A stretch of DNA of 64,000 nucleotides from the NCBI RefSeq assembly GCF_000300335.1, contig NZ_AMRM01000017.1:1-64000 (forward strand), in the 5' to 3' direction. The position numbers were made by a program, and so were the translations under genes. Shown here one piece after another: positions 1 through 64,000 of this stretch. Positions within the stretch are counted from its first letter, which is position 1, and each line of letters starts with the position of its first letter. The notes under the pieces were generated by a model that saw only the letters and a list, made by a program, of their open reading frames with translations, searched no databases and was not told the DNA's origin. Source of the DNA: Nitratireductor pacificus pht-3B. GTDB lineage: Bacteria > Pseudomonadota > Alphaproteobacteria > Rhizobiales > Rhizobiaceae.

Positions 1-254
1 CCCGCCGCATCATTGCCGCCAGGCGCCGGGTCGCCGCCCTGCCCGGGTCCGAACAGGTCCGCGAGAATCTGCGGGAGAAGAACCGTGTTCCGCCCGATGG
101 GAGCAGGCGCCGTTTCGGGCGGGCGCGTTGCCGGCTCCTCGTCGATGGCGGGCGGCGCGCCGTCCTGCGTCTGCGCGCCGGCGCTTCCCGCCCACAAGCC
201 GAGGGCAGCCAGCACGAGGCTCAGGCGAAGCAGGAAGGCGATCCGTCTATTCAT
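1..254 (-). CDS. Secreted protein, N-terminal part only (runs off window)
   Basis: The frame opens at an ATG at 252-254 and stays open to base 1, so only about 84 residues are visible. It starts with a clear signal peptide: Arg-Arg at residues 3-4, a Leu/Ala-rich core, and a likely cut after the AGAQ near residue 28. A Pro/Glu-rich linker and the segment NTVLLPQILADLFGPG follow. It overlaps the end of the anti-sigma gene by 8 bp, so it is probably the third gene of the sigma/anti-sigma operon. The catalytic part lies outside the window. A subtilase (S8 peptidase) is a guess based only on the propeptide-like domain in the neighbouring anti-sigma protein. Confidence 0.6.
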   Translation of the reverse strand, partial: MNRRIAFLLRLSLVLAALGLWAGSAGAQTQDGAPPAIDEEPATRPPETAPAPIGRNTVLLPQILADLFGPGQGGDPAPGGNDAA

Positions 255-903
255 CTGCGGGCTTGCGCCCCGTCATCACGGTTTCGACAATGCCGGCCTT
301 TTCCAGCCCGGCGACGATCCCGTCATACTGCGCGACAGTCTTTGCCGGTACAAGGACCCGGTAATGTCCGCCCGGGAGCGGCCCCGCGTCGATCTCCAGC
401 CCCGAAGCGCCCAGTAGCGCCGAGACCTCCGCCATGGAGGCATCCGCCCTGAAGGTGACGAAGGCGAAGGGCGCGTTCTCGCGCTCGGAGCCGGCGACGG
501 AATATTGCTCCGTACCGTTCATGTTGATCCACACGGTCTGGCCGACCAGGATGGCCAGTGCCAGCCCGGCCGCCACCCAGGCGGCCTGAATGGGCATCGA
601 GGGCAGGAAGCGGGCGAGCCGTTCGCTGAGGGAAAGCGCGGGCGCGCGCTCCTTCCCGGCCTCGCGGTCGAGGCTTTCCGAGAACCGCGCCAGCGCATCG
701 GCGGGCGGCCGGATGGCCTCGTTGACGCCGAGCGCCGCGGAATATTCGGCCTCGGCTTCGGCCAGCGACGCCATCGCGTCCGGGTCCGAGGCGAGCCATT
801 CCTCGACCTCGCGCAGTTCAGACCCCGCCAGCGTGCCGTTCAGGAAGAACGGCAGCAGCGCCTCGAGCCGGTCGCGGCGGTTTGAAAAAGCGTTCTCACT
901 CAT
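247..903 (-). CDS. Membrane-anchored anti-sigma factor
   Basis: A 218-residue protein that starts in a 4-bp ATGA overlap with the ECF sigma gene upstream, the usual arrangement of sigma and cognate anti-sigma. Residues 1-95 are the cytoplasmic helical sigma-binding part (RRDRLEALLPFFLNGTL onwards). One membrane segment follows around residues 115-134 (AAWVAAGLALAILVGQTVWI). The outer C-terminal domain of about 75 residues (AFVTFRADASMAEVSALLGA, then GGHYRVLVP) has the beta-alpha-beta pattern of subtilase propeptide (inhibitor I9-like) domains. No zinc-finger HxxxCxxC is visible. Its role is inferred to be holding the sigma factor at the membrane until a periplasmic signal releases it. Confidence 0.85.
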   Translation of the reverse strand: MSENAFSNRRDRLEALLPFFLNGTLAGSELREVEEWLASDPDAMASLAEAEAEYSAALGVNEAIRPPADALARFSESLDREAGKERAPALSLSERLARFLPSMPIQAAWVAAGLALAILVGQTVWINMNGTEQYSVAGSERENAPFAFVTFRADASMAEVSALLGASGLEIDAGPLPGGHYRVLVPAKTVAQYDGIVAGLEKAGIVETVMTGRKPADE

Positions 904-1472
904 GGCCAGCCTCGATCGTACCCAGCCGCCTTCAGAGCTTCGCCGAGCTTCTTGCGGGCGTAAAACATTCTCGTCTTCACGGTGGCGACCGGCACGGCAA
1001 GGATCTCGCCGATCTCGGTGACCGACTTGCCGTGATAATAGGCAAGGTCCACCACCACGCGATGCTCTTCGGAGAGCATGTCGACAAAACGGCGCAGCGC
1101 CGCGCCCTTGTCCTCCTTCATCGCCGCCACCTCGGGCGTGTCGGCGCTGTCGGCGACCGCCTCGGCCTGCCCCTCCTCGAGCGTTTCCTCCCGGCGCTTG
1201 CGCAGCGCCGAAAGCGCCTTGAAGCGGGCGATGCCGAGCAGCCAGGTCGAAACCTGGGAACGGCCCTCGAAGCGCGGCGCCTGGCGCCACACCTCCAGAA
1301 AAACCTCGTTTGCGATGTCGTCAGCCATGCTTTCCGATCCCGTCTGGCGCACCACGAAACGGTAGACCCGCATGTGGTGGCGCATGAACAAGAGCCGGAG
1401 TGCGGCGCGGTCGCCGCGCCCCACCCGCGCCACCAGTGCCGCATCGGACGTCGGGTCCGATGCGCCGCTCAT
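900..1472 (-). CDS. ECF RNA polymerase sigma factor
   Basis: A 190-residue ECF sigma factor. Region 2 spans about residues 15-85 (LRLLFMRHHMRVYRFVVRQ, then ADDIANEVFLEVWRQA). Region 4 is at about 125-180, with the helix-turn-helix KSVTEIGEILAVPVATVKTR. The ATG at 1472 is chosen because GGAAGGG lies 7 bases upstream; an ATG at 1487 in the same frame would add five residues (MEGPA). Its stop overlaps the anti-sigma start by 4 bp, so the two are translationally coupled. The operon is divergent from two large secreted proteins, which are the likeliest targets, but no promoter pair could be matched by eye. Confidence 0.92.
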   Translation of the reverse strand: MSGASDPTSDAALVARVGRGDRAALRLLFMRHHMRVYRFVVRQTGSESMADDIANEVFLEVWRQAPRFEGRSQVSTWLLGIARFKALSALRKRREETLEEGQAEAVADSADTPEVAAMKEDKGAALRRFVDMLSEEHRVVVDLAYYHGKSVTEIGEILAVPVATVKTRMFYARKKLGEALKAAGYDRGWP

Positions 1473-1519
1473 GGCAGGCCCTTCCATGCTGTGTCGCGCG
1501 GCGGATCGACTTGGTTCAT
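1469..1519 (-). CDS. Candidate 16-residue leader peptide ahead of the ECF sigma gene
   Basis: A short open frame (MNQVDPPRDTAWKGLP) begins at 1519, with GGGGGAG 6 bases upstream. Its TGA overlaps the ATG of the sigma gene at 1472 as ATGA. This is the better ribosome site of the two in the area and could couple sigma translation to a leader. It could also be chance in G+C-rich DNA, since nothing outside the arrangement supports it. Confidence 0.3.
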   Translation of the reverse strand: MNQVDPPRDTAWKGLP

Positions 1520-1873
1520 CGCGTTCTCCCCCAATTGCCGGAACGCTACCCGATGATGCTTACCAAAACCAGAAGTCAGGTTTGGATGAACCTTTTCATG
1601 CCCCGGTCAGACCCACCCCGTAGGGTTCGCATGGTGCGCACCCGTGAAAGGAGTGTTCTGATGACACGAATCCACGACTGCAGGCAGTCGGCGGCACCGC
1701 CCTGGGCCATGCCCGGGGCGGCTTTGTTGACGCTGCGTAAGCGAGGGCGTACCCTTGCCGTCGACGGGGTTGATACAGACCCTGCTTCGGGGGGACTCGC
1801 CGGAAAAAGCGGGACTGGGCGCGATACGAACGCCCTGCCGGTTACAGCCCCGAACGGTATCGGGAGGCATGTT
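1488..1873. other. Divergent intergenic region between the ECF sigma gene and the secreted-protein gene
   Basis: About 386 bp that should hold promoters for both directions. The frame of the next gene is open backwards through most of it. An ATG at 1661 with AAAGGAG upstream lies in that frame, but it would put about 70 non-signal residues ahead of the signal peptide. No convincing promoter pair or palindrome was found. Confidence 0.4.
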
Positions 1874-3859
1874 ATGCGGCAAAATCATCGGCTCCCGGCG
1901 CACCGCGTCGGGAAGGCGAACCTCCGTTCCAGCTTTTTTGCCAGACATCTTGCATCGGGTTGCGCGGCGATTGCCCTGGTGATGGGCGTTGCGCTGGCCG
2001 CCCCCGCGCAGGCACAGGAAAGCTCCATCATCCAGCCGGGCTTCATGGCCGTGACGGGTTTTCCCGGCACGCTCATCCCCGGTTTCGAGGAAGGATTGCT
2101 GCCCGGCGTCGATCCGGTCGACGAGACCTTCATCGACATGGAGCGCGCCTCGTTGCGCATCTTCGACATGACCTGGCTCGGCGGCCCGCCGACCGGCCAA
2201 CTGGTCTTCACGCCGCCGCCCTTCGAGGTGCCGGCATCGGAGATCGGCCAGGTCTTCGGCCTCGCCTATGACGACGGCCGGCGCGACGACACGACCGCCA
2301 TCGTGCCCAATCTCTACGCCGCCGCGACGTCGCTGCACGGCGTGCAGATCGTCACGGAGGACGAGGACGAGGACGGGCGACCCGAGCGCCAGCGGCGCGG
2401 CGCGGAAGGCGTCCGCTTCATGGACGGCCAGTTCGGCGAGAAGAACGGCGGCGGCCCCGGCTCGATCTGGAAGATCGACGGACTGACCGGCGCCGTCTCG
2501 CTGTTCGCCGACATCGCGACCAACAGCGGTCCCGGCATCGGCAACGTCGCCTTCGACCGGTCGCACCGGCAGTTCTTCGCCTCCGACCTCGATTCCGGCC
2601 TGATCCACCGCATCGACATCGACGGCAATCTGGTCGACACGTTCGACCATGGCGTCGATGGCCGGCCCGCGCGCGGGCTGGCCCCGGTGGCCGACGACGG
2701 CGCGGTGATGGACATTGCCGGCGCCGCCTTCGATGCCGAGGAACCGAGGACTTGGGGCTACACCCAGGACGAGCGCCGCGTCAATGGCCTCGCCGTCCAT
2801 GGCGGCCGGCTCTACTACGCGGTCGGCGAGGAAGCCGAGATCTGGTCCGTGGGCATCGCCCGTGACGGGACCTTCGCCGGCGATCCGCGCTGGGAGCTGA
2901 CGGTCGAGGCGGAGGAGGACCTTCCGGTCACCGACATCGCCTTCGACACGCGCGGCTTCATGTATCTCGCCCAGCGCGGCGAGGTGGAGAACCGCTACGA
3001 CTATTCGAGCTTCGCCGACAGCGGCGAGGCCTCGGTCCTGCGCTACTGGCGCGAAAGCCCCGACGATCCGGCGACGGAGAGCATCTGGGTGCCAATGCCG
3101 CAGGAATACGCGGTCGGCTTCCCAGAGCCCCATCGCCAGGGCGGCGGCGGCATCGACCTGCAATATGGCTACGACGCCGAAGGCTTCTTCAACCGCAACG
3201 CCTGCGCGAGCACGCTGGTCAAGACCGGCGACCGGCTGCGCGACAATCCGGCCCTTGAGGAGCGGCTCGTCGAAGGCGGGCCTCTGGCCGTTCACGGGGT
3301 GCAGCTCACTGCATCCTTCCTTGTCCGGCCGAAGAACGAGCCGCCCTTCGGTTCCTGGTTCGCCGATTTCGATGGCTTCTTCGACGATCCCGAGGTGAAG
3401 GGCCATGTCGGCGACGTCGAGGTCTGGCGGCCCTGCGAGGGCCGGGCCGGCTATTACGAGCCGATCCCCTATCCGGGCGACTATCCCCTGCCCGGCTGGC
3501 CTCCCGGCTTCCCGCCGCCGAACGACCTTCCGCCCTGTATCGAGGTGGAGGCTGCGGAGTATTTCTGCACGCCCGCAGGTCTCGAAGCCGATCTCTACAT
3601 CCGTGACCACGCCGGCATCGGCGGCGATTCGCTGCATGCGAAATCGCTGACCCCCGGCGTCGGCGTTTTCCCGCCCAAGCAGACGGTTCCCGGTCTGGCC
3701 ACGCCGTTCACATTCGGCATCAGCGGCCACATCCCCGGCGAGACCGTCGACCTCGGCCTTTGTTTCTACAAGGACGCCGATGCGAAGGCGGGTGGCTACT
3801 TCCCCTGTTGCAAGGTGACGTTGCCGCTCGAAACGCCGCTTGAATCCTGCGCGCCTTGA
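1874..3859 (+). CDS. Large secreted protein of unknown function, propeller-like
   Basis: A 661-residue exported protein. The ATG at 1874 follows GGGAGG by 7 bases and gives a signal peptide with core CAAIALVMGVALAAPAQAQ, probably cut near residue 48. The middle 450 residues have repeated short strands typical of SMP-30/NHL-like beta-propellers (for example VNGLAVHGGRLYYAVGEE and VTDIAFDTRGFMYLAQRGE), but no named family was recognised. After a Pro-rich linker (about 530-550) there is a C-terminal domain of about 100 residues with paired cysteines (EYFCTPAG to FPCCKVTLPLE). The same domain occurs in the next gene. An upstream in-frame ATG at 1661 is less likely. The next gene starts 11 bases downstream, so the two form an operon. 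Surface or extracellular role inferred. Confidence 0.75.
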   Translation: MRQNHRLPAHRVGKANLRSSFFARHLASGCAAIALVMGVALAAPAQAQESSIIQPGFMAVTGFPGTLIPGFEEGLLPGVDPVDETFIDMERASLRIFDMTWLGGPPTGQLVFTPPPFEVPASEIGQVFGLAYDDGRRDDTTAIVPNLYAAATSLHGVQIVTEDEDEDGRPERQRRGAEGVRFMDGQFGEKNGGGPGSIWKIDGLTGAVSLFADIATNSGPGIGNVAFDRSHRQFFASDLDSGLIHRIDIDGNLVDTFDHGVDGRPARGLAPVADDGAVMDIAGAAFDAEEPRTWGYTQDERRVNGLAVHGGRLYYAVGEEAEIWSVGIARDGTFAGDPRWELTVEAEEDLPVTDIAFDTRGFMYLAQRGEVENRYDYSSFADSGEASVLRYWRESPDDPATESIWVPMPQEYAVGFPEPHRQGGGGIDLQYGYDAEGFFNRNACASTLVKTGDRLRDNPALEERLVEGGPLAVHGVQLTASFLVRPKNEPPFGSWFADFDGFFDDPEVKGHVGDVEVWRPCEGRAGYYEPIPYPGDYPLPGWPPGFPPPNDLPPCIEVEAAEYFCTPAGLEADLYIRDHAGIGGDSLHAKSLTPGVGVFPPKQTVPGLATPFTFGISGHIPGETVDLGLCFYKDADAKAGGYFPCCKVTLPLETPLESCAP

Positions 3860-3870
3860 GGGGGGGAACG

Positions 3871-6800
3871 ATGACCATGTTTACCCACCTCGCCGAACGC
3901 GACACGTTCAACGAAGTCATGGAGACGATCATGAAACCCGTAGCAGACATGGCGCGCAGGCCGCGCTGGCTGCTGGCGGCCGGCATGGCGCTCTCCACCG
4001 CGCTCATGCCGTTTGCCGGCGCAGTTCCGGCCCACGCGCAGGACCGGGTTGTCGAGGAACTCGAAGTCCTCGAGACGCCCGGCGACCCCGAAGGTCCCCG
4101 GATCAAACTGGAGCCGGAGATCCCTGAAGCCGAGCCGATCCTGAGGCCCTTCCTCGAGAAGCGCGGCAGACAGCTCGATTGCGATTATGTGGAATACCGT
4201 TTGCGTCTCGGCGTGCGCGGCGAACCCGCCATGATCGCCCATCCGGGTCTCGACGCGTTCCTTTCGGATGTGAAGTTCGAGCTGACGGACCAGCTTCCCG
4301 CCAATCTGTCGATCGTCGACGTGACCTTCAGCGGCGACATCATCGGCGCCGGTGGCGGGCCCGTTCCGCCCCATGTGGTCGGCACCACAGCGACCACGGA
4401 CGACACGCTGACCCAGTCGGATTTCCATCTGACCGCAGCCGATCTTGATGGCGACGGCAGCCTCACCGAGCGCGCCATCGACATCACCATAAAGGCCAGG
4501 ATCGACCAGGCGGCCTTCCCCGCCGTCACCAATGTCGACAACCAGGCCAATGTGGCCGTCATCCGTGTCGCCACCGGCGGCCTGGTCGCCACAATACCGT
4601 CGCACGATCCGGCCCTGCCGGACGATGGCGACTGGAAGACCGGCGACCCGACGACGATTCCCATCGACGTGACGGATTGCGAGCCGCCGCCTCCCCCGCC
4701 GCCCGGCGACGGGCCCGAGGAAGCCTGTTTCGCGGTCGAGACCGGCGAGGTGGACTGCACCCCCGGCGGCGGAGCCTATATCTACCGCATGGATGTCGGC
4801 CCCGAGATGGCCGGCCGCGTCGTCGCCGTCAGCACGACCACGCCCGGCATCACCATCGACCCGCCCGACCAGATCGTGCCCGCCGGCGGCGGCACGCTGG
4901 AATGGAAGATCACCGGCGCCGCTCCCGGCGAGACCGTGCATCTGATCGTCACCGGCATCGAGACCTATGCGGGTCCGGCCGAAGGCGTCGGCCTGTGCTG
5001 CTCGCAGGTGGTGGACATCGAAATCCCCGAGGATCTCGATTGCCCGCCCGATGACGAGGGCGAGCCGGACATCAAGGTCGAGAAGCGCGCCGACGAGGCC
5101 GAATGCGAGATCGACGGTTCGTGCGACTTCACCATCCGCGTCTCCAACGCGGGCGATGCGCCCTATACCGGCAAGATCGTCCTCGACGAGGTCACGACGC
5201 CCGGCAACGCCGCGGTCGTCTCCGGCCCCAACGCGCCATGGACCTGCGTGCCCATGGCGAGCCCGATGTCGTGCGAGCATCCCGAAACCACGCTCAATCC
5301 GGGTGAGTTCGTCGAACTGAAGCTCGGCTTCCAGCCGGGTCCGGGATGGTCGTGGCGCGGCATCCGCAACTGTGCCGAATACGATTATACGACCAGCGGC
5401 AAGGGTCCGTTCGGCGATCCGACGAACGACAAGGCCTGCGCCTCGATCGCGATCTGCCTGCCGGGCGATCCCGAATGCACACCGCCGGAGAATGACATTC
5501 CCGACATCGCGGTGCGCAAGCGGGCCGATCCCTCGCTCTGCACGCCCGACGGCCTGTGCACCTATGTCGTGACGGTGTTCAACGCCGGCGCCACGCCCAT
5601 CAACGGCCCGGTCACCTTCGTCGACACCTTCCCGGGCGGCGACGTCGCCTCGGCCACGTTCAGCCCCTCGCCGCCCTGGACCTGCGCGCCGCTCGCCGGC
5701 AACAGCTTCCAGTGCGATCATCCGATGCTGAGCCTGATCCCCGGCGGAGCGACCGACATCCTCGTGACGACGGTGGTCGGCGACTACCCGACCAACACGG
5801 TCGAGAACTGCGCCAAGGTGACGCCGCTTGCGGGCGAAACGAACCTGGCCAATAACGAAGCCTGCGCGACGGCGACGATACCGGGCACCCCCGGCAAGCC
5901 GCTCATGCGCATCCAAAAGACCTGCGACACGACGGTCACGTCCGCCAGCGTCTCCTGCCGCATCACGGTCACCAGCGTCGGCACAGCCGCCCCGATGGGC
6001 CCGGTGCGTGTCAACGACGCAGCCGAGATCATCGGTTCGGGCACGCCGGTCGACATCCAGTCCGTCACGCCGGACGGCCCGGAATGGTCGTGCGGTCCGG
6101 TTCCGGCAGCCACGCTCGGCTGTCAGATTCCCGGTGCGGTCATGACCCCCGGCACCTCGCGCCACTTCGACGTGACGGTGAATGTCTCGCCCAATGAACG
6201 GTTCGAGAACTGCGCCCGCGGTTCCTTCGGCCCGGCGCCGGGCGACGACATCGTCTATCCGTTCGGCGAAGCCTGCGCTCAGGGCGGCACCCAGATCACC
6301 GTCGACAAGACGGGCGACGCCGAGTGCCGGCTGGGCGAACCCTGCACGTTCCAGGTCACGATCCGGAACGAGGGTCCATCGGCGATCTCCGCTCCGGTCA
6401 GGATCGGCGACGCCCTGACGGTCGAGGGCTTCGGCGGCGTTCCCGCCACCATCCTCTCCGTCAACCCGCCCTTCGGCTGCACGCCGGAGCCGACGGAACT
6501 GCCCTTCGTCTGCGAAACCAACCTGACGCTCGGCGCCGGCGAAAGCCGCATGCACGAGGTGACGGTGGAACTGCCGGCGGATGGCGGTCTGGCCAATCAG
6601 GTGGCCAACGGCGCCAACGGCCGCAACTGCGCCGCCGTGGTGCCGCCGAACGCCGACGTCCGCGCCATGACCGCGGTGGGACCGGCAGCACCGGGCGCAG
6701 ATCGTCCGTTCGACTGCCACGACTTCCGCATCATGCCGGTCGAGGAAGACGAGCCTGACGTCCAGTGCTCGCCGGGTCTGGTGTTCAACAATGACGGCCG

Positions 6801-7746
6801 CTGCGTCTGCCCGGAGGGCACCACCTTCCGCAACGGCGAGTGCGTCGGCAGCTCCTCGATCCCGCTGCCCACGCCGCGTCCGCGGCCGCAGCCTCAGCCG
6901 GAGCCGGAGAAGCCGCGTCCGCAGGCGGAATGCCGCCTGCTGCCCGGCCAGATCCGCACCCGCGAAGGCCAGTGCGTCTGCCCGCGCGGAACCCAGCTGG
7001 TTCGGGGTGCCTGCCGCAAGCCGGAAGTGCAGCGCGAATGCCCGAGGGGCACGACGGGTCGCTACCCGAACTGCCGCCCCATCGTGCAGGAGCGTTGCCC
7101 GCGCGGCACGACGGGAACGCCGCCCAACTGCCGGCCGATCGTCCAGCAGTGCCGCCTGCTGCCGGGCATGATCCGCACCCGGGACGGACAGTGCGTCTGC
7201 CCGCGCGGAACCCGCCTGGTCGCCGGCGCCTGCCGCAAGCCGGAAGTGCAGCGCGAATGCCCGAGAGGCACGACGGGTCGCTACCCGAACTGCCGCCCCA
7301 TCGTGCAGGAGCGTTGCCCGCGCGGCACGACGGGAACGCCGCCCAACTGCCGGCCGATCGTCCAGCAGTGCCGCCTGCTGCCGGGCATGATCCGCACCCG
7401 GGACGGACAGTGCGTCTGCCCGCGCGGAACCCGCCTGGTCGCCGGCGCCTGCCGCAAGCCGGAAGTGCAGCGCGAATGCCCGAGAGGCACGACGGGTCGC
7501 TACCCGAACTGCCGCCCGATCGTTCAGCAGCGGTGCCCGCGCGGCACGGTCGGGAACTTCCCGAACTGCCGTCCGGTCGTCCAGCAGCGCTGCCCGCGCG
7601 GCACGGTCGGTACGCCGCCCAACTGCCGCAAGGTGCAGCAGCCGCCGGTGAACCGTGTCGTCCCCCGGCAGCCGGATACGAACGTGCCCCTGCGTGTCGT
7701 TCCCCAGCTCCTGCGGCCGCGCGACAACAGCAACCGGCTCCAGTGA
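3871..7746 (+). CDS. Secreted DUF11-repeat protein with Cys-rich tandem-repeat C-terminus
   Basis: About 1291 residues. Starts at 3871 (GGGGGG just upstream) and at 3931 (GGAG 6 bases upstream) are both possible; the latter gives the cleaner signal peptide (MKPVADMARRPRW, hydrophobic core, cut after AHAQ). A Cys-pair domain like the end of the previous protein lies at about residues 287-388. Four DUF11-type beta-sandwich repeats follow at about 400-925 (openings such as PDIKVEKRADEAECEIDG and PDIAVRKRADPSLCTPDG). The C-terminus is rich in Cys, Pro and Arg, with three units of 73 residues carrying CRLLPGMIRTRDGQCVC and CPRGTTGRYPNCRPIVQ. DUF11 domains are common in bacterial surface proteins. 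Many paired cysteines suggest a disulfide-linked extracellular stalk, by inference. Confidence 0.8.
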   Translation: MTMFTHLAERDTFNEVMETIMKPVADMARRPRWLLAAGMALSTALMPFAGAVPAHAQDRVVEELEVLETPGDPEGPRIKLEPEIPEAEPILRPFLEKRGRQLDCDYVEYRLRLGVRGEPAMIAHPGLDAFLSDVKFELTDQLPANLSIVDVTFSGDIIGAGGGPVPPHVVGTTATTDDTLTQSDFHLTAADLDGDGSLTERAIDITIKARIDQAAFPAVTNVDNQANVAVIRVATGGLVATIPSHDPALPDDGDWKTGDPTTIPIDVTDCEPPPPPPPGDGPEEACFAVETGEVDCTPGGGAYIYRMDVGPEMAGRVVAVSTTTPGITIDPPDQIVPAGGGTLEWKITGAAPGETVHLIVTGIETYAGPAEGVGLCCSQVVDIEIPEDLDCPPDDEGEPDIKVEKRADEAECEIDGSCDFTIRVSNAGDAPYTGKIVLDEVTTPGNAAVVSGPNAPWTCVPMASPMSCEHPETTLNPGEFVELKLGFQPGPGWSWRGIRNCAEYDYTTSGKGPFGDPTNDKACASIAICLPGDPECTPPENDIPDIAVRKRADPSLCTPDGLCTYVVTVFNAGATPINGPVTFVDTFPGGDVASATFSPSPPWTCAPLAGNSFQCDHPMLSLIPGGATDILVTTVVGDYPTNTVENCAKVTPLAGETNLANNEACATATIPGTPGKPLMRIQKTCDTTVTSASVSCRITVTSVGTAAPMGPVRVNDAAEIIGSGTPVDIQSVTPDGPEWSCGPVPAATLGCQIPGAVMTPGTSRHFDVTVNVSPNERFENCARGSFGPAPGDDIVYPFGEACAQGGTQITVDKTGDAECRLGEPCTFQVTIRNEGPSAISAPVRIGDALTVEGFGGVPATILSVNPPFGCTPEPTELPFVCETNLTLGAGESRMHEVTVELPADGGLANQVANGANGRNCAAVVPPNADVRAMTAVGPAAPGADRPFDCHDFRIMPVEEDEPDVQCSPGLVFNNDGRCVCPEGTTFRNGECVGSSSIPLPTPRPRPQPQPEPEKPRPQAECRLLPGQIRTREGQCVCPRGTQLVRGACRKPEVQRECPRGTTGRYPNCRPIVQERCPRGTTGTPPNCRPIVQQCRLLPGMIRTRDGQCVCPRGTRLVAGACRKPEVQRECPRGTTGRYPNCRPIVQERCPRGTTGTPPNCRPIVQQCRLLPGMIRTRDGQCVCPRGTRLVAGACRKPEVQRECPRGTTGRYPNCRPIVQQRCPRGTVGNFPNCRPVVQQRCPRGTVGTPPNCRKVQQPPVNRVVPRQPDTNVPLRVVPQLLRPRDNSNRLQ
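6931..7587 (+). repeat. Three tandem 219-bp coding repeats
   Basis: Units start at 6931, 7150 and 7369, exactly 219 bp (73 codons) apart. The second unit and the first two-thirds of the third are almost base-for-base identical, including synonymous positions. The first unit differs at a few codons, and the tail of the third has changed (ERCPRGTTG becomes QRCPRGTVG). Near-identity at DNA level points to recent amplification or homogenisation. Confidence 0.9.
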
Positions 7747-7767
7747 TCCGGTCTGCCTGAAACCAGA

Positions 7768-7795
7768 CCCCGCCGGTTCGCCGGCGGGGTTCTTT
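7768..7795 (+). terminator. Rho-independent terminator of the secreted-protein operon
   Basis: A perfect 9-bp stem CCCCGCCGG with a stable TTCG loop pairs with 7781-7789 and is followed by TTCTTTC. It lies 22 bases after the stop codon of the DUF11 protein. Confidence 0.85.
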
Positions 7796-7937
7796 CATGG
7801 GGTCGTCCGACCTCCGGAACACCACATGCAGGACATCGGGGGTGTTTTCCAAAAAGGGGTTCCTTCTTGTTAACACTCCGCGGCTAAGCCCTGCGGCCAG
7901 AGACTGGAAGGGACAGCCAGCAAACCGGAAGCATGTT

Positions 7938-8675
7938 GTGTGGACCATCATTTTCAAGGCGACCATGGTCACGGTCGGCGTCATCTTCTTCAGCCAGATC
8001 ATCTCTTTCTCGATCCGATGGTCCAGCGGCCAGCCCTTCACCGCCTTCGTCTTCCTGATGAACTCCGTGCTGCCCCTGCTGACGGCCTTCCCGGCCGGCT
8101 TCATGGTCTTCTGGCAGAATGAGAAGCTCCGGGTCGCGCTCAGGGCCCTCGAGGAAGCGAATCGCCAGCTCGAACAGCGCGCCACGCGCGATCAGATGAC
8201 CGGGTTCCTGAACCGGGAGGCATTCTTCGACCGGTTCCGGGCGCTTCGCCGCACCCGGGGTACCGGCGCGCTGCTGATGATCGACGCGGACCATTTCAAG
8301 GCCGTCAATGACGGCTTCGGGCATCAGGCGGGCGACCGCGCTCTGGAACTGATCGCCGGCGCAATCCAGGCGACCGTCCGCGGAGAAGACGTCATCGGCC
8401 GTATCGGCGGCGAAGAGTTCTGCGTTTTCCTTCCCGGGGTGGACAGCCGGGAGGCCTCGTCGGTCAGCGAACGCCTGCGGCAGGCGGTCGAGCATCTGGT
8501 GTTCGAGCCGGCGGGCGGCGCGCGGCGCGCTCTGACCGTCAGCATCGGCATGACGATGGACAACGGCGCCGGCACCGTATCGCAACTGATGCGCCGGGCC
8601 GACCGCTGCCTCTATGAAGCGAAACACCGCGGCCGCAACCGGGTCGTCTCGGAGCCGGCGCTGCGCGTCGCCTGA
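7938..8675 (+). CDS. Membrane-bound GGDEF protein (diguanylate cyclase)
   Basis: About 245 residues from the GTG at 7938, which has GGAAG 5 bases upstream. The frame is open back to 7797, but those codons begin at the preceding terminator. Two membrane segments come first (VTVGVIFFSQIISFS and NSVLPLLTAFPAGFMVFW), then a short coiled coil (LRALEEANRQLEQRATRDQ) and a GGDEF domain. The active-site motif is GGEEF at residues 157-161, a functional variant in many cyclases. The product-inhibition I-site RxxD (RGED, residues 148-151) is placed correctly five residues before it. It should therefore make c-di-GMP from GTP under feedback control. No sensory domain other than the membrane part is seen. 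Confidence 0.85.
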   Translation: MWTIIFKATMVTVGVIFFSQIISFSIRWSSGQPFTAFVFLMNSVLPLLTAFPAGFMVFWQNEKLRVALRALEEANRQLEQRATRDQMTGFLNREAFFDRFRALRRTRGTGALLMIDADHFKAVNDGFGHQAGDRALELIAGAIQATVRGEDVIGRIGGEEFCVFLPGVDSREASSVSERLRQAVEHLVFEPAGGARRALTVSIGMTMDNGAGTVSQLMRRADRCLYEAKHRGRNRVVSEPALRVA

Positions 8676-9010
8676 GCCCCCGGCGAGCCACAGCGCCAAG
8701 ACCGGCAGGCGGCGTCTCGGAACAATACGGCCGGTATGCGATGATCTTGAGGATCATGGGGGCGCCGTTGAACTCGAAAAATACTTGAAGACAATCGGTT
8801 AAACGCAGGTTCGCATCTCAGACTTCACGGCCTGCTCCAATGGTTTGCAGCGCCCCGTGCGAAGTCGCGCCGCGCTTCAAGAAATAAGATGGATCTCAAG
8901 CAGCGAGGGGCCTTCGGAGGGACCGTTTCGTCAGCGCCCTCCATGGTGTGTAAGAATCGCGAGCCGACCAGCCAATGACGGGCTTCTGCTCTCCTGAAGA
9001 AACACCTGCG
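8676..9010. other. Intergenic, nothing recognised
   Basis: 335 bp between a rightward and a leftward gene stop. No coding potential, repeat or clear hairpin terminator was found. Confidence 0.5.
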
Positions 9011-10174
9011 TCAGTCGGGGATCACCCGCTTCCACAGATGCCTCTCGACCGTGCTCCTGCACAGCACCGCTCCTAGCCCAGGCATCGAACTGACTGGCAT
9101 GCGGCCGTTCTTGACATTGTCTTCCCAGGGATTTTCGAGAATGGGCACGTAGTTCGGTTCCGATGCATAGTCAGGAAAGCACTCGAGAACCATGAAATTG
9201 GGAATGCAGGCGGAGAGCTGCGCCGAGATCGCCGTGGCCAGCGTGCTTCCATAATTGTGCGGGGCGACGCGCGCGTTGTGGATCTCCGCCAGCGCGGCGA
9301 TCTTCTTTCCTTCCATGATCCCACCTGTGTTGCAGAGATCCGGCTGGATAATAGAGACGGCTCCCGTTTCAAGCAGAATGTGGAAACCGAAACGCGTGTA
9401 GACACGCTCGCCCGCCGCCAGCGTGATCGGCGTGGAGCGCCCGACCTTCGCCAGCGCGCCGGGCAAGGCCGGGTCCACCGGCTCCTCGACGAAACAGATG
9501 TTAAAGGGTTCCAGCCGGCGCAGGAGCGGCAGGAGCTGATCGCTGGAAAGCCCGCCCCCGAAATCGAGCATGATGGCGACATCTTCGCCCACGGCCGCAC
9601 GCAGCTTCTCGACACGTTCGATGACAAGCGCACTCTCGCCCTGGCGCAGGCTGCGGCGGGCCGGATGGCGGATCACGGTGATGGGGTCGGCCATGCCCAG
9701 CGGGTAGAGTTTCAACCCGCGATAGCCCCGCTCGACCGCGCGCAGGCCCGCCTCCGCGAACGCACTGCCGCTGTTGCACCCAAGCCACCAGCCATTGGCA
9801 TAGACGTCCAGTTCGGTTTCGATCGGCCCACCAAGAAGCATGTGGACGGGAACGCCGAGCGCCTTGCCCTTGATATCCCAGAGCGCGTGGTCGATCGCGC
9901 TGAGGCCCGCCATCGAGATCGCGCCGCCGCCCTTTGTCCAGAAACCCTGGTCGTAGATGTCGTTCCAGATCAGCTCGACGGGCGAAGGATCGCGGCCGAT
10001 CACCAGGCGTTCGAGCATCGCCGCCAGCATCTCGGCGGCGGCCGTGGTTCCAAGGCCGTAGGCGATGCCGGCTTCACCAAGCCCCGTTATGCCCGCATCG
10101 GTCTCCAGTTCCAGAATGACGGCGCGGCGAAAGCCCGTCGGCACGACATAGATGTTGGCGGCGGTGATCTTCAT
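9011..10174 (-). CDS. Enolase-superfamily (mandelate racemase-like) dehydratase or racemase
   Basis: 387 residues from MKITAANIYV; an ATG two codons earlier (10180) is also possible. N-terminal capping domain (1-125), then a TIM barrel. Predicted Mg ligands are D204 (IMLDFGGG), E230 (CFVEEPVD) and E256 (AAGERVYT). H306 (APHNYGST) with D279 (QPDLCNTGG) matches the His-Asp dyad of the mandelate racemase subgroup. The usual KxK at the end of strand 2 is K155-x-Y157 here, so one catalytic lysine is replaced, as in some sugar-acid dehydratases. The subgroup works on alpha-carboxylate carbon acids such as sugar acids. It lies 112 bp downstream of a LysR gene on the same strand and next to amino-acid-type enzymes. 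The substrate cannot be told from the sequence. Confidence 0.85.
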   Translation of the reverse strand: MKITAANIYVVPTGFRRAVILELETDAGITGLGEAGIAYGLGTTAAAEMLAAMLERLVIGRDPSPVELIWNDIYDQGFWTKGGGAISMAGLSAIDHALWDIKGKALGVPVHMLLGGPIETELDVYANGWWLGCNSGSAFAEAGLRAVERGYRGLKLYPLGMADPITVIRHPARRSLRQGESALVIERVEKLRAAVGEDVAIMLDFGGGLSSDQLLPLLRRLEPFNICFVEEPVDPALPGALAKVGRSTPITLAAGERVYTRFGFHILLETGAVSIIQPDLCNTGGIMEGKKIAALAEIHNARVAPHNYGSTLATAISAQLSACIPNFMVLECFPDYASEPNYVPILENPWEDNVKNGRMPVSSMPGLGAVLCRSTVERHLWKRVIPD

Positions 10175-10286
10175 GAACATGTCCAGAACGGTTGCTTGTG
10201 CCCGACTGTCCGATGCCGAGGCGCGCATCACAATGGAATTGTGGTCAGGGGCCTGTGCCTGGGAGGAATAGCCTCCCGCCAGGATG

Positions 10287-11207
10287 TCAGCCCAGCATCC
10301 TCGCAAGCTGGCGCTCTTCCTGCTCCATCTCCGCGATCAACCAGTCCCGCACGAGTTCCACGACGGGACGGATCGCCCGCTGGCTCGACGACACCAGATG
10401 ATAGCTGCGGTCGGTGAGGATGACCTTGTCGCTGGCGCTGACCAGCATGCCGTCGATGACGAGCCGCGAGACCACCGAGGTCCACCCCAGCGCCAGCCCC
10501 TGCCCGCTGAGCGCCGCCTGCAGCACGACGGAATAGTCCGAGAAGGAAAGCTGGTTCCACGTGGTCGGAATCCGCCTGCCGGCCTCCGAGGCAAACTCGG
10601 ACCAGCCGAACCAGTGGTCCGGCAGGTTGATCAGTGTATGCGGCGAGACCGGCGCATCGAAGGAACCGCGCTCGCGGACATATCCGGGAGCGCCGATGGC
10701 GAGGACCCTTTCGGGCGCGAACCAGCCGCCGAGCTTGCGGGCGTCGTCGCCCACCGCGACCCGGAGCCCGAGATCGCAGTTCGCCAAAGGTCCCCCGACG
10801 CTGCCGGGCAGGAGCTGGAACTGCAGGTCGGTATTGGGAAACTGTTCGCGAAAACTGCTGTAGCGCGGCATCAGCCAATGGGTCGCCATGCCCGACGAGA
10901 TCGAGAGCATCACCACTTCGCGCGTGCCGTCGCGGCCCTCGATCTCGTCGAGCACGTCCTCGATGGAATGAAAGGCTCGGGTGGTCACGCGGCTGAGCTT
11001 CTTGCCGGCTTCCGACAGGGCGAGGTTCGGGCCGGAGCGGATGAAGAGTTTTTCGCCGAGATGCTTCTCGAGCGACGCCACCGCATGGCTGACCGCCGGC
11101 TGCGTGATGTTCAGCTCATCCGCCGCCTTGGAGAAATTCGCATGCCGGGCGGCCACCTCGAAGACGAAGAGCGTGCTGGGTGAGGGAAGATGCCGGCGCA
11201 ATACCAT
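10287..11207 (-). CDS. LysR-family transcriptional regulator
   Basis: 306 residues with an N-terminal winged helix (FEVAARHANFSKAADELNIT, then QPAVSHAVASLEKHLGEKLF) and a periplasmic-binding-like effector domain (about 90-295). The HTH wording is closest to GcvA-type regulators. It is divergent from the class V aminotransferase gene and precedes the enolase-superfamily gene on its own strand, so it probably controls both directions. The effector is likely a pathway intermediate, by family habit. Confidence 0.9.
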   Translation of the reverse strand: MVLRRHLPSPSTLFVFEVAARHANFSKAADELNITQPAVSHAVASLEKHLGEKLFIRSGPNLALSEAGKKLSRVTTRAFHSIEDVLDEIEGRDGTREVVMLSISSGMATHWLMPRYSSFREQFPNTDLQFQLLPGSVGGPLANCDLGLRVAVGDDARKLGGWFAPERVLAIGAPGYVRERGSFDAPVSPHTLINLPDHWFGWSEFASEAGRRIPTTWNQLSFSDYSVVLQAALSGQGLALGWTSVVSRLVIDGMLVSASDKVILTDRSYHLVSSSQRAIRPVVELVRDWLIAEMEQEERQLARMLG

Positions 11208-11214
11208 GAGCTGA

Positions 11215-11233
11215 ATTTATACTGAGGATGAAT
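11215..11233. promoter_or_regulatory. Possible LysR box
   Basis: ATTTAT, seven bases, then ATGAAT forms an imperfect inverted repeat of the T-N11-A type in the divergent region upstream of the LysR gene. It is close to the LysR start codon, which would fit autoregulation. Short motif, so weak evidence. Confidence 0.3.
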
Positions 11234-11384
11234 CTTTTCAACCTGTTTGTCGTCCGATCGTCATGGCAACCTCCCGGTTAACCGATCGCAAGAGCGGCGA
11301 AGAACAATAAGCGGAACGCTATGCTTGCGCGCGACGGGACCGTTGCCGGGCTTCAATTCCGAGAACAGAGCAGAAGGTCCGGCG

Positions 11385-12611
11385 ATGGCTTTGGACACGG
11401 AACAGCTGCGCGCCGAAACGCCGGGCTGCAGACCTGAAATGGTTCATTTCAACAATGCGGGCGCCAGCCTCATGCCGCGACCGGTCATCGAGGCGGTCGA
11501 GCGCCATTGGGCCGAGGAGATCATGTCGGGAGGCTATGAAGCAGCGGAAGGAGCGGCCGGCCGGTTGCAGGCCGCCTACGACGCGACGGCACGACTTGTC
11601 GGCGGCGCGCCCGACGAGATCGCATTCTTCGACAATGCCACCCGCGCCTGGCAGGCCGCCTTCTATGCCGTCGGCTGGGAGCCGGGAGACCGGCTGATCA
11701 CCGGCCAGTCGGAATACAACTCCAACATGATCGCCTTCCGCCACGCCGAGACGCACCTGGGAATCGAGGTGGTTCTGGCACCGGACACCCGCGACGGGAT
11801 CGTCGATGTGGCGGCTCTCGAAAGGCTGATGACCGACCGCACGCGCCTCATCGCCATCTCGCACATGCCGACGAATGACGGCCTCATCAACCCCGCCCGG
11901 GAGATCGGCGCGGTGGCGCGCCGGCGGGGCGTTCCGTTCCTGCTCGACGCCTGCCAGTCCGTCGGGCAGATGCCCATCGATGCCGGGGCACTCGGCTGCA
12001 CCATGCTTTCGGCCACGGGCCGCAAATACATTCGGGGGCCGCGCGGAACAGGATTTCTGTGGGTGGACGGCGCCGCGCTCGATGCGCTCCGGCCCCATGT
12101 TCTCGACATCCAGTCGGCGCAATGGACGGAGGTTGACCGGTTCGAGCTCGCCGCCGGGGCGCGCCGCTTCGAGCTCTGGGAGCGCAATGTCGCCGCCCAA
12201 CTGGGCCTCGGCGCCGCATGCCGATATGCGCTGGACATCGGTCTCGAGAACATCTGGACGCATGTCAGCGGCCTCGCGATGCAGATGCGCAGCATGCTTG
12301 CCGGCCTGCCGGGCATCACCGTGCAGGATCGCGGCATCGAACAAAGCGGCATCGTGACTTTTTTCCACGAAACCGTCCCGGCGGAGGCGCTCGTGCGCCA
12401 GTTGCGCGAGCGTTTCGGCATCAACACTTCGGTTTCCAACACCCAGCTCACACGCCGGTCGCTGCGGGAACAGGGCGTGACTGCACTGGTGAGGGCATCG
12501 GTGCACGCCTACAACACGGCTGACGAAGTCCGGCGCCTCGGCGAGGCGCTTGCGGTTCTGACGGCGGGAAAACAGGGAAAGAAGGAATTGAACGCAGGGC
12601 AGAACGCCTGA
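11385..12611 (+). CDS. PLP-dependent class V aminotransferase-fold enzyme (cysteine desulfurase / epimerase-like)
   Basis: 408 residues; the ATG at 11385 follows AGAAGG, and an earlier in-frame start at 11247 is unlikely. Fold-type I class V signatures: HFNNAGASLMP at the N-terminus, D188 in FLLDACQSVGQ for the pyridine nitrogen, and K214 in SATGRKYIRGPRGTGFLW as the Schiff-base lysine. The family includes cysteine desulfurases, isopenicillin-N epimerase-like proteins, EgtE-type lyases and some aminotransferases, so the reaction is open. It is the first gene of a run leading into a polyamine-type ABC importer, with 55 bp to the next gene. This suggests action on the imported amine or amino acid. 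Confidence 0.8.
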   Translation: MALDTEQLRAETPGCRPEMVHFNNAGASLMPRPVIEAVERHWAEEIMSGGYEAAEGAAGRLQAAYDATARLVGGAPDEIAFFDNATRAWQAAFYAVGWEPGDRLITGQSEYNSNMIAFRHAETHLGIEVVLAPDTRDGIVDVAALERLMTDRTRLIAISHMPTNDGLINPAREIGAVARRRGVPFLLDACQSVGQMPIDAGALGCTMLSATGRKYIRGPRGTGFLWVDGAALDALRPHVLDIQSAQWTEVDRFELAAGARRFELWERNVAAQLGLGAACRYALDIGLENIWTHVSGLAMQMRSMLAGLPGITVQDRGIEQSGIVTFFHETVPAEALVRQLRERFGINTSVSNTQLTRRSLREQGVTALVRASVHAYNTADEVRRLGEALAVLTAGKQGKKELNAGQNA

Positions 12612-12666
12612 TCTGGCCTGGTTCGGGGAACGCATGAACCAGAAAAAAAGACAAAGGAGAACGGCC

Positions 12667-13767
12667 ATGACATTCAAGCCGACGAGACGAACGGTTCTGA
12701 CCGGAATGGGGATTGCCGGCGTTGCCGGCCTGTGCGCACCCGGTCTGATCCGACCGGCCCACGCCGCTTCCGGCGAACTCAACATCTGGGCCTATGACGG
12801 GTTCATCACCGACGCATTCCGCAAGCGCTTCGAGGACGAGACCGGCATCCGCCTGAACATCCGCACCGTCACCGACCAGGGCGAGCAGTTCAACCTGATG
12901 GCCGCCGAGAACGGCAAGTTCAGCGCCGACATCGTGACCTGCGCCGGCCACCGCTTCTACCAGTTCATCGACGCCGGCTTCCTCGCACCCATCGACCGGG
13001 CGAAGCTCGGCAATTGGAGCCGGATCGAGGACGAGTACGCGAGCGCTTCGTGGGTCTCGCGCTCGGGCGAACAGTGGGGCGTCCCGCTGGTCGTCGTCTC
13101 CACCGGCCTTCTCTACAACACAGAGCAGATTGAGGCGCCGACAAGCTGGGACGTGATGTTCGACGAGGCCAATGCCGGGCGCACGGCCTACCAGATCCAG
13201 GACTTCTTCCAGATCGTGATGAACTATCTGGGCTATGACGGCTCGGCTGCAACCTACATGAACACGCCGGACGTGGCGCAGCGCGCGGTCGACGCGACCC
13301 GCGATTTCCTGATCGAGCACAAGCACATGGTGCGCCGCTACTACGAGGCCGCGACCGAAATCCAGCAGATGATGGTGACGGGCGACGTGGCGCTGGCGCA
13401 GGCGGGTTCCGGCCCCTCCTCGCAGCTCATCATCGACGGCTTCCCCGCTGGCTACACCATTCCGAAGGAAGGCGGGCTCGCCTATGCCTACGGCTTCAAC
13501 ATCACGAAGGATGCGGCCAACATGGAGAACGCCTACACCTTCCTGAACGCGCTTCTGGGCGACGCGGAGAACGGCGCCGAGATCGTCCGTTCCACCGGTC
13601 TTTCCTCTACCATCAAGGGCACCGAGGCGCTGCTGACGGATCAGGAAAAGGAGGCCCTGGCCCTGAGCGCAGAAGAGCGCAGCCGGCTTTCCTGGGTTGA
13701 CGTCGAGACAGCGCCCTTCATCTTCGACCTGATCGACAAGGCGGCGGAAGAAATCCGCGCCGCCTGA
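12667..13767 (+). CDS. Polyamine-type ABC transporter substrate-binding protein (PotD/PotF-like)
   Basis: 366 residues. ATG at 12667 with AAAGGAG upstream. The signal peptide has a twin arginine (TRRTVLTGMGIAGVAGL) and a cut after AHA, so Tat export is possible. The mature part opens with GELNIWAYDGFITDAF, the usual strand of extracellular solute-binding protein family 1/PotD. It delivers substrate to the permeases encoded just downstream. By family the ligand is a polyamine or a small amine or amino-acid derivative. Confidence 0.87.
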   Translation: MTFKPTRRTVLTGMGIAGVAGLCAPGLIRPAHAASGELNIWAYDGFITDAFRKRFEDETGIRLNIRTVTDQGEQFNLMAAENGKFSADIVTCAGHRFYQFIDAGFLAPIDRAKLGNWSRIEDEYASASWVSRSGEQWGVPLVVVSTGLLYNTEQIEAPTSWDVMFDEANAGRTAYQIQDFFQIVMNYLGYDGSAATYMNTPDVAQRAVDATRDFLIEHKHMVRRYYEAATEIQQMMVTGDVALAQAGSGPSSQLIIDGFPAGYTIPKEGGLAYAYGFNITKDAANMENAYTFLNALLGDAENGAEIVRSTGLSSTIKGTEALLTDQEKEALALSAEERSRLSWVDVETAPFIFDLIDKAAEEIRAA

Positions 13768-13832
13768 CCGACGATCAAAGCCCGGCCGGCTGCCTTCCCG
13801 GCGGCCGGCATCGAAGCCGAAGACGAGTATCC

Positions 13833-14759
13833 ATGACCAGCCTGCTCATTCATCTGCGACGGTTTTCCGTCTATCGCGGCCTGACCGACCTCTATGCCCG
13901 CTCGCCGCTGGCGCGACTTCTGATCGTCAGCGTCGTGCCGCTTCTGTGGATTCTCGGCACGACCGCCGCGCCGTTGGCGCAGATGGTTCTGGTCAGCTTC
14001 TATGAGAGCTTCCCCGTGGCCGAGGGCGAGACGGCGCGCTGGACACTCGCCAACTATGCGAGCTTCTTCGAGCGGCCGCTCTATCTGACCGCCTTCCTGC
14101 GTTCCTTCGTCTTCGCGACCATCGTCACCTTCCTGACGCTGCTCGTGGTCTTTCCCATCGCCTATTACATCGCCAAGGTGGCCCCGCGCGGCCGCCGCAC
14201 GAGGCTGCTCCTGCTGGTGATCGCACCCTTCTGGGTGAGCGAGATCATCCGCAGCTTCGCCTGGATCGTGATGCTGGCCAATCGCGGGGCAGTGAACTCA
14301 TTTCTCTCCCTCATCGGCATTCCCGGCACACCGGTGGAACTGCTCTACAACAATATCTCGCTGACCATCGGCGTCATCTACCTGACTTCGCTCTACATGC
14401 TGCTGCCGCTCTATGCGGCGCTGGAAAAGATCGACGACAACGTCCTGGAGGCGGCGGCCAATCTGGGTGCGCCGGCATGGCGGCGCTTCCTGCGCATCGT
14501 CCTGCCGCTGTCGCGCGACGGCGTTGTGGCCGGGTGCTCTCTGGTGTTCCTGCTGGTGATCGGTCTCTACGCCATGCCGCAGCTTCTGGGCGGGCCGGGC
14601 AACACGCTGTTTGCCACCACCATCGGCCAGATTTTCGCCAAGGCCGGCGCATCCTGGCCGCAAGGCAGCGCCTTCAGCATCATCCTGACGGGGACGGCAC
14701 TCGCCTATGTCGGCCTGTTTGTGGCAATCTTCCAGCGGCGCGGCCGCGGGAGGACATGA
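13833..14759 (+). CDS. ABC transporter permease (PotB-like)
   Basis: 308 residues with six or so membrane segments, the first at about 31-52. The EAA loop for ATPase contact is visible (VLEAAANLGAPAWRRFLRIV). It lies 65 bp after the binding-protein gene and overlaps the second permease by 4 bp (ATGA), forming the usual heterodimeric channel of the PotABCD class. Confidence 0.9.
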   Translation: MTSLLIHLRRFSVYRGLTDLYARSPLARLLIVSVVPLLWILGTTAAPLAQMVLVSFYESFPVAEGETARWTLANYASFFERPLYLTAFLRSFVFATIVTFLTLLVVFPIAYYIAKVAPRGRRTRLLLLVIAPFWVSEIIRSFAWIVMLANRGAVNSFLSLIGIPGTPVELLYNNISLTIGVIYLTSLYMLLPLYAALEKIDDNVLEAAANLGAPAWRRFLRIVLPLSRDGVVAGCSLVFLLVIGLYAMPQLLGGPGNTLFATTIGQIFAKAGASWPQGSAFSIILTGTALAYVGLFVAIFQRRGRGRT

Positions 14760-15577
14760 CCATGCGCCTGCGCAATCTCGCCCTCCCCGGTCTCTTTTGG
14801 CTGTTTGTCGCCTATCTCTTCCTGCCGCTTCTCGTCATGGCGGCCATGGGCTTCCGCGATTCCAACTTCGTCGCTTTCCCGATCCACAGCTGGACCACCA
14901 AATGGTACGGCGAGGTGCTGCTCGACCGCGACGTCATGGAGGCGCTGTGGCTCTCGGCCAAGGTGGCGGTGGCATCGACGGTGATATCCGTGGCCGTCGG
15001 ACTGCCGGTTGCCTTCGCCGTCGCGCGCACCTCCGGCATCGCGCGCGGTCTCCTGATCGCCCTCATTCTCCTGCCCGCCTTCCTGCCGGTGGTCGTCTCG
15101 GCGATTTCGCTGCGCATCTTCATTGGCCGCATCGGCCTCGAGACGGGCACGGCGGCGATTGCCTTCGGGCATGCGGTCGGCTCCGTGCCCTTCGTCGTCA
15201 TCATGGTCCTGACCCGTCTCAACACGATGGGCCGCAACATGGCCGATGCGGCGCGCAATCTCGGCGCGGATGATGTCATCATCCTCGTGCGCATTGTTCT
15301 GCCCTGTCTTTCGCCCGCGCTGCTGGGCGCCTTCATGTTCTGCCTGCTGCTGTCGTTCGAGGACTTCGTGCGCTCGTTCTTCCTCGGCGGTTTCGAGCAG
15401 ACCTTCCCGGTTCTCCTGTTTGCCCGGCTGCGCTTCGGTTTCGATCCGGGCCTTGCCGCCATCTCAACAATCGTCCTCATCGCCACGACCGGCTTCGGTC
15501 TCTACGCCGAACGCTTTGTCCGAAAGCGCAGCCTGCGCAGCGAAACCTCCCTGACTTCCGGTGCCAAGAATGACTGA
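14756..15577 (+). CDS. ABC transporter permease (PotC-like)
   Basis: 273 residues starting in the ATGA overlap with the previous gene; an ATG two codons further on (14762) is equally possible. Six membrane segments. EAA-type loop at NMADAARNLGADDVIILVRI. It is the second half of the inner-membrane channel. Its end overlaps the ATPase gene by 8 bp, which argues for one polycistronic message. Confidence 0.9.
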   Translation: MTMRLRNLALPGLFWLFVAYLFLPLLVMAAMGFRDSNFVAFPIHSWTTKWYGEVLLDRDVMEALWLSAKVAVASTVISVAVGLPVAFAVARTSGIARGLLIALILLPAFLPVVVSAISLRIFIGRIGLETGTAAIAFGHAVGSVPFVVIMVLTRLNTMGRNMADAARNLGADDVIILVRIVLPCLSPALLGAFMFCLLLSFEDFVRSFFLGGFEQTFPVLLFARLRFGFDPGLAAISTIVLIATTGFGLYAERFVRKRSLRSETSLTSGAKND

Positions 15578-16658
15578 TCCCGTACCCGCCATCGAGATGA
15601 AGAACATTCGCAAGGCCTATGGCGCCCTGCGGGTCATCGACGATGTTTCGCTGAAGATCGAGCGGGGTGTGTTCATCACCCTGCTGGGGCCGTCCGGCTG
15701 CGGAAAGTCGACGCTGCTGCGCTCCATCGTCGGCCTGGCCGAGCCGGACAGCGGGGAAATTCTGGTCGATGGCAAGGACATCACCCGCGCCGCTGCCCAT
15801 AACCGTCCGGTGAAGATGGTGTTTCAGGACTACGCGCTGTTCCCGCACATGACCGTCGCCCAGAACATCGGCTTCGGCTGCGAGATGCAGGGCATGGAGA
15901 AGAGCGCCATTGCCCGCCGCTGCACCGAGCTTCTGGAACTGATTCGCCTGCCCGACATCGCGAACCGCTATCCCGATGCGCTGTCGGGCGGCCAGCGCCA
16001 GCGCGTTGCACTGGCCCGCGCGCTCGCTCCCGATCCGGCCGCGCTGCTGCTGGACGAACCGCTCGGCGCACTCGATCTGAAGCTGCGGCAGGACATGCAG
16101 CGCGAGCTGAAGGCCATCCAGCGGCGCACCGGAAAGACCTTCGTTTTCGTCACCCACGACCAGCAGGAAGCGATGTCCATGTCGGATCTGGTGGCGGTGA
16201 TGAACAAGGGGCGCATCGAACAGCTGGACAGCCCGCAGAACATCTATGCCAATCCGGCGACCCTGTTCATCGCCGATTTCGTCGGCGCCACCAATCTCTT
16301 CAAGGCGAAGCTGGAGATGATCGACGGCGGTCACCTCGTGCTGGCTGTCGGCGATGCGCGCTGGCGCATCCCTGCCGCACGGGTGACCTCGGACAGGAAG
16401 CCGGTGGCGGGAGAAGCCGTTTCCGTGGTCATCCGGCCAGAGGCTTTCGATATCGGCGCGAGCCGCCGCCAGGACGACATCGTGCTTTCCGGCCGCCTGA
16501 CCGACCAGACCTATCTCGGCGACCGGGTGCATCTGAATGTCGAGACCGCGGACGGCGCGGCGCTGCTGGTCGATGCCCGGCCCCCGGTGGCCGTTGGCCA
16601 GGGCACGGAGATCAAGCTGCGCTGCCGCCCCGACAATCTGGCCATCATCGCCGGCTGA
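15570..16658 (+). CDS. ABC transporter ATP-binding protein (PotA-like)
   Basis: 362 residues from MTDPVPAIEM. Walker [10 protein letters not shown] (40-48), Q-loop VFQDYALFPHMTV, signature [15 protein letters not shown], Walker B ALLLDEPLGALD and H-loop FVTHDQQEA are all intact. A C-terminal TOBE domain (about 270-360) is present, as in PotA and other importers. It powers the polyamine-type importer encoded upstream. Confidence 0.92.
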   Translation: MTDPVPAIEMKNIRKAYGALRVIDDVSLKIERGVFITLLGPSGCGKSTLLRSIVGLAEPDSGEILVDGKDITRAAAHNRPVKMVFQDYALFPHMTVAQNIGFGCEMQGMEKSAIARRCTELLELIRLPDIANRYPDALSGGQRQRVALARALAPDPAALLLDEPLGALDLKLRQDMQRELKAIQRRTGKTFVFVTHDQQEAMSMSDLVAVMNKGRIEQLDSPQNIYANPATLFIADFVGATNLFKAKLEMIDGGHLVLAVGDARWRIPAARVTSDRKPVAGEAVSVVIRPEAFDIGASRRQDDIVLSGRLTDQTYLGDRVHLNVETADGAALLVDARPPVAVGQGTEIKLRCRPDNLAIIAG

Positions 16659-16700
16659 CCGACGCAAGAAACGAACTGACAGTGAAATGGAGATGTCTTT

Positions 16701-17675
16701 ATGGAAATGATCGACGCCCGGCGGGTGCATGAACTGCTCGACTACGAAGGCCTGTTCGCAGCGCTGGAAGCCGCGCACAAGGGCGGCATGCCCAAACAGT
16801 CCGACCGCCTGATCTATCAGGAGCCGAACCCCGAGGGACAGCCGGACATCTTCATCATCCTGCCCGCCTGGGAACCGCAGGAGGGCATTCTGGCAAAGCT
16901 TGTCACCTCCTTCCCGAACAACAAGGCGCGGCACAACCTGCCGACCGTCAACTCCATCTATGTCTTCATCAATGCAGACACGGGCGTCACCGAGGCGGTG
17001 ATCGACGGCGAGGCGGTGATCTTCCGCAAGACATCCTCGGATTCGGCCTTCGGCTCGAAGCTCCTGTCACGTGAGGATGCAGAGAACTTCCTGATGATCG
17101 GCGCCGGCGGTCTGGCGCCCCATCTGGTCAAGGCGCACCTCGCCGCCCGGCCCAGCCTCAAGCGCGTCACGCTTTGGAACCGCACCACCGCAAACGCCGA
17201 AGCGCTCGCGAAAACGCTTGCCGCTGAAGGGATCGACGCGGAAGTCGCCTCCGACCTCGATGCCGCGGTGAGCGAGGCCGACATCATCTCGAGCGCCACC
17301 ATGGCCAACGAACCGCACCTGAAGGGCAAGCTGCTGAAGCCCGGCGCGCATGTGGATCTCGTGGGCTCCTTCACGCCGGAGATGCGCGAAGCCGACGATG
17401 ACGTCCTGAAGCGCGCCTCGATCTTCGTCGACCACCGCCAGACCACCACGCGCTCCGGCGAGTTCCTCGGCCCGTACGAGCGCGGCATCATCACGCCGGA
17501 CGATGTGCGCGGCGATCTCTTCGAGCTTTGCCAGGGCAAGGTGAAGGGGCGCCAGTCGGCCGACGAGATCACCATGATGAAGAATGGCGGCGGCAGCCAC
17601 ATCGACTACTACGTGGCGAAGTATCTGATGGACCGGCATCACGGCCGGCCCTTCGCGACGCGCTGTTCGAGCTGA
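16701..17675 (+). CDS. Ornithine cyclodeaminase / mu-crystallin family enzyme
   Basis: 324 residues. The substrate domain carries the family motif around residues 102-118 (DGEAVIFRKTSSDSAFGS). The Rossmann NAD(P) site is FLMIGAGGLAPHLVKA (130-145), and the closing helix contains SADEITMMKNGGG. Members are ornithine cyclodeaminases, alanine dehydrogenases or pyrroline-2-carboxylate/ketimine reductases; the sequence alone does not choose. It lies 42 bp after the ABC operon and ahead of a LysR gene, so it probably reduces or cyclises the imported amino acid or an imine made from it. Confidence 0.83.
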   Translation: MEMIDARRVHELLDYEGLFAALEAAHKGGMPKQSDRLIYQEPNPEGQPDIFIILPAWEPQEGILAKLVTSFPNNKARHNLPTVNSIYVFINADTGVTEAVIDGEAVIFRKTSSDSAFGSKLLSREDAENFLMIGAGGLAPHLVKAHLAARPSLKRVTLWNRTTANAEALAKTLAAEGIDAEVASDLDAAVSEADIISSATMANEPHLKGKLLKPGAHVDLVGSFTPEMREADDDVLKRASIFVDHRQTTTRSGEFLGPYERGIITPDDVRGDLFELCQGKVKGRQSADEITMMKNGGGSHIDYYVAKYLMDRHHGRPFATRCSS

Positions 17676-17746
17676 GAGTATGGCGGCGGTTTCACCGCCG
17701 CCGCCATCCGCACGGGACGACCGCGAGGAGAAAACAGGAGAGTGTC

Positions 17747-18667
17747 ATGGAATTGCCGCGGCGATTGATACCTTCCGTGTCCGGCCTGATCGCCTTCGAG
17801 GCGACGGCGAGGCATCTGAGCTTCTCGCGTGCCGCCGAGGACCTCTCCCTGTCGCAGGGGGCCGTCAGCAAGCGCGTGCGCCAGCTCGAGCAACTGCTCG
17901 GCGTGGCGCTTCTGGCGCGCAACAATCATCACGTTCACCTGACCGAGATGGGGCGGGCCTATCTCCCGCAGGTCCGCACCCTTCTCGCGCAGCTCGAAAG
18001 CTCCACCCGCGCGCTGATGCGCAACGCCCAGGGCAAGACCGTCATCACCATCGCCGCGCCGGTCGGCCTCGCCGCCTGCTGGCTGGTTTCGCGGCTCGGC
18101 GTGTTCCAGAACCGCAACCCCGAGCTCAGCGTCAATCTCGTCACGTCGGAACCCCTGCTGGAGAAAGAGAACGAGACGATCGACTGCGCCATCGTCTACG
18201 GCACGCCGCAATGGGCCGGCATCACCTGCACGCCGCTCTTCGAAGAGGAGCTGGTGCCGGTGGCAAGCCCGCATTTCATCCGCACCCGGCGGCCCGGCTC
18301 CCCCGAGATCCTGCACGACTGCACGCTCCTGCATCTGGCGGATCAACCGGGCCTGTGGCCCGGATGGTTCGAGCAGGCCGGATGCGCCCGTACGGGGCTG
18401 ACACCGGGGCCGCAGTTCGATCAGTTTCCCCTGCTGATCATGGCCGCCCTGCATGGTCAGGGCGCCGCGATCGTCCCCCGCTTCATGATCGAGCGGGAAC
18501 TGGCCGCCGGCGACCTGAAAATGCTGTTCGACATGCCGCTCCGCAACCGGAAGGCCTACCATTTCGTCACGCCGGCGCGTTCAGCGAGCGAACCGGTGGT
18601 CCTCGCCCTGCGCAGCTGGATCATTGACTGCGCGGCCAGCGACGCAGGCCGCAGCGAGGCGGCCTGA
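17747..18667 (+). CDS. LysR-family transcriptional regulator
   Basis: 306 residues; the ATG at 17747 follows CAGGAG. HTH at FEATARHLSFSRAAEDLSLS and QGAVSKRVRQLEQLLGVAL, then an effector domain to about residue 295. It sits between the cyclodeaminase-like gene and the sugar-type ABC operon, all on one strand, so it may regulate either. Only about 32% of its HTH-side wording matches the first LysR by eye, so it is not a recent copy. Confidence 0.88.
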   Translation: MELPRRLIPSVSGLIAFEATARHLSFSRAAEDLSLSQGAVSKRVRQLEQLLGVALLARNNHHVHLTEMGRAYLPQVRTLLAQLESSTRALMRNAQGKTVITIAAPVGLAACWLVSRLGVFQNRNPELSVNLVTSEPLLEKENETIDCAIVYGTPQWAGITCTPLFEEELVPVASPHFIRTRRPGSPEILHDCTLLHLADQPGLWPGWFEQAGCARTGLTPGPQFDQFPLLIMAALHGQGAAIVPRFMIERELAAGDLKMLFDMPLRNRKAYHFVTPARSASEPVVLALRSWIIDCAASDAGRSEAA

Positions 18668-18829
18668 AGGTCGCGTTGCGCCTTGCCGGATCGGCACCGC
18701 CCTATTCCAAAAAGCGATTTGAGCGCTCCCGCGCGCGAAGGCACTCTTTTTCGCAGAACACGGCGTTTCCGCCACTCGTCCGATGAAGGCGGGACCGGAC
18801 AGCGGCCGTGGACAATCGGAGGAGAAGAC

Positions 18830-20092
18830 ATGCGCTCGAGAATGAAGAAACTGCTCTGTGCCTGCGCCTTTGCCGCCGCGACCGTCGCGGGAAATGCGAC
18901 GGGCGCTTCAGCCGAGGACGAGATCAGCTTCCTGGTGGTCGACTACGAGGCGCCCGGCATGGGCGACTGGTGGCAGCTTCTGGCTTCCACCTACGAGGCA
19001 AAGACCGGCAACAAGGTGGTGCCGCGCAACACGCCGGCCAGCGAGTATTACGAGCAATTGCTGATCCAGGCGGCGAGCGGTACGGGCGCCGACATCCTGA
19101 CGGTCAACCCGAACAATATCGGCGAGCTTCTGGCCGCCGGCCAGCTCATGCCGCTGACCGGGTTCCTGGAAAGCTCGGGCGTCAAGGACAAGATCGTCGG
19201 GGGTGGCTTCGACGCCCTGACGGCGGATGGCGAGATCTACGCGCTGCCGATCACCGGCCGCACGCTCGAGCTCATCTACAACGCCTGCTATCTGAAGGAG
19301 GCCGGCTTCGACCGTCCCCCGCAGACCCCGCAGGAGTTCCTCGACTACGCGACGAAACTCACCGTCAAGGACGATTCTGGCCGCGTGACCCGCTACGGCG
19401 CGAACATGGTCAACGCCAACGAGGACCCCACCTATGAGATGCTGCTCATGTGGAGCCTCGCCCATGGCGGTTCCTTCGCCGATGCGGACGGCAAGTTCAC
19501 GCTCGATTCGGAACCGGTCATCGCCGGGCTGAAGCAGATGAAGGCGCTCTACGATGCCGGCGTCGTGCCGAAGGGCATGACGGAGACCGACCAGCGCTCG
19601 CTCTTCGCGACCGGCGGGACAGCCATGACCATCGACGGGCAATGGCAGTTTCCCTTCATCGAGAAGAACAATCCCGACAATTTCGACTGCTACAAGTCGG
19701 CGCTGCATCCCTGGGACGGGCCAGGCACCGGCGGCGTGAACATGGCGCTCGCCATCAATGCGGCGACCAAGAACCCCGAAGCGGCGAAAGCCTTCATCGA
19801 GACCGCGGCCAGCGCGGAGATGCAGTCCACATTCTCCGACCACAGCCCCTATCTGCCTTACGGGGTGAACGCACTGACCGATGCGCAGCGCGCCGCACGC
19901 CCCTATCTCGAAGCCTGGATTGAAAGCAGCGGCAACGCACATCCGGTGGCCATTCCCGGCCATGCCGACCAGTTCAACGAGATCTGGCCGATCGTAGTCG
20001 ATGCGGTGCTGCTGACCCTGCGCGACGGCAAGCCGGCGGAGGAAAGCCTCGCCGAGGCGCAGGCGAAGCTGGAGGACTGCTGCGCCAGATAG
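18830..20092 (+). CDS. Sugar-type ABC transporter substrate-binding protein
   Basis: 420 residues with a strong GGAGGAGAAG ribosome site and a Sec signal peptide (MRSRMKKLLCACAFAAATVA, cut after ASAE). The mature part fits extracellular solute-binding family 1 (MalE/UgpB class): TYEAKTGNKVVPRNTPAS, then MTIDGQWQFPFIEKNN and NAATKNPEAAKAFIE. It is the first gene of a four-gene importer with MalF- and MalG-type permeases. Ligand probably a sugar, sugar alcohol or glycoside, by family only. Confidence 0.88.
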   Translation: MRSRMKKLLCACAFAAATVAGNATGASAEDEISFLVVDYEAPGMGDWWQLLASTYEAKTGNKVVPRNTPASEYYEQLLIQAASGTGADILTVNPNNIGELLAAGQLMPLTGFLESSGVKDKIVGGGFDALTADGEIYALPITGRTLELIYNACYLKEAGFDRPPQTPQEFLDYATKLTVKDDSGRVTRYGANMVNANEDPTYEMLLMWSLAHGGSFADADGKFTLDSEPVIAGLKQMKALYDAGVVPKGMTETDQRSLFATGGTAMTIDGQWQFPFIEKNNPDNFDCYKSALHPWDGPGTGGVNMALAINAATKNPEAAKAFIETAASAEMQSTFSDHSPYLPYGVNALTDAQRAARPYLEAWIESSGNAHPVAIPGHADQFNEIWPIVVDAVLLTLRDGKPAEESLAEAQAKLEDCCAR

Positions 20093-20126
20093 GCGCGGCG
20101 GCTCCGATATCCGGGCGGTTTCAGGA

Positions 20127-21086
20127 ATGAGCGGCGTCAGCGAGAAGAAGGGAAAAGGCGGGCCACCGGCCGGAAGCGGCGGCGGTCTCGCCAATTTCCT
20201 CACCGAAGGAGGGGGCTTCCTTCTCATCATGCTGCTTCCCGCCCTGCTGGTTCTGGGGTTCGTGATCGGCCTGCCGATGCTGAAGGCGCTCATCCTTAGC
20301 TTCGACACGATCAACTTCCGCAGGCCAGCAGCGGCGGGCACTTTCGGCTGGCATAATTACGAGAAGCTGATCTTCGACGCACAGGTCTGGAACGCGGTCT
20401 GGCGCTCTGCCCTCTATATGGGCGGCACGGTCGTCGGCTCGATCGTCCTTGCCCTCTCGGCCGCCTTGCTGACGCGCCGCATCGTGCGGTTCCGTGCTCT
20501 TGCGCGGCTCACCTTCCTGATACCGTGGACGGTCCCCGCCGTTGTGACGGCTCTGGTCTGGGGAGTGATGTATGAGGGCAATTTCGGCGTCATCAACCGC
20601 CTTCTCGAACCCCTTCCCTTTATCGACCGCGCCGACTGGCTCATCGACCGGAACACGGCCCTGCCCGCGCTCATCCTGGCCCAGGTTTGGAACGAGTTCC
20701 CGGTCGCCTATATCTTCTTTCTCGCCGGGCTGCACTCGATCCCCGACGAACTCTACGAGGCCGCCCGGATCGACCGGGCGAGCGCCTTCAACCAGTTCCG
20801 CCACATCACCCTGCCGCAGCTCAGCACCATCACGGCGGTGATCGTCATCCTCCTGATGATCATGGGGTTCAAGTCCTTCCCCATCATCTTCATCCTGACC
20901 GGCGGCGGGCCTGCTGGGGCGACCGAGACGATGACCGTGCTCACCTACAACACCGCCTTCCGCAAGCTCGACTTCTCCTATGCGGCGACGCTCGGCATTC
21001 TCGCCGTCCTCATCTCGCTCGCCATGGTTCTCGCCTATCTGCGCGTCATGAAGCGCGCGGAGCGCGGCGCCGGCGGGGCAGTCTGA
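20127..21086 (+). CDS. Sugar-type ABC transporter permease (MalF/UgpA class)
   Basis: 319 residues with a Gly/Pro/Lys-rich cytoplasmic start and six membrane segments. The EAA loop reads YEAARIDRASAFNQFRHITL. It starts 34 bp after the binding-protein stop and ends 2 bp before the second permease. Confidence 0.9.
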   Translation: MSGVSEKKGKGGPPAGSGGGLANFLTEGGGFLLIMLLPALLVLGFVIGLPMLKALILSFDTINFRRPAAAGTFGWHNYEKLIFDAQVWNAVWRSALYMGGTVVGSIVLALSAALLTRRIVRFRALARLTFLIPWTVPAVVTALVWGVMYEGNFGVINRLLEPLPFIDRADWLIDRNTALPALILAQVWNEFPVAYIFFLAGLHSIPDELYEAARIDRASAFNQFRHITLPQLSTITAVIVILLMIMGFKSFPIIFILTGGGPAGATETMTVLTYNTAFRKLDFSYAATLGILAVLISLAMVLAYLRVMKRAERGAGGAV

Positions 21087-21088
21087 TC

Positions 21089-21913
21089 ATGGCGCACTCC
21101 CTCGGATCGCAGATCCTGCGCACAGCCGCATTGGCGGTGCTGGGCATGATCGTCCTCTTCCCGGTCTACTGGATGGCGGTGATCGCGTTGACGCCAACGG
21201 GTTTCAGCCGCAGCCTGGCGGGCATCTTTCCCCAGAGGATCACCTTCGAGAACTTCGCCATGCTGTTCTCAGAGCGCCCCATGCTGCGCTGGATCGGCAA
21301 CAGCATTTTCGTCGCCGCAGCCTCGTCCTTCCTGTCGCTCGCCTTCGGCGCGTCCTGCGGCTATGCGCTCAGCCGGATAAGGTTTCGTGGATCCGGCCTG
21401 GTCCTCATCCTCGTGCTCGCCACGCAGATGATGCCGGCCACCAGCATCGTCGTGCCGCTCTACATCCTGTTCCGCGACTTCGGCCTCCTCGACACCATGC
21501 AGGGCATGGTGCTCGGTCACATTTCGCTGGTCGCGCCGCTGGCGATCTGGATGAGCAAGGGGTTCTTCGACAGCATCCCGGCCGACCTCGAAGGCGCGGC
21601 CCGCATCGACGGCTGTTCGCGCCTTTCAGCCTACTGGCATGTGACCCTGCCACTGGCGCTGCCCGGCCTTGCCGCGATCTTCATCTACGGCTTCGTGACG
21701 AGCTGGCACGACTTCCTGTTCGCCAAGACCCTCATCAACTCGCAGTCGCTCTGGACGGCTGCCACGGGCATCTCGTCCTTCCGTGGCGAGTACTTCACCC
21801 TGCACGAATTGCAGATGGCGGCCGCGCTGGTCTTCGCGCTTCCGGTCATCGTCGTCTTTCTCATCATGCAAAGGCGCATCGTCTCGGGTGCGCTGGCCGG
21901 CAGCGTGCGCTGA
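21089..21913 (+). CDS. Sugar-type ABC transporter permease (MalG/UgpE class)
   Basis: 274 residues with six membrane segments and the loop [20 protein letters not shown]. The start at 21089 lies 2 bp after the previous stop. Forms the channel with the other permease; the ATPase gene follows after 25 bp but is broken. Confidence 0.9.
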
Positions 21914-21938
21914 CCGCGGACAGGAGTCGCAATATCCC

Positions 21939-22475
21939 ATGGCAACCGTCTCATTCTCGAAAGTCGTCAAGAGCTACGGAGACGCGGAAGTCATTCACGG
22001 CGCGGACATCGAGATCGGGGACGGCGAGTTCGTCGTCTTCGTCGGTCCCTCCGGCTGCGGAAAATCGACGCTCCTGCGCATGCTGGCGGGCCTCGAAAGC
22101 ATCAGCGGCGGCGAGATCAGGATCGGCGACCGGGTGGTGAGCCACCTTCCGCCGAAGGACCGCGACGTGGCGATGGTGTTTCAGAACTATGCGCTCTATC
22201 CGCATATGAGCGTGGCCGACAATATCGGCTTTCCGCTGAAGATGGCTGGGATCGCACCAGCGGAGCGCAGGACGAAAGTGGCGGAGGTCGCCGGCCTTCT
22301 CGGTCTCGACGGCCTGCTCGACCGCCACCCGCGCCAGCTTTCCGGCGGCCAGCGCCAGCGGGTCGCCATGGGCCGCGCCATCATAAGGCAGCCTTCCGTA
22401 TTCCTGTTCGACGAGCCGCTGTCCAACTCGAAAGCATCAGCGGCGGCGAGATCAGGATCGGCGACCGGGTGGTGA
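21939..22475 (+). pseudogene. ABC transporter ATPase (MsmK/UgpC-like), 5' fragment before a frameshifting duplication
   Basis: Starts normally ([20 protein letters not shown]) with intact Walker [11 protein letters not shown]-loop, signature LSGGQRQRV and Walker [10 protein letters not shown]. After DEPLSN a 335-bp duplication shifts the frame and the product ends after [14 protein letters not shown], 178 residues in all. The D-loop, H-loop and TOBE domain are missing, so this product cannot complete a normal ATPase cycle. Removing one duplicate copy restores a single 366-codon gene of standard length. Confidence 0.9.
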
Positions 22476-22761
22476 GCCACCTTCCGCCGAAGGACCGCGA
22501 CGTGGCGATGGTGTTTCAGAACTATGCGCTCTATCCGCATATGAGCGTGGCCGACAATATCGGCTTTCCGCTGAAGATGGCTGGGATCGCACCAGCGGAG
22601 CGCAGGACGAAAGTGGCGGAGGTCGCCGGCCTTCTCGGTCTCGACGGCCTGCTCGACCGCCACCCGCGCCAGCTTTCCGGCGGCCAGCGCCAGCGGGTCG
22701 CCATGGGCCGCGCCATCATAAGGCAGCCTTCCGTATTCCTGTTCGACGAGCCGCTGTCCAA
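22092..22761 (+). repeat. Perfect 335-bp tandem duplication inside an ABC ATPase gene
   Basis: Bases 22092-22426 and 22427-22761 are identical by base-by-base reading. The unit is not a multiple of three, which causes the frameshift. No clear microhomology is seen at the junction. It could be a recent real duplication, which can revert by recombination, or an assembly error. Confidence 0.93.
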
Positions 22762-23374
22762 TCTGGATGCCGCGCTGCGCGTGCAGATGCGCCGTGAGAT
22801 CAAGCTCCTGCACCACCGTCTCGGCGCCACCATGATCTTCGTGACCCACGACCAGGTGGAAGCCATGACCATGGCGGACCGCATCGTGGTTCTGCGCAAC
22901 GGGCGCGTCGAGCAGGTCGGCACACCCGATGAAATCTACCGCCGGCCGGGAAACACCTTCGTGGCCGGCTTCATCGGCGCGCCGCCCATGAACGTGATCG
23001 AGGGCACCGCCGCCCTTTTACAGCAGGGCGCGGTCTTCATGCCGACAGCCGATCCCAAGCTCGCAATCGATCTCCCCGCGGGTGCACGAAAACTCCCGGA
23101 AGCCGCTTTCCTCGGCATTCGCCCGGAAGACTGCGTCGTCCAAGGCAAGGCCAGGACGGCCGAGCTCGAAGGCCGCGTCAGGTTCATCGAGAGAAGCGGT
23201 CCCGAAACCCAGTTGACCATCGCGCTGGGCGCAACCGGCGGGCTCTCCCTCATCACCGTCAACTGGGACGGACAGAGGCATGCGATCGGCGACCCCGTGC
23301 GTTTGAGGCTCCCCGCCGACCGGCTTTGCCTTTTCGACCGGGACGGCAATCTGCTTTCGGAAAGCGCGTGCTGA
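22469..23374 (+). pseudogene. ABC transporter ATPase (MsmK/UgpC-like), 3' fragment after the duplication
   Basis: Open from a GTG at 22469. It carries the second copy of the Q-loop to Walker B region, then [18 protein letters not shown], the H-loop [14 protein letters not shown] and a TOBE domain. It lacks Walker A, so alone it cannot bind ATP normally. Together with the upstream fragment it holds all parts of one ATPase. The four-gene importer would need another ATPase, loss of one copy, or is inactive as sequenced. Confidence 0.88.
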
Positions 23375-23799
23375 CGGCCGGGATCGCGCTTACGTTCCTG
23401 CCCATCACGCGGGATCTCGCCCAGGCCCTGGATGCCACCCGGCGCAACGATCATTGAGAGAACGGTGTGACCGACGAACAGATGATGGCGATATGGGGCT
23501 CGACCACCAAGCGACAGACCACACGCTGGAGCATTTTGCAGTCGGGTGGAATCACCCGACGTCCGCATACACGCGGAGAAACAAGGAGTTGGAACGGGTC
23601 AGCGTTTCTGTGAAACGATGAACCGGTCTATACGTCCGCAGCCAACCACCGCCGCATGGCCGAGGCCGGCATCCGCGCCCTGAGAATCGACATCCGAGAA
23701 GAGCAAACAGAGCGTGAAGTTGTCACACCGAAGTTAGGGAACTGCAAAAGCAGGACGAATCCGGCAAAAGCCAATAAAATCAATGGATAAAAAGACTGA
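23375..23799. other. Intergenic region with a repeat element and a possible gene remnant
   Basis: 425 bp after the broken ATPase gene and before the tRNA. It holds the structured element at 23530-23625. An open stretch near 23639-23791 reads NHRRMAEAGIRALRIDIREE; this resembles the start of small ribbon-helix-helix DNA-binding proteins but has no good start and then becomes featureless. It may be a decayed gene; this is weak. Confidence 0.35.
23530..23625. repeat. Structured intergenic repeat, copy A
   Basis: Begins GCATTTTGCAGTC and forms the hairpin GTCGGGTG, GAAT, CACCCGAC, followed by CGTCCGCAT. A second small hairpin CGTTTC, TGT, GAAACG lies about 50 bases later. The same opening and architecture occur at 50849-50949. 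Likely a dispersed rhizobial intergenic element. Confidence 0.65.
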
Positions 23800-23876
23800 T
23801 GGTGGGCCCGGAGGGACTCGAACCCCCAACCAAGCGGTTATGAGCCGCCGGCTCTAACCAATTGAGCTACAGGCCC
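23800..23876 (-). tRNA. tRNA with CAT anticodon, probably tRNA-Ile2
   Basis: 77 nt including an encoded CCA. The acceptor stem GGGCCTG pairs with CGGGCCC. D-arm GTAGCTCAATTGGTTAGAGC, anticodon loop CTCATAA (anticodon CAT) and T-loop GGTTCGAGTCC are clear. The anticodon stem and variable region (GGCTCATAACCGCTTGG) match the lysidine-modified isoleucine tRNA that reads AUA rather than elongator or initiator Met, so Ile2 is preferred. Elongator Met remains possible. Confidence 0.9.
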
Positions 23877-24008
23877 GGTGGCGATGGATTAGTTGCTTTT
23901 TCGACGCGACACAAGATGCCCCGCCGCAATCGGCACACAATCCCCCGCTAGAGGCCGAACTGCTTCTCGGGAGAGCAATAATCTTCGGAATCGCAAAAGG
24001 AGATTTCC

Positions 24009-24737
24009 ATGACCAAATCCATGCTTCCAGCCGTTCTCGCCGCCCCGGCCCTTGCCGCAGCCCTCGTCGCCGCGGCGCCGGCCATGGCGGACCAGCAGGC
24101 GCCGCGCATCGTCGTCACCGGCGAAGGCGAGGCCGTCGTCAGCCCCGACATGGCGATCCTGTCCCTCGCCGTGCTGCGCGAGGCCGAAACCGCCCGCGCC
24201 GCACTCGACGCCAACAACGAGGCGATGACCGCCGTGATTGCCGCCATGAAGGAAGCCGGCATCGAAGCCCGCGACCTGCAGAGCGGCGGCCTGTCCATCA
24301 ACCCGCGCTACGTCTATCCGAACGACAAGAACGGGGAGAAGGCGCCGCGCATCGTCGGCTACGAGGTCGCCAACACGCTCACAGTGCGCATCCGCGACCT
24401 GGCGAAGGTCGGCGATGTGCTCGACCGGTCCGTGACGCTCGGCGTCAACCAGGGCGGCGGCCTGACCTTCACGAATGACGATCCCAGCGCAACCCTCACC
24501 GAAGCGCGCAAGCGCGCCGTGCAGGACGCCATGGACAAGGCCAGGACGCTGGCCGAAGCAGGCGGCGTCAAGCTCGGAAAGATCACGGAAATCTCTGAAC
24601 AGACCCTGCGCCAGCCGCCCATGCCCTATGCGGGCAAGGCGATGCGGATGGAAGCCGCGGCAGAGGCGGTGCCCGTCGAAGCCGGAGAGAACAGCTACCG
24701 CATCCAGGTCAACGTCACCTTCGACCTGGAAAGCTGA
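24009..24737 (+). CDS. SIMPL-domain (DUF541) periplasmic protein
   Basis: 242 residues, AAGGAG ribosome site, signal peptide [20 protein letters not shown] with a cut after AMA. The SIMPL/DUF541 domain follows: [20 protein letters not shown], a middle strand [14 protein letters not shown] and the helix [20 protein letters not shown]. Related proteins include E. coli YggE, linked to oxidative stress defence; the molecular activity is not known. It stands alone between a tRNA and a shared terminator. Confidence 0.85.
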
Positions 24738-24782
24738 GCCATGGCGAGACCGGAAGGTCTCGCCTGAGAGCCGCAAGGACGC

Positions 24783-24815
24783 AGAAGCCGCCGGACCATC
24801 GTCCGGCGGCTTCTT
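24783..24815. terminator. Terminator between convergent genes
   Basis: A perfect 10-bp stem GCCGCCGGAC with loop CATC, flanked by AGAA on the left and TTCT on the right. It can act on both strands, for the DUF541 gene and the small leftward gene. Confidence 0.8.
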
Positions 24816-24847
24816 TCATTGATGAACCTCTTTGTCGGATTGCCGCA

Positions 24848-25216
24848 CTACCAGCGAAGAACAGGGCATCCGCGGGCCCGGGCGAACACCATCTGCGACC
24901 GTCCGCGGTCGATCCGGCCCGCAACGCGTATCGTCCGCCGGTTTACGTCGACCACCCTTGCGCGGCGCATGCCGAAGCGTTCCGCCTTGCGCACGGCCTG
25001 GCGGGCCGAGCAACTGCGATACTGGTGGCGGTTGCGCTCTGCGCGATGCGAACGCCCGATCTCGCGGCCGACATGGTCGCCGGAACCCGAGCCGATCCCG
25101 AAGCCGAAATAGAGATTGTCGGCCTGCGCGCCGGCCGGCAGGGCCATCAGCGTGCCCAGCCCAATGAGGGCCGAAAGGCCCGCCATTTTGAGTTTCTGGC
25201 TGAGTTTCTGGAACAT
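24848..25216 (-). CDS. Small basic secreted protein of unknown function
   Basis: 122 residues. ATG at 25216 preceded by GAGGAG; an upstream ATG at 25264 is less likely. Signal peptide with core MAGLSALIGLGTLMALPAGA, cut after AQA. The mature part starts NLYFGFGIGSGSG, then is very Arg-rich (RSHRAERNRHQYRS and RRARVVDVNRRTIRVAGRID) with two Cys near the middle and end. Proteins of this type are common in Rhizobiales; no function is known to me. Confidence 0.6.
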   Translation of the reverse strand: MFQKLSQKLKMAGLSALIGLGTLMALPAGAQADNLYFGFGIGSGSGDHVGREIGRSHRAERNRHQYRSCSARQAVRKAERFGMRRARVVDVNRRTIRVAGRIDRGRSQMVFARARGCPVLRW

Positions 25217-25335
25217 GGTGCTCTCCTCGTTTGGGCAGGAATGTTCCTGCGATGGAGGCACCATTCCATCCTCAGCCTGAACTGTTATCGAACGAACCGT
25301 TCATGCGCCGTTCACCGGCCCGTCTGCGGCTAGCC

Positions 25336-25743
25336 TCAGCCAAGCGCGGCGCGCCACTGGACCGGATTGCGGTACATGCTGACGCGCGTGATCAGCCCGT
25401 CATCGACCTCGAACACCATCGCGCCCGGCAGGGCATAGGATTGTCCCCTCGCCTCGGGCATTCCCTGGGCGGTCGCCAGATATTTGCCACGCACGGTAAA
25501 TTCCGCCGCCGCCCGCACACCGCCATCGCCGACCATGACGGCAATGTCGGCAAGCTCTTCGTCGAAATGCCTGGTCGCCAGCCCCAGCCGCCAGCGCAGC
25601 TTTTCATGACCGATCTCCCGCGCGGCATCGAACGGATCGTGCGCCACGTCTTCGCTGGTCAGGGCCAGCACGGCCGCATGGTCATGCGCGTTCAGCGCCT
25701 CGAGAAAGCGCTTCACCAGCGCCAGCGTTTCCTGTTCGGACAT
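25336..25743 (-). CDS. NTF2-like (SnoaL-type) protein
   Basis: 135 residues from MSEQETLALVKRFLEALNAH. It has the alpha plus beta-barrel pattern of the NTF2/SnoaL fold: LNAHDHAAVLALTSEDVAHD, then VRAAAEFTVRGKYL and VFEVDDGLITRVSMYRNP. Such proteins may be isomerases, hydrolases or ligand binders, and the sequence does not show which. A start 14 codons earlier (25785) is possible but lacks a better ribosome site. Confidence 0.75.
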   Translation of the reverse strand: MSEQETLALVKRFLEALNAHDHAAVLALTSEDVAHDPFDAAREIGHEKLRWRLGLATRHFDEELADIAVMVGDGGVRAAAEFTVRGKYLATAQGMPEARGQSYALPGAMVFEVDDGLITRVSMYRNPVQWRAALG

Positions 25744-25818
25744 GGTCTCGATCCTTTGTGCAATGGCCTGCAGGTAAGACGCCAATCCCCCGGCAAGGGT
25801 TCCTCGTCGGGGATCCGG

Positions 25819-26265
25819 CTAGGGTTCTTCGTCGAGGATATAGGGAAAATAATCCTCCGGCGCGTCCAGTTCGTCCTCGATGGCCTCGACCCGGCCCAGC
25901 ACGGAGATTCCCGCCTCGTGGACCGTCGTCGCACTGCCCGACACCAGCGGGTGCCACCATTCCAGGTCCCTGCCCTCGGCGACCAGCCGGTAGGCACAGG
26001 TGGAGGGCAGCCAGCTGATGGTCGCGACATTCTCCGGCGTCAGCCGGACGCAATCGTGCACCTGCGCGAGGCGGTTCTCGTAGTTCCGGCAGCGGCAGGC
26101 GCCCGCGTCGAACAGCCGGCAGCCGACGCTGGTCCAGTGGATCTCGCCGGTATCCTCGTCCTCGAGCTTGGCCAGGCAGCATTTGCCGCAACCATCGCAC
26201 AGGGACTCCCACTCGGCGTCGGTCATCGCCGCCAGCGGCTTGGTTTTCCAGAACGGTTCGATCAT
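25819..26265 (-). CDS. YcgN family (UPF0260) cysteine-cluster protein
   Basis: 148 residues from [20 protein letters not shown]. The Cys-rich motif [15 protein letters not shown], then [20 protein letters not shown] and HDCVRL, matches the YkgJ/YcgN cluster proteins, likely a zinc or Fe-S site. Role unknown. The next gene lies about 75 bp downstream on the same strand. Confidence 0.87.
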
Positions 26266-26449
26266 CAGCGACCTTTCGCGCGCCTTGGTCCGCGCGTCAA
26301 GCGACAAGCGCCGGCACATTCCAGCCACGCTTCCGCCGCGGAGGCGTCATCTTCCTGCACGTCTGGGTATCAATCGCCGGTCGGGCGGAACCATGCGCGT
26401 CCTCGCCGGTTAAAGCGCCGATGGGACACCCCAACGAGGAGATCTCCGT

Positions 26450-28438
26450 ATGAAGACGCGAAAGCGGATCGTCACCAACACCGCGCTCGGCCTGATACTG
26501 GCCGCGGCCCCCCTTGCGCTCGCGCCGGCCCCCGCCATGGCGCAGCAGGCCCCGATCATCCTGGCTCAGGCCGAGGAGAAGCCGGAAGGCATGACCGAGG
26601 AAGCCTGGCGCGCCCTCCTGCTGAAGCGCCAGGGCGAACAGGGCGGCGAGGCTCAGGGTGAGGACGCCGGCGCGCCGGAGGGAGAGGCGGCACAGCCGGA
26701 ACCGGCGCCGGAGCCCCCGGCCGAGGCAGCGCCCGCCGAACCAGAACCCAAGCCTGAACCGGAGCCCGAACCCCAGCCCGAACCCGAAGTGATGCAGGAG
26801 ACGCCGGAACAGCCCGCCGCACCCGAGGCGGCGCCTGAACAGCCGCAGACCGAGCAGGCGCCCGAACATTCCGCCCCGCAGGAACCGGAAGCGCCGGTCG
26901 AAGAACCCGCCGCCGAGCAGCCCCCAGAAGAGCAGCCCGAAGCCGAGCAGCCTGCGCAGACCGAGGAAGCCCCGGCTCAGCCTGAGGCCCCCGCCGCCGA
27001 AGAGCCGGAACAGACTCCGGCCGAGACGGAAGCCCCGGCCGACGCGCCGGCTGAGCAGCCGCCTGCCCCCGAGACGCAGCAGGCTCCGGAGGCCGAGCAG
27101 CCGGAAACCACGACACCCGCCGAAGGAGAGGCCGGGGAAGCGCCCGCAGGGGAAAATGTCCCGACGCCGGAGCCGGCCCCCGACCGGCCGACCGAGCCTG
27201 AGGCAGGCACCGGCGAAACGCCTCCGGCCGACGCCGAAGCCCCAGCGCAGGAATCGGCTGGCGAGGAGGCGGGCGAGGTCCTGCCCGAAAACGCCGCTCC
27301 GGTGCTCGACAGCCAAAAGGAAGACGGAGCCGCCGAGGCGCCTCAGCCTGCTGATGGCGAGGCTGCTCCCACCGAGGCCACACAGGCCCCTGCGGCCGAA
27401 GAGGCTGCGCCAGCTCCGGAAACCGATGCGGAGGCCCAGGCCGAAACCATCGATGCGGAGACGCTGAAGAACGAGATCCGCGAGATGGTTCGCGAGGAAG
27501 GTCAGCGCATCGAGATGGGCGCCACGCGCGAGGAGCGCCGCGAACGTCGCCGCGAACGCAGGGAGCGTCGCGAGGGGACGGAGGTCGTCAGGGAATTCAA
27601 CGACAACCGGACGATCATCGAGATCAACAACCAGATCTTCGTCGAAAGCCCCGACAGCGACCGCATGGTGCGCGACGATGACGAGGTCTATTACGAGGAG
27701 CTGCCGCGCGGCCGCGTCCGTGAAGTGGTTATTCGCCCCGATGGCGTTCGGCTGATCACTGTCCGCGACCGCTACGGCGACATCATCCGCCGCGTGCGCG
27801 TCGCCCCGGACGGGCGCGAGCAGGTGCTGGTCTTCGTGCCGGACGACAGGCTCCGCGACGACGGGCGCTGGCACGACCCTGCCCGCGACCTGCCGCCGCT
27901 GCGCCTCACCATTCCGGTCAGCGACTACATCCTCGAGGCAGAGCGCATCGAGGATCCCGACCGCTACTACACCTTCCTGCAGAAGCCGCCGGTCGAGCAG
28001 GTCCGCCGGATCTACTCACTCGAGGAAGTGAAGCGCTCGGCGCGCGTCCGCGACATGGTCCGCCGCATCGATCTTGACACAATCGAGTTCGCCTTCGGCT
28101 CGGCCGACATCGAGGAGAGCGAGATCGACGAGCTGGAAGCGATCGCCAACGCGATCGAGCGCATGCTGCGGGACAACCCGGCGGAGAGCTTCCTGATCGA
28201 GGGGCACACCGACGCGGTCGGCTCCGACCTTGCGAACCTCGCCCTGTCCGACAGGCGGGCGGAATCGGTTGCCCGCGCCCTGACGGAGGTCTTCGCCATC
28301 CCGCCGGAAAACCTGGTAACCCAGGGCTATGGCGAGCGCTATCTGAAGATAGCCACCGAGGAGCGCGAACGGGAGAACCGCCGCGTCGCCCTGCGCCGCA
28401 TCACGCCGCTCGTGGCGCCGGTCGCCAGCGCGAACTAG
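26450..28438 (+). CDS. OmpA-family outer-membrane/peptidoglycan protein with long Pro/Glu-rich domain
   Basis: 662 residues with a GAGGAG site and signal peptide (cut after AMAQ near residue 28). Residues about 40-340 are almost only Pro, Glu, Ala and Gln, a strongly acidic, probably extended segment. A short basic patch (ERRRERRERRE) and a middle region of about 150 residues follow (for example RPDGVRLITVRDRYGDIIRR). The C-terminal OmpA domain has IEFAFGSADIEESEIDEL, then LIEGHTDAVGSDLANLALS and DRRAESVARAL, the meso-DAP-binding signature. It probably tethers the envelope to peptidoglycan. Transcribed alone, with a terminator downstream. Confidence 0.88.
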   Translation: MKTRKRIVTNTALGLILAAAPLALAPAPAMAQQAPIILAQAEEKPEGMTEEAWRALLLKRQGEQGGEAQGEDAGAPEGEAAQPEPAPEPPAEAAPAEPEPKPEPEPEPQPEPEVMQETPEQPAAPEAAPEQPQTEQAPEHSAPQEPEAPVEEPAAEQPPEEQPEAEQPAQTEEAPAQPEAPAAEEPEQTPAETEAPADAPAEQPPAPETQQAPEAEQPETTTPAEGEAGEAPAGENVPTPEPAPDRPTEPEAGTGETPPADAEAPAQESAGEEAGEVLPENAAPVLDSQKEDGAAEAPQPADGEAAPTEATQAPAAEEAAPAPETDAEAQAETIDAETLKNEIREMVREEGQRIEMGATREERRERRRERRERREGTEVVREFNDNRTIIEINNQIFVESPDSDRMVRDDDEVYYEELPRGRVREVVIRPDGVRLITVRDRYGDIIRRVRVAPDGREQVLVFVPDDRLRDDGRWHDPARDLPPLRLTIPVSDYILEAERIEDPDRYYTFLQKPPVEQVRRIYSLEEVKRSARVRDMVRRIDLDTIEFAFGSADIEESEIDELEAIANAIERMLRDNPAESFLIEGHTDAVGSDLANLALSDRRAESVARALTEVFAIPPENLVTQGYGERYLKIATEERERENRRVALRRITPLVAPVASAN

Positions 28439-28526
28439 AACATAGGGATGTTCATGGCTGGCGCCGCGGATTTGCGCCAGCCGGCATCGTTCCGCTTCGT
28501 ACCCGCGTTTTTGGGAAAGCGGAAGG

Positions 28527-28565
28527 AACCCGGCCGGAAGCTCCCTCCTCCGGCCGGGTTTTCTC
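28527..28565. terminator. Terminator between the OmpA-like gene and pyrE
   Basis: Perfect 12-bp stem AACCCGGCCGGA pairing with 28549-28560 around a 10-base loop, followed by TTCTCGC. It lies between convergent genes and serves mainly the rightward one. Confidence 0.75.
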
Positions 28566-28599
28566 GCAACTGAAAATGATCGGATGCCGCCCGGAAGCG

Positions 28600-29304
28600 T
28601 CAGTCGGCCTTCTCGCCGAGCACCGAGATGCCGCCATTGGCTGCCGACCATGGCAGCGGATCGTTGAGGAACTTCTCGACTTCCGCCAGCGTCTTCTCGT
28701 CGAACAGCTTTTCCTTGCGGGCCACGGCGAGCACATCCCACCATGTGGTGAGATAGTGCAGCTTCATGCCGGCCTCTTCGAGCCGCTTCGGCGTCTCGGG
28801 GAAGATGCCGTAGTAGAACACGGCGAAGGTGTCGGTCACTTCGGCGCCGGCCTTGCGGATCGCTTCGGCGAACTTGATCTTGCTACCGCCATCGGTGGTC
28901 AGGTCCTCCACCAGGAGCAGGCGCGCGCCGTCCTTCAGATTGCCCTCGATCTGCGCGTCGCGGCCAAAACCCTTCGGCTTCTTGCGCACATAGAGCATCG
29001 GCAGGGCGAGCCGCTCGGAAAGCCAGGCGGCAAAGGGAATGCCCGCCGTCTCTCCGCCCGCCACCGCGTCGAACTTCTCGAAACCCGCGTCGCGCAGCAC
29101 CACGGAAGCCGCAAAGTCCATCACGGCGGACCGGATGCGCGGATAGGAAATCAGCTTGCGGCAGTCGATATAGACCGGGCTCTTGATCCCCGAGGTGAAG
29201 GTGTAAGGCTCGTCGGCGCGGAAATGAACCGCCTTGATCTCGAGCAACATCCTGGCCACGGTTTCGGCGATCAATGCGCGGTCGGGAAAAGTGTTGGCGA
29301 ACAT
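28600..29304 (-). CDS. pyrE: Orotate phosphoribosyltransferase
   Basis: 234 residues from [20 protein letters not shown]. It converts orotate and PRPP to orotidine 5'-phosphate in UMP synthesis. The PRPP loop is [20 protein letters not shown], and the orotate-side segment [20 protein letters not shown] and [17 protein letters not shown] match the family. This is the longer alphaproteobacterial form. A further 69 open codons upstream (to 29511) are not used. It is transcribed alone, divergent from the ECF42 operon. Confidence 0.93.
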
Positions 29305-29484
29305 GGCTGGCCCTCGGTTGGTGACGCGGCTTCCAGCTATCAGGATTGTGCGCCGGGAGGAAGTTTTCTTCGCAACATTCCCGTGGATGGCATTCGTGCG
29401 GTTGTAGCCGCCGCTAAAAACACTCGACGGTGATTGTCGGATTGCGGCATGCTCGCGCGTCTTGCAACCGAGAAAGGAACCGGC

Positions 29485-29871
29485 ATGCTCTACGCGCTTC
29501 TGTGCTACCATGATGAAGGCGTCGTCACTTCCTGGTCGAAGGCCGAGGACGACGCGGTTCTGGCCAAACGCCGCCGCGTCCAGCAGGAGATGGTCGACAA
29601 GGGCAGGATGGGACCGGCCATTCGCCTCGTGCCCACCGCCAGCGCCACCACCATCCGCACCTCCGGCAGCGAACAGCTCGTTCTCGACGGCCCCTTTGCC
29701 GAGACCAAGGAGCAGCTGCTCGGCCTCTATATCGTCGACTGCGACAGCCTCGAGGAGGTCGTCGACTTCGCGAAGCGCCTGAAGGAAGGCGAGAGCACCA
29801 CCTTCGAGATCCGGCCGATGCGCATTTTCGAGAAGGGCGTCCTGTCCGGGAAGGAAACCCTGGCATCATGA
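29485..29871 (+). CDS. DGPF/YCII-domain protein
   Basis: 128 residues from [20 protein letters not shown], with GAAAGGA upstream. The name-giving motif is [24 protein letters not shown] proteins of the YCII superfamily are regularly encoded beside ECF42 sigma factors, and here the stop overlaps the sigma start by 4 bp (ATGA). Biochemical role unknown; a partner in the sigma response is likely by context. Confidence 0.87.
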
Positions 29872-31121
29872 CCGACCGGGCGTGGATCGAAGCGGCACTG
29901 ACCGGTGCCCGTCCGCAGGCGATGGGCGCTCTGCTGCGCTATTTCCGCGACCTCGACCGGGCCGAGGAAGCCTTTCAGGAAGCTTGCCTGCGCGCGCTCA
30001 AGCACTGGCCGCTGAAGGGGCCGCCGCGCGATCCCGCCGCCTGGCTGATCTTCGTCGGCCGCAACGCCGCGCTGGACAGCGTCCGGCGCGACAGCCGCAA
30101 CACCGAACTGCCGCCGGAAGACCGCATCTCCGATCTTGAGGACACCGAGGCGGATATCGTCGAACGGCTGGACAACGGCCACTACCGCGACGATATCCTG
30201 CGCCTGATGTTCGTCTGCTGCCACCCGGACCTGCCGGCGACCCAGCAGGTGGCGCTGGCGCTGCGCATCGTCTCCGGCCTGACGGTGCCCGAGATCGCCA
30301 GCGCCTTCCTGGTCGGCGAGAAGGCGATGGAGCAGCGCATCACCCGCGCCAAGCGCCGGATCGCCGAAGCCAACGTGCCCTTCGCCGCCCCCGATGCGGA
30401 CGAGCGGGCCGAGCGCCTCGGCGCGGTGGCGGCCATGCTCTACCTGGTCTTCAACGAGGGCTATTCGGCCTCGAGCGGCGACAGCGTCGTGCGCGCATCA
30501 CTGTGCGACGAGGCGATACGCCTGATGCGGCTCCTCCTCAGGCTGTTCCCCGCCGAACCGGAGATCATGGGCCTGCTCGCCCTGATGATCCTGCAGCATG
30601 CCCGCAGCGCCGCGCGAACGGATGCCGAAGGCAACGCCGTCCTGCTGGAAGACCAGGACCGCGGCCTGTGGAACCGCCGCCTCATCGGCGAGGGGCTGGA
30701 GCTGGTCGACAAGGCATTGCGCCATCGCCGGTCCGGTCCCTACCAGATCCAGGCCGCCATCGCCGCGCTGCACGCGCGTGCCGCACGGCCCGAGGACACG
30801 GACTGGCAGGAGATCGACCTTCTCTACCAGATGCTCGAGCGCCTTCAGCCCTCGCCCGTCATCACGCTGAACCGCTCGGTGGCGGTCGCCAAGACGCGCG
30901 GCGCCGAAGCCGCGCTGGACATGATCGCTCCCCTCTCCGAGCGCCTCGCCGGCTATTTCTACTATCACGGCGTGCGCGGTGCCTTCCTGCGCGAGATCGG
31001 CCGCGACGAGGATGCCCGCGAAGCCTTCGATCGCGCCATCGCGCTTGCCCGGACGCCCGCAGAGGCTGCCCATATCCGCATGCATCTCGACAAGCTTGCC
31101 GCGAAGAATCCGCTCTCCTGA
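29868..31121 (+). CDS. ECF42-type RNA polymerase sigma factor with C-terminal TPR-like extension
   Basis: 417 residues, more than twice a standard ECF sigma. Region 2 at about 14-80 (ALLRYFRDLDRAEEAFQEAC), region 4 at about 110-165 (SGLTVPEIASAFLVGEKAME). A long helical extension starts at FNEGYSASSGDSVVRASLCD and ends in TPR-like helices (GRDEDAREAFDRAIALARTP). The family has no separate anti-sigma factor, and the extension is thought to control activity. Coupled to a DGPF gene upstream; a second DGPF-type gene follows after 92 bp. Confidence 0.9.
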   Translation: MTDRAWIEAALTGARPQAMGALLRYFRDLDRAEEAFQEACLRALKHWPLKGPPRDPAAWLIFVGRNAALDSVRRDSRNTELPPEDRISDLEDTEADIVERLDNGHYRDDILRLMFVCCHPDLPATQQVALALRIVSGLTVPEIASAFLVGEKAMEQRITRAKRRIAEANVPFAAPDADERAERLGAVAAMLYLVFNEGYSASSGDSVVRASLCDEAIRLMRLLLRLFPAEPEIMGLLALMILQHARSAARTDAEGNAVLLEDQDRGLWNRRLIGEGLELVDKALRHRRSGPYQIQAAIAALHARAARPEDTDWQEIDLLYQMLERLQPSPVITLNRSVAVAKTRGAEAALDMIAPLSERLAGYFYYHGVRGAFLREIGRDEDAREAFDRAIALARTPAEAAHIRMHLDKLAAKNPLS

Positions 31122-31213
31122 AATCTCCGGAATAAAAATGTCGGCTACCGCTCCGACAGCGCGTCCTCCGGGTGTCGGCGCAAGAATGCGCCTTTCAAGC
31201 AATGGAGAGAAAG

Positions 31214-31561
31214 ATGCGTTACCTTTGCCTGGTCCACCTCAACGAAGCCACGCTCGACGCCCTGCCCGAGCCGGAGATGCAGCAGCTCGTCCGGGCGTCC
31301 AGCGCCTATGACGAAGTGCTGGAGGCGTCCGGCCATCTCGTCGCCGCCCACGCCCTGCGTTCGCCGTCCGAGGCGCTGCACCTGCGCAGCCGCGGCGGCA
31401 AGGTGATCACCCTGGACGGCCCGCATGCCGAGGTGAAGGAGCAGTTGCTCGGCTTCATCCTGATCGAGGCGACGGATCTGCAGGACGCCATCGACGTCGC
31501 GGGCAAGATCCCCTGCGCCGCCTACGGCACCATCGAGCTGCGCGCCGTGAGCGGGGCCTGA
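31214..31561 (+). CDS. Second DGPF/YCII-domain protein
   Basis: 115 residues from MRYLCLVHLNEATLDALPEP. The motif is ITLDGPHAEVKEQLLGFILI, with His in place of the Phe of DGPF. It shares fold and position with the DGPF protein upstream of the sigma gene but is clearly diverged. It probably belongs to the same regulon. Confidence 0.82.
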   Translation: MRYLCLVHLNEATLDALPEPEMQQLVRASSAYDEVLEASGHLVAAHALRSPSEALHLRSRGGKVITLDGPHAEVKEQLLGFILIEATDLQDAIDVAGKIPCAAYGTIELRAVSGA

Positions 31562-31601
31562 TCCTCCGGGATCGAGGCACCTGCCACCCGGCTACCACGA
31601 T

Positions 31602-31621
31602 CCTGACATGAGGCTGTCAGG
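31602..31621. promoter_or_regulatory. Inverted repeat upstream of the DHA2 efflux gene
   Basis: CCTGACA, six bases, TGTCAGG: a perfect 7-bp inverted repeat about 110 bp before the MFS start. It could be an operator or part of an ECF42 promoter region. No regulator of its own is encoded adjacent. Confidence 0.4.
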
Positions 31622-31732
31622 AGGCTTGTGAGATTGTGCCGGCGACGCTGAAACGCCGCGCGTCGCCATCCCCTTTGCCCCCATCGCCAAGGCGCCACCC
31701 CGACCGCCAAGGCACAGACGAAAGGATTCGTC

Positions 31733-33286
31733 ATGAACGCCCCTCTTGAAATGCCGCGCGCCGGTCGCCGCGAATGGATCGGCCTGGCGGTCCTCGCCCT
31801 GCCCTGCCTCCTTTACGCGATGGACATGACCGTCCTCAATCTCGCGGTCCCGCATCTGAGCGCCGACCTGAAGCCGAGCAGCGGCGAGCTGCTGTGGATC
31901 GTCGATATCTACGGCTTCCTGATCGCCGGCTCGCTCATCACCATGGGCACGCTGGGCGACCGGATCGGCCGGCGCAAGCTGCTGCTGATCGGCGCCACCG
32001 CCTTCGGCCTGGCCTCCATCTTCGCCGCCTTCGCCACCACCCCGGCCATGCTGATCGTCGCCCGCGCGCTGCTCGGCCTCGCCGCCGCCACGCTGGCGCC
32101 CTCGACGCTCTCCCTGCTGCGCAACATGTTCCACGATCCGCGCGAACGCACCTTCGCCATCGGCGTGTGGATTGCCAGCTTCTCCGCCGGCGCCGCCATC
32201 GGCCCGCTGGTCGGCGGGGCGCTGCTCGCCTATTTCTGGTGGGGTTCGGTGTTCCTGATCGCCGTTCCCGTGATGGTCCTGCTGCTGGTCGTCGGGCCAT
32301 TCCTGCTGCCCGAATTCCGCGATCCGGACGCCGGACGGCTGGACATCCTCAGTGCGCTGATGTCGCTTGTAGCGATCCTCTCCGTCATCTTCGGCGTCAA
32401 GCAGATCGCCGAGCACGGTGTTTCCGCGCTGGCGCTGGGAGCCATCCTGCTCGGCATCGTCCTGGCCGGGTTGTTCCTCCTGCGCCAGAGGAAGCTCGCC
32501 GATCCGCTGATCGATCTCGCCCTGTTCCGCGAGCCGGCCTTTTCGGCCTCGCTGCTGGTCAATCTGCTGGCCTTCTTCATCGCCTTCGGCTCGTTCCTCT
32601 TCATCGCGCAGTATCTGCAGCTGGTGCTCGGCCTGTCGCCGCTCGAGGCCGGCCTCTGGTCCCTGCCCTCCAGCGTCGCCTTCATTGCCGGCTCGATGAT
32701 CACGCCGATGCTTGCCGGGCGCATCCGCCCGTCATTGCTCATGGTCTCCGGTCTGGTCATCGCCGCCGCCGGTTTCGCTGCAGTGGCCTGGGCGGCAAAC
32801 CTCGGGGAGCTGATCGCCATGATCGCCGCCTTCACCCTGTTCTCGCTTGGCCTCGCTCCGGTCTTCACGCTGACCACCGACTTCGTCGTCGGCACGGTCA
32901 CGCCCGAGCGCGCCGGGGCGGCTTCGGCCATCGCGGAGACCTGTACCGAACTCGGCGGCGCGCTCGGCATCGCTCTGCTCGGCAGCATCGTCACCGCCGT
33001 GTACCGCACCGGCATCGTCCGGACGGCGCCGGACGGCATACCCGACGAGGTGGCGGCCATCGCCCATGACACGCTGGGCGGCGCGCTGACGGTCGCGGCG
33101 GACCTGCCGGCGCCACTCGGCAGCAGGCTCGTCGAGGGCGCCCAGGCGGCCTTCTCGAGCGGCCTCGTCCTCGCGGCGGCCCTGTGCGCGGCGATCGCGC
33201 TGGCGGCGGCCCTGCTGGTGGCGGTTCTGCTGCGCAACGTGAACACCTCCGAGCCGGAAAGCGGCGCGCTCGCGCCGGCCGAATGA
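31733..33286 (+). CDS. MFS drug efflux pump, DHA2 family (SmvA/QacA-like)
   Basis: 517 residues with about 14 membrane segments, the DHA2 topology. Family motifs: LLYAMDMTVLNLAVPHLSAD in helix 1, motif A GTLGDRIGRRKLLLIG between helices 2 and 3, and the helix 5 motif SAGAAIGPLVGGALLAYFWW. Close in wording to SmvA-type exporters of quaternary ammonium compounds. Lies 171 bp downstream of the ECF42/DGPF genes on the same strand and may belong to their regulon. Confidence 0.9.
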   Translation: MNAPLEMPRAGRREWIGLAVLALPCLLYAMDMTVLNLAVPHLSADLKPSSGELLWIVDIYGFLIAGSLITMGTLGDRIGRRKLLLIGATAFGLASIFAAFATTPAMLIVARALLGLAAATLAPSTLSLLRNMFHDPRERTFAIGVWIASFSAGAAIGPLVGGALLAYFWWGSVFLIAVPVMVLLLVVGPFLLPEFRDPDAGRLDILSALMSLVAILSVIFGVKQIAEHGVSALALGAILLGIVLAGLFLLRQRKLADPLIDLALFREPAFSASLLVNLLAFFIAFGSFLFIAQYLQLVLGLSPLEAGLWSLPSSVAFIAGSMITPMLAGRIRPSLLMVSGLVIAAAGFAAVAWAANLGELIAMIAAFTLFSLGLAPVFTLTTDFVVGTVTPERAGAASAIAETCTELGGALGIALLGSIVTAVYRTGIVRTAPDGIPDEVAAIAHDTLGGALTVAADLPAPLGSRLVEGAQAAFSSGLVLAAALCAAIALAAALLVAVLLRNVNTSEPESGALAPAE

Positions 33287-33409
33287 CCCCTTGCGCCACC
33301 CGTCCGTTGCGGGTGGCGCACAAAGTTCTGGTTTCTGTCGGATCGGCGCCAGTCCGTTCGTCCTCCTGACAAGGCCCGACAGGCGGGCCGTGACAGAGGA
33401 GAAGAAGCA

Positions 33410-33823
33410 ATGTCAGACGCCGACGCCGCCGTGCAGGAAGCGCCAGCAGTCCTGGGCGGCATCGTCCCCTACCTGATGGTCGGCGGCGCGTCCAAGGCGG
33501 CGAAATTCTACGAGCAGGCCTTTGCCGCGCGCGAAGTCTACCGCCAGCCAAGCGACGACCAGGGGCGCACCATGCACATCCATCTGCACATTCATGGCGG
33601 TTCGATCATGCTCTGCGACCCCTACCCGGAATACGGCCAGCCGCTTCAGCGGCATCAGGGCTTCACGCTGACCCTTGCGGTCGACGATGTGGATGGCTGG
33701 TGGGCGCGTGCCATAGGCGCCGGCGTCGACGTGGTCGTGCCGCTGGAGACGATGTTTTGGGGCGACCGCTATGGCGAGGTGCGTGACCCCTTCGGCGTGA
33801 AGTGGGCGATCGTCGGAAAGTAG
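33410..33823 (+). CDS. VOC/glyoxalase-fold protein (PhnB-like)
   Basis: 137 residues, GAGGAG ribosome site. Opens IVPYLMVGGASKAAKFYEQA, the usual first repeat, with HIHLHIHGGSIMLCDPYPE and DRYGEVRDPFGVKWAIVG in the second. PhnB-like members of the vicinal oxygen chelate superfamily often occur in ECF42 gene neighbourhoods, which fits here. Substrate unknown. Confidence 0.83.
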   Translation: MSDADAAVQEAPAVLGGIVPYLMVGGASKAAKFYEQAFAAREVYRQPSDDQGRTMHIHLHIHGGSIMLCDPYPEYGQPLQRHQGFTLTLAVDDVDGWWARAIGAGVDVVVPLETMFWGDRYGEVRDPFGVKWAIVGK

Positions 33824-33935
33824 GCCCCTACTCGGATCCCTCGCGGCGATGCCCGCCATGCACGCCGCGGGGGCGGCGGCGATCCGGCTCCCCAAGCGCT
33901 CCCCAGCCCACGAGCCGGAAGCGATCGCCGCCAGG

Positions 33936-33967
33936 CCGGAAAGCCCCGTGCGAACGGGGCTTTCCGG
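33936..33967. terminator. Strong hairpin downstream of the VOC gene
   Basis: A 14-bp perfect stem, 33936-33949 with 33954-33967, around the loop GCGA. No T-run follows, so it may be a rho-dependent stop or a 3'-end stabiliser rather than a classical terminator. Confidence 0.55.
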
Positions 33968-34108
33968 CTGCTTCCTGACGAATTTTGCATCTTGGCGGCA
34001 AAGCGACTAGGCTTCGACGAGGGGTGCTTCCCATGCGGCCCCTTGTCATCGGCGCTTGCAGGACTGTCTGCGTCACCATCTTCCGACACGAACGATTGAG
34101 AGACAGAC

Positions 34109-34543
34109 ATGAGCCAGATCAAGACGGGCGATGTCGTGCGCATTCACTATACGGGCACGCTGACCGACGGCAGCCAGTTCGATTCATCGGCGGGCCGCGA
34201 GCCGCTGGAGTTCCAGGTCGGCAGCGGCCAGATCATTCCAGGCCTCGACCGGCAGGTGCAGGGCATGGCTGTCGGCGTAAGCGCCACGCTGACGGTTCCC
34301 GCCGCCGAGGCCTACGGCCCCCGCGACGAGACCCGGGTTCAGGTGGTTCCCCGGTCCGCCATGCCGCCGGAGCTTCAGCTGACGCGGGGCACCAGCCTGC
34401 AGGCGACGACACAAGACGGCGGCCAGATCGCCCTCACCGTCATTGACCTGACCGATCAGGACGTGACGGTGGACGCCAATCACCCGCTCGCCGGCCAGGA
34501 CCTCATCTTCCAGGTCGAAGTGGTCGAGATCGTCAACGGCTAA
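34109..34543 (+). CDS. FKBP-type peptidyl-prolyl isomerase (SlyD-like)
   Basis: 144 residues. It starts GDVVRIHYTGTLTDGSQFDS, has VGSGQIIPGLDRQVQGMAVG of the FKBP active site, and a SlyD-type insert-in-flap segment (TRVQVVPRSAMPPELQL). The C-terminus ends with DLIFQVEVVEIV. No signal peptide and no His-rich tail, so it is probably cytosolic and not a metal chaperone. Catalyses proline isomerisation during folding. Confidence 0.88.
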   Translation: MSQIKTGDVVRIHYTGTLTDGSQFDSSAGREPLEFQVGSGQIIPGLDRQVQGMAVGVSATLTVPAAEAYGPRDETRVQVVPRSAMPPELQLTRGTSLQATTQDGGQIALTVIDLTDQDVTVDANHPLAGQDLIFQVEVVEIVNG

Positions 34544-34603
34544 GGCGTTTTCAGTCGGCCGCGGTCACCTGACCTTTGCAGGAACGCAGAAACGCAGATT
34601 GGC

Positions 34604-34634
34604 CGGTTCATCATTCCGATGGAACGATGAACCG
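34604..34634. terminator. Hairpin between convergent genes
   Basis: CGGTTCATC pairs with GATGAACCG, with an inner TTCC-GGAA stem around GAT. It lies just past the stop of the leftward VOC gene. No T-run, so its role as terminator is only likely. Confidence 0.5.
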
Positions 34635-34642
34635 TCGAAATC

Positions 34643-35068
34643 TCACTGGGGCACCGCTTCCGGCGCGTACTGCTCGGCGAACTCCGCCGACGGCGGGATC
34701 GGCTTGATGATGTCGATCAGAACGCCGTTCGGATCGGCGGTGATGAAATGCCGCTGGCCGAACGCCTCGTCGCGCAGCTCCTGCAGGATCGGCAGACGGG
34801 CGGCAACGGCGCGCGCGTATTCCGCATCCGGGTCCTCCACCTCGAAGTTGAGGATGATTCCGGAAACCCGCCCTCGCCCGGCCTCGGGAATGGTTTCGTG
34901 CGAGCCGTCCATCACCGCCAGATTGACCCGCGGATTCTCCGTCGATTGCAGATGGACGTACCAGTCGGCTTCGAACATCGGCTGAAACCGGAAATGCGTG
35001 CAGTAGAATGCGGCCGTTTCGGCCACCCTGTCGGTCATGATGACCGGGTAATAGCTGGTGCTCTTCAT
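34643..35068 (-). CDS. VOC/glyoxalase-fold protein
   Basis: 141 residues from [20 protein letters not shown]. Repeat strands [19 protein letters not shown], then [20 protein letters not shown] and [18 protein letters not shown] match the VOC superfamily. Divergent from a TetR gene with palindromic sites between them, so it is very likely the repressor's target. It could be a ring-cleavage, resistance or isomerase type; the sequence does not decide. Confidence 0.82.
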
Positions 35069-35240
35069 ATCTCTCTTCCCTTAGGTGACTGGCGCGACAC
35101 GCTCCTGTGGAACGGCGGCGACGCCAGGCCTCTGTTTCTGTCGTCCGATGCAGGCAGGCCAACCGGTCAGGACGTCTGCCCGCGTGAAGGGCCGTCATTC
35201 CGCTCGACAACCGGCTTTCCTTCGGTGCGCACCTGCATTA

Positions 35241-35280
35241 TACATACAGCATGTACGTAAATTCGATTAACATACAGGCT
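35241..35280. promoter_or_regulatory. TetR operator candidate, two sites
   Basis: TACATACAGCATGTACGTA (35241-35259) is an imperfect palindrome matching at 15 of 19 positions. A second ACATACAG occurs 28 bases on, at 35270, just before the TetR start. Both lie in the divergent region between the VOC gene and the TetR gene. Confidence 0.6.
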
Positions 35281-35286
35281 GCATGC

Positions 35287-35898
35287 ATGCAACAGGAATC
35301 CGCGCGACGCTCCAACCGGGAAAGGACGGAGGAAACCCGCGAGAAGCTCATCGCCGCCGCGCGGCGCCTCTTCATCGAGAAATCCTATGCCGAAACGGGA
35401 ACACCGGAGATCGTCAGGTCGGCCGGGCTGACGCGCGGCGCGCTGTATCACCATTTCGCCGACAAGCAGGCCCTGCTGCAGGCGGTGGTCGAACGGGAGG
35501 CCGAACAGGTCGCGAAAGAGATCGAGCAGGGCTCGGACGATGCCGCCTCCCCCGTTCGCGCCCTGATCGACGGCGGCAGGGCCTATCTCGCCGCCATGAC
35601 CGAACCCGGCCGGACCCGGCTTCTGCTCCTCGACGGGCCGGCCGTCCTCGGGCGCGCCCGGATGGATGAGATCGACAGCCGCCATGGCAACAGAACCCTG
35701 CGCGAGGGCCTTGCCGCGGCGATGCGCGCCGGTGCCATTCGCCGGCTGCCGCTCGACCCGCTGACCGGTCTGCTGGGAGCCGCGTTCGACAGGGCGGCGC
35801 TGACCATCGAGGCCGGCGCGGACGCCGACGCCTGCCATCGGGCACTGGCGGGCCTGATCGAGGGTCTGTCAGCGGGAAAGACTGGCGGCGCGGATTGA
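35287..35898 (+). CDS. TetR-family transcriptional repressor
   Basis: 203 residues. The ATG at 35287 is preferred; an earlier one at 35251 lies inside the operator candidate. HTH: AARRLFIEKSYAETGTPEIV, then SAGLTRGALYHHFADKQALL. The ligand-binding C-terminal half is Ala/Leu-rich with no recognised subtype. Divergent from the VOC gene it probably represses, along with itself. Confidence 0.88.
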   Translation: MQQESARRSNRERTEETREKLIAAARRLFIEKSYAETGTPEIVRSAGLTRGALYHHFADKQALLQAVVEREAEQVAKEIEQGSDDAASPVRALIDGGRAYLAAMTEPGRTRLLLLDGPAVLGRARMDEIDSRHGNRTLREGLAAAMRAGAIRRLPLDPLTGLLGAAFDRAALTIEAGADADACHRALAGLIEGLSAGKTGGAD

Positions 35899-35920
35899 CC
35901 GACAGGCCGGGGCCGTACGG

Positions 35921-36616
35921 TCAATCGTCCCGCGTGCCGTCCTGTTTCGGAAGGTCCTGCTTCAGTCCGGCGACCAGTTCGCGCGCGGCCGAGAAGAACT
36001 CGCGGTACAGGATCGAGCCGAAGACGAGCACGCTCACCACGATCCCCGCCCAGATGGAGACGAACCAGGCGATCATCCCGATGGCGAAATAGTAGACGCG
36101 TATTCCGTGATTGAAGTTGCGCGCGGCGAGCGTGTTGAGCGCCGCCATGACGTAGATCTCCTCCTGGTCCCCCGCCTCCGTGTGATCGGCCGCGCCCAGC
36201 ATGATGCAGAAATGGTTGAACTGGCGGAGCGACAGCGTGAAGGCCATGAACGCCATGACGAACATGATCAGGAAGATGACGATGTGCCGCTCGACCGCCG
36301 CCGTGGTGAGATCGACGCCGGGCTGCATCACCCTGACGGCCTCCACCACGGAATCGACCTGCCCCAGCACGGCGATCAGCGCCAGGATGATCAGCACCGT
36401 GGTCGAGGCGAAGAACGACACCGCGCTCATCAGATTGCCGGACAGGATCGCGTCGAGCGGCGTCTCGCGGCGCACGGCGTTGCGCACCCAGCGCTTGCGC
36501 TGCGCGCCCATGATGATCGAGAGGGACGGCCGCCGCCTTTCGAGCCACCCCGCAAAGACCACATAGGACAGCCAGCACAGCAGCGGGAACAGCGAGGCGG
36601 CGAGCGTCATGGTCAT
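35921..36616 (-). CDS. DUF599 membrane protein
   Basis: 231 residues, four to five membrane segments (FPLLCWLSYVVFAGWLERRR and IVIFLIMFVMAFMAFTLSL among them). The conserved middle RQFNHFCIMLGAADH and the segment LAARNFNHGIRVYYFAIGMI are those of DUF599 proteins. Function unknown. Convergent with the TetR gene and 53 bp upstream of no partner other than the small HlyU-like gene on the same strand. Confidence 0.85.
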   Translation of the reverse strand: MTMTLAASLFPLLCWLSYVVFAGWLERRRPSLSIIMGAQRKRWVRNAVRRETPLDAILSGNLMSAVSFFASTTVLIILALIAVLGQVDSVVEAVRVMQPGVDLTTAAVERHIVIFLIMFVMAFMAFTLSLRQFNHFCIMLGAADHTEAGDQEEIYVMAALNTLAARNFNHGIRVYYFAIGMIAWFVSIWAGIVVSVLVFGSILYREFFSAARELVAGLKQDLPKQDGTRDD

Positions 36617-36669
36617 TCCCCCCTTGAATCATCGAGGCCGCCCGGCGGACGGGAGGTCCGGACGGCCGG

Positions 36670-36963
36670 TCAGCCGAAAATCGCCTCTCCCTGCTCGTCG
36701 ATCACCTGGCGCCCTTTGCGGACCGCCTGCTCGGCGGCAAGTTCGGCGCTCGGAAAACGGTCGGCGCGCACCAGCCGGTGCTCGCGGCGCGTGCCGTCGA
36801 TCTCCTTCGAGATCATCGCGCAGGTCTGGTACTGACCATCCTCCGAAAACGGCGTTGGCTGGATGAGGAACCCCTTGTGCTCGACGGCCTCCCCGACCGG
36901 CTTGCCGTCCGCCTGGGTCGTCGCCGTCGATCCGCCGCCAAAAAGCCGTTTCAGAAATGACAT
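36670..36963 (-). CDS. HlyU-like small protein
   Basis: 97 residues starting MSFLKRLFGGGS, a Gly/Ser/Thr linker, then the HlyU domain (EAVEHKGFLIQPTPFSEDGQ, then CAMISKEIDGTRREHRLVRA). The rhizobial family is annotated as HlyU-like transcriptional regulator by homology, but it has no visible HTH. Role uncertain. It is divergent from the iron ABC operon. Confidence 0.82.
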   Translation of the reverse strand: MSFLKRLFGGGSTATTQADGKPVGEAVEHKGFLIQPTPFSEDGQYQTCAMISKEIDGTRREHRLVRADRFPSAELAAEQAVRKGRQVIDEQGEAIFG

Positions 36964-37088
36964 GATCCTCTCCCTTGATCCGACAATGTTTAGCGCAGTT
37001 CGTCAGGCGCGGGAAACCGGTTTGTGTCGATTTCCATAGAGGATATGGCAGCTCAGGAGCCCTGCAAGGACTGCCCCGCGCAATAACT

Positions 37089-37103
37089 TGACTATTTATG
37101 TCA
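37089..37103. promoter_or_regulatory. Palindrome in the promoter region of the iron-type ABC operon
   Basis: TGAC-TATTTAT-GTCA, a perfect inverted repeat in a short A+T-rich patch about 75 bp before the binding-protein start. It is a candidate operator for an iron-responsive regulator, but it does not match the textbook Fur or RirA site in length. Confidence 0.45.
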
Positions 37104-37177
37104 TATATCGTTCTGTGCGGCTCGCTAGCCGCCGCCAGCCTGACCCTGCAGACCTTGAACATGCGTCAGGAGAGACC

Positions 37178-38326
37178 ATGAAACCCTCGAATCTGTTACG
37201 CGGCACGTGCGCTGCGTTCTCCACTGCAATGTTGGCGCTGGCATTGGCGGCCTCCCCCGCCCTTGCAGAAAAAATATCTGTGACCGACCTTGCCGGCCGC
37301 ACCGTCGAAGTGGAACCCAACCCTTCGCGCGTCGTGCTTGGCGAAGGCCGGATGCTCTATTCGATTGCCCCGCTCGACCGCGAGAATCCGTTTCAACGCG
37401 TCGTCGGATGGAAGGACGACCTGATCAACTACGATCCCGATGCCTGGCGCAAATATGAGGAACGTTTTCCGCAGGCCAGGGACATCGCCAATCTCGGCAA
37501 TCCTTACGATGCCGAGTACAGCCTTGAAAAGCTGATCGCGCTCGACGCCGAACTGGTGGTGATGAATCTGGGCGACCTGTTGAAGACTCAGGAAAGCGGT
37601 ATTCTTGAGAAACTGGAGAAAGCCGGCATTTCAGCGATCTTCATCGATTTTCGGCAAAACCCCACCGAAAACACGATTCCAAGCCTCTTGCTGCTCGGCA
37701 AGGTTCTGGACCGGCGCAAGGAAGCGGCCGAGTTCATCGACTTCTACAACGAGCAGATGAGCATCGTCACCGGGCGTCTGGCCGGCGTCTCGGATGATGA
37801 CAAGCCGCTGGTCTTCATCGAAACGGCGGCGGGATACGACCCTGGAGAATGCTGCCGCACGTTCGGAAGCGCCAATCTCGGCAGGTTGGTCGATCTTGCG
37901 GGCGGCATCAATTGGGGCACACGCAAGTTTCCCGGCTACGGCGGGATGGTCAATCTCGAGGCGATTTTCACCGACGATCCGGACATCATCATCGGCACGG
38001 GCGCCAACTGGTCTGAGGCACGACCCTCCACAGAGGCCGTCCTGTTCGGTTACGAGGCCGACGACGCGGATATTCAAAAGCGGCTGGCGGCCCTTGCCGG
38101 TCGCAAGGGGTGGCCGGAACTTTCGGCCGTGAAGAACAAGCGGTTCTATTCGGTCTATCACCAGTTCTACAACAGCCCCTATCACTTCGTCGCCATGCAG
38201 GCCTTCGCCAAGTGGTTCCACCCGGACCTTTTCGCCGATGTCGATCCCGAGGCGAACTTCAGGGCGGTGCATGACCGTTTCCTGCCCATCGACTATAGCG
38301 GCCGCTTCTGGGCCGCACTGCAATAG
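37178..38326 (+). CDS. Iron-chelate-type ABC transporter substrate-binding protein (FecB/BtuF class)
   Basis: 382 residues, CAGGAG ribosome site, signal peptide cut after ALA (MLALALAASPALAEK). The mature part opens ISVTDLAGRTVEVEPNPSRV, the typical start of class III binding proteins. Segments KLIALDAELVVMNLGDLL and AIFTDDPDIIIGTGAN are the metal-chelate lobes. It is longer than average, and a CC pair (GECCRTFGS) is unusual. The ligand is likely a ferric siderophore, haem or cobamide. It heads a three-gene importer. No TonB-dependent receptor lies in the window. Confidence 0.87.
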   Translation: MKPSNLLRGTCAAFSTAMLALALAASPALAEKISVTDLAGRTVEVEPNPSRVVLGEGRMLYSIAPLDRENPFQRVVGWKDDLINYDPDAWRKYEERFPQARDIANLGNPYDAEYSLEKLIALDAELVVMNLGDLLKTQESGILEKLEKAGISAIFIDFRQNPTENTIPSLLLLGKVLDRRKEAAEFIDFYNEQMSIVTGRLAGVSDDDKPLVFIETAAGYDPGECCRTFGSANLGRLVDLAGGINWGTRKFPGYGGMVNLEAIFTDDPDIIIGTGANWSEARPSTEAVLFGYEADDADIQKRLAALAGRKGWPELSAVKNKRFYSVYHQFYNSPYHFVAMQAFAKWFHPDLFADVDPEANFRAVHDRFLPIDYSGRFWAALQ

Positions 38327-38337
38327 CCGCACACTCC

Positions 38338-38364
38338 CCGGCCCGGTTGATACAACCGGGCCGG
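38338..38364 (+). promoter_or_regulatory. Intercistronic hairpin after the binding-protein gene
   Basis: A perfect 12-bp stem CCGGCCCGGTTG closed by ATA, 11 bases after the stop, without a T-run. Such hairpins often raise the level of the binding-protein message over that of the permease genes downstream. Confidence 0.6.
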
Positions 38365-38403
38365 TGGCTGCGCCCCTTTCCGGACCGCGAAAAGACAGCG
38401 ATC

Positions 38404-39498
38404 ATGAACACACACGCCGATCCGCAACCCGTTCCAACGGCCATTGATCCGGTGGCCGCAAATCCGGCGCTGGGCTATCGCAGCCGCATAGGACGCCGTC
38501 TGGCGCTTGTCGGCCTCCTCACCGCATTCCTGTTCGTCTCCTTCATGGTCGATATCACCAACGGCCCCGGCAATTTCAGCCTCAAGATCGTGTTTGATAC
38601 CCTGCTCGATGCGCGGGCCCATGGCGTCAAGTTGGAGGTGGTCGTCTGGGACTACCGCCTGCCCGTGGCCGTCACCGCCATTCTGGTCGGCGCCATGCTA
38701 GGTGCGGCCGGCGCGGAAATGCAAACCATCCTGAACAATCCCCTCGCCGAACCCTTCACGCTCGGCGTCTCCTCCGCCGCCAGTTTCGGCGCTGCGCTGG
38801 CCATCGTCACCGGGATGAGCGTCATACCCAATATCGGACCGCTGATCGTCACGATCAACGCGTTCTTCTTCGCGCTGGGCACCTGCGCGTTGTTGCTGTT
38901 GGCAAGCCGTCTTCGCGGGGCCGGCGCCGACACGATGGTCCTGTTCGGCATCGCCATCTTCTTCACCTTCAATGCCCTTCTTGCCATGATGCAATACGCG
39001 GCTTCCGAGGATGAGCTTTCCCGCATCGTGTTCTGGATGATGGGATCGCTGTCGCGCGCCAGTTGGGAGAAAATTCAGCTCGGCGCCCTGCTTCTCGCAC
39101 TCATCCTGCCCTTCTGCATGCTGCGCAGCTGGCAGTTGACCGCGCTGCGCATGGGTGAGGAAACGGCACGCTCAATGGGGGTCGATGTCGGGCGCCTGCG
39201 TATCGAACTGCTGATCTGCATTTCGCTTCTGGCGGCAACCGCGGTTTCCTTCGTTGGCACGGTCGGGTTCGTCGGCCTGGTGGGACCGCACATCGCCCGC
39301 ATGCTGGTGGGCGAGGATCAGCGCTTCTTCCTGCCGCTCTCGGCCATTGTCGGCGCGCTGGTCCTGTCCATCGCCTCCATCGTCTCGAAGACCGTGACCC
39401 CCGGCGTGCTCTACCCGATCGGTATTGTCACCGCGCTGATCGGCGTTCCGGTCTTCGTCTCCCTCATCCTGTCCACCCGCAAGGAGAAGCTCAGATGA
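38404..39498 (+). CDS. FecCD-family ABC transporter permease
   Basis: 364 residues with about ten membrane segments, the Btu/Fec type. Conserved pieces: VVWDYRLPVAVTAILVGAML, AGAEMQTILNNPLAEPFTLG, TVGFVGLVGPHIARMLVGED. It forms a homodimeric channel for the iron-chelate importer. A frame open upstream of 38404 overlaps the hairpin and is not used. Stop overlaps the ATPase start by 4 bp. Confidence 0.92.
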   Translation: MNTHADPQPVPTAIDPVAANPALGYRSRIGRRLALVGLLTAFLFVSFMVDITNGPGNFSLKIVFDTLLDARAHGVKLEVVVWDYRLPVAVTAILVGAMLGAAGAEMQTILNNPLAEPFTLGVSSAASFGAALAIVTGMSVIPNIGPLIVTINAFFFALGTCALLLLASRLRGAGADTMVLFGIAIFFTFNALLAMMQYAASEDELSRIVFWMMGSLSRASWEKIQLGALLLALILPFCMLRSWQLTALRMGEETARSMGVDVGRLRIELLICISLLAATAVSFVGTVGFVGLVGPHIARMLVGEDQRFFLPLSAIVGALVLSIASIVSKTVTPGVLYPIGIVTALIGVPVFVSLILSTRKEKLR

Positions 39499-40292
39499 CG
39501 CTCATCATCGACAAGCTCACTGTCTCATACGGCAACCGGCAGGTGCTGCACCAGGTTTCCACCGAAGCGCTCGCACCGGGCTCCTTTATCGGCCTGATCG
39601 GTCCGAATGCGGCGGGAAAGTCGACGCTCTTCAAAGCCCTTGGCGGCTTGATCCGCGCCCGTTCTGGAACGATGGATCTGGACGGGAAATCGCTCGATGC
39701 CCTGTCGCGGACCGAGCGCGCGCGGCAGGTGGTCTACATGCCCCAGGCCTATGGCTGCAATGCCGCGCTTACCGTCTTCGAAAGCGTTCTTCTCGCCTTG
39801 AAGCAGGAGGGCGGATGGCGGGTCGGCGGCGACCAGATCGCCCGGGTCAGCGCGACCCTGGACACATTGTCGATCCCCCATCTTTCCGACCGTCCCATCG
39901 GTGCCCTTTCAGGCGGACAGGCGCAGATGGTGGCGGTGGCGCAATGCCTGGTGCGCGCGCCCCGGCTGATGCTGCTCGACGAGCCGACCAGCGCGCTCGA
40001 CCTGCATCATCAACTTTCGATCCTGACGCGCGTTCACGAGGAGGCGCGCCGTGGCGGAATGGTGGTGATCGCGGCCTTGCACGATCTCAATCTGGCGGCA
40101 AAGTTCTGCGACCGGCTGATCCTGCTGCGCAACGGGCATGTGGTGGCCGAAGGGGAAACGCGCAAGGTGCTCGCCTTGCCGGCAATCGGCGAGACCTACC
40201 AGGTCACGACCAGCCTCGAAACCAGCCGCTCGGGCAATGCCTATGTGGATGCGCGATTGCCAGAACGCATCCCGGTGCGCGCGGTCGCCTGA
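39495..40292 (+). CDS. FecE-type ABC transporter ATP-binding protein
   Basis: 265 residues starting in the ATGA overlap. Walker [10 protein letters not shown], signature [13 protein letters not shown], Walker [19 protein letters not shown] and H-loop [13 protein letters not shown] are intact. It powers the iron-chelate importer encoded upstream. A bidirectional terminator follows at once. Confidence 0.92.
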
Positions 40293-40295
40293 AAT

Positions 40296-40324
40296 CAAAA
40301 GCCCGGCACGAGGCCGGGCTTTTG
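40296..40324. terminator. Bidirectional terminator between the iron ABC operon and rpoD
   Basis: A 12-bp perfect stem CAAAAGCCCGGC around ACGAG, with the A-run on one side and TTTT on the other. It suits the convergent genes on both strands. Confidence 0.85.
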
Positions 40325-40343
40325 GGTGGTCGCCTGAGAGCGA

Positions 40344-42344
<2,001 letters not shown>

Positions 42345-42717
42345 GCTTTGTCTTCTCCAACCGAGCGGGGTTCCTGTGACCCCGTCGCTGCCGCTCCCGC
42401 GAGCGTCCGTAGCGGCATTCTCGCCACTGATTCGTGATCTAGCTGCCGCCGCGTTAATGCCCGATTAACCCTGATCCTGAGAGGGACACCCCGTTGTGTC
42501 CGGTTTCGGTATCTTGCGTCTGGTCAGTTTCGCCATGCCATATGTGGGGCGTCGGACAGCCTTTGTCGAATCGAACCTGATTCCCGCAATCGCACGCCGG
42601 GTCAAGCCGGAGTGCCATGATTCGCGGCAAAAAAGCGAATCACACGGCGAATCGCGTCGATTTTCCCGGTCCGGCGCCATCGGCATGCCGCAGGCGCCCG
42701 GGACCTCACTCCGCTCC
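42345..42717. other. Intergenic region between dnaG and rpoD
   Basis: 373 bp that should contain the rpoD promoter. The motif GCGAATC or its complement recurs several times (42570-42660), including a 7-bp inverted repeat at 42619-42641 with a run of A in the loop. No confident -35/-10 pair was found. Confidence 0.4.
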
Positions 42718-44646
42718 TCAGGAGCGATTCGCCCGTCCGGAGAGGACCCCGAAGCCCTCGATCAGCGCTTCCGTCGCCTGCAGATTGCCAAGCTCGGCCT
42801 GGATCTCCACCAGGTGTCGCGCGTCCTCTTCGTTCCAGTCGGTCGCCAGCGCCAGTTCGGCCGCCTTGAGCTCCTTATGTAGAGAGCTGGCCCGCCGGTG
42901 CAAGTGCAGCGTCTGGGCGAAGGCCTCGCGCGCATCGTCGAGCGCCGCCGTCTCCAGCGCCGGCCACTGATAGGCCGATTTGACCCGCAATTCCGCCTGC
43001 GCCCAGATCCCCGCCAGCCCCGCCTCCTCGATCTTCGCCATCAGCAGCGCACGGTCGTGCGTCCTGTTGTGCGCAACCGTGTCGAGGATGTTGAGGCGCA
43101 GCCGCGCCAGATCGCCGCTCGCCAGCGTCATCTGCTCGACCGCGTCGAAATACGCGTCGATCAGTTCCGGGTGATTGACCAGCGAGACCATCAGCACCGC
43201 CTCGCGCAGCGGCATGGTCGGCGTCGAGCCGCGCACCAGCGCCGAACGGGCGAGGCTCTCGGAGACGGCGAACCGCCCCGACGCGGCGCCCGGTCGCCCG
43301 GACGGCCTCGACTGTCCGCCCTCGCGGAAACCGCCGCCCTGGCCGCGACGCGGGGCGCTGTCCCCGCCGAAGAAGGTCCGCGCCCGCTCGCGCATGTCCT
43401 GCGCATAGTGCCGGCGCAGGTCCTCGTCGGCAATGCGGCCGGTCAGTGCCTGCAGGTTCTTTTCGAGCTCGGCGCGCCGCTCCGGCGTGTCGAACACCTT
43501 GCCGGACGTCTCCCGCATCCACAGAAGGTCCGCCAGGGGCCGCGCATTCGACAGCATCGCCGCGAAAGCGTCGGGCCCCGCCTCGCGCACAATGTCGTCG
43601 GGGTCCTTGCCCTCCGGCAGCATGACGAAACGCAGGCTGCGGCCCGGCTTGACCAGCGGCAGCGCCAGGTCGGCCGCCCGCCAGGCGGCGCGCAGCCCCG
43701 CCTCGTCACCGTCGAAGCACAGCACCGGTTCGCCCGACATGCGCCACAGGAGATCGAGCTGGTTTTCCGTCAGCGCCGTGCCGAGCGGCGCCACCGCATT
43801 GTCGAACCCGGCCTGGGCGAGGCCGATCGCGTCCATGTAACCTTCCACCGCGATGACGCTACCGCCCTTCGCCGCCGCGCGCCGCGCCCGGGCCAGATTG
43901 TAGAGGACATTGCCTTTGTGGAAGAGTTCGGTGTCCGGCGAGTTGAGATACTTGGCCGGCACGTCGGCCGACAGCGCCCGCCCGCCGAAGGCGATCACCC
44001 GCCCGCGCGCATCCTCGATCGGAAACATGATGCGGTCGCGGAACCGGTCGTAGGAAACGGGGATGTCCGGCCCGAACACGACCAGCCCGCAAGCCTCGAT
44101 CTGCTCCTTTCCGACGCCTTTCCCCGCCAGGAACTCCTTCAGCGCATTGCGGCTCGATGGCGCGTATCCGAGCCTGAAGGCCTGTTGCGTGGCGCTCGAC
44201 AGGCCGCGTCCGCGCAGATAGGAGCGCGCCGCGGCACCCGCCTGCCCCTGCAGCATGTCCTGGAAGAAGCCGGCCGCCATGTCCATCACGTCGGTCAGCG
44301 AAGCGCGTTCCTTCTCGCGCTTCTCCGCCTGCGCGTCGCGCTCCGGCATCGGCACGCCGGCCATGTCCGCCACCCGCTCGACCGCCTCGGGAAAGCTGAT
44401 CCCGTCGAGCTCGCTCAGGAAGCGGAAATGATCGCCCGACACGCCGCAGCCGAAGCAGTGGTACCTGCCCTTGCGGTCCTCGCAATGGAAGCTCGGCGTG
44501 TTCTCGCCATGGAACGGGCAGCAGGCCCAGTAATCACCCCGCGACGCATTGGTCTTGCGCCGGTCGAAGGTCACGCGTGTGCCGACCACCTGCGAGATGG
44601 GCACGCGGTCGCGGATTTCATCGAGGAACGAGTTAGAGAAGCGCAT
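42718..44646 (-). CDS. dnaG: DNA primase
   Basis: 642 residues. The zinc-binding domain has C43-x2-H46 and C64-x2-C67 (ACCPFHGENTPSFHCED, YHCFGCGVSGDHF). The TOPRIM core carries VIAVEGYMDAIGLAQAGF and VLCFDGDEAGLRAAWRA. The N-terminal helicase-independent core is normal; the C-terminal part (from about 470) is the DnaB-binding region. It makes RNA primers at the replication fork. Divergent from the MHYT-GGDEF-EAL gene. Confidence 0.97.
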   Translation of the reverse strand: MRFSNSFLDEIRDRVPISQVVGTRVTFDRRKTNASRGDYWACCPFHGENTPSFHCEDRKGRYHCFGCGVSGDHFRFLSELDGISFPEAVERVADMAGVPMPERDAQAEKREKERASLTDVMDMAAGFFQDMLQGQAGAAARSYLRGRGLSSATQQAFRLGYAPSSRNALKEFLAGKGVGKEQIEACGLVVFGPDIPVSYDRFRDRIMFPIEDARGRVIAFGGRALSADVPAKYLNSPDTELFHKGNVLYNLARARRAAAKGGSVIAVEGYMDAIGLAQAGFDNAVAPLGTALTENQLDLLWRMSGEPVLCFDGDEAGLRAAWRAADLALPLVKPGRSLRFVMLPEGKDPDDIVREAGPDAFAAMLSNARPLADLLWMRETSGKVFDTPERRAELEKNLQALTGRIADEDLRRHYAQDMRERARTFFGGDSAPRRGQGGGFREGGQSRPSGRPGAASGRFAVSESLARSALVRGSTPTMPLREAVLMVSLVNHPELIDAYFDAVEQMTLASGDLARLRLNILDTVAHNRTHDRALLMAKIEEAGLAGIWAQAELRVKSAYQWPALETAALDDAREAFAQTLHLHRRASSLHKELKAAELALATDWNEEDARHLVEIQAELGNLQATEALIEGFGVLSGRANRS

Positions 44647-44904
44647 GATGTTCGGGTCGGCCTGTGTTCAGCCTCCATATAAGCACGATCATCCGCGACG
44701 GCGAATTCTCTCCCCGGGTTCTGCCCGGAATTCACAGACCGCCTCGCCGGCAAATCTGCACGCACCACGAGAATTGCAACTTAACCGATTGTTCAATGAG
44801 CCCATGCTAGGAGCGGCTCAAAGGCGAGAAAGCCTAAGAAGCAGCCAAGCGCGCCAGCGCCGAAGGCTGACCAGGAGAGAACAACTCTGGGTGGCGGATC
44901 AAGC

Positions 44905-47292
44905 GTGCTTACTGTCTATAACTGTATTGTCAACGAACACAATCCTGGCCTGGTTGTCCTGGCCGGTATTATCGGTGCTATCGCTTCCTTCACGGCGATC
45001 AGCCTGCTGCAGCACCTGCGCCGGGCCAGCGGCCGCCTGCGTTATTTATGGGCGACGGTCTCGGCGATCTCGTTCGGCTTCGGCGTCTGGGCCACGCATT
45101 TCGTCGCCATGCTGGCTTTCTCCCCCGGGATACCCAGCGCCTACGATCTGCCGCTGACCCTGGCCTCGCTGGCCATCGCCATTGTCATCACGGGCACCGG
45201 CATCGCCGTCGCCGCATACCGGCAGACGGTGGATCATCATCTGGTCGGCGGCGCGGTCCTCGGCGCCGGCATCGCCGCGATGCATTTCACCGGCATGATG
45301 GCGTTCGAGGTGGAGGGCCGCATCGTCTGGGACCAGCGCCTCGTCGCTGCGTCCCTCTTTGCAGGCGTGATGCTGGGCGCGCTCGCCATCCGGGTGGCGC
45401 TGCGGCGTCCCTCGGGCGCCGCCAACGTGATCGCGACCCTGACGCTGACGCTCGCCATCTGCTGCATGCACTTCATCGCCATGGGCGCCGTCGCGATCCA
45501 TCCCGATGCGGCGGTCACGATCTCGCCGTCCTCGATTCCGGCCGCCTGGCTTGCCGCCGGCGTATCGCTTGCAGCCTTCGCCATCCTGACGCTGACCGGT
45601 CTCGCTCTGTGGGTCGATATCCGCGACGGTCGCCGCGCCAAGCTCGAGGAACGCCGCATGCACGGCCTTGCCAATGCGGCGGTCGAAGGGCTGATCGTCT
45701 GCGATGACACGACCATCGTCACCGCCAACAGGAGCCTGTGCACGCTGAGCGGCCGTAGCCTCGGCGAGCTGATGGGCATGGACTTCACCAGGCTGTTCGG
45801 CGCCATAACGGCTTCCGACGCCACCACCGGCGGCGAGGAACCCATCTGGGAGGCGACGCTGCTGCACAGCGACGGCGGCCGGCATCCGGTCGAGATCATC
45901 TCCCGCATCATCGACTATGGCGGCCGGCCGCACACGATCATCGCGGTGCGCGACATCCGCGAACGCAAGAAGGCGGAAGCCGACATCCGCCGCCTAGCGC
46001 TGCACGATGCGCTGACCGGCCTGCCGAACCGGCGCAATTTCTCCGCCCGGCTCGAAGAGGAGATGTCGGCCCTGCCGGAAGGCCATTCGATCGCCCTCCT
46101 CTGCCTCGACCTCGACCGGTTCAAGGAGGTCAACGACCTGTTCGGTCACGCCGCCGGCGACGCCATGCTGCGCAAGGTCGCCGAAAGCGCCGGCCGGGTG
46201 CTTGCGGAGGGGCAGATGCTCGCCCGCCTCGGCGGCGACGAATTCGCCATCATCGCGCCCGGCCTGTCGGATCCCCATCAGGCCGCGACCATCGCCGAAC
46301 GCATCCTCGAGGCGTTCCGCCACGAGAACGAGCAGGCCACCAGCGACGGCCTGATGTCGACCAGTATCGGCATCGCGCTCTACCCCTCGGACGCGCAGGA
46401 CCAGGAAACCCTGATCACCCACGCAGACACCGCGCTCTACCGCGCCAAGTCGGAAGGGCGCGACACCTATCGCTTCTACGAACATGCCATGGGCCAGGAA
46501 GCGCGCTCGCGCCGCATCATGGAGCATGAGCTGCGCCACGCCGTCTCACGCCGGGAGTTTCGTCTCGTCTACCAGCCGCAGAAGAAGCTCGATACCGGCG
46601 AGGTGATCGGCTACGAGGCGCTGCTCCGCTGGCAGCACCCCGAACGCGGCAACGTCTCGCCGTCGGTGTTCGTGCCGGTGGCCGAGGAGAGCGGCGCGAT
46701 CGTCCCCATCGGCGAGTGGGTCCTGGAGACCGCCTGCAGGACCGCGGCTGGCTGGGCATCGAACGTGACCATCGCCGTCAACGTGTCGGCGGTTCAGCTG
46801 CACAGCGCCAACTTCCCGCAGACCGTACATCGCATCCTTCTGCAGAGCGGCCTGTCGCCCCACCGGCTCGAGATCGAGATCACCGAGACCGCGCTGGTGC
46901 GCGACATGCACCGGGCGCTGGCCAGCCTGCGCCAGCTGAAGGCGCTCGGTGTGCGGGTCGCTATGGACGATTTCGGCACCGGCTATTCGTCGCTGTCGAA
47001 CCTGCGCGCCTTCCCCTTCGACAAGATCAAGATCGACGGCTCGTTCATCCGCCAGGTCGATACCAACGAGCAGGCCGCCACCATCGTCAAGGCCGTGCTC
47101 GGCATCGGCCGCGGCCTCGGCCTGCCGGTGCTCGCCGAGGGCGTCGAGACTTCGGGCGAGCTGAGCTTCCTGTCGAAGGAGCTTTGCCAGATCGGCCAGG
47201 GCTACTATCTCGGCCGGCCCGCGCCGATCGAGGATTTCTCGGAAACGCCCGAAGCCGGTTCCCGGCAGGAAGCGGCGGCCAGCGCAGCCTAG
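44905..47292 (+). CDS. MHYT-PAS-GGDEF-EAL c-di-GMP signalling protein
   Basis: 795 residues from a GTG at 44905, with only a weak ribosome site. An N-terminal seven-helix MHYT sensor contains the metal-type motifs ATHFVAM, AMHFTGM and CMHFIAM. A PAS domain is at about 255-355, GGDEF at 443-447 (RLGGDEFAI), and EAL from residue 571 (YEALLRWQHP, later DDFGTGYSSLSNLRAFPF). Both catalytic motifs look intact. The I-site RxxD is absent. It could therefore synthesise or degrade c-di-GMP; direction is not readable. MHYT domains are proposed to sense a gas or redox signal via metal. Confidence 0.9.
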   Translation: MLTVYNCIVNEHNPGLVVLAGIIGAIASFTAISLLQHLRRASGRLRYLWATVSAISFGFGVWATHFVAMLAFSPGIPSAYDLPLTLASLAIAIVITGTGIAVAAYRQTVDHHLVGGAVLGAGIAAMHFTGMMAFEVEGRIVWDQRLVAASLFAGVMLGALAIRVALRRPSGAANVIATLTLTLAICCMHFIAMGAVAIHPDAAVTISPSSIPAAWLAAGVSLAAFAILTLTGLALWVDIRDGRRAKLEERRMHGLANAAVEGLIVCDDTTIVTANRSLCTLSGRSLGELMGMDFTRLFGAITASDATTGGEEPIWEATLLHSDGGRHPVEIISRIIDYGGRPHTIIAVRDIRERKKAEADIRRLALHDALTGLPNRRNFSARLEEEMSALPEGHSIALLCLDLDRFKEVNDLFGHAAGDAMLRKVAESAGRVLAEGQMLARLGGDEFAIIAPGLSDPHQAATIAERILEAFRHENEQATSDGLMSTSIGIALYPSDAQDQETLITHADTALYRAKSEGRDTYRFYEHAMGQEARSRRIMEHELRHAVSRREFRLVYQPQKKLDTGEVIGYEALLRWQHPERGNVSPSVFVPVAEESGAIVPIGEWVLETACRTAAGWASNVTIAVNVSAVQLHSANFPQTVHRILLQSGLSPHRLEIEITETALVRDMHRALASLRQLKALGVRVAMDDFGTGYSSLSNLRAFPFDKIKIDGSFIRQVDTNEQAATIVKAVLGIGRGLGLPVLAEGVETSGELSFLSKELCQIGQGYYLGRPAPIEDFSETPEAGSRQEAAASAA

Positions 47293-47321
47293 ATGCCGTA
47301 ATGGGCCCGCGCTCCTTCGCA

Positions 47322-47452
47322 CCCCTCTGCCCTGCCGGGCATTTCCCCCACAGGTGGGGAGATTGGCCGTCATTGATGGTTTCGCTGATCATCAGCCTTG
47401 ATGAGAGCTTATCTCCCACCTTTTGGGGGAGATGCCCGGCAGGGCAGAGGGG
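47322..47452. repeat. Long inverted repeat element between convergent genes
   Basis: Arms of 42 bp at 47322-47363 and 47411-47452, nearly perfect, around a 47-base loop. The outer parts carry CCCCTCTGCCCTGCCGGGC. Its composition resembles rhizobial dispersed intergenic palindromes. It lies between the GGDEF-EAL and monooxygenase stops and could act as a two-way terminator. Confidence 0.75.
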
Positions 47453-47489
47453 GGCGTGACGGAACGCGGCGTAAGTCGCAACTGCAATG

Positions 47490-48977
47490 CTATGCCGCCC
47501 GGTAATCCGGCGCACTCTTGAGATAGCGCGCATAGGCATCGGCATTTGGCGGCGACAGGTTCTCCGCGAGCGGATTGCGCCTGCGGACCGTCGCGCCCAT
47601 GTCCGCGATCAGCTCGTCGAAATGCTTGAAGTGATAGGGCGCCACGCATAGCCCGCCATAGACGCCGGCCGCCGGGCGTTCCTCCCGCTTCCAGCGCAGC
47701 ATCATCTCGATGTTGGCGTTCATCTCTTCCGGCGTCGGCTGGTTTTCCAGCATCCCGTCGGCGTAGCGCACCAGCCAGTTGGCGGCCAGTTCCGCGCTCA
47801 GCACGGTGCAGAAGGACGAGTTGAACCCGACAAAGCCCATATCGGGCAGGTCCGGATTGGCGACGATGCGATAGAGCCGGTACTGGCCGTCCGGCTCGAC
47901 CAGCTTGCGCCGATACTCCTCCGGCAGGAACGGCACGCCGAGCTTCCAGCCGGTGGCGAGGATCGCACAATCCGTCCCGACCCGCTCGCCGCCCGACAGC
48001 ACGACCGTATCCGCTTCGTAGCGGTCGAAGGTTCCCTGGATCGCCTCGATCCGCCCGTCGGCGACCATGTCGAAGAAGCCCGGCGTGACGATCGGCACCG
48101 AGCAGTTGATGCCGGTCTCGATCGGCGTCTTCGGTCTCAGCCCCGTCTTCTTCAGTTTCAGTTGCAGCGACAACAGGCTTTCGAGCGCCCGCCAGTTGGC
48201 CCAGACGAAGGGTTTCGCGACCGCGTGGCTGAGCCGCGCCATGGCCGTCTGTCCCCAGCCGGGGAACATCTTCTCCTGCGCCCTTATGTAGAGGATGCGC
48301 TTGAAATTGATCAGCCCGCCGATGAAGTACGGGATGCGCCACACCGATTCCAGATAGACGATGGTCACGCTCGCCGCGCCGGACTTCACGGCGTTGACGG
48401 CAATGTCAGTCGCCGACTTGGAAAAGCCGAGCACCGTCACGCGCTGGCCCCGGATCGTCGCCGGGTCCGTGTATTGCGAGGAATGCAGCACCTGCCCGCC
48501 AGCGGCCTCGAAGTCCGCACGACCGGGAAATGCGGGCATGTTCATATCGCTGAACTGCCCGCTGCAGATGGCGACGAAGTCGAAATCCTCGCTCGTCTCG
48601 CCCTCCGGCGTGGCGAGCGACAGCGTCCAGCCCTTCCGGCCGTCGGCGCGGCGTTCCATGCCGAGGACCGTGGTGTCGAAGCGGATATGCGGAAAAATGC
48701 CGTTCTCCCGCGCATGGTCGCGCAGATAGGCATACACCTGCGGTCCCTTCGGCCATTCCGGATAGGCTTCAGGCATCGGTTTCGACGTATAGCGGTAGAG
48801 CTCCTTCGGGCTTTGCGTCTGCACGTCGGGATACGAGCGCGACGGTTCCCACACGCCTCCCAGATCGTGGCTGCGCTCGATCACGCTGACCACGTGGCCG
48901 CGCTCCATGAAGGCCTTGGCGGCGGCAAGCCCGCTGACGCCGGCGCCGATGACACAGACATTCTTCTTGTCGACCAT
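47490..48977 (-). CDS. Flavin-containing monooxygenase (FMO/Baeyer-Villiger type)
   Basis: 495 residues from MVDKKNVCVIGAGVSGLAAA, with AAGGGGA upstream. FAD Rossmann motif GAGVSG at 11-16, second nucleotide site TVLGFSKSATDIAVNAV and the FMO-type fingerprint around HSSQYTDP, then the ATGW motif in AILATGWKLGVPF. The second site has GFSKSA rather than GxGxxG, typical of FMO relatives. It oxidises an unknown organic substrate with NADPH and oxygen. It follows the cupin gene on the same strand after 178 bp, and both are divergent from an AraC gene. Confidence 0.85.
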   Translation of the reverse strand: MVDKKNVCVIGAGVSGLAAAKAFMERGHVVSVIERSHDLGGVWEPSRSYPDVQTQSPKELYRYTSKPMPEAYPEWPKGPQVYAYLRDHARENGIFPHIRFDTTVLGMERRADGRKGWTLSLATPEGETSEDFDFVAICSGQFSDMNMPAFPGRADFEAAGGQVLHSSQYTDPATIRGQRVTVLGFSKSATDIAVNAVKSGAASVTIVYLESVWRIPYFIGGLINFKRILYIRAQEKMFPGWGQTAMARLSHAVAKPFVWANWRALESLLSLQLKLKKTGLRPKTPIETGINCSVPIVTPGFFDMVADGRIEAIQGTFDRYEADTVVLSGGERVGTDCAILATGWKLGVPFLPEEYRRKLVEPDGQYRLYRIVANPDLPDMGFVGFNSSFCTVLSAELAANWLVRYADGMLENQPTPEEMNANIEMMLRWKREERPAAGVYGGLCVAPYHFKHFDELIADMGATVRRRNPLAENLSPPNADAYARYLKSAPDYRAA

Positions 48978-49155
48978 ATGGTTCCCCTTGCCGGCCGCGC
49001 ACGTCCGGCCGACCGGGCGCATTCCACGCGCGCCGGCCATCGCCGCGTCGGGCCGTTCATCTGCGGAGCGCGGGGTGTCCGTCCGGACACCGGGAAGCGC
49101 CCTGCCTTTTTTATGATTGTCCGGGTAGCGGAGCTCGGCTCCGCCCGTTCGCCTG

Positions 49156-49608
49156 CTAGTCGTTGGCCTCGGGCGGCAGGAAGTCCACCTCATGCATCGC
49201 CGACACCTTCACCACCTCTTCGGGGTCGGTGAGGTTGTCCAGCTCGCCGAACAGCTTCTCGAGCATCCGCGCCGGCGAGACCCAGAACAGCGCCCGGGCG
49301 GGCTTGTCCGACTTGTTGAAATAGCCGTGCGGGATGCCGCGCGGCATGCGCACCAGGTCGCCGGCCTTCGCCTTGACCCATTCCCCGTCGAGTTTCAGGT
49401 CGAGTTCGCCTTCCTGCACGAGGATGAACTCGTCTTGCGTCGGGTGGATGTGGACCGGCACGAACTGGCCCGGCTCGCTGTTGGTCTCGAAGGCGAAGGT
49501 GCTCTCGCCGACGGCCTTCGGGAAATAGACCTGCCCGAGGATGTTCCACGTCTTGCCGTTGAAGCCGGTTCCCTCGCGGGTGATGCCTTTGTCGAGCTGC
49601 TGGCTCAT
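49156..49608 (-). CDS. Cupin-domain protein
   Basis: 150 residues. The double cupin motif is visible: PVHIHPTQDEFILVQEGELD with two His and a Glu for metal, and RMPRGIPHGYFNKSDKPARA for the second half. Single small-barrel cupins of this sort are often metal-dependent dioxygenases, isomerases or sensors. Gene order (cupin, then monooxygenase, divergent AraC) suggests a shared oxidation pathway. Confidence 0.82.
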   Translation of the reverse strand: MSQQLDKGITREGTGFNGKTWNILGQVYFPKAVGESTFAFETNSEPGQFVPVHIHPTQDEFILVQEGELDLKLDGEWVKAKAGDLVRMPRGIPHGYFNKSDKPARALFWVSPARMLEKLFGELDNLTDPEEVVKVSAMHEVDFLPPEAND

Positions 49609-49800
49609 CTGATAACTCCCATTTTGGCGGATGCGGCCTTGCCGGCCTTTTCTGGTTCCGCCACAACGCTACCCGCCTGCAACGGCCGGGCGCTATCCGC
49701 CCGGCGCGCCGACTATCCGGAAAACGCAACAATCGTCATGTCGCGGCGACACGCCGCGCTTTGCGGTTTATGCGGGGAGCGATTGTGCTAATCTGCGCCC

Positions 49801-50838
49801 ATGCATGCGAACGAAGCCCCCCGCAAGGCGGCTCCGCTTTCTGCACATGTGCTGTTTCAGTCGGACGATCTCGACTGTGCAAGAGAACGGGTCGCGGAGA
49901 AGTTCTGCAGCCACCGGTTGGATATCATCGGTGACGGCAGACCCTTTCGCGCCGAGCATCATCACGCGGCCGGCGACATCCTCTCGCTGAACTACATCAG
50001 CTATGGCGCCGACGTGCTGATCGACCCCGGCGAACTCGGCGATTTCTACCTGATCCAGATGCCCATCACCGGCGCGGCGACGATACGCAATGGCGACCGT
50101 GAATTCCTGACCAATCGCGGCATCGCCTCCGTGCTCAACGCCGATCTCGCCACCCGCATGAAGTGGTGGCAGGGCTGCGCCCAGATCCTGGTGCAGGTGC
50201 GCAAGGCGCCGTTCGTGGCGCTTGCCGAGCAATTGCTCGACCGCCACCTGCCTGCGCCCCTGATCTTCGATCCCCTGATCGATTTCTCGCGGCCCGAGAT
50301 GCTGGCCTGGCGCAGCATGGCGAACGCCATGTTCCACGCCGCCGAAGCGGCCGAGACCGCACCGGGACGGCCGACGATCCAGACCGTTCTCAACGAGCAG
50401 CGACTGCTCGAACTGTTCCTGCGCGGCCAGCCCAACAATTGCAGCCTGTTCTTCGCGGAGGAACGCACCGGCGCCAATCCGCGCCATATCAAGCGCGCCG
50501 AGGAGTTCATCCGCGCGCATGCGGCGGAACCGGTGACGCTGGTCGATATCGCCCGGGCCGCCGGCGTCGCGCCGCGCACGCTGCAGCTCGGCTACAGGAC
50601 CATCCTGAAGTCATCCCCCATGCGCAGCCTGACGCGCGAACGTCTGCGCCGGGTGCGTTTCGAACTGATCGCCGGGGCCGGAAGCGAGCCGGTAACCGAC
50701 GTCGCCTTCCGCTGGGGGTTCACGCATCTCGGCCGCTTCGCCGGCGACTATCGCCGGGAATTCGGCGAACTGCCGAGCGAGACCGTCCGCCGCGCCGCCG
50801 GAACGATCATGCCGTGCTTCACCGGTACGCGCGCATAG
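49801..50838 (+). CDS. AraC-family transcriptional regulator
   Basis: 345 residues with an N-terminal AraC-binding-like ligand domain (residues 20-210) and a C-terminal double HTH from about 240 (VTLVDIARAAGVAPRTLQLG, then PVTDVAFRWGFTHLGRFAGD and RREFGELPSETVRR). It is divergent from the cupin/monooxygenase genes and is their likely activator in response to substrate. Confidence 0.88.
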   Translation: MHANEAPRKAAPLSAHVLFQSDDLDCARERVAEKFCSHRLDIIGDGRPFRAEHHHAAGDILSLNYISYGADVLIDPGELGDFYLIQMPITGAATIRNGDREFLTNRGIASVLNADLATRMKWWQGCAQILVQVRKAPFVALAEQLLDRHLPAPLIFDPLIDFSRPEMLAWRSMANAMFHAAEAAETAPGRPTIQTVLNEQRLLELFLRGQPNNCSLFFAEERTGANPRHIKRAEEFIRAHAAEPVTLVDIARAAGVAPRTLQLGYRTILKSSPMRSLTRERLRRVRFELIAGAGSEPVTDVAFRWGFTHLGRFAGDYRREFGELPSETVRRAAGTIMPCFTGTRA

Positions 50839-50848
50839 AGGCGCTATA

Positions 50849-50949
50849 GCATTTTGCAGTCAGGTGGAATCACCTGGCGTCCGCATAAATGCAGAAAAAA
50901 CAAATAGATAGAGCGTCCTTGTGCGTCCAAATGGACGCACGGCGCTCTA
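50849..50949. repeat. Structured intergenic repeat, copy B
   Basis: Begins GCATTTTGCAGTC as in copy A at 23530. Hairpin CAGGTG, GAAT, CACCTG, then CGTCCGCAT. A second, longer hairpin follows: TAGAGCG outside and GTGCGTCC, AAAT, GGACGCAC inside. The stop codon of the leftward GatB/YqeY gene (50947-50949) lies inside the element. Confidence 0.75.
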
Positions 50950-51396
50950 GCGCAGCATGCCCTTGACGATGCCGCTCGCCTTGCCGAAATCCATGCGGCC
51001 AGGGAACTTTTCCTTCAGCGCGTTCATGCAGCGGCCCATGTCGCGCAGCCCGTCGGCGCCGACCTCATGCACCACCTGCGCGCAGACCTTCTGCAGGTCC
51101 GCCTCGCCGAGCGGCTTGGGCAGGAACTCCGAGATGATAACGATTTCCTGGCGCTCCTGTTCGGCGAGTTCCAGGCGGTTGCCTTCCTCGAAGGCCTTGG
51201 CGGATTCCTGGCGTTGCTTGGCCATCTTGACCAGAATCTGCAGGATATCCTCATCGCTGACCGGATCCTTGCCGGCGCCGCGATTGGCTATGTCACGGTC
51301 CTTGATGGCCGTCTGGACCAGACGCAGCGTTGAAATGCGGCGCTTGTCCTGCTGTTTAACGGCGTCATTCAACGCCTTGGCGAGTTGCTCGCGCAT
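50947..51396 (-). CDS. GatB/YqeY domain-containing protein
   Basis: 149 residues from MREQLAKALNDAVKQQDKRR; an upstream start (51474) adds a region without family similarity. Typical YqeY segments: RISTLRLVQTAIKDRDIANR, ELAEQERQEIVIISEFLPKP and MGRCMNALKEKFPGRMDFGK. The domain resembles the tRNA-binding tail of GatB, and a tRNA-linked role is proposed for the family. Divergent from carA, an arrangement seen in many Hyphomicrobiales. Confidence 0.92.
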   Translation of the reverse strand: MREQLAKALNDAVKQQDKRRISTLRLVQTAIKDRDIANRGAGKDPVSDEDILQILVKMAKQRQESAKAFEEGNRLELAEQERQEIVIISEFLPKPLGEADLQKVCAQVVHEVGADGLRDMGRCMNALKEKFPGRMDFGKASGIVKGMLR

Positions 51397-51509
51397 AACA
51401 CCTGTCTCCCGTCGCAAGGGTGAACATAGCTCTGGCTGGTTCGTGAAGCAAGCGGCTGAGATTTTATAAGCCATTGGAAATATTAGATTAAATAATTATC
51501 CGCCGGCAA

Positions 51510-51538
51510 TTGACCGCATATCTGCCTTTGCTTATTGT
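51510..51538 (+). promoter_or_regulatory. Sigma-70 promoter candidate for carA
   Basis: TTGACC, 17 bases, TATTGT. The -35 matches five of six consensus bases and the -10 four of six, with ideal spacing. It lies at the edge of an A+T-rich patch on the carA strand. Confidence 0.5.
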
Positions 51539-51613
51539 CCGCGCCTTGCATGGACAATCTTGGTTCTGTGCGGGTGGCAGGCCTGTTGGCCTTCGGCTCG
51601 ACGCACTTCGATG

Positions 51614-51625
51614 CGCCATATGGCG
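51614..51625. promoter_or_regulatory. 12-bp perfect palindrome in the carA leader
   Basis: CGCCATATGGCG lies about 180 bp upstream of the carA start and downstream of the promoter candidate. It could be a repressor site. Isolated palindromes of this length also occur by chance. Confidence 0.35.
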
Positions 51626-51804
51626 TATGTGGGCGCTTGTTTCAAGGCCCCTTGCGCCGCGCGCGAAAAAGTGAGAACCGGTGACCGACAAGCATCAAAC
51701 GGAAACAGCCTGAGGACGGGTGCAAACGCCCACGGTGGCGACACGCGTCCGAACACCGCCCGAGATCGGCTGTATCCGGGACCAGCAAGAATGGAGACCT
51801 TCCC

Positions 51805-53004
51805 ATGGCGACCAACACGCCCCCCTGGAGTGAGACCCGGCCCACAGCGCTGATCGTTCTGGCCGACGGCACAGTCATCGAGGGCAAGGGGCTGGGCGCC
51901 ACCGGCGAAGCGACCGGCGAGCTTTGCTTCAACACGGCGCTCACCGGCTACCAGGAAATCCTGACCGACCCGTCCTATGCGGGCCAGATCGTCACCTTCA
52001 CCTTCCCCCATATCGGCAACATCGGGGCGAACGAGGAAGACGTCGAGGACCTGCACCCTGCCGCCCGCGCCGGTGCGGTCGGCGCGGTCCTGCGCGCCGA
52101 TATCTCGAACCCTTCCAGCTACCGTTCGCTCGGCCATCTCGACGACTGGCTGAAGCGGCGCGGCCTGGTCGCCGCCTGCGGCGTCGACACGCGCGCCCTC
52201 ACCGCCCTGCTGCGCGACAAGGGCGCCGCCAATGCGGTGATCGCCCATCATCCAGATGGCCGGTTCGATCTCGATGCTCTGAAGGCGAAGGCCCGCGCCT
52301 GGTCCGGCCTGGTCGGCCTCGACCTCGCCAAGGACGTCACCTCGGGCCAGTCCGGCAGCTGGAGCGAGACGCCGTGGGTCTGGAACGAGGGCTACGGTTC
52401 CGAGGCTGCCCCGAAAATGCACATCGTAGCGGTGGATTACGGCGCCAAGCGCAACATCCTGCGCCTGATGGCGGGCCTCGGCGCGAAGGTCACCATCGTC
52501 CCGGCGCAGACGGCGGCCGCCGACATCCTGGCGCTGCAGCCGGACGGCATTTTCCTGTCCAACGGCCCCGGCGATCCCGCGGCCACCGCCTCCTACGCAG
52601 TGCCGATGATCCGTGAGCTGCTGGAGATCGGAATTCCGATGTTCGGCATCTGCCTCGGCCATCAGCTTCTGGCGCTCGCCCTCGGCGCCAGCACGGTGAA
52701 GATGCATCAGGGCCATCACGGCGCCAATCATCCGGTCAAGGATTTCACCACCGGCAAGGTGGAGATCGTGTCCATGAACCACGGCTTCGCGGTCGATGGC
52801 GACACGCTGCCCGACGGCGTCGAGGAGACCCATGTCTCCCTGTTCGACGGCTCGAACTGCGGCCTGACGCTGACGGGCAAGCCCGTCTTCTCCGTCCAGC
52901 ACCACCCCGAGGCCTCGCCCGGACCGCAGGATTCGCACTACCTGTTCCGCCGTTTCGCCAATCTGATCCGCGCGCGGCAGGGTGAGCCGGCCCTGGCCGA
53001 ATAA
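51805..53004 (+). CDS. carA: Carbamoyl-phosphate synthase small subunit
   Basis: 399 residues. The N-terminal CPSase small-chain domain (VLADGTVIEGKGLGATGEAT, then FTFPHIGNIGANEEDVED) leads into a class I glutamine amidotransferase: nucleophile C283 (MFGICLGHQLLALALG), H367 and E369 (QHHPEAS). It releases ammonia from glutamine and passes it to CarB to make carbamoyl phosphate for pyrimidine and arginine synthesis. carB begins 7.7 kb downstream on the same strand. Confidence 0.96.
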   Translation: MATNTPPWSETRPTALIVLADGTVIEGKGLGATGEATGELCFNTALTGYQEILTDPSYAGQIVTFTFPHIGNIGANEEDVEDLHPAARAGAVGAVLRADISNPSSYRSLGHLDDWLKRRGLVAACGVDTRALTALLRDKGAANAVIAHHPDGRFDLDALKAKARAWSGLVGLDLAKDVTSGQSGSWSETPWVWNEGYGSEAAPKMHIVAVDYGAKRNILRLMAGLGAKVTIVPAQTAAADILALQPDGIFLSNGPGDPAATASYAVPMIRELLEIGIPMFGICLGHQLLALALGASTVKMHQGHHGANHPVKDFTTGKVEIVSMNHGFAVDGDTLPDGVEETHVSLFDGSNCGLTLTGKPVFSVQHHPEASPGPQDSHYLFRRFANLIRARQGEPALAE

Positions 53005-53028
53005 AGCTGAGCAAACCCCGTAAAAGAC

Positions 53029-53060
53029 AAAGGGCGGCCTTGAAGCCGCCCTTTCCATTT
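53029..53060. terminator. Terminator after carA
   Basis: AAAGGGCGGC pairs with GCCGCCCTTT around CTTGAA, followed by CCATTT. It lies between carA and the leftward VWA gene and can act on both. Confidence 0.75.
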
Positions 53061-53077
53061 CCGGACCCGATGCGCGT

Positions 53078-54664
53078 CTATGATGACAGGCGCAGCTCAA
53101 TGATCTTCTCGCCGATCGCCCGGAAAACGTCCTTCAGCTGGCTGCGCGAGGGCGCGTCGAAGAACTGGCTCGGATCGCTGGCGCAGTCGCGCAGCATCGT
53201 CCCGGTGTTCACGTCCGGCTCTTCCAGGCGGATCGTGTAGATGTCGATGTCGTATTTTTCCTTGGCATTGTTGCAGGCGGCGAGCGTCTTGTCATTCATC
53301 CGGCGTGTCGTGACGGAACTGCTCGCGAGGGTCAGTCCGTCCAGACGCCCATCGATCAGATAGCCGAAGCTTGAATAGCTCGATCCCAGATCATTGCCCG
53401 TGTTGCCGAACACATTGGAGCCGTCGGTCAGCACGATCATGATCTTCTGCAACCCGTTGCGCGAGGCGCTGCCGGCGAAAGGCTCGTGCGGCGACAGGAC
53501 ACGCATGCCCCAGGCGACGCCCTCCATGATGTTGGTGTTGCCGTTGGCCTGCAGTTCTCCGACCTTGCGCTCGAGATCGCGGTAATCGCTGCTGAGCGGG
53601 GTAATCGGTTGCATGTCGCAGCCGCGATTGGGTCCCTTGCCACTGCTGATATCGACATTCTTCGGCGGCGAAAGCACCAGTCCCAGGAGATCCTGAACGC
53701 CGTATTTCTTCAGCTTCAGACCTAACAAACCACCGAGCACCGGCACCTCTGAATCGATGTAGTCGTTCCAGTAGCCCTCGTCGCGCGACGGCTCGTCGAT
53801 GGCGAATGCGGGCACGAACATGCTGGCCTTCTCCGACGCGACCGCCGGCGTGTCGTCCACGTCGTGGTCGCCCTTCTTCGAGGCCATGCGGGTTTCCACG
53901 CAGCCCTTCCACTCCTGCCCGAGATTGTGGAACAGTTCAAACCGGCTGATGCCGGCCTTAAGCTCCACCTGGGGAATGTCGCTCTTTCCCTTTATGTCCA
54001 GCCATTCCGCGCCGGTCCCCTTCTTGATCCGGCCTTTCCTATCGAACTCCGGCCCGTATTGCGGACCGACATTGACGAAGGTGGCGAAGGGAACGAGCGA
54101 GAACTTCAGTCTTTCCTTGTCGGAAACCTGAGCCGAGATGTCGTCGATCAGCCCGGTGACCGCATCCTTCATCGCCTGCAGCTTCCCGCCGCGCATGGAA
54201 CCGGTCGTGTCCAGCACCAGCGCGATCTCGTAGGAAAGCAGCGCCACGTCGGCGCTCGAGGACGCAGAGACGGGCATCGACTTCCGGCCGAGGACGCCGC
54301 CGAAGTAAAGCCCCACATCCACCTTCGCCTGAACCGTCACCGAGGTGCCGGAACGCAGCACCTGCAGGTCGATGTATTTCGGATCGAGATTGCCGGACAT
54401 GAAGCGTTCGGCGATGCCCTCGGCCTCTGCGTCGGAGATCTTGCTCCCCTTCTGCGCCACCGCCAGCACCGCGCTGTCGAGCGCCTGCTGCAACTGGACC
54501 CGCACCCTGCTCATGTTGGAGTAATCGACGGCGAAGCCGGCGATGCCGACCAGCGGCAGCATGGCAACCGCCGCGATCATCGCGAAATTGCCCGCCCGAT
54601 CGGCGCCGAACTTCCGCAGGGCAGCCACACCCGTGCGGAGCGAACAGCGTAATGAGAAAGACAT
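53078..54664 (-). CDS. TadG-like pilus-assembly protein with von Willebrand A domain
   Basis: 528 residues. The start resembles TadE/TadG proteins: AGNFAMIAAVAMLPLVGIAG at 25-44 as a single membrane anchor, then VDYSNMSRVRVQLQQALDSA. The VWA domain starts near residue 145 with ALVLDTTGSMRGGKLQAMKD (MIDAS-type) and ends near the C-terminus (KIMIVLTDGSNVFGNTGN). Faces the periplasm. No other tad genes are in the window, so a role in Flp pili is by family only; it may act alone in the envelope. Confidence 0.83.
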   Translation of the reverse strand: MSFSLRCSLRTGVAALRKFGADRAGNFAMIAAVAMLPLVGIAGFAVDYSNMSRVRVQLQQALDSAVLAVAQKGSKISDAEAEGIAERFMSGNLDPKYIDLQVLRSGTSVTVQAKVDVGLYFGGVLGRKSMPVSASSSADVALLSYEIALVLDTTGSMRGGKLQAMKDAVTGLIDDISAQVSDKERLKFSLVPFATFVNVGPQYGPEFDRKGRIKKGTGAEWLDIKGKSDIPQVELKAGISRFELFHNLGQEWKGCVETRMASKKGDHDVDDTPAVASEKASMFVPAFAIDEPSRDEGYWNDYIDSEVPVLGGLLGLKLKKYGVQDLLGLVLSPPKNVDISSGKGPNRGCDMQPITPLSSDYRDLERKVGELQANGNTNIMEGVAWGMRVLSPHEPFAGSASRNGLQKIMIVLTDGSNVFGNTGNDLGSSYSSFGYLIDGRLDGLTLASSSVTTRRMNDKTLAACNNAKEKYDIDIYTIRLEEPDVNTGTMLRDCASDPSQFFDAPSRSQLKDVFRAIGEKIIELRLSS

Positions 54665-54743
54665 GAGAAACCCGCCCTAGCCAAATCGTGGCCGGACCCT
54701 AGCCGCCTTTCTTTAAGGACAGCTTAAGCGGGTACTCCCGATT

Positions 54744-55259
54744 TTATACACGCGCACCCGGCACCGGCCGCGCTTTCCTCCGCCGAAACAAGCGTCTCAG
54801 CAGGGACCACAGGCCGAAGCCGAACAGGAACCCGACACCGGCCCACAGGAGGCCGTGCGGGGTGATCGGCACCGCCGGTTCGAAATCGCCCAGCGTCCCC
54901 CGCAGCACGGTCGTGTCGGGCGCGTTGACCAGCGCCAGAGGACGCGCCGCCGCTGGCAGAGCGTCTAGCGCCAAGGACTGCCGGGCAAGCGTGTCCAGCC
55001 TGTCGATGGCGACCTGCACGGATTGTCCCCGGTCGCGCAGGAACGCATCGTCCGATGCCTGGTAGAGCGCCAGAGCCTCCGGCCTTTGCAGGTTGTTCCT
55101 CGCCGCATCCGCGTCGAAGGCGGCCACCACGCCGCCGAGTTCGTGCAGCGCCCCGTTCAGCCTCTGGCGATACTGCTGTGCCAGTTCAGGCGCCTGCGAC
55201 GTGACGATGCCACAGCCCACCGACACGGCAAGGCCGATCATTCTTCCCAATCCGAACAT
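54744..55259 (-). CDS. DUF2937 membrane protein
   Basis: 171 residues. An N-terminal signal-anchor (MIGLAVSVGCGIVTSQAPEL), a periplasmic helical middle (QQYRQRLNGALHELGGVVAA) and a membrane segment near the C-terminus (GLLWAGVGFLFGFGLWSLLR) ending in a basic tail. This is the DUF2937 layout. Function unknown. It lies 79 bp upstream of the TadG-like gene on the same strand. Confidence 0.83.
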   Translation of the reverse strand: MFGLGRMIGLAVSVGCGIVTSQAPELAQQYRQRLNGALHELGGVVAAFDADAARNNLQRPEALALYQASDDAFLRDRGQSVQVAIDRLDTLARQSLALDALPAAARPLALVNAPDTTVLRGTLGDFEPAVPITPHGLLWAGVGFLFGFGLWSLLRRLFRRRKARPVPGARV

Positions 55260-55329
55260 GTTCCGTAATGCCTCTCAGATGGCTATGGAACAGCGGGCCG
55301 TAACCGGGCGGGTGGTTCCCGCCGGGTTT

Positions 55330-56250
55330 TCAGACAGGTTCGTTGAACGTGTCGCAATCGGCCAGCCGTCCGCTCTTGAGCCCCCGCGAGAACCATGTCC
55401 GCCGCTGTTCCGACGTGCCATGGTTGAAGCTTTCCGGCACCACGTAACCCTGGGTGCGGCGTTGCAGCGTATCGTCGCCGATCTGGTTGGCGGCGTTGAG
55501 CGCCTCCTCCAGATCGCCCTCCTCGAGCAGCCCCTTCTGCGCCGTATAGTGCGCCCAGATGCCGGCGAAGCAGTCGGCCTGCAGCTCGACGCGAATGGAC
55601 ATGGCGTTGGCTTCCGCCTGGCTCATGCGCTGCCGCATCTCGTTGAAGCGCGGAAGGATGCCCGTGATGTTCTGGACGTGGTGACCGACCTCATGCGCCA
55701 CCACATAGGCCTGCGCGAAATCGCCCGACGCTCCGAACTGGCGCGAAAGCTGGTTGAAGAAGCCGAGGTCCAGATAGACCTTCTGGTCTCCCGGACAGTA
55801 GAACGGCCCGGAAGCGGATGAAGCGAAGCCGCAGGCCGAACGCACCCCGTCCGTGAACAGCACCATCGAGGGTTCCTGGTATTGCATCCCCTGCGACTGG
55901 AAGATGCCCTTCCAGGTATCCTCGGTTTCCGCCAGGACGACGCTCACGAACTGGCTCATCTCGTCGCTTGCGGTTCCCGAACCGCCCGGCGCCTGCTGGG
56001 TCACCTGGCCGCCCCCGCCGGCGGGTCCGCCGGAGAGCATCTCCAGCGGATCGATGCCGCAGGCGCGCAGCGCGAAGAACAGCACCACCAGGATGATGAT
56101 TCCCGAGAGCCCGCCGCCGGCCCTGCGCCCGCCGCCCATCGGCAGCCGCACGCGACCGCCTGAACGGCCGAAGCCACCGGGAAGCCCGCCACCGCGCTCG
56201 CCACGGCGATCCTCGACATTGTTGCTCTGACGGCGGCCTTTCCAACGCAT
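55330..56250 (-). CDS. YpfJ-type neutral zinc metallopeptidase
   Basis: 306 residues from MRWKGRRQSNNVEDRRGERG. A Gly/Arg-rich cytoplasmic start, one membrane segment (GIIILVVLFFALRACGI, about 50-66), and an outer zinc peptidase domain with H186-E187-V-G-H190 (AHEVGHHVQN). The third ligand is probably E in ELQADCFAGIWAHY. This is the YpfJ/putative neutral zinc metallopeptidase family. Substrate unknown. Upstream ATG at 56280 is less likely. Confidence 0.87.
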   Translation of the reverse strand: MRWKGRRQSNNVEDRRGERGGGLPGGFGRSGGRVRLPMGGGRRAGGGLSGIIILVVLFFALRACGIDPLEMLSGGPAGGGGQVTQQAPGGSGTASDEMSQFVSVVLAETEDTWKGIFQSQGMQYQEPSMVLFTDGVRSACGFASSASGPFYCPGDQKVYLDLGFFNQLSRQFGASGDFAQAYVVAHEVGHHVQNITGILPRFNEMRQRMSQAEANAMSIRVELQADCFAGIWAHYTAQKGLLEEGDLEEALNAANQIGDDTLQRRTQGYVVPESFNHGTSEQRRTWFSRGLKSGRLADCDTFNEPV

Positions 56251-56278
56251 ATAATCGGCTCCTGATCGCGTTCTACGC

Positions 56279-56315
56279 AAAAAACCGGCGCAAACGCCGC
56301 GCGCATGCGCCGGTT
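56279..56315 (-). terminator. Rho-independent terminator of the leftward MFS gene
   Basis: On the minus strand AACCGGCGCA pairs with TGCGCCGGTT and is followed by a run of T (complement of A-run 56279-56284). It sits between the MFS stop and the metallopeptidase start. Confidence 0.8.
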
Positions 56316-56401
56316 GTCTGTTCAGTTGGCGACAGGTTATCCCAATGAATTGCTAAAGTCATGAACCATTGCGGTTATGCGGGACCTGTGAGGGAGCACA
56401 C

Positions 56402-57580
56402 CTAAAGGGCGGCCGGCACGGCCCTCCGCGCCGGCCTGCGGCTGAGATACAGCAGGAGCAGCGCCAGGAGCGGAAACACCGCGCCGACGGCGCCGAGCCC
56501 GGAAACGTCGGAGAATTCCAGCACGCGCCCGCCGACCAGCGTCCCCAGCGCGATCCCGAAATAGATCGCAGAGGCATTGAGTGCCAGGCTGAGCGGGGCG
56601 GCGTCGGGCGCGAAACCCACAAGCCGGCTCGCCTGCGCCGGGGGGAAGGTCCAGCCGACAAAACCCCACGGCACCATTGCCACAATCAGGAGCGGACCGG
56701 CGATCCGGGCTGGAACGAACAGCATGATGCCCGAGAGAAGCAGCGCGAACAGCGAGGCCATCAGCATCGAGCAGACCACCACACGCGTCGCGCCGAGCCG
56801 GTCCGCGAGCCGTCCGCTGGCATAGTTGCCGAGGATCGCGCCGACGCCATAGGTCAGCAGGATCGCCGGCAGATAGTGCGGAGCAAGTCCGACCCCGTCG
56901 ATGACGATCGGCCCGAGATAGGCGATCACGGTGAAACCACCGGTCAGATAGAGCAGCGTTATCGTCACGCTGGGCAGAATGCCCGGCCGGCGGATCACCA
57001 TCAGCCTTTCGCCGAGCGTCGCATGCGAACCGGTCATGTCGCGCGGCAGCCGCAGCCAAAGCGCCGCGGCGCAGGCCGTGCCAACCGCCGCCAGGCCGAG
57101 GAAGGTTCCGCGCCAGCCGACGAGATGCGCCAGGAGCGAGCCGGCCGGAGCGCCGAAGGCCACGGCGAACGTCGTCCCGCCGACCACCACGGCGATCGCC
57201 GCGGCGCGCCGTTCCGGGCCCGCCAGCGTCACCGCCGCCGCCTGGGCGGTCGCCGCGAACAGGCCGCCCGCCACGCCGATGACCACCTGCGCGCCAAACA
57301 GCGGCAGGAAGCCGCCGCTGAAAGCCGCCGCAAGATTGCCGAGGACGAAGAGAGCCAGCGCCAGGGCGATCACCCGCCGCCGGTCCATGGCGCCCGTCAG
57401 CGCGGAGAGAATCGGCGTGCCAATGGCATAGGCGAAGGAATAGGCCGAGATGAGATAGCCCGCCTGCGCCACCGTGACACCCGTATCGACGGCGACGAGC
57501 GGCAACAGTCCGGCAAAGACGAAAGCGACCGTGCTGACGGCGAAAGCGCCGAGAGCCAGAAGGAAAAGACGTCTGTCCAT
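56402..57580 (-). CDS. MFS efflux transporter, 12-helix (DHA1 type)
   Basis: 392 residues from MDRRLFLLALGAFAVSTVAF. Twelve membrane segments; motif GTPILSALTGAMDRRRVIAL between helices 2 and 3, GYLISAYSFAYAIGTPIL in helix 2, and a second A-like motif NYASGRLADRLGATRVVV in the second half. Resembles arabinose/chloramphenicol-type exporters. The open frame upstream of 57580 is not used. A perfect palindrome overlaps its start region, so a repressor probably controls it. Confidence 0.88.
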   Translation of the reverse strand: MDRRLFLLALGAFAVSTVAFVFAGLLPLVAVDTGVTVAQAGYLISAYSFAYAIGTPILSALTGAMDRRRVIALALALFVLGNLAAAFSGGFLPLFGAQVVIGVAGGLFAATAQAAAVTLAGPERRAAAIAVVVGGTTFAVAFGAPAGSLLAHLVGWRGTFLGLAAVGTACAAALWLRLPRDMTGSHATLGERLMVIRRPGILPSVTITLLYLTGGFTVIAYLGPIVIDGVGLAPHYLPAILLTYGVGAILGNYASGRLADRLGATRVVVCSMLMASLFALLLSGIMLFVPARIAGPLLIVAMVPWGFVGWTFPPAQASRLVGFAPDAAPLSLALNASAIYFGIALGTLVGGRVLEFSDVSGLGAVGAVFPLLALLLLYLSRRPARRAVPAAL

Positions 57581-57595
57581 CACTGGAAAGATCCT

Positions 57596-57617
57596 TTGTT
57601 CAAAAGTTTTTGAACAA
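57596..57617. promoter_or_regulatory. Palindromic operator candidate before the MFS gene
   Basis: TTGTTCAAAA, two bases GT, TTTTGAACAA: a perfect 22-bp inverted repeat ending 16 bases upstream of the MFS start codon. Symmetry and position suggest a repressor site covering the promoter or ribosome site. The HxlR- or MarR-type regulator expected is not obvious next door. Confidence 0.65.
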
Positions 57618-57720
57618 TCGAACCTTAAGGTCGCTCTGTCAATCGGTTTGTGGCTCGGCCGGAAGAGCTCCTGCCTGCTCCTGTCAGGCGGAGCATTCCG
57701 ACGCGGCGCGGACCGCGCCT

Positions 57721-58350
57721 TTAGCCCTGTGTCGGGATCATCGCGGCCACCTCCCGGTCGCTGGCGCGGTCGCTTTCGGCGAGGCCTCGCGCCACTCCGC
57801 CTCGGTCTGCCGCGTTGCGGTTCTGGCTCATCTTGCGCTTGCCCTCGATGCGGCTGATCGGCAGGCGCAGGCCGACGATGCCGCGCAACTGCGCCTTGAT
57901 GAAGGTTTCCGGCGCGTCCGTCACCGACCACGGATCGGGTCGCGCGCCTTCATGCAGGACGGTCAGGCGCTGGACCACGTCCAGGAGCCGTTCGGGATCG
58001 TCGAAGAACTCCGCTTCGCCATAGGTATGCACCGCCACATAGTTCCATGTGGGGACCACCTTGCCGCTCTCCTGCTTGGTCGCATACCAGGATGGCGTGA
58101 CATAGGCATCGGGACCCGCGAAAAGCGCCATCGCCTCGCCGACCGGCGGCACTGTCCATTGCGGATTGGCGCGCGCCAGATGCCCGTAGAGCACCCCATG
58201 CGCGCCCTCGCCGGGGTCGAGGAACAGCGGCAGCGGCGTGGCCATAAGGCCCTCGGCCGTGGCTGTCACGAAACTGGCCAGCCGGGCAGTCCGCATCGCC
58301 TCGTGGAGCGCGGCCTGATCCTCTTCCTTGAATGCGGGCGGCACATACAT
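57721..58350 (-). CDS. FMN-binding negative transcriptional regulator (PaiB-like)
   Basis: 209 residues from MYVPPAFKEEDQAALHEAMR. FMN-binding split-barrel features: ASFVTATAEGLMATPLPLFL, HLARANPQWTVPP, VTPSWYATKQESGKVVPTWN and YVAVHTYGEAEFFDDPERL. Family typified by PaiB of Bacillus subtilis. Divergent from an ArsR-type gene, with three 12-bp repeats between them. Direct DNA binding is not evident from the sequence. Confidence 0.85.
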   Translation of the reverse strand: MYVPPAFKEEDQAALHEAMRTARLASFVTATAEGLMATPLPLFLDPGEGAHGVLYGHLARANPQWTVPPVGEAMALFAGPDAYVTPSWYATKQESGKVVPTWNYVAVHTYGEAEFFDDPERLLDVVQRLTVLHEGARPDPWSVTDAPETFIKAQLRGIVGLRLPISRIEGKRKMSQNRNAADRGGVARGLAESDRASDREVAAMIPTQG

Positions 58351-58422
58351 GAGGCGGCTCCCTGCTCTTGTCGGCACTCCGCATTCAAGGGCAATGCGGG
58401 CTGCGCGGCCTGCTCCGCCGGC

Positions 58423-58458
58423 ACCTTGCCAGACACCTTGCCCGGTACCTTGCATTGC
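58423..58458. promoter_or_regulatory. Three 12-bp iterons in a divergent promoter region
   Basis: ACCTTGC occurs at 58423, 58435 and 58447, exactly 12 bp apart; the five bases between copies vary (CAGAC, CCGGT). A related ACCTTCATTGC lies further on, at about 58473. It sits between the PaiB-like and ArsR-like genes, so it is a good candidate for a multi-site operator. Confidence 0.6.
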
Positions 58459-58486
58459 CGGCGGAATCTCTTACCTTCATTGCACC

Positions 58487-58828
58487 ATGCCGCCGCACCC
58501 GACCATAGACCAGATCAGCCTTCCCACTGTGCTTGCCGTTCTCGGCGACCAGACCCGGCTGGCGATCCTGGGTGATCTGGCGCGCCGGGAAGGCAAGGCG
58601 ATGACCTGTTCGAACTTCATCGATCTCGCATCGAAGTCGAACCTGTCCTACCACTTCGCCAAGATGCGCGAGGCCGGCATCATCCGCGTGGAGCCAAGCG
58701 GCACGTCGCGCCTGATCACCCTGCGCCGCGACGATCTGGACGCGCGTTTCCCCGGACTGCTCGACAGCATCATCGCCACGGCCGTCACCCTGCCGCCGCC
58801 CGAGAAACGCGCCGCCGCGGCCACCTGA
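58487..58828 (+). CDS. ArsR-family-like winged-helix regulator
   Basis: 113 residues from MPPHPTIDQISLPTVLAVLG. The winged helix is complete: LGDQTRLAILGDLARREGKA, CSNFIDLASKSNLSYHFAKM (recognition helix), REAGIIRVEPSGTSRLITLR. It has a single Cys (in TCSNF) and no ArsR-type CxC metal site, so metal sensing is unlikely. Probably controls the divergent PaiB-like gene and/or the SMR gene that follows after 49 bp. Confidence 0.85.
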   Translation: MPPHPTIDQISLPTVLAVLGDQTRLAILGDLARREGKAMTCSNFIDLASKSNLSYHFAKMREAGIIRVEPSGTSRLITLRRDDLDARFPGLLDSIIATAVTLPPPEKRAAAAT

Positions 58829-58877
58829 GTTCCCCGGTCTGCGACAGGACCGTTCCCCAGAAAAGGACCGATACCCA

Positions 58878-59198
58878 ATGGCTTGGCTCTATCTCGGCGT
58901 CGCCGGACTTCTCGAAGTCGTCTGGGCGAGCTTCATGAAGGAATCGGAGGGCTTCACCCGGCTGGTGCCGACCGCCATCATGGTCGTCGCGATGATCGGC
59001 AGCTTCTGGCTGCTCGCGGTCGCCATGCGCTCCCTGCCGCTCGGCACCGCCTATGCCATCTGGACGGGCATCGGTGCGGTCGGCGCCTTACTGGTCGGCA
59101 TCGTCGTGATGGGCGAGCCGGTCACCGCCGGCCGCCTCCTGAGCGCCGGGCTGCTGCTTGCCGGCATGATCGGGCTGAAGCTCACCTCGGGCCACTGA
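58878..59198 (+). CDS. SMR-family transporter, SugE/Gdx type
   Basis: 106 residues, four membrane helices. The invariant Glu is E13 (VAGLLEVVWASFMKES). The LLEVVWA wording is that of the SugE/Gdx subgroup, which exports guanidinium, rather than EmrE. Other pieces: GTAYAIWTGIGAVGALLVGI and GMIGLKLTSG. A guanidine riboswitch was looked for upstream and not seen. Functions as a dimer in the inner membrane. Confidence 0.9.
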   Translation: MAWLYLGVAGLLEVVWASFMKESEGFTRLVPTAIMVVAMIGSFWLLAVAMRSLPLGTAYAIWTGIGAVGALLVGIVVMGEPVTAGRLLSAGLLLAGMIGLKLTSGH

Positions 59199-59212
59199 GG
59201 CGGAAATCTGCC

Positions 59213-59839
59213 TCAGCCGAGCCGTGCGGTGAGGATTTTCAGGCTTGCGGCGCCGAAGGCGAGTGCGAAGGCTGCTTCCAGCCAGCGGCGCAGCCGTGCA
59301 TAGCCCGCCACCATCGGCGGCGTGGAGAACAGCATCGCGTAGCCGAAGAAGACGCAGGCGCTCTGCAGCCCGACGGCGACGATCACCAGCGCCAGCGCCG
59401 ATCCCGATGCGTCCTGCGGCAGGCCGAGCGAATAAAGCGCGCCGAAGAACAGGATGGCCTTGGGATTGGTGAGATGCAGCGCCAGTCCCCTGCCAAAGGC
59501 GGAGCGGAGCGTCGGCGTGGCGATCCGCCGGGCCTCCATCCGGCCGGGCGTCAGCGCCGAGCGAGCCGATTTGTAGGCAAGATAGAGCAGGTAGCATGCG
59601 CCGAGATAGCGCATCACCTCGAAAACCCAGCCGCTCGCCAGCATCAGCGCGCCAAGGCCGAGGGCCGCCGCCACCGACCACATGAGCGATCCCGTCATCA
59701 CCCCGGCGGCGAGTGCCAGTCCGAACCGCCTGCCATGCATCATCGAGGTCCCCGCGATGGTCAGCGTCGCGGGTCCGGGGCTGCACGTGGCGATCAGCGC
59801 GGCGAGCAGGATCAAGGGGAGATGAACGTCGGTTGCCAT
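59213..59839 (-). CDS. LysE/RhtB-family amino-acid exporter
   Basis: 208 residues from MATDVHLPLILLAALIATCS. Six membrane segments and the family start SPGPATLTIAGTSMMHGRRF, later TNPKAILFFGALYSLGLP. It exports amino acids or their derivatives. It is downstream of a TetR gene on the same strand, 56 bp away, so it is probably under its control. Confidence 0.88.
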   Translation of the reverse strand: MATDVHLPLILLAALIATCSPGPATLTIAGTSMMHGRRFGLALAAGVMTGSLMWSVAAALGLGALMLASGWVFEVMRYLGACYLLYLAYKSARSALTPGRMEARRIATPTLRSAFGRGLALHLTNPKAILFFGALYSLGLPQDASGSALALVIVAVGLQSACVFFGYAMLFSTPPMVAGYARLRRWLEAAFALAFGAASLKILTARLG

Positions 59840-59895
59840 GCCGGGAAGCTGACATGAGTTCCCCCGGCCCGCAAGCCGGAAAAATGCCGTTTCCC

Positions 59896-60501
59896 TCAGA
59901 CCGCGCCGGCCTTCATTCCCGCGATCATGATTGCCAGCACGCGTCGCGCCTCGGCCTCCTTCGGCGCATCGCCGTCCAGCTTGAGGAAATAGGGATGGAA
60001 GAAGCGGGTCATGGCGGCCACCAGCGCATCGGCCGCCGCTTCGGGATCGAGTTTCGGAAAGACCCCCGTTTCGACCCCTTCGCGGATCATTCCGACAAGA
60101 ACCCCGCGCTGTCCGTCCACATAGGCCTGCGCCACCGCGCTGCGCGCCTCGGCGGCCGCGTGATAGGCCTCGAACATCTCCGGGTCGTCCAGCACCCGCG
60201 CCCGCTTGATGGCGATCTGGGCAAGCACCCAGTCGGCCAGGCGTTCGTCGGCGGCGCCCGGCCCCTCGGCGATGGCCGTCAGCTCGTCGACGCCGCGCTT
60301 GAGCCAGCGATCGACCAGCGTGTCCATCAGCGCCGCCTTGCTGGCGAAATGCCGGTAGACATTGGCATGGCTCATTCCGAGCGCCCGCGCCACGTCGACC
60401 ACATTGGTCTTGGCCGGTCCGTGCCGGCGCAACAGAGCCTCCGCCGCAGCGAGGATGCGCGTGCGCGTGTCGTTGCTCCCGGCCGACCTGTCCATACGCA
60501 T
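59896..60501 (-). CDS. TetR-family transcriptional regulator
   Basis: 201 residues. HTH: AAEALLRRHGPAKTNVVDVA, then LGMSHANVYRHFASKAALMD. C-terminal part of the TetR_C type (ADWVLAQIAIKRARVLDDPE). It is probably autoregulated and controls the exporter gene 56 bp downstream. The carB gene starts 244 bp away in the other direction. Confidence 0.88.
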   Translation of the reverse strand: MRMDRSAGSNDTRTRILAAAEALLRRHGPAKTNVVDVARALGMSHANVYRHFASKAALMDTLVDRWLKRGVDELTAIAEGPGAADERLADWVLAQIAIKRARVLDDPEMFEAYHAAAEARSAVAQAYVDGQRGVLVGMIREGVETGVFPKLDPEAAADALVAAMTRFFHPYFLKLDGDAPKEAEARRVLAIMIAGMKAGAV

Positions 60502-60745
60502 CTATCGCGCGGAACGGCATCCCCTGTCCAGCGCGGCCCGCAACCGGCCGCTTCCAGCCCTGAATCGAGGGCATGGCGGCCGCGAAATCGTCCACAGGCC
60601 GCGTCACCTCGCCCGAACGTCATTTTCGGGGTTCCGTCCCCCGTCACCATTCCCTATAAGGCGCGCTTAGCCTGACAATTTTCGCTTGGCCCTCCCGCAC
60701 GCGTGGAGGGGGCGCCCTGCGCACGCACCACGAACGGAACCTCGC

Positions 60746-64000
<3,255 letters not shown>

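Follow-up and report, generated by a model that had tools for sequence, protein, structure and literature searches.

The window, a stretch of 64,000 nucleotides from Nitratireductor pacificus pht-3B, is part of contig C17 of a draft genome of 51 contigs and 4,466,205 bases. It carries an importer operon in which the gene for a UgpC/MalK-like ABC ATPase follows those for a binding protein and two permeases, an operon that is kept in many relatives. Inside the ATPase gene, as assembled, lies a double copy of a 335-base unit. The features are the following, in the order of their first base:

18683–20092, + strand: importer operon, solute-binding protein; its start codon is provisional
20127–21086, + strand: permease 1 of the importer
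21089–21913, + strand: permease 2 of the importer
21939–22475, + strand: ORF 1, N-terminal part of the UgpC/MalK-like ATPase as assembled, 178 amino acids
22066–22091, + strand: 26-base exact stretch in common with the ABC-ATPase locus C2:194697, ending one base before the unit
22092–22426, + strand: copy 1 of the 335-base unit as written, made up of the 309 bases that separate two shared stretches and the first 26 bases of the second stretch
22427–22761, + strand: second written copy of the unit, identical to the first
22469–23374, + strand: ORF 2, C-terminal part of the UgpC/MalK-like ATPase with the TOBE domain, 301 amino acids (the GTG start was set mechanically)
22736–22764, + strand: 29-base exact stretch in common with other ATPase genes

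In a direct comparison the two 335-base copies were equal (300 of the 335 bases are displayed in register), and the tandem-repeat analysis gave a period of 335, 2.0 copies and a match of 100%. The copies abut exactly, and the claim of the sequence-only reading that two identical 335-bp copies lie head to tail is hence correct. Such a perfect tandem repeat is not a product of chance. It had also been proposed that the unit, not being a multiple of three, splits the ATPase frame into two partial ORFs. This holds as well: 335 mod 3 is 2, the frame of the ATPase gene is broken, and ORFs of 178 and 301 amino acids result. ORF 1 ends 15 residues past the codon that straddles the junction 22426/22427, and its translation contains what we take to be the Walker A, signature and Walker B regions. 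The Walker A region is missing from ORF 2, which holds the rest of the ATPase and overlaps ORF 1 by 7 bases. The profile search found UgpC positions 1–167 in one gene piece and 68–352 in the other. Against the UgpC/MalK profile NF008653 the pieces reached 281.5 and 353.3 bits, both below the curated cut-off of 432, as is expected of a split gene. The window gene resembles the UgpC/MalK-type importer ATPases of this family in its ABC_tran and TOBE domains and in its place in an operon with a binding protein and a pair of permeases, but it differs from them in being split, in all likelihood in the assembly only.

The two gene pieces show a dN/dS of 0.063–0.148 against four congeners, compared with 0.056–0.154 among the congeners themselves. 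Both pieces show purifying selection, and an old pseudogene is therefore not indicated. In the four congeners the orthologues are open for 362–378 codons, which makes a one-copy ATPase gene with some 366 codons plausible. Permease 1 of the operon was found in five of the ten genomes of the genus at E ≤ 1e-80, with the strain's own genome counted. Among named relatives Nitratireductor aquibiodomus comes closest, with 93% in permease 1. At the ATPase of the operon the unit is single in 16 of 17 related loci, while the remaining one (L041) gave no match. In 15 of these 16 single-copy loci the reading frame is open for 348–378 codons from the position used, which in two of the 15 (L035 and L037) is a codon that is not a start. 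The operon is not complete everywhere. In congener G001 the ATPase is frame-broken after 25 codons; at L045:6536–7906 (contig C4 of G001) we see a remnant of the operon in which permease 2 is cut as well and permease 1 and the binding protein are missing. In G005, permease 2 of the operon is split between two frames at L047:15129–15138, which is either a sequencing error or a real break. Of the plasmid records, 2442 matched, none of them covering 80% of the query in one place.

A family search in the strain's own genome revealed a second UgpC-like ATPase, on contig C8, in which profile positions 146–197 are present twice. With two double copies in paralogues of one genome, we looked for a common cause and sampled the genome. 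The sample consists of 64 stretches plus the window and comprises 1,203,692 non-redundant bases, 27.0% of the assembly. Forty of the 64 stretches were chosen around ABC ATPases and 20 without regard to them; three more are the rest of C17, and one lies beside the C4 case given below. In this sample, which is uneven and rich in ABC ATPases, we detected four perfect abutting double copies, namely the 335-bp unit of C17 and units of 154 bp on C8, 245 bp on C4 and 566 bp on C9. The three further cases are:

L003:1774–2082 (C8:155654–155962): perfect 154-base abutting double copy that splits a UgpC-like ATPase gene
L079:321–814 (C4:50320–50813): two perfect, abutting copies of 245 bases, by which an oligopeptide-type ABC ATPase gene is split
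L131:2155–3286 (C9:52154–53285): perfect 566-base abutting double copy at the border of two neighbouring ABC_tran genes

All four lie in or across genes with a Pfam ABC_tran domain, and one of them, on C4, came from the 20 stretches that were chosen without regard to ATPases. The gene split on C4 has the ABC_tran domain together with a weakly matched oligopeptide-transporter C-terminal domain. The C9 copy leaves an intact ORF of each neighbouring ATPase gene at its sides, and the claim of a broken frame is therefore not extended to all four cases. Three other repeats are not of this kind. The three-copy 219-base array at 6931–7594 of the window has diverged copies (94% and 86%) and looks natural, the 153-base pair at L050:1322–1686 (C17:105322–105686) is 99% identical with starts 212 bases apart and does not abut, and one 41-base run of period 1499 in L063 was not counted as a perfect abutting double copy. 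In congener G002 a small control of 400,000 bases on 2 contigs, its stretches not chosen around ATPases, contained no perfect abutting double copy, and none was found in five 17-kb stretches of congeners. Contigs C38 and C14 begin at their first base inside genes matching the UgpC profile (L074 and L075), which fits with assembly trouble in this gene family.

The four double copies follow one rule. To the left of each unit lies an exact match of 26 bp or more to another locus, and the unit begins at the base that follows this match; on the right, each copy takes in precisely the first 26 bases of the next shared stretch. The C17 copies, for example, end 26 bases into the 29-base shared stretch, at 22401–22426 and 22736–22761. 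In a whole-genome search for exact words, the right-hand 26 bases of the C17 unit were found five times (on C6, C8 and C17). Of the left-hand word, the final 21 bases were found twice, on C2 and C17. The shared stretches at the two ends of this unit match different loci. The rule describes both ends in 4/4 double copies. The position of the unit is ambiguous by 1 base on C8 and by 4 bases on C4, and in each of these one position fits both ends. The C9 double copy was found after the rule had been set and fitted at both ends without ambiguity. When word lengths from 20 to 33 were scanned, 26 fitted 4/4 copies, while 20–25 and 27–33 fitted 0/4. All four copies stop at base 26, in second shared stretches with lengths of 29, 37, 33 and 32 bases. 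The number 26 appears a second time, as a minimum length, in the left-hand stretches of C17 and C9, which are just 26 bases each. Finally, we placed the four unit lengths over the whole sample, in which a few stretches overlap, and found the rule at both ends in 10 of 4,712,944 placements. All ten lie inside the four duplicated loci: seven are the written copies, and the other three pair further positions within the copies on C8 and C4. The geometry is absent elsewhere in the sample.

From this data we conclude, with a probability of roughly 0.97, that the 335-base double copy is an assembly artefact and is not present in the DNA of the cell. A short-read assembler working with 27-base words would cut contigs wherever two loci have a 26-base word in common, which is frequent among the many related ABC-ATPase genes. 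If the contig between two shared stretches were then appended twice into the scaffold, with the leading 26-base overlap trimmed each time, the product would read as the first shared stretch, the unit plus 26 bases of the second shared stretch, the same once more, and the rest of the second stretch. Appending the contig twice with k = 27 and 26-base trimming reproduces all four structures to the base. We infer an assembler of this kind, the step in which the contig is appended twice, and a single cellular copy with an intact ATPase gene. We know of no cellular process that would let all eight unit ends coincide with words found again at other, different loci, and of none that would stop at base 26 of stretches of 29 to 37 bases. 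The C8 double copy is likely an artefact too, because it follows the same 26-base rule. The sequence-only reading had itself named a misassembly as one option, and this option is now strongly supported by three more double copies and by eight unit ends that are fixed by 26-base matches. It also agrees with the single unit at 16/17 related loci, the restriction of the junction word to this one of ten genomes of the genus, the lack of a Ku match and the purifying selection on the two gene pieces.

Two observations bear on the details of this step. Every unit also runs, uncut, through one or more shared stretches in its interior that are 26 bases or longer (22333–22360 in the C17 unit, and likewise on C8, C4 and C9). 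A plain k = 27 graph is therefore too simple, and we assume a repeat-solving step that used reads or pairs. At ten contig ends, a comparison of the last 26 bases with the sampled 27% of the genome found them shared in 0/10 cases, so that the ends give no independent sign of k = 27. Neither observation weakens the geometry. An excerpt of PMC6868369 describes the de Bruijn graph as one of k-base nodes whose edges stand for k−1 bases in common, and speaks of assembly errors that databases do not check. The false duplications described in the excerpted part of PMC9516828 are alike in that the assembly contains more copies of a stretch than the DNA does, but they concern vertebrate assemblies. Among the matches listed in our literature search, judged by titles and the beginnings of abstracts, no paper announces the exact 26-base geometry and nothing concerns the assembler that was used for this strain.

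The sequence-only reading had suggested that the duplication disables the ATPase gene and could switch the importer off reversibly. In this view a real, recent tandem duplication would break the gene and recombination between the copies could restore it, as in the pneumococcal capsule. The idea is reasonable in the light of two precedents: an excerpt of PMC4243769, citing Waite 2001 and 2003, mentions spontaneous and reversible sequence duplication in pneumococcal capsule operons, and one of PMC4235727 lists tandem-duplication recombination among the mechanisms of localised hypermutation. As in the capsule phase variation of PMC4243769, as far as the excerpt goes, the duplication sits inside an ORF and would turn the gene off; however, the event is spontaneous and reversible there, whereas the unit ends in the window point to an assembler. 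The identical, frame-breaking copies would suit such a switch, as would the decay of the operon in G001 and the purifying selection on the gene pieces, which means that any break would have to be recent. Against it stands the fixed 26-base offset of unit ends that are set by matches to other loci, here and in the three other copies. The junction argues in the same direction. Outside the copies the flanking bases are unequal (C versus A on the left side, C versus T on the right), and the junction homology is therefore 0 nt; the 12 equal positions out of 40 between the two breakpoint regions we take as chance. Since the end stretches match different loci, homologous exchange would not make the 335-base junction. 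End joining was considered as a cause and rejected, as no Ku family match that could make blunt joins was found in the strain's own genome (among 14 control genomes, Bacillus subtilis alone was positive). We consider the off-switch very improbable, and neither the switch nor the claim that the gene is disabled finds support, given unit ends that point to the assembler.

Real duplications could also be frequent in the ABC-ATPase genes of this strain, with 26-base paralogue matches starting recombination or template switching. All four copies do lie in or across such genes and adjoin shared stretches, but recombination would not halt uniformly at base 26 of stretches of 29, 37, 33 and 32 bases, and a template switch would import paralogue sequence, while the copies do not differ from each other at any base. 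To this explanation we give an even smaller chance than to the off-switch. The more general picture of several real ABC-ATPase tandem duplications, produced by a mechanism keyed to about 26 shared paralogue bases and reversibly switching importers off, ranks between the two and is itself most unlikely. Least probable of all is an old, fixed duplication that has left the ATPase as two chains working together. Both pieces are long ORFs with a 7-base overlap, as two chains would require, but the copies show zero differences, against about 17% between the window and the nearest congener over the 335-base unit. In addition, the second piece is without the Walker A region, and the junction word was found in only one of the ten genomes of the genus, the strain's own, being absent from the other nine that were searched.

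The assembly artefact thus remains our reading, and it has practical consequences. To ask whether both unit ends fall at the ends of shared words with a constant offset is a cheap test that separates an assembler-made from a real tandem duplication and that needs no reads. In this draft genome, a read check is needed before the four ABC-ATPase loci are taken as broken or duplicated. The feature at 22092–22761 is very probably absent from the cell, and the importer ATPase gene of the living bacterium is probably intact.
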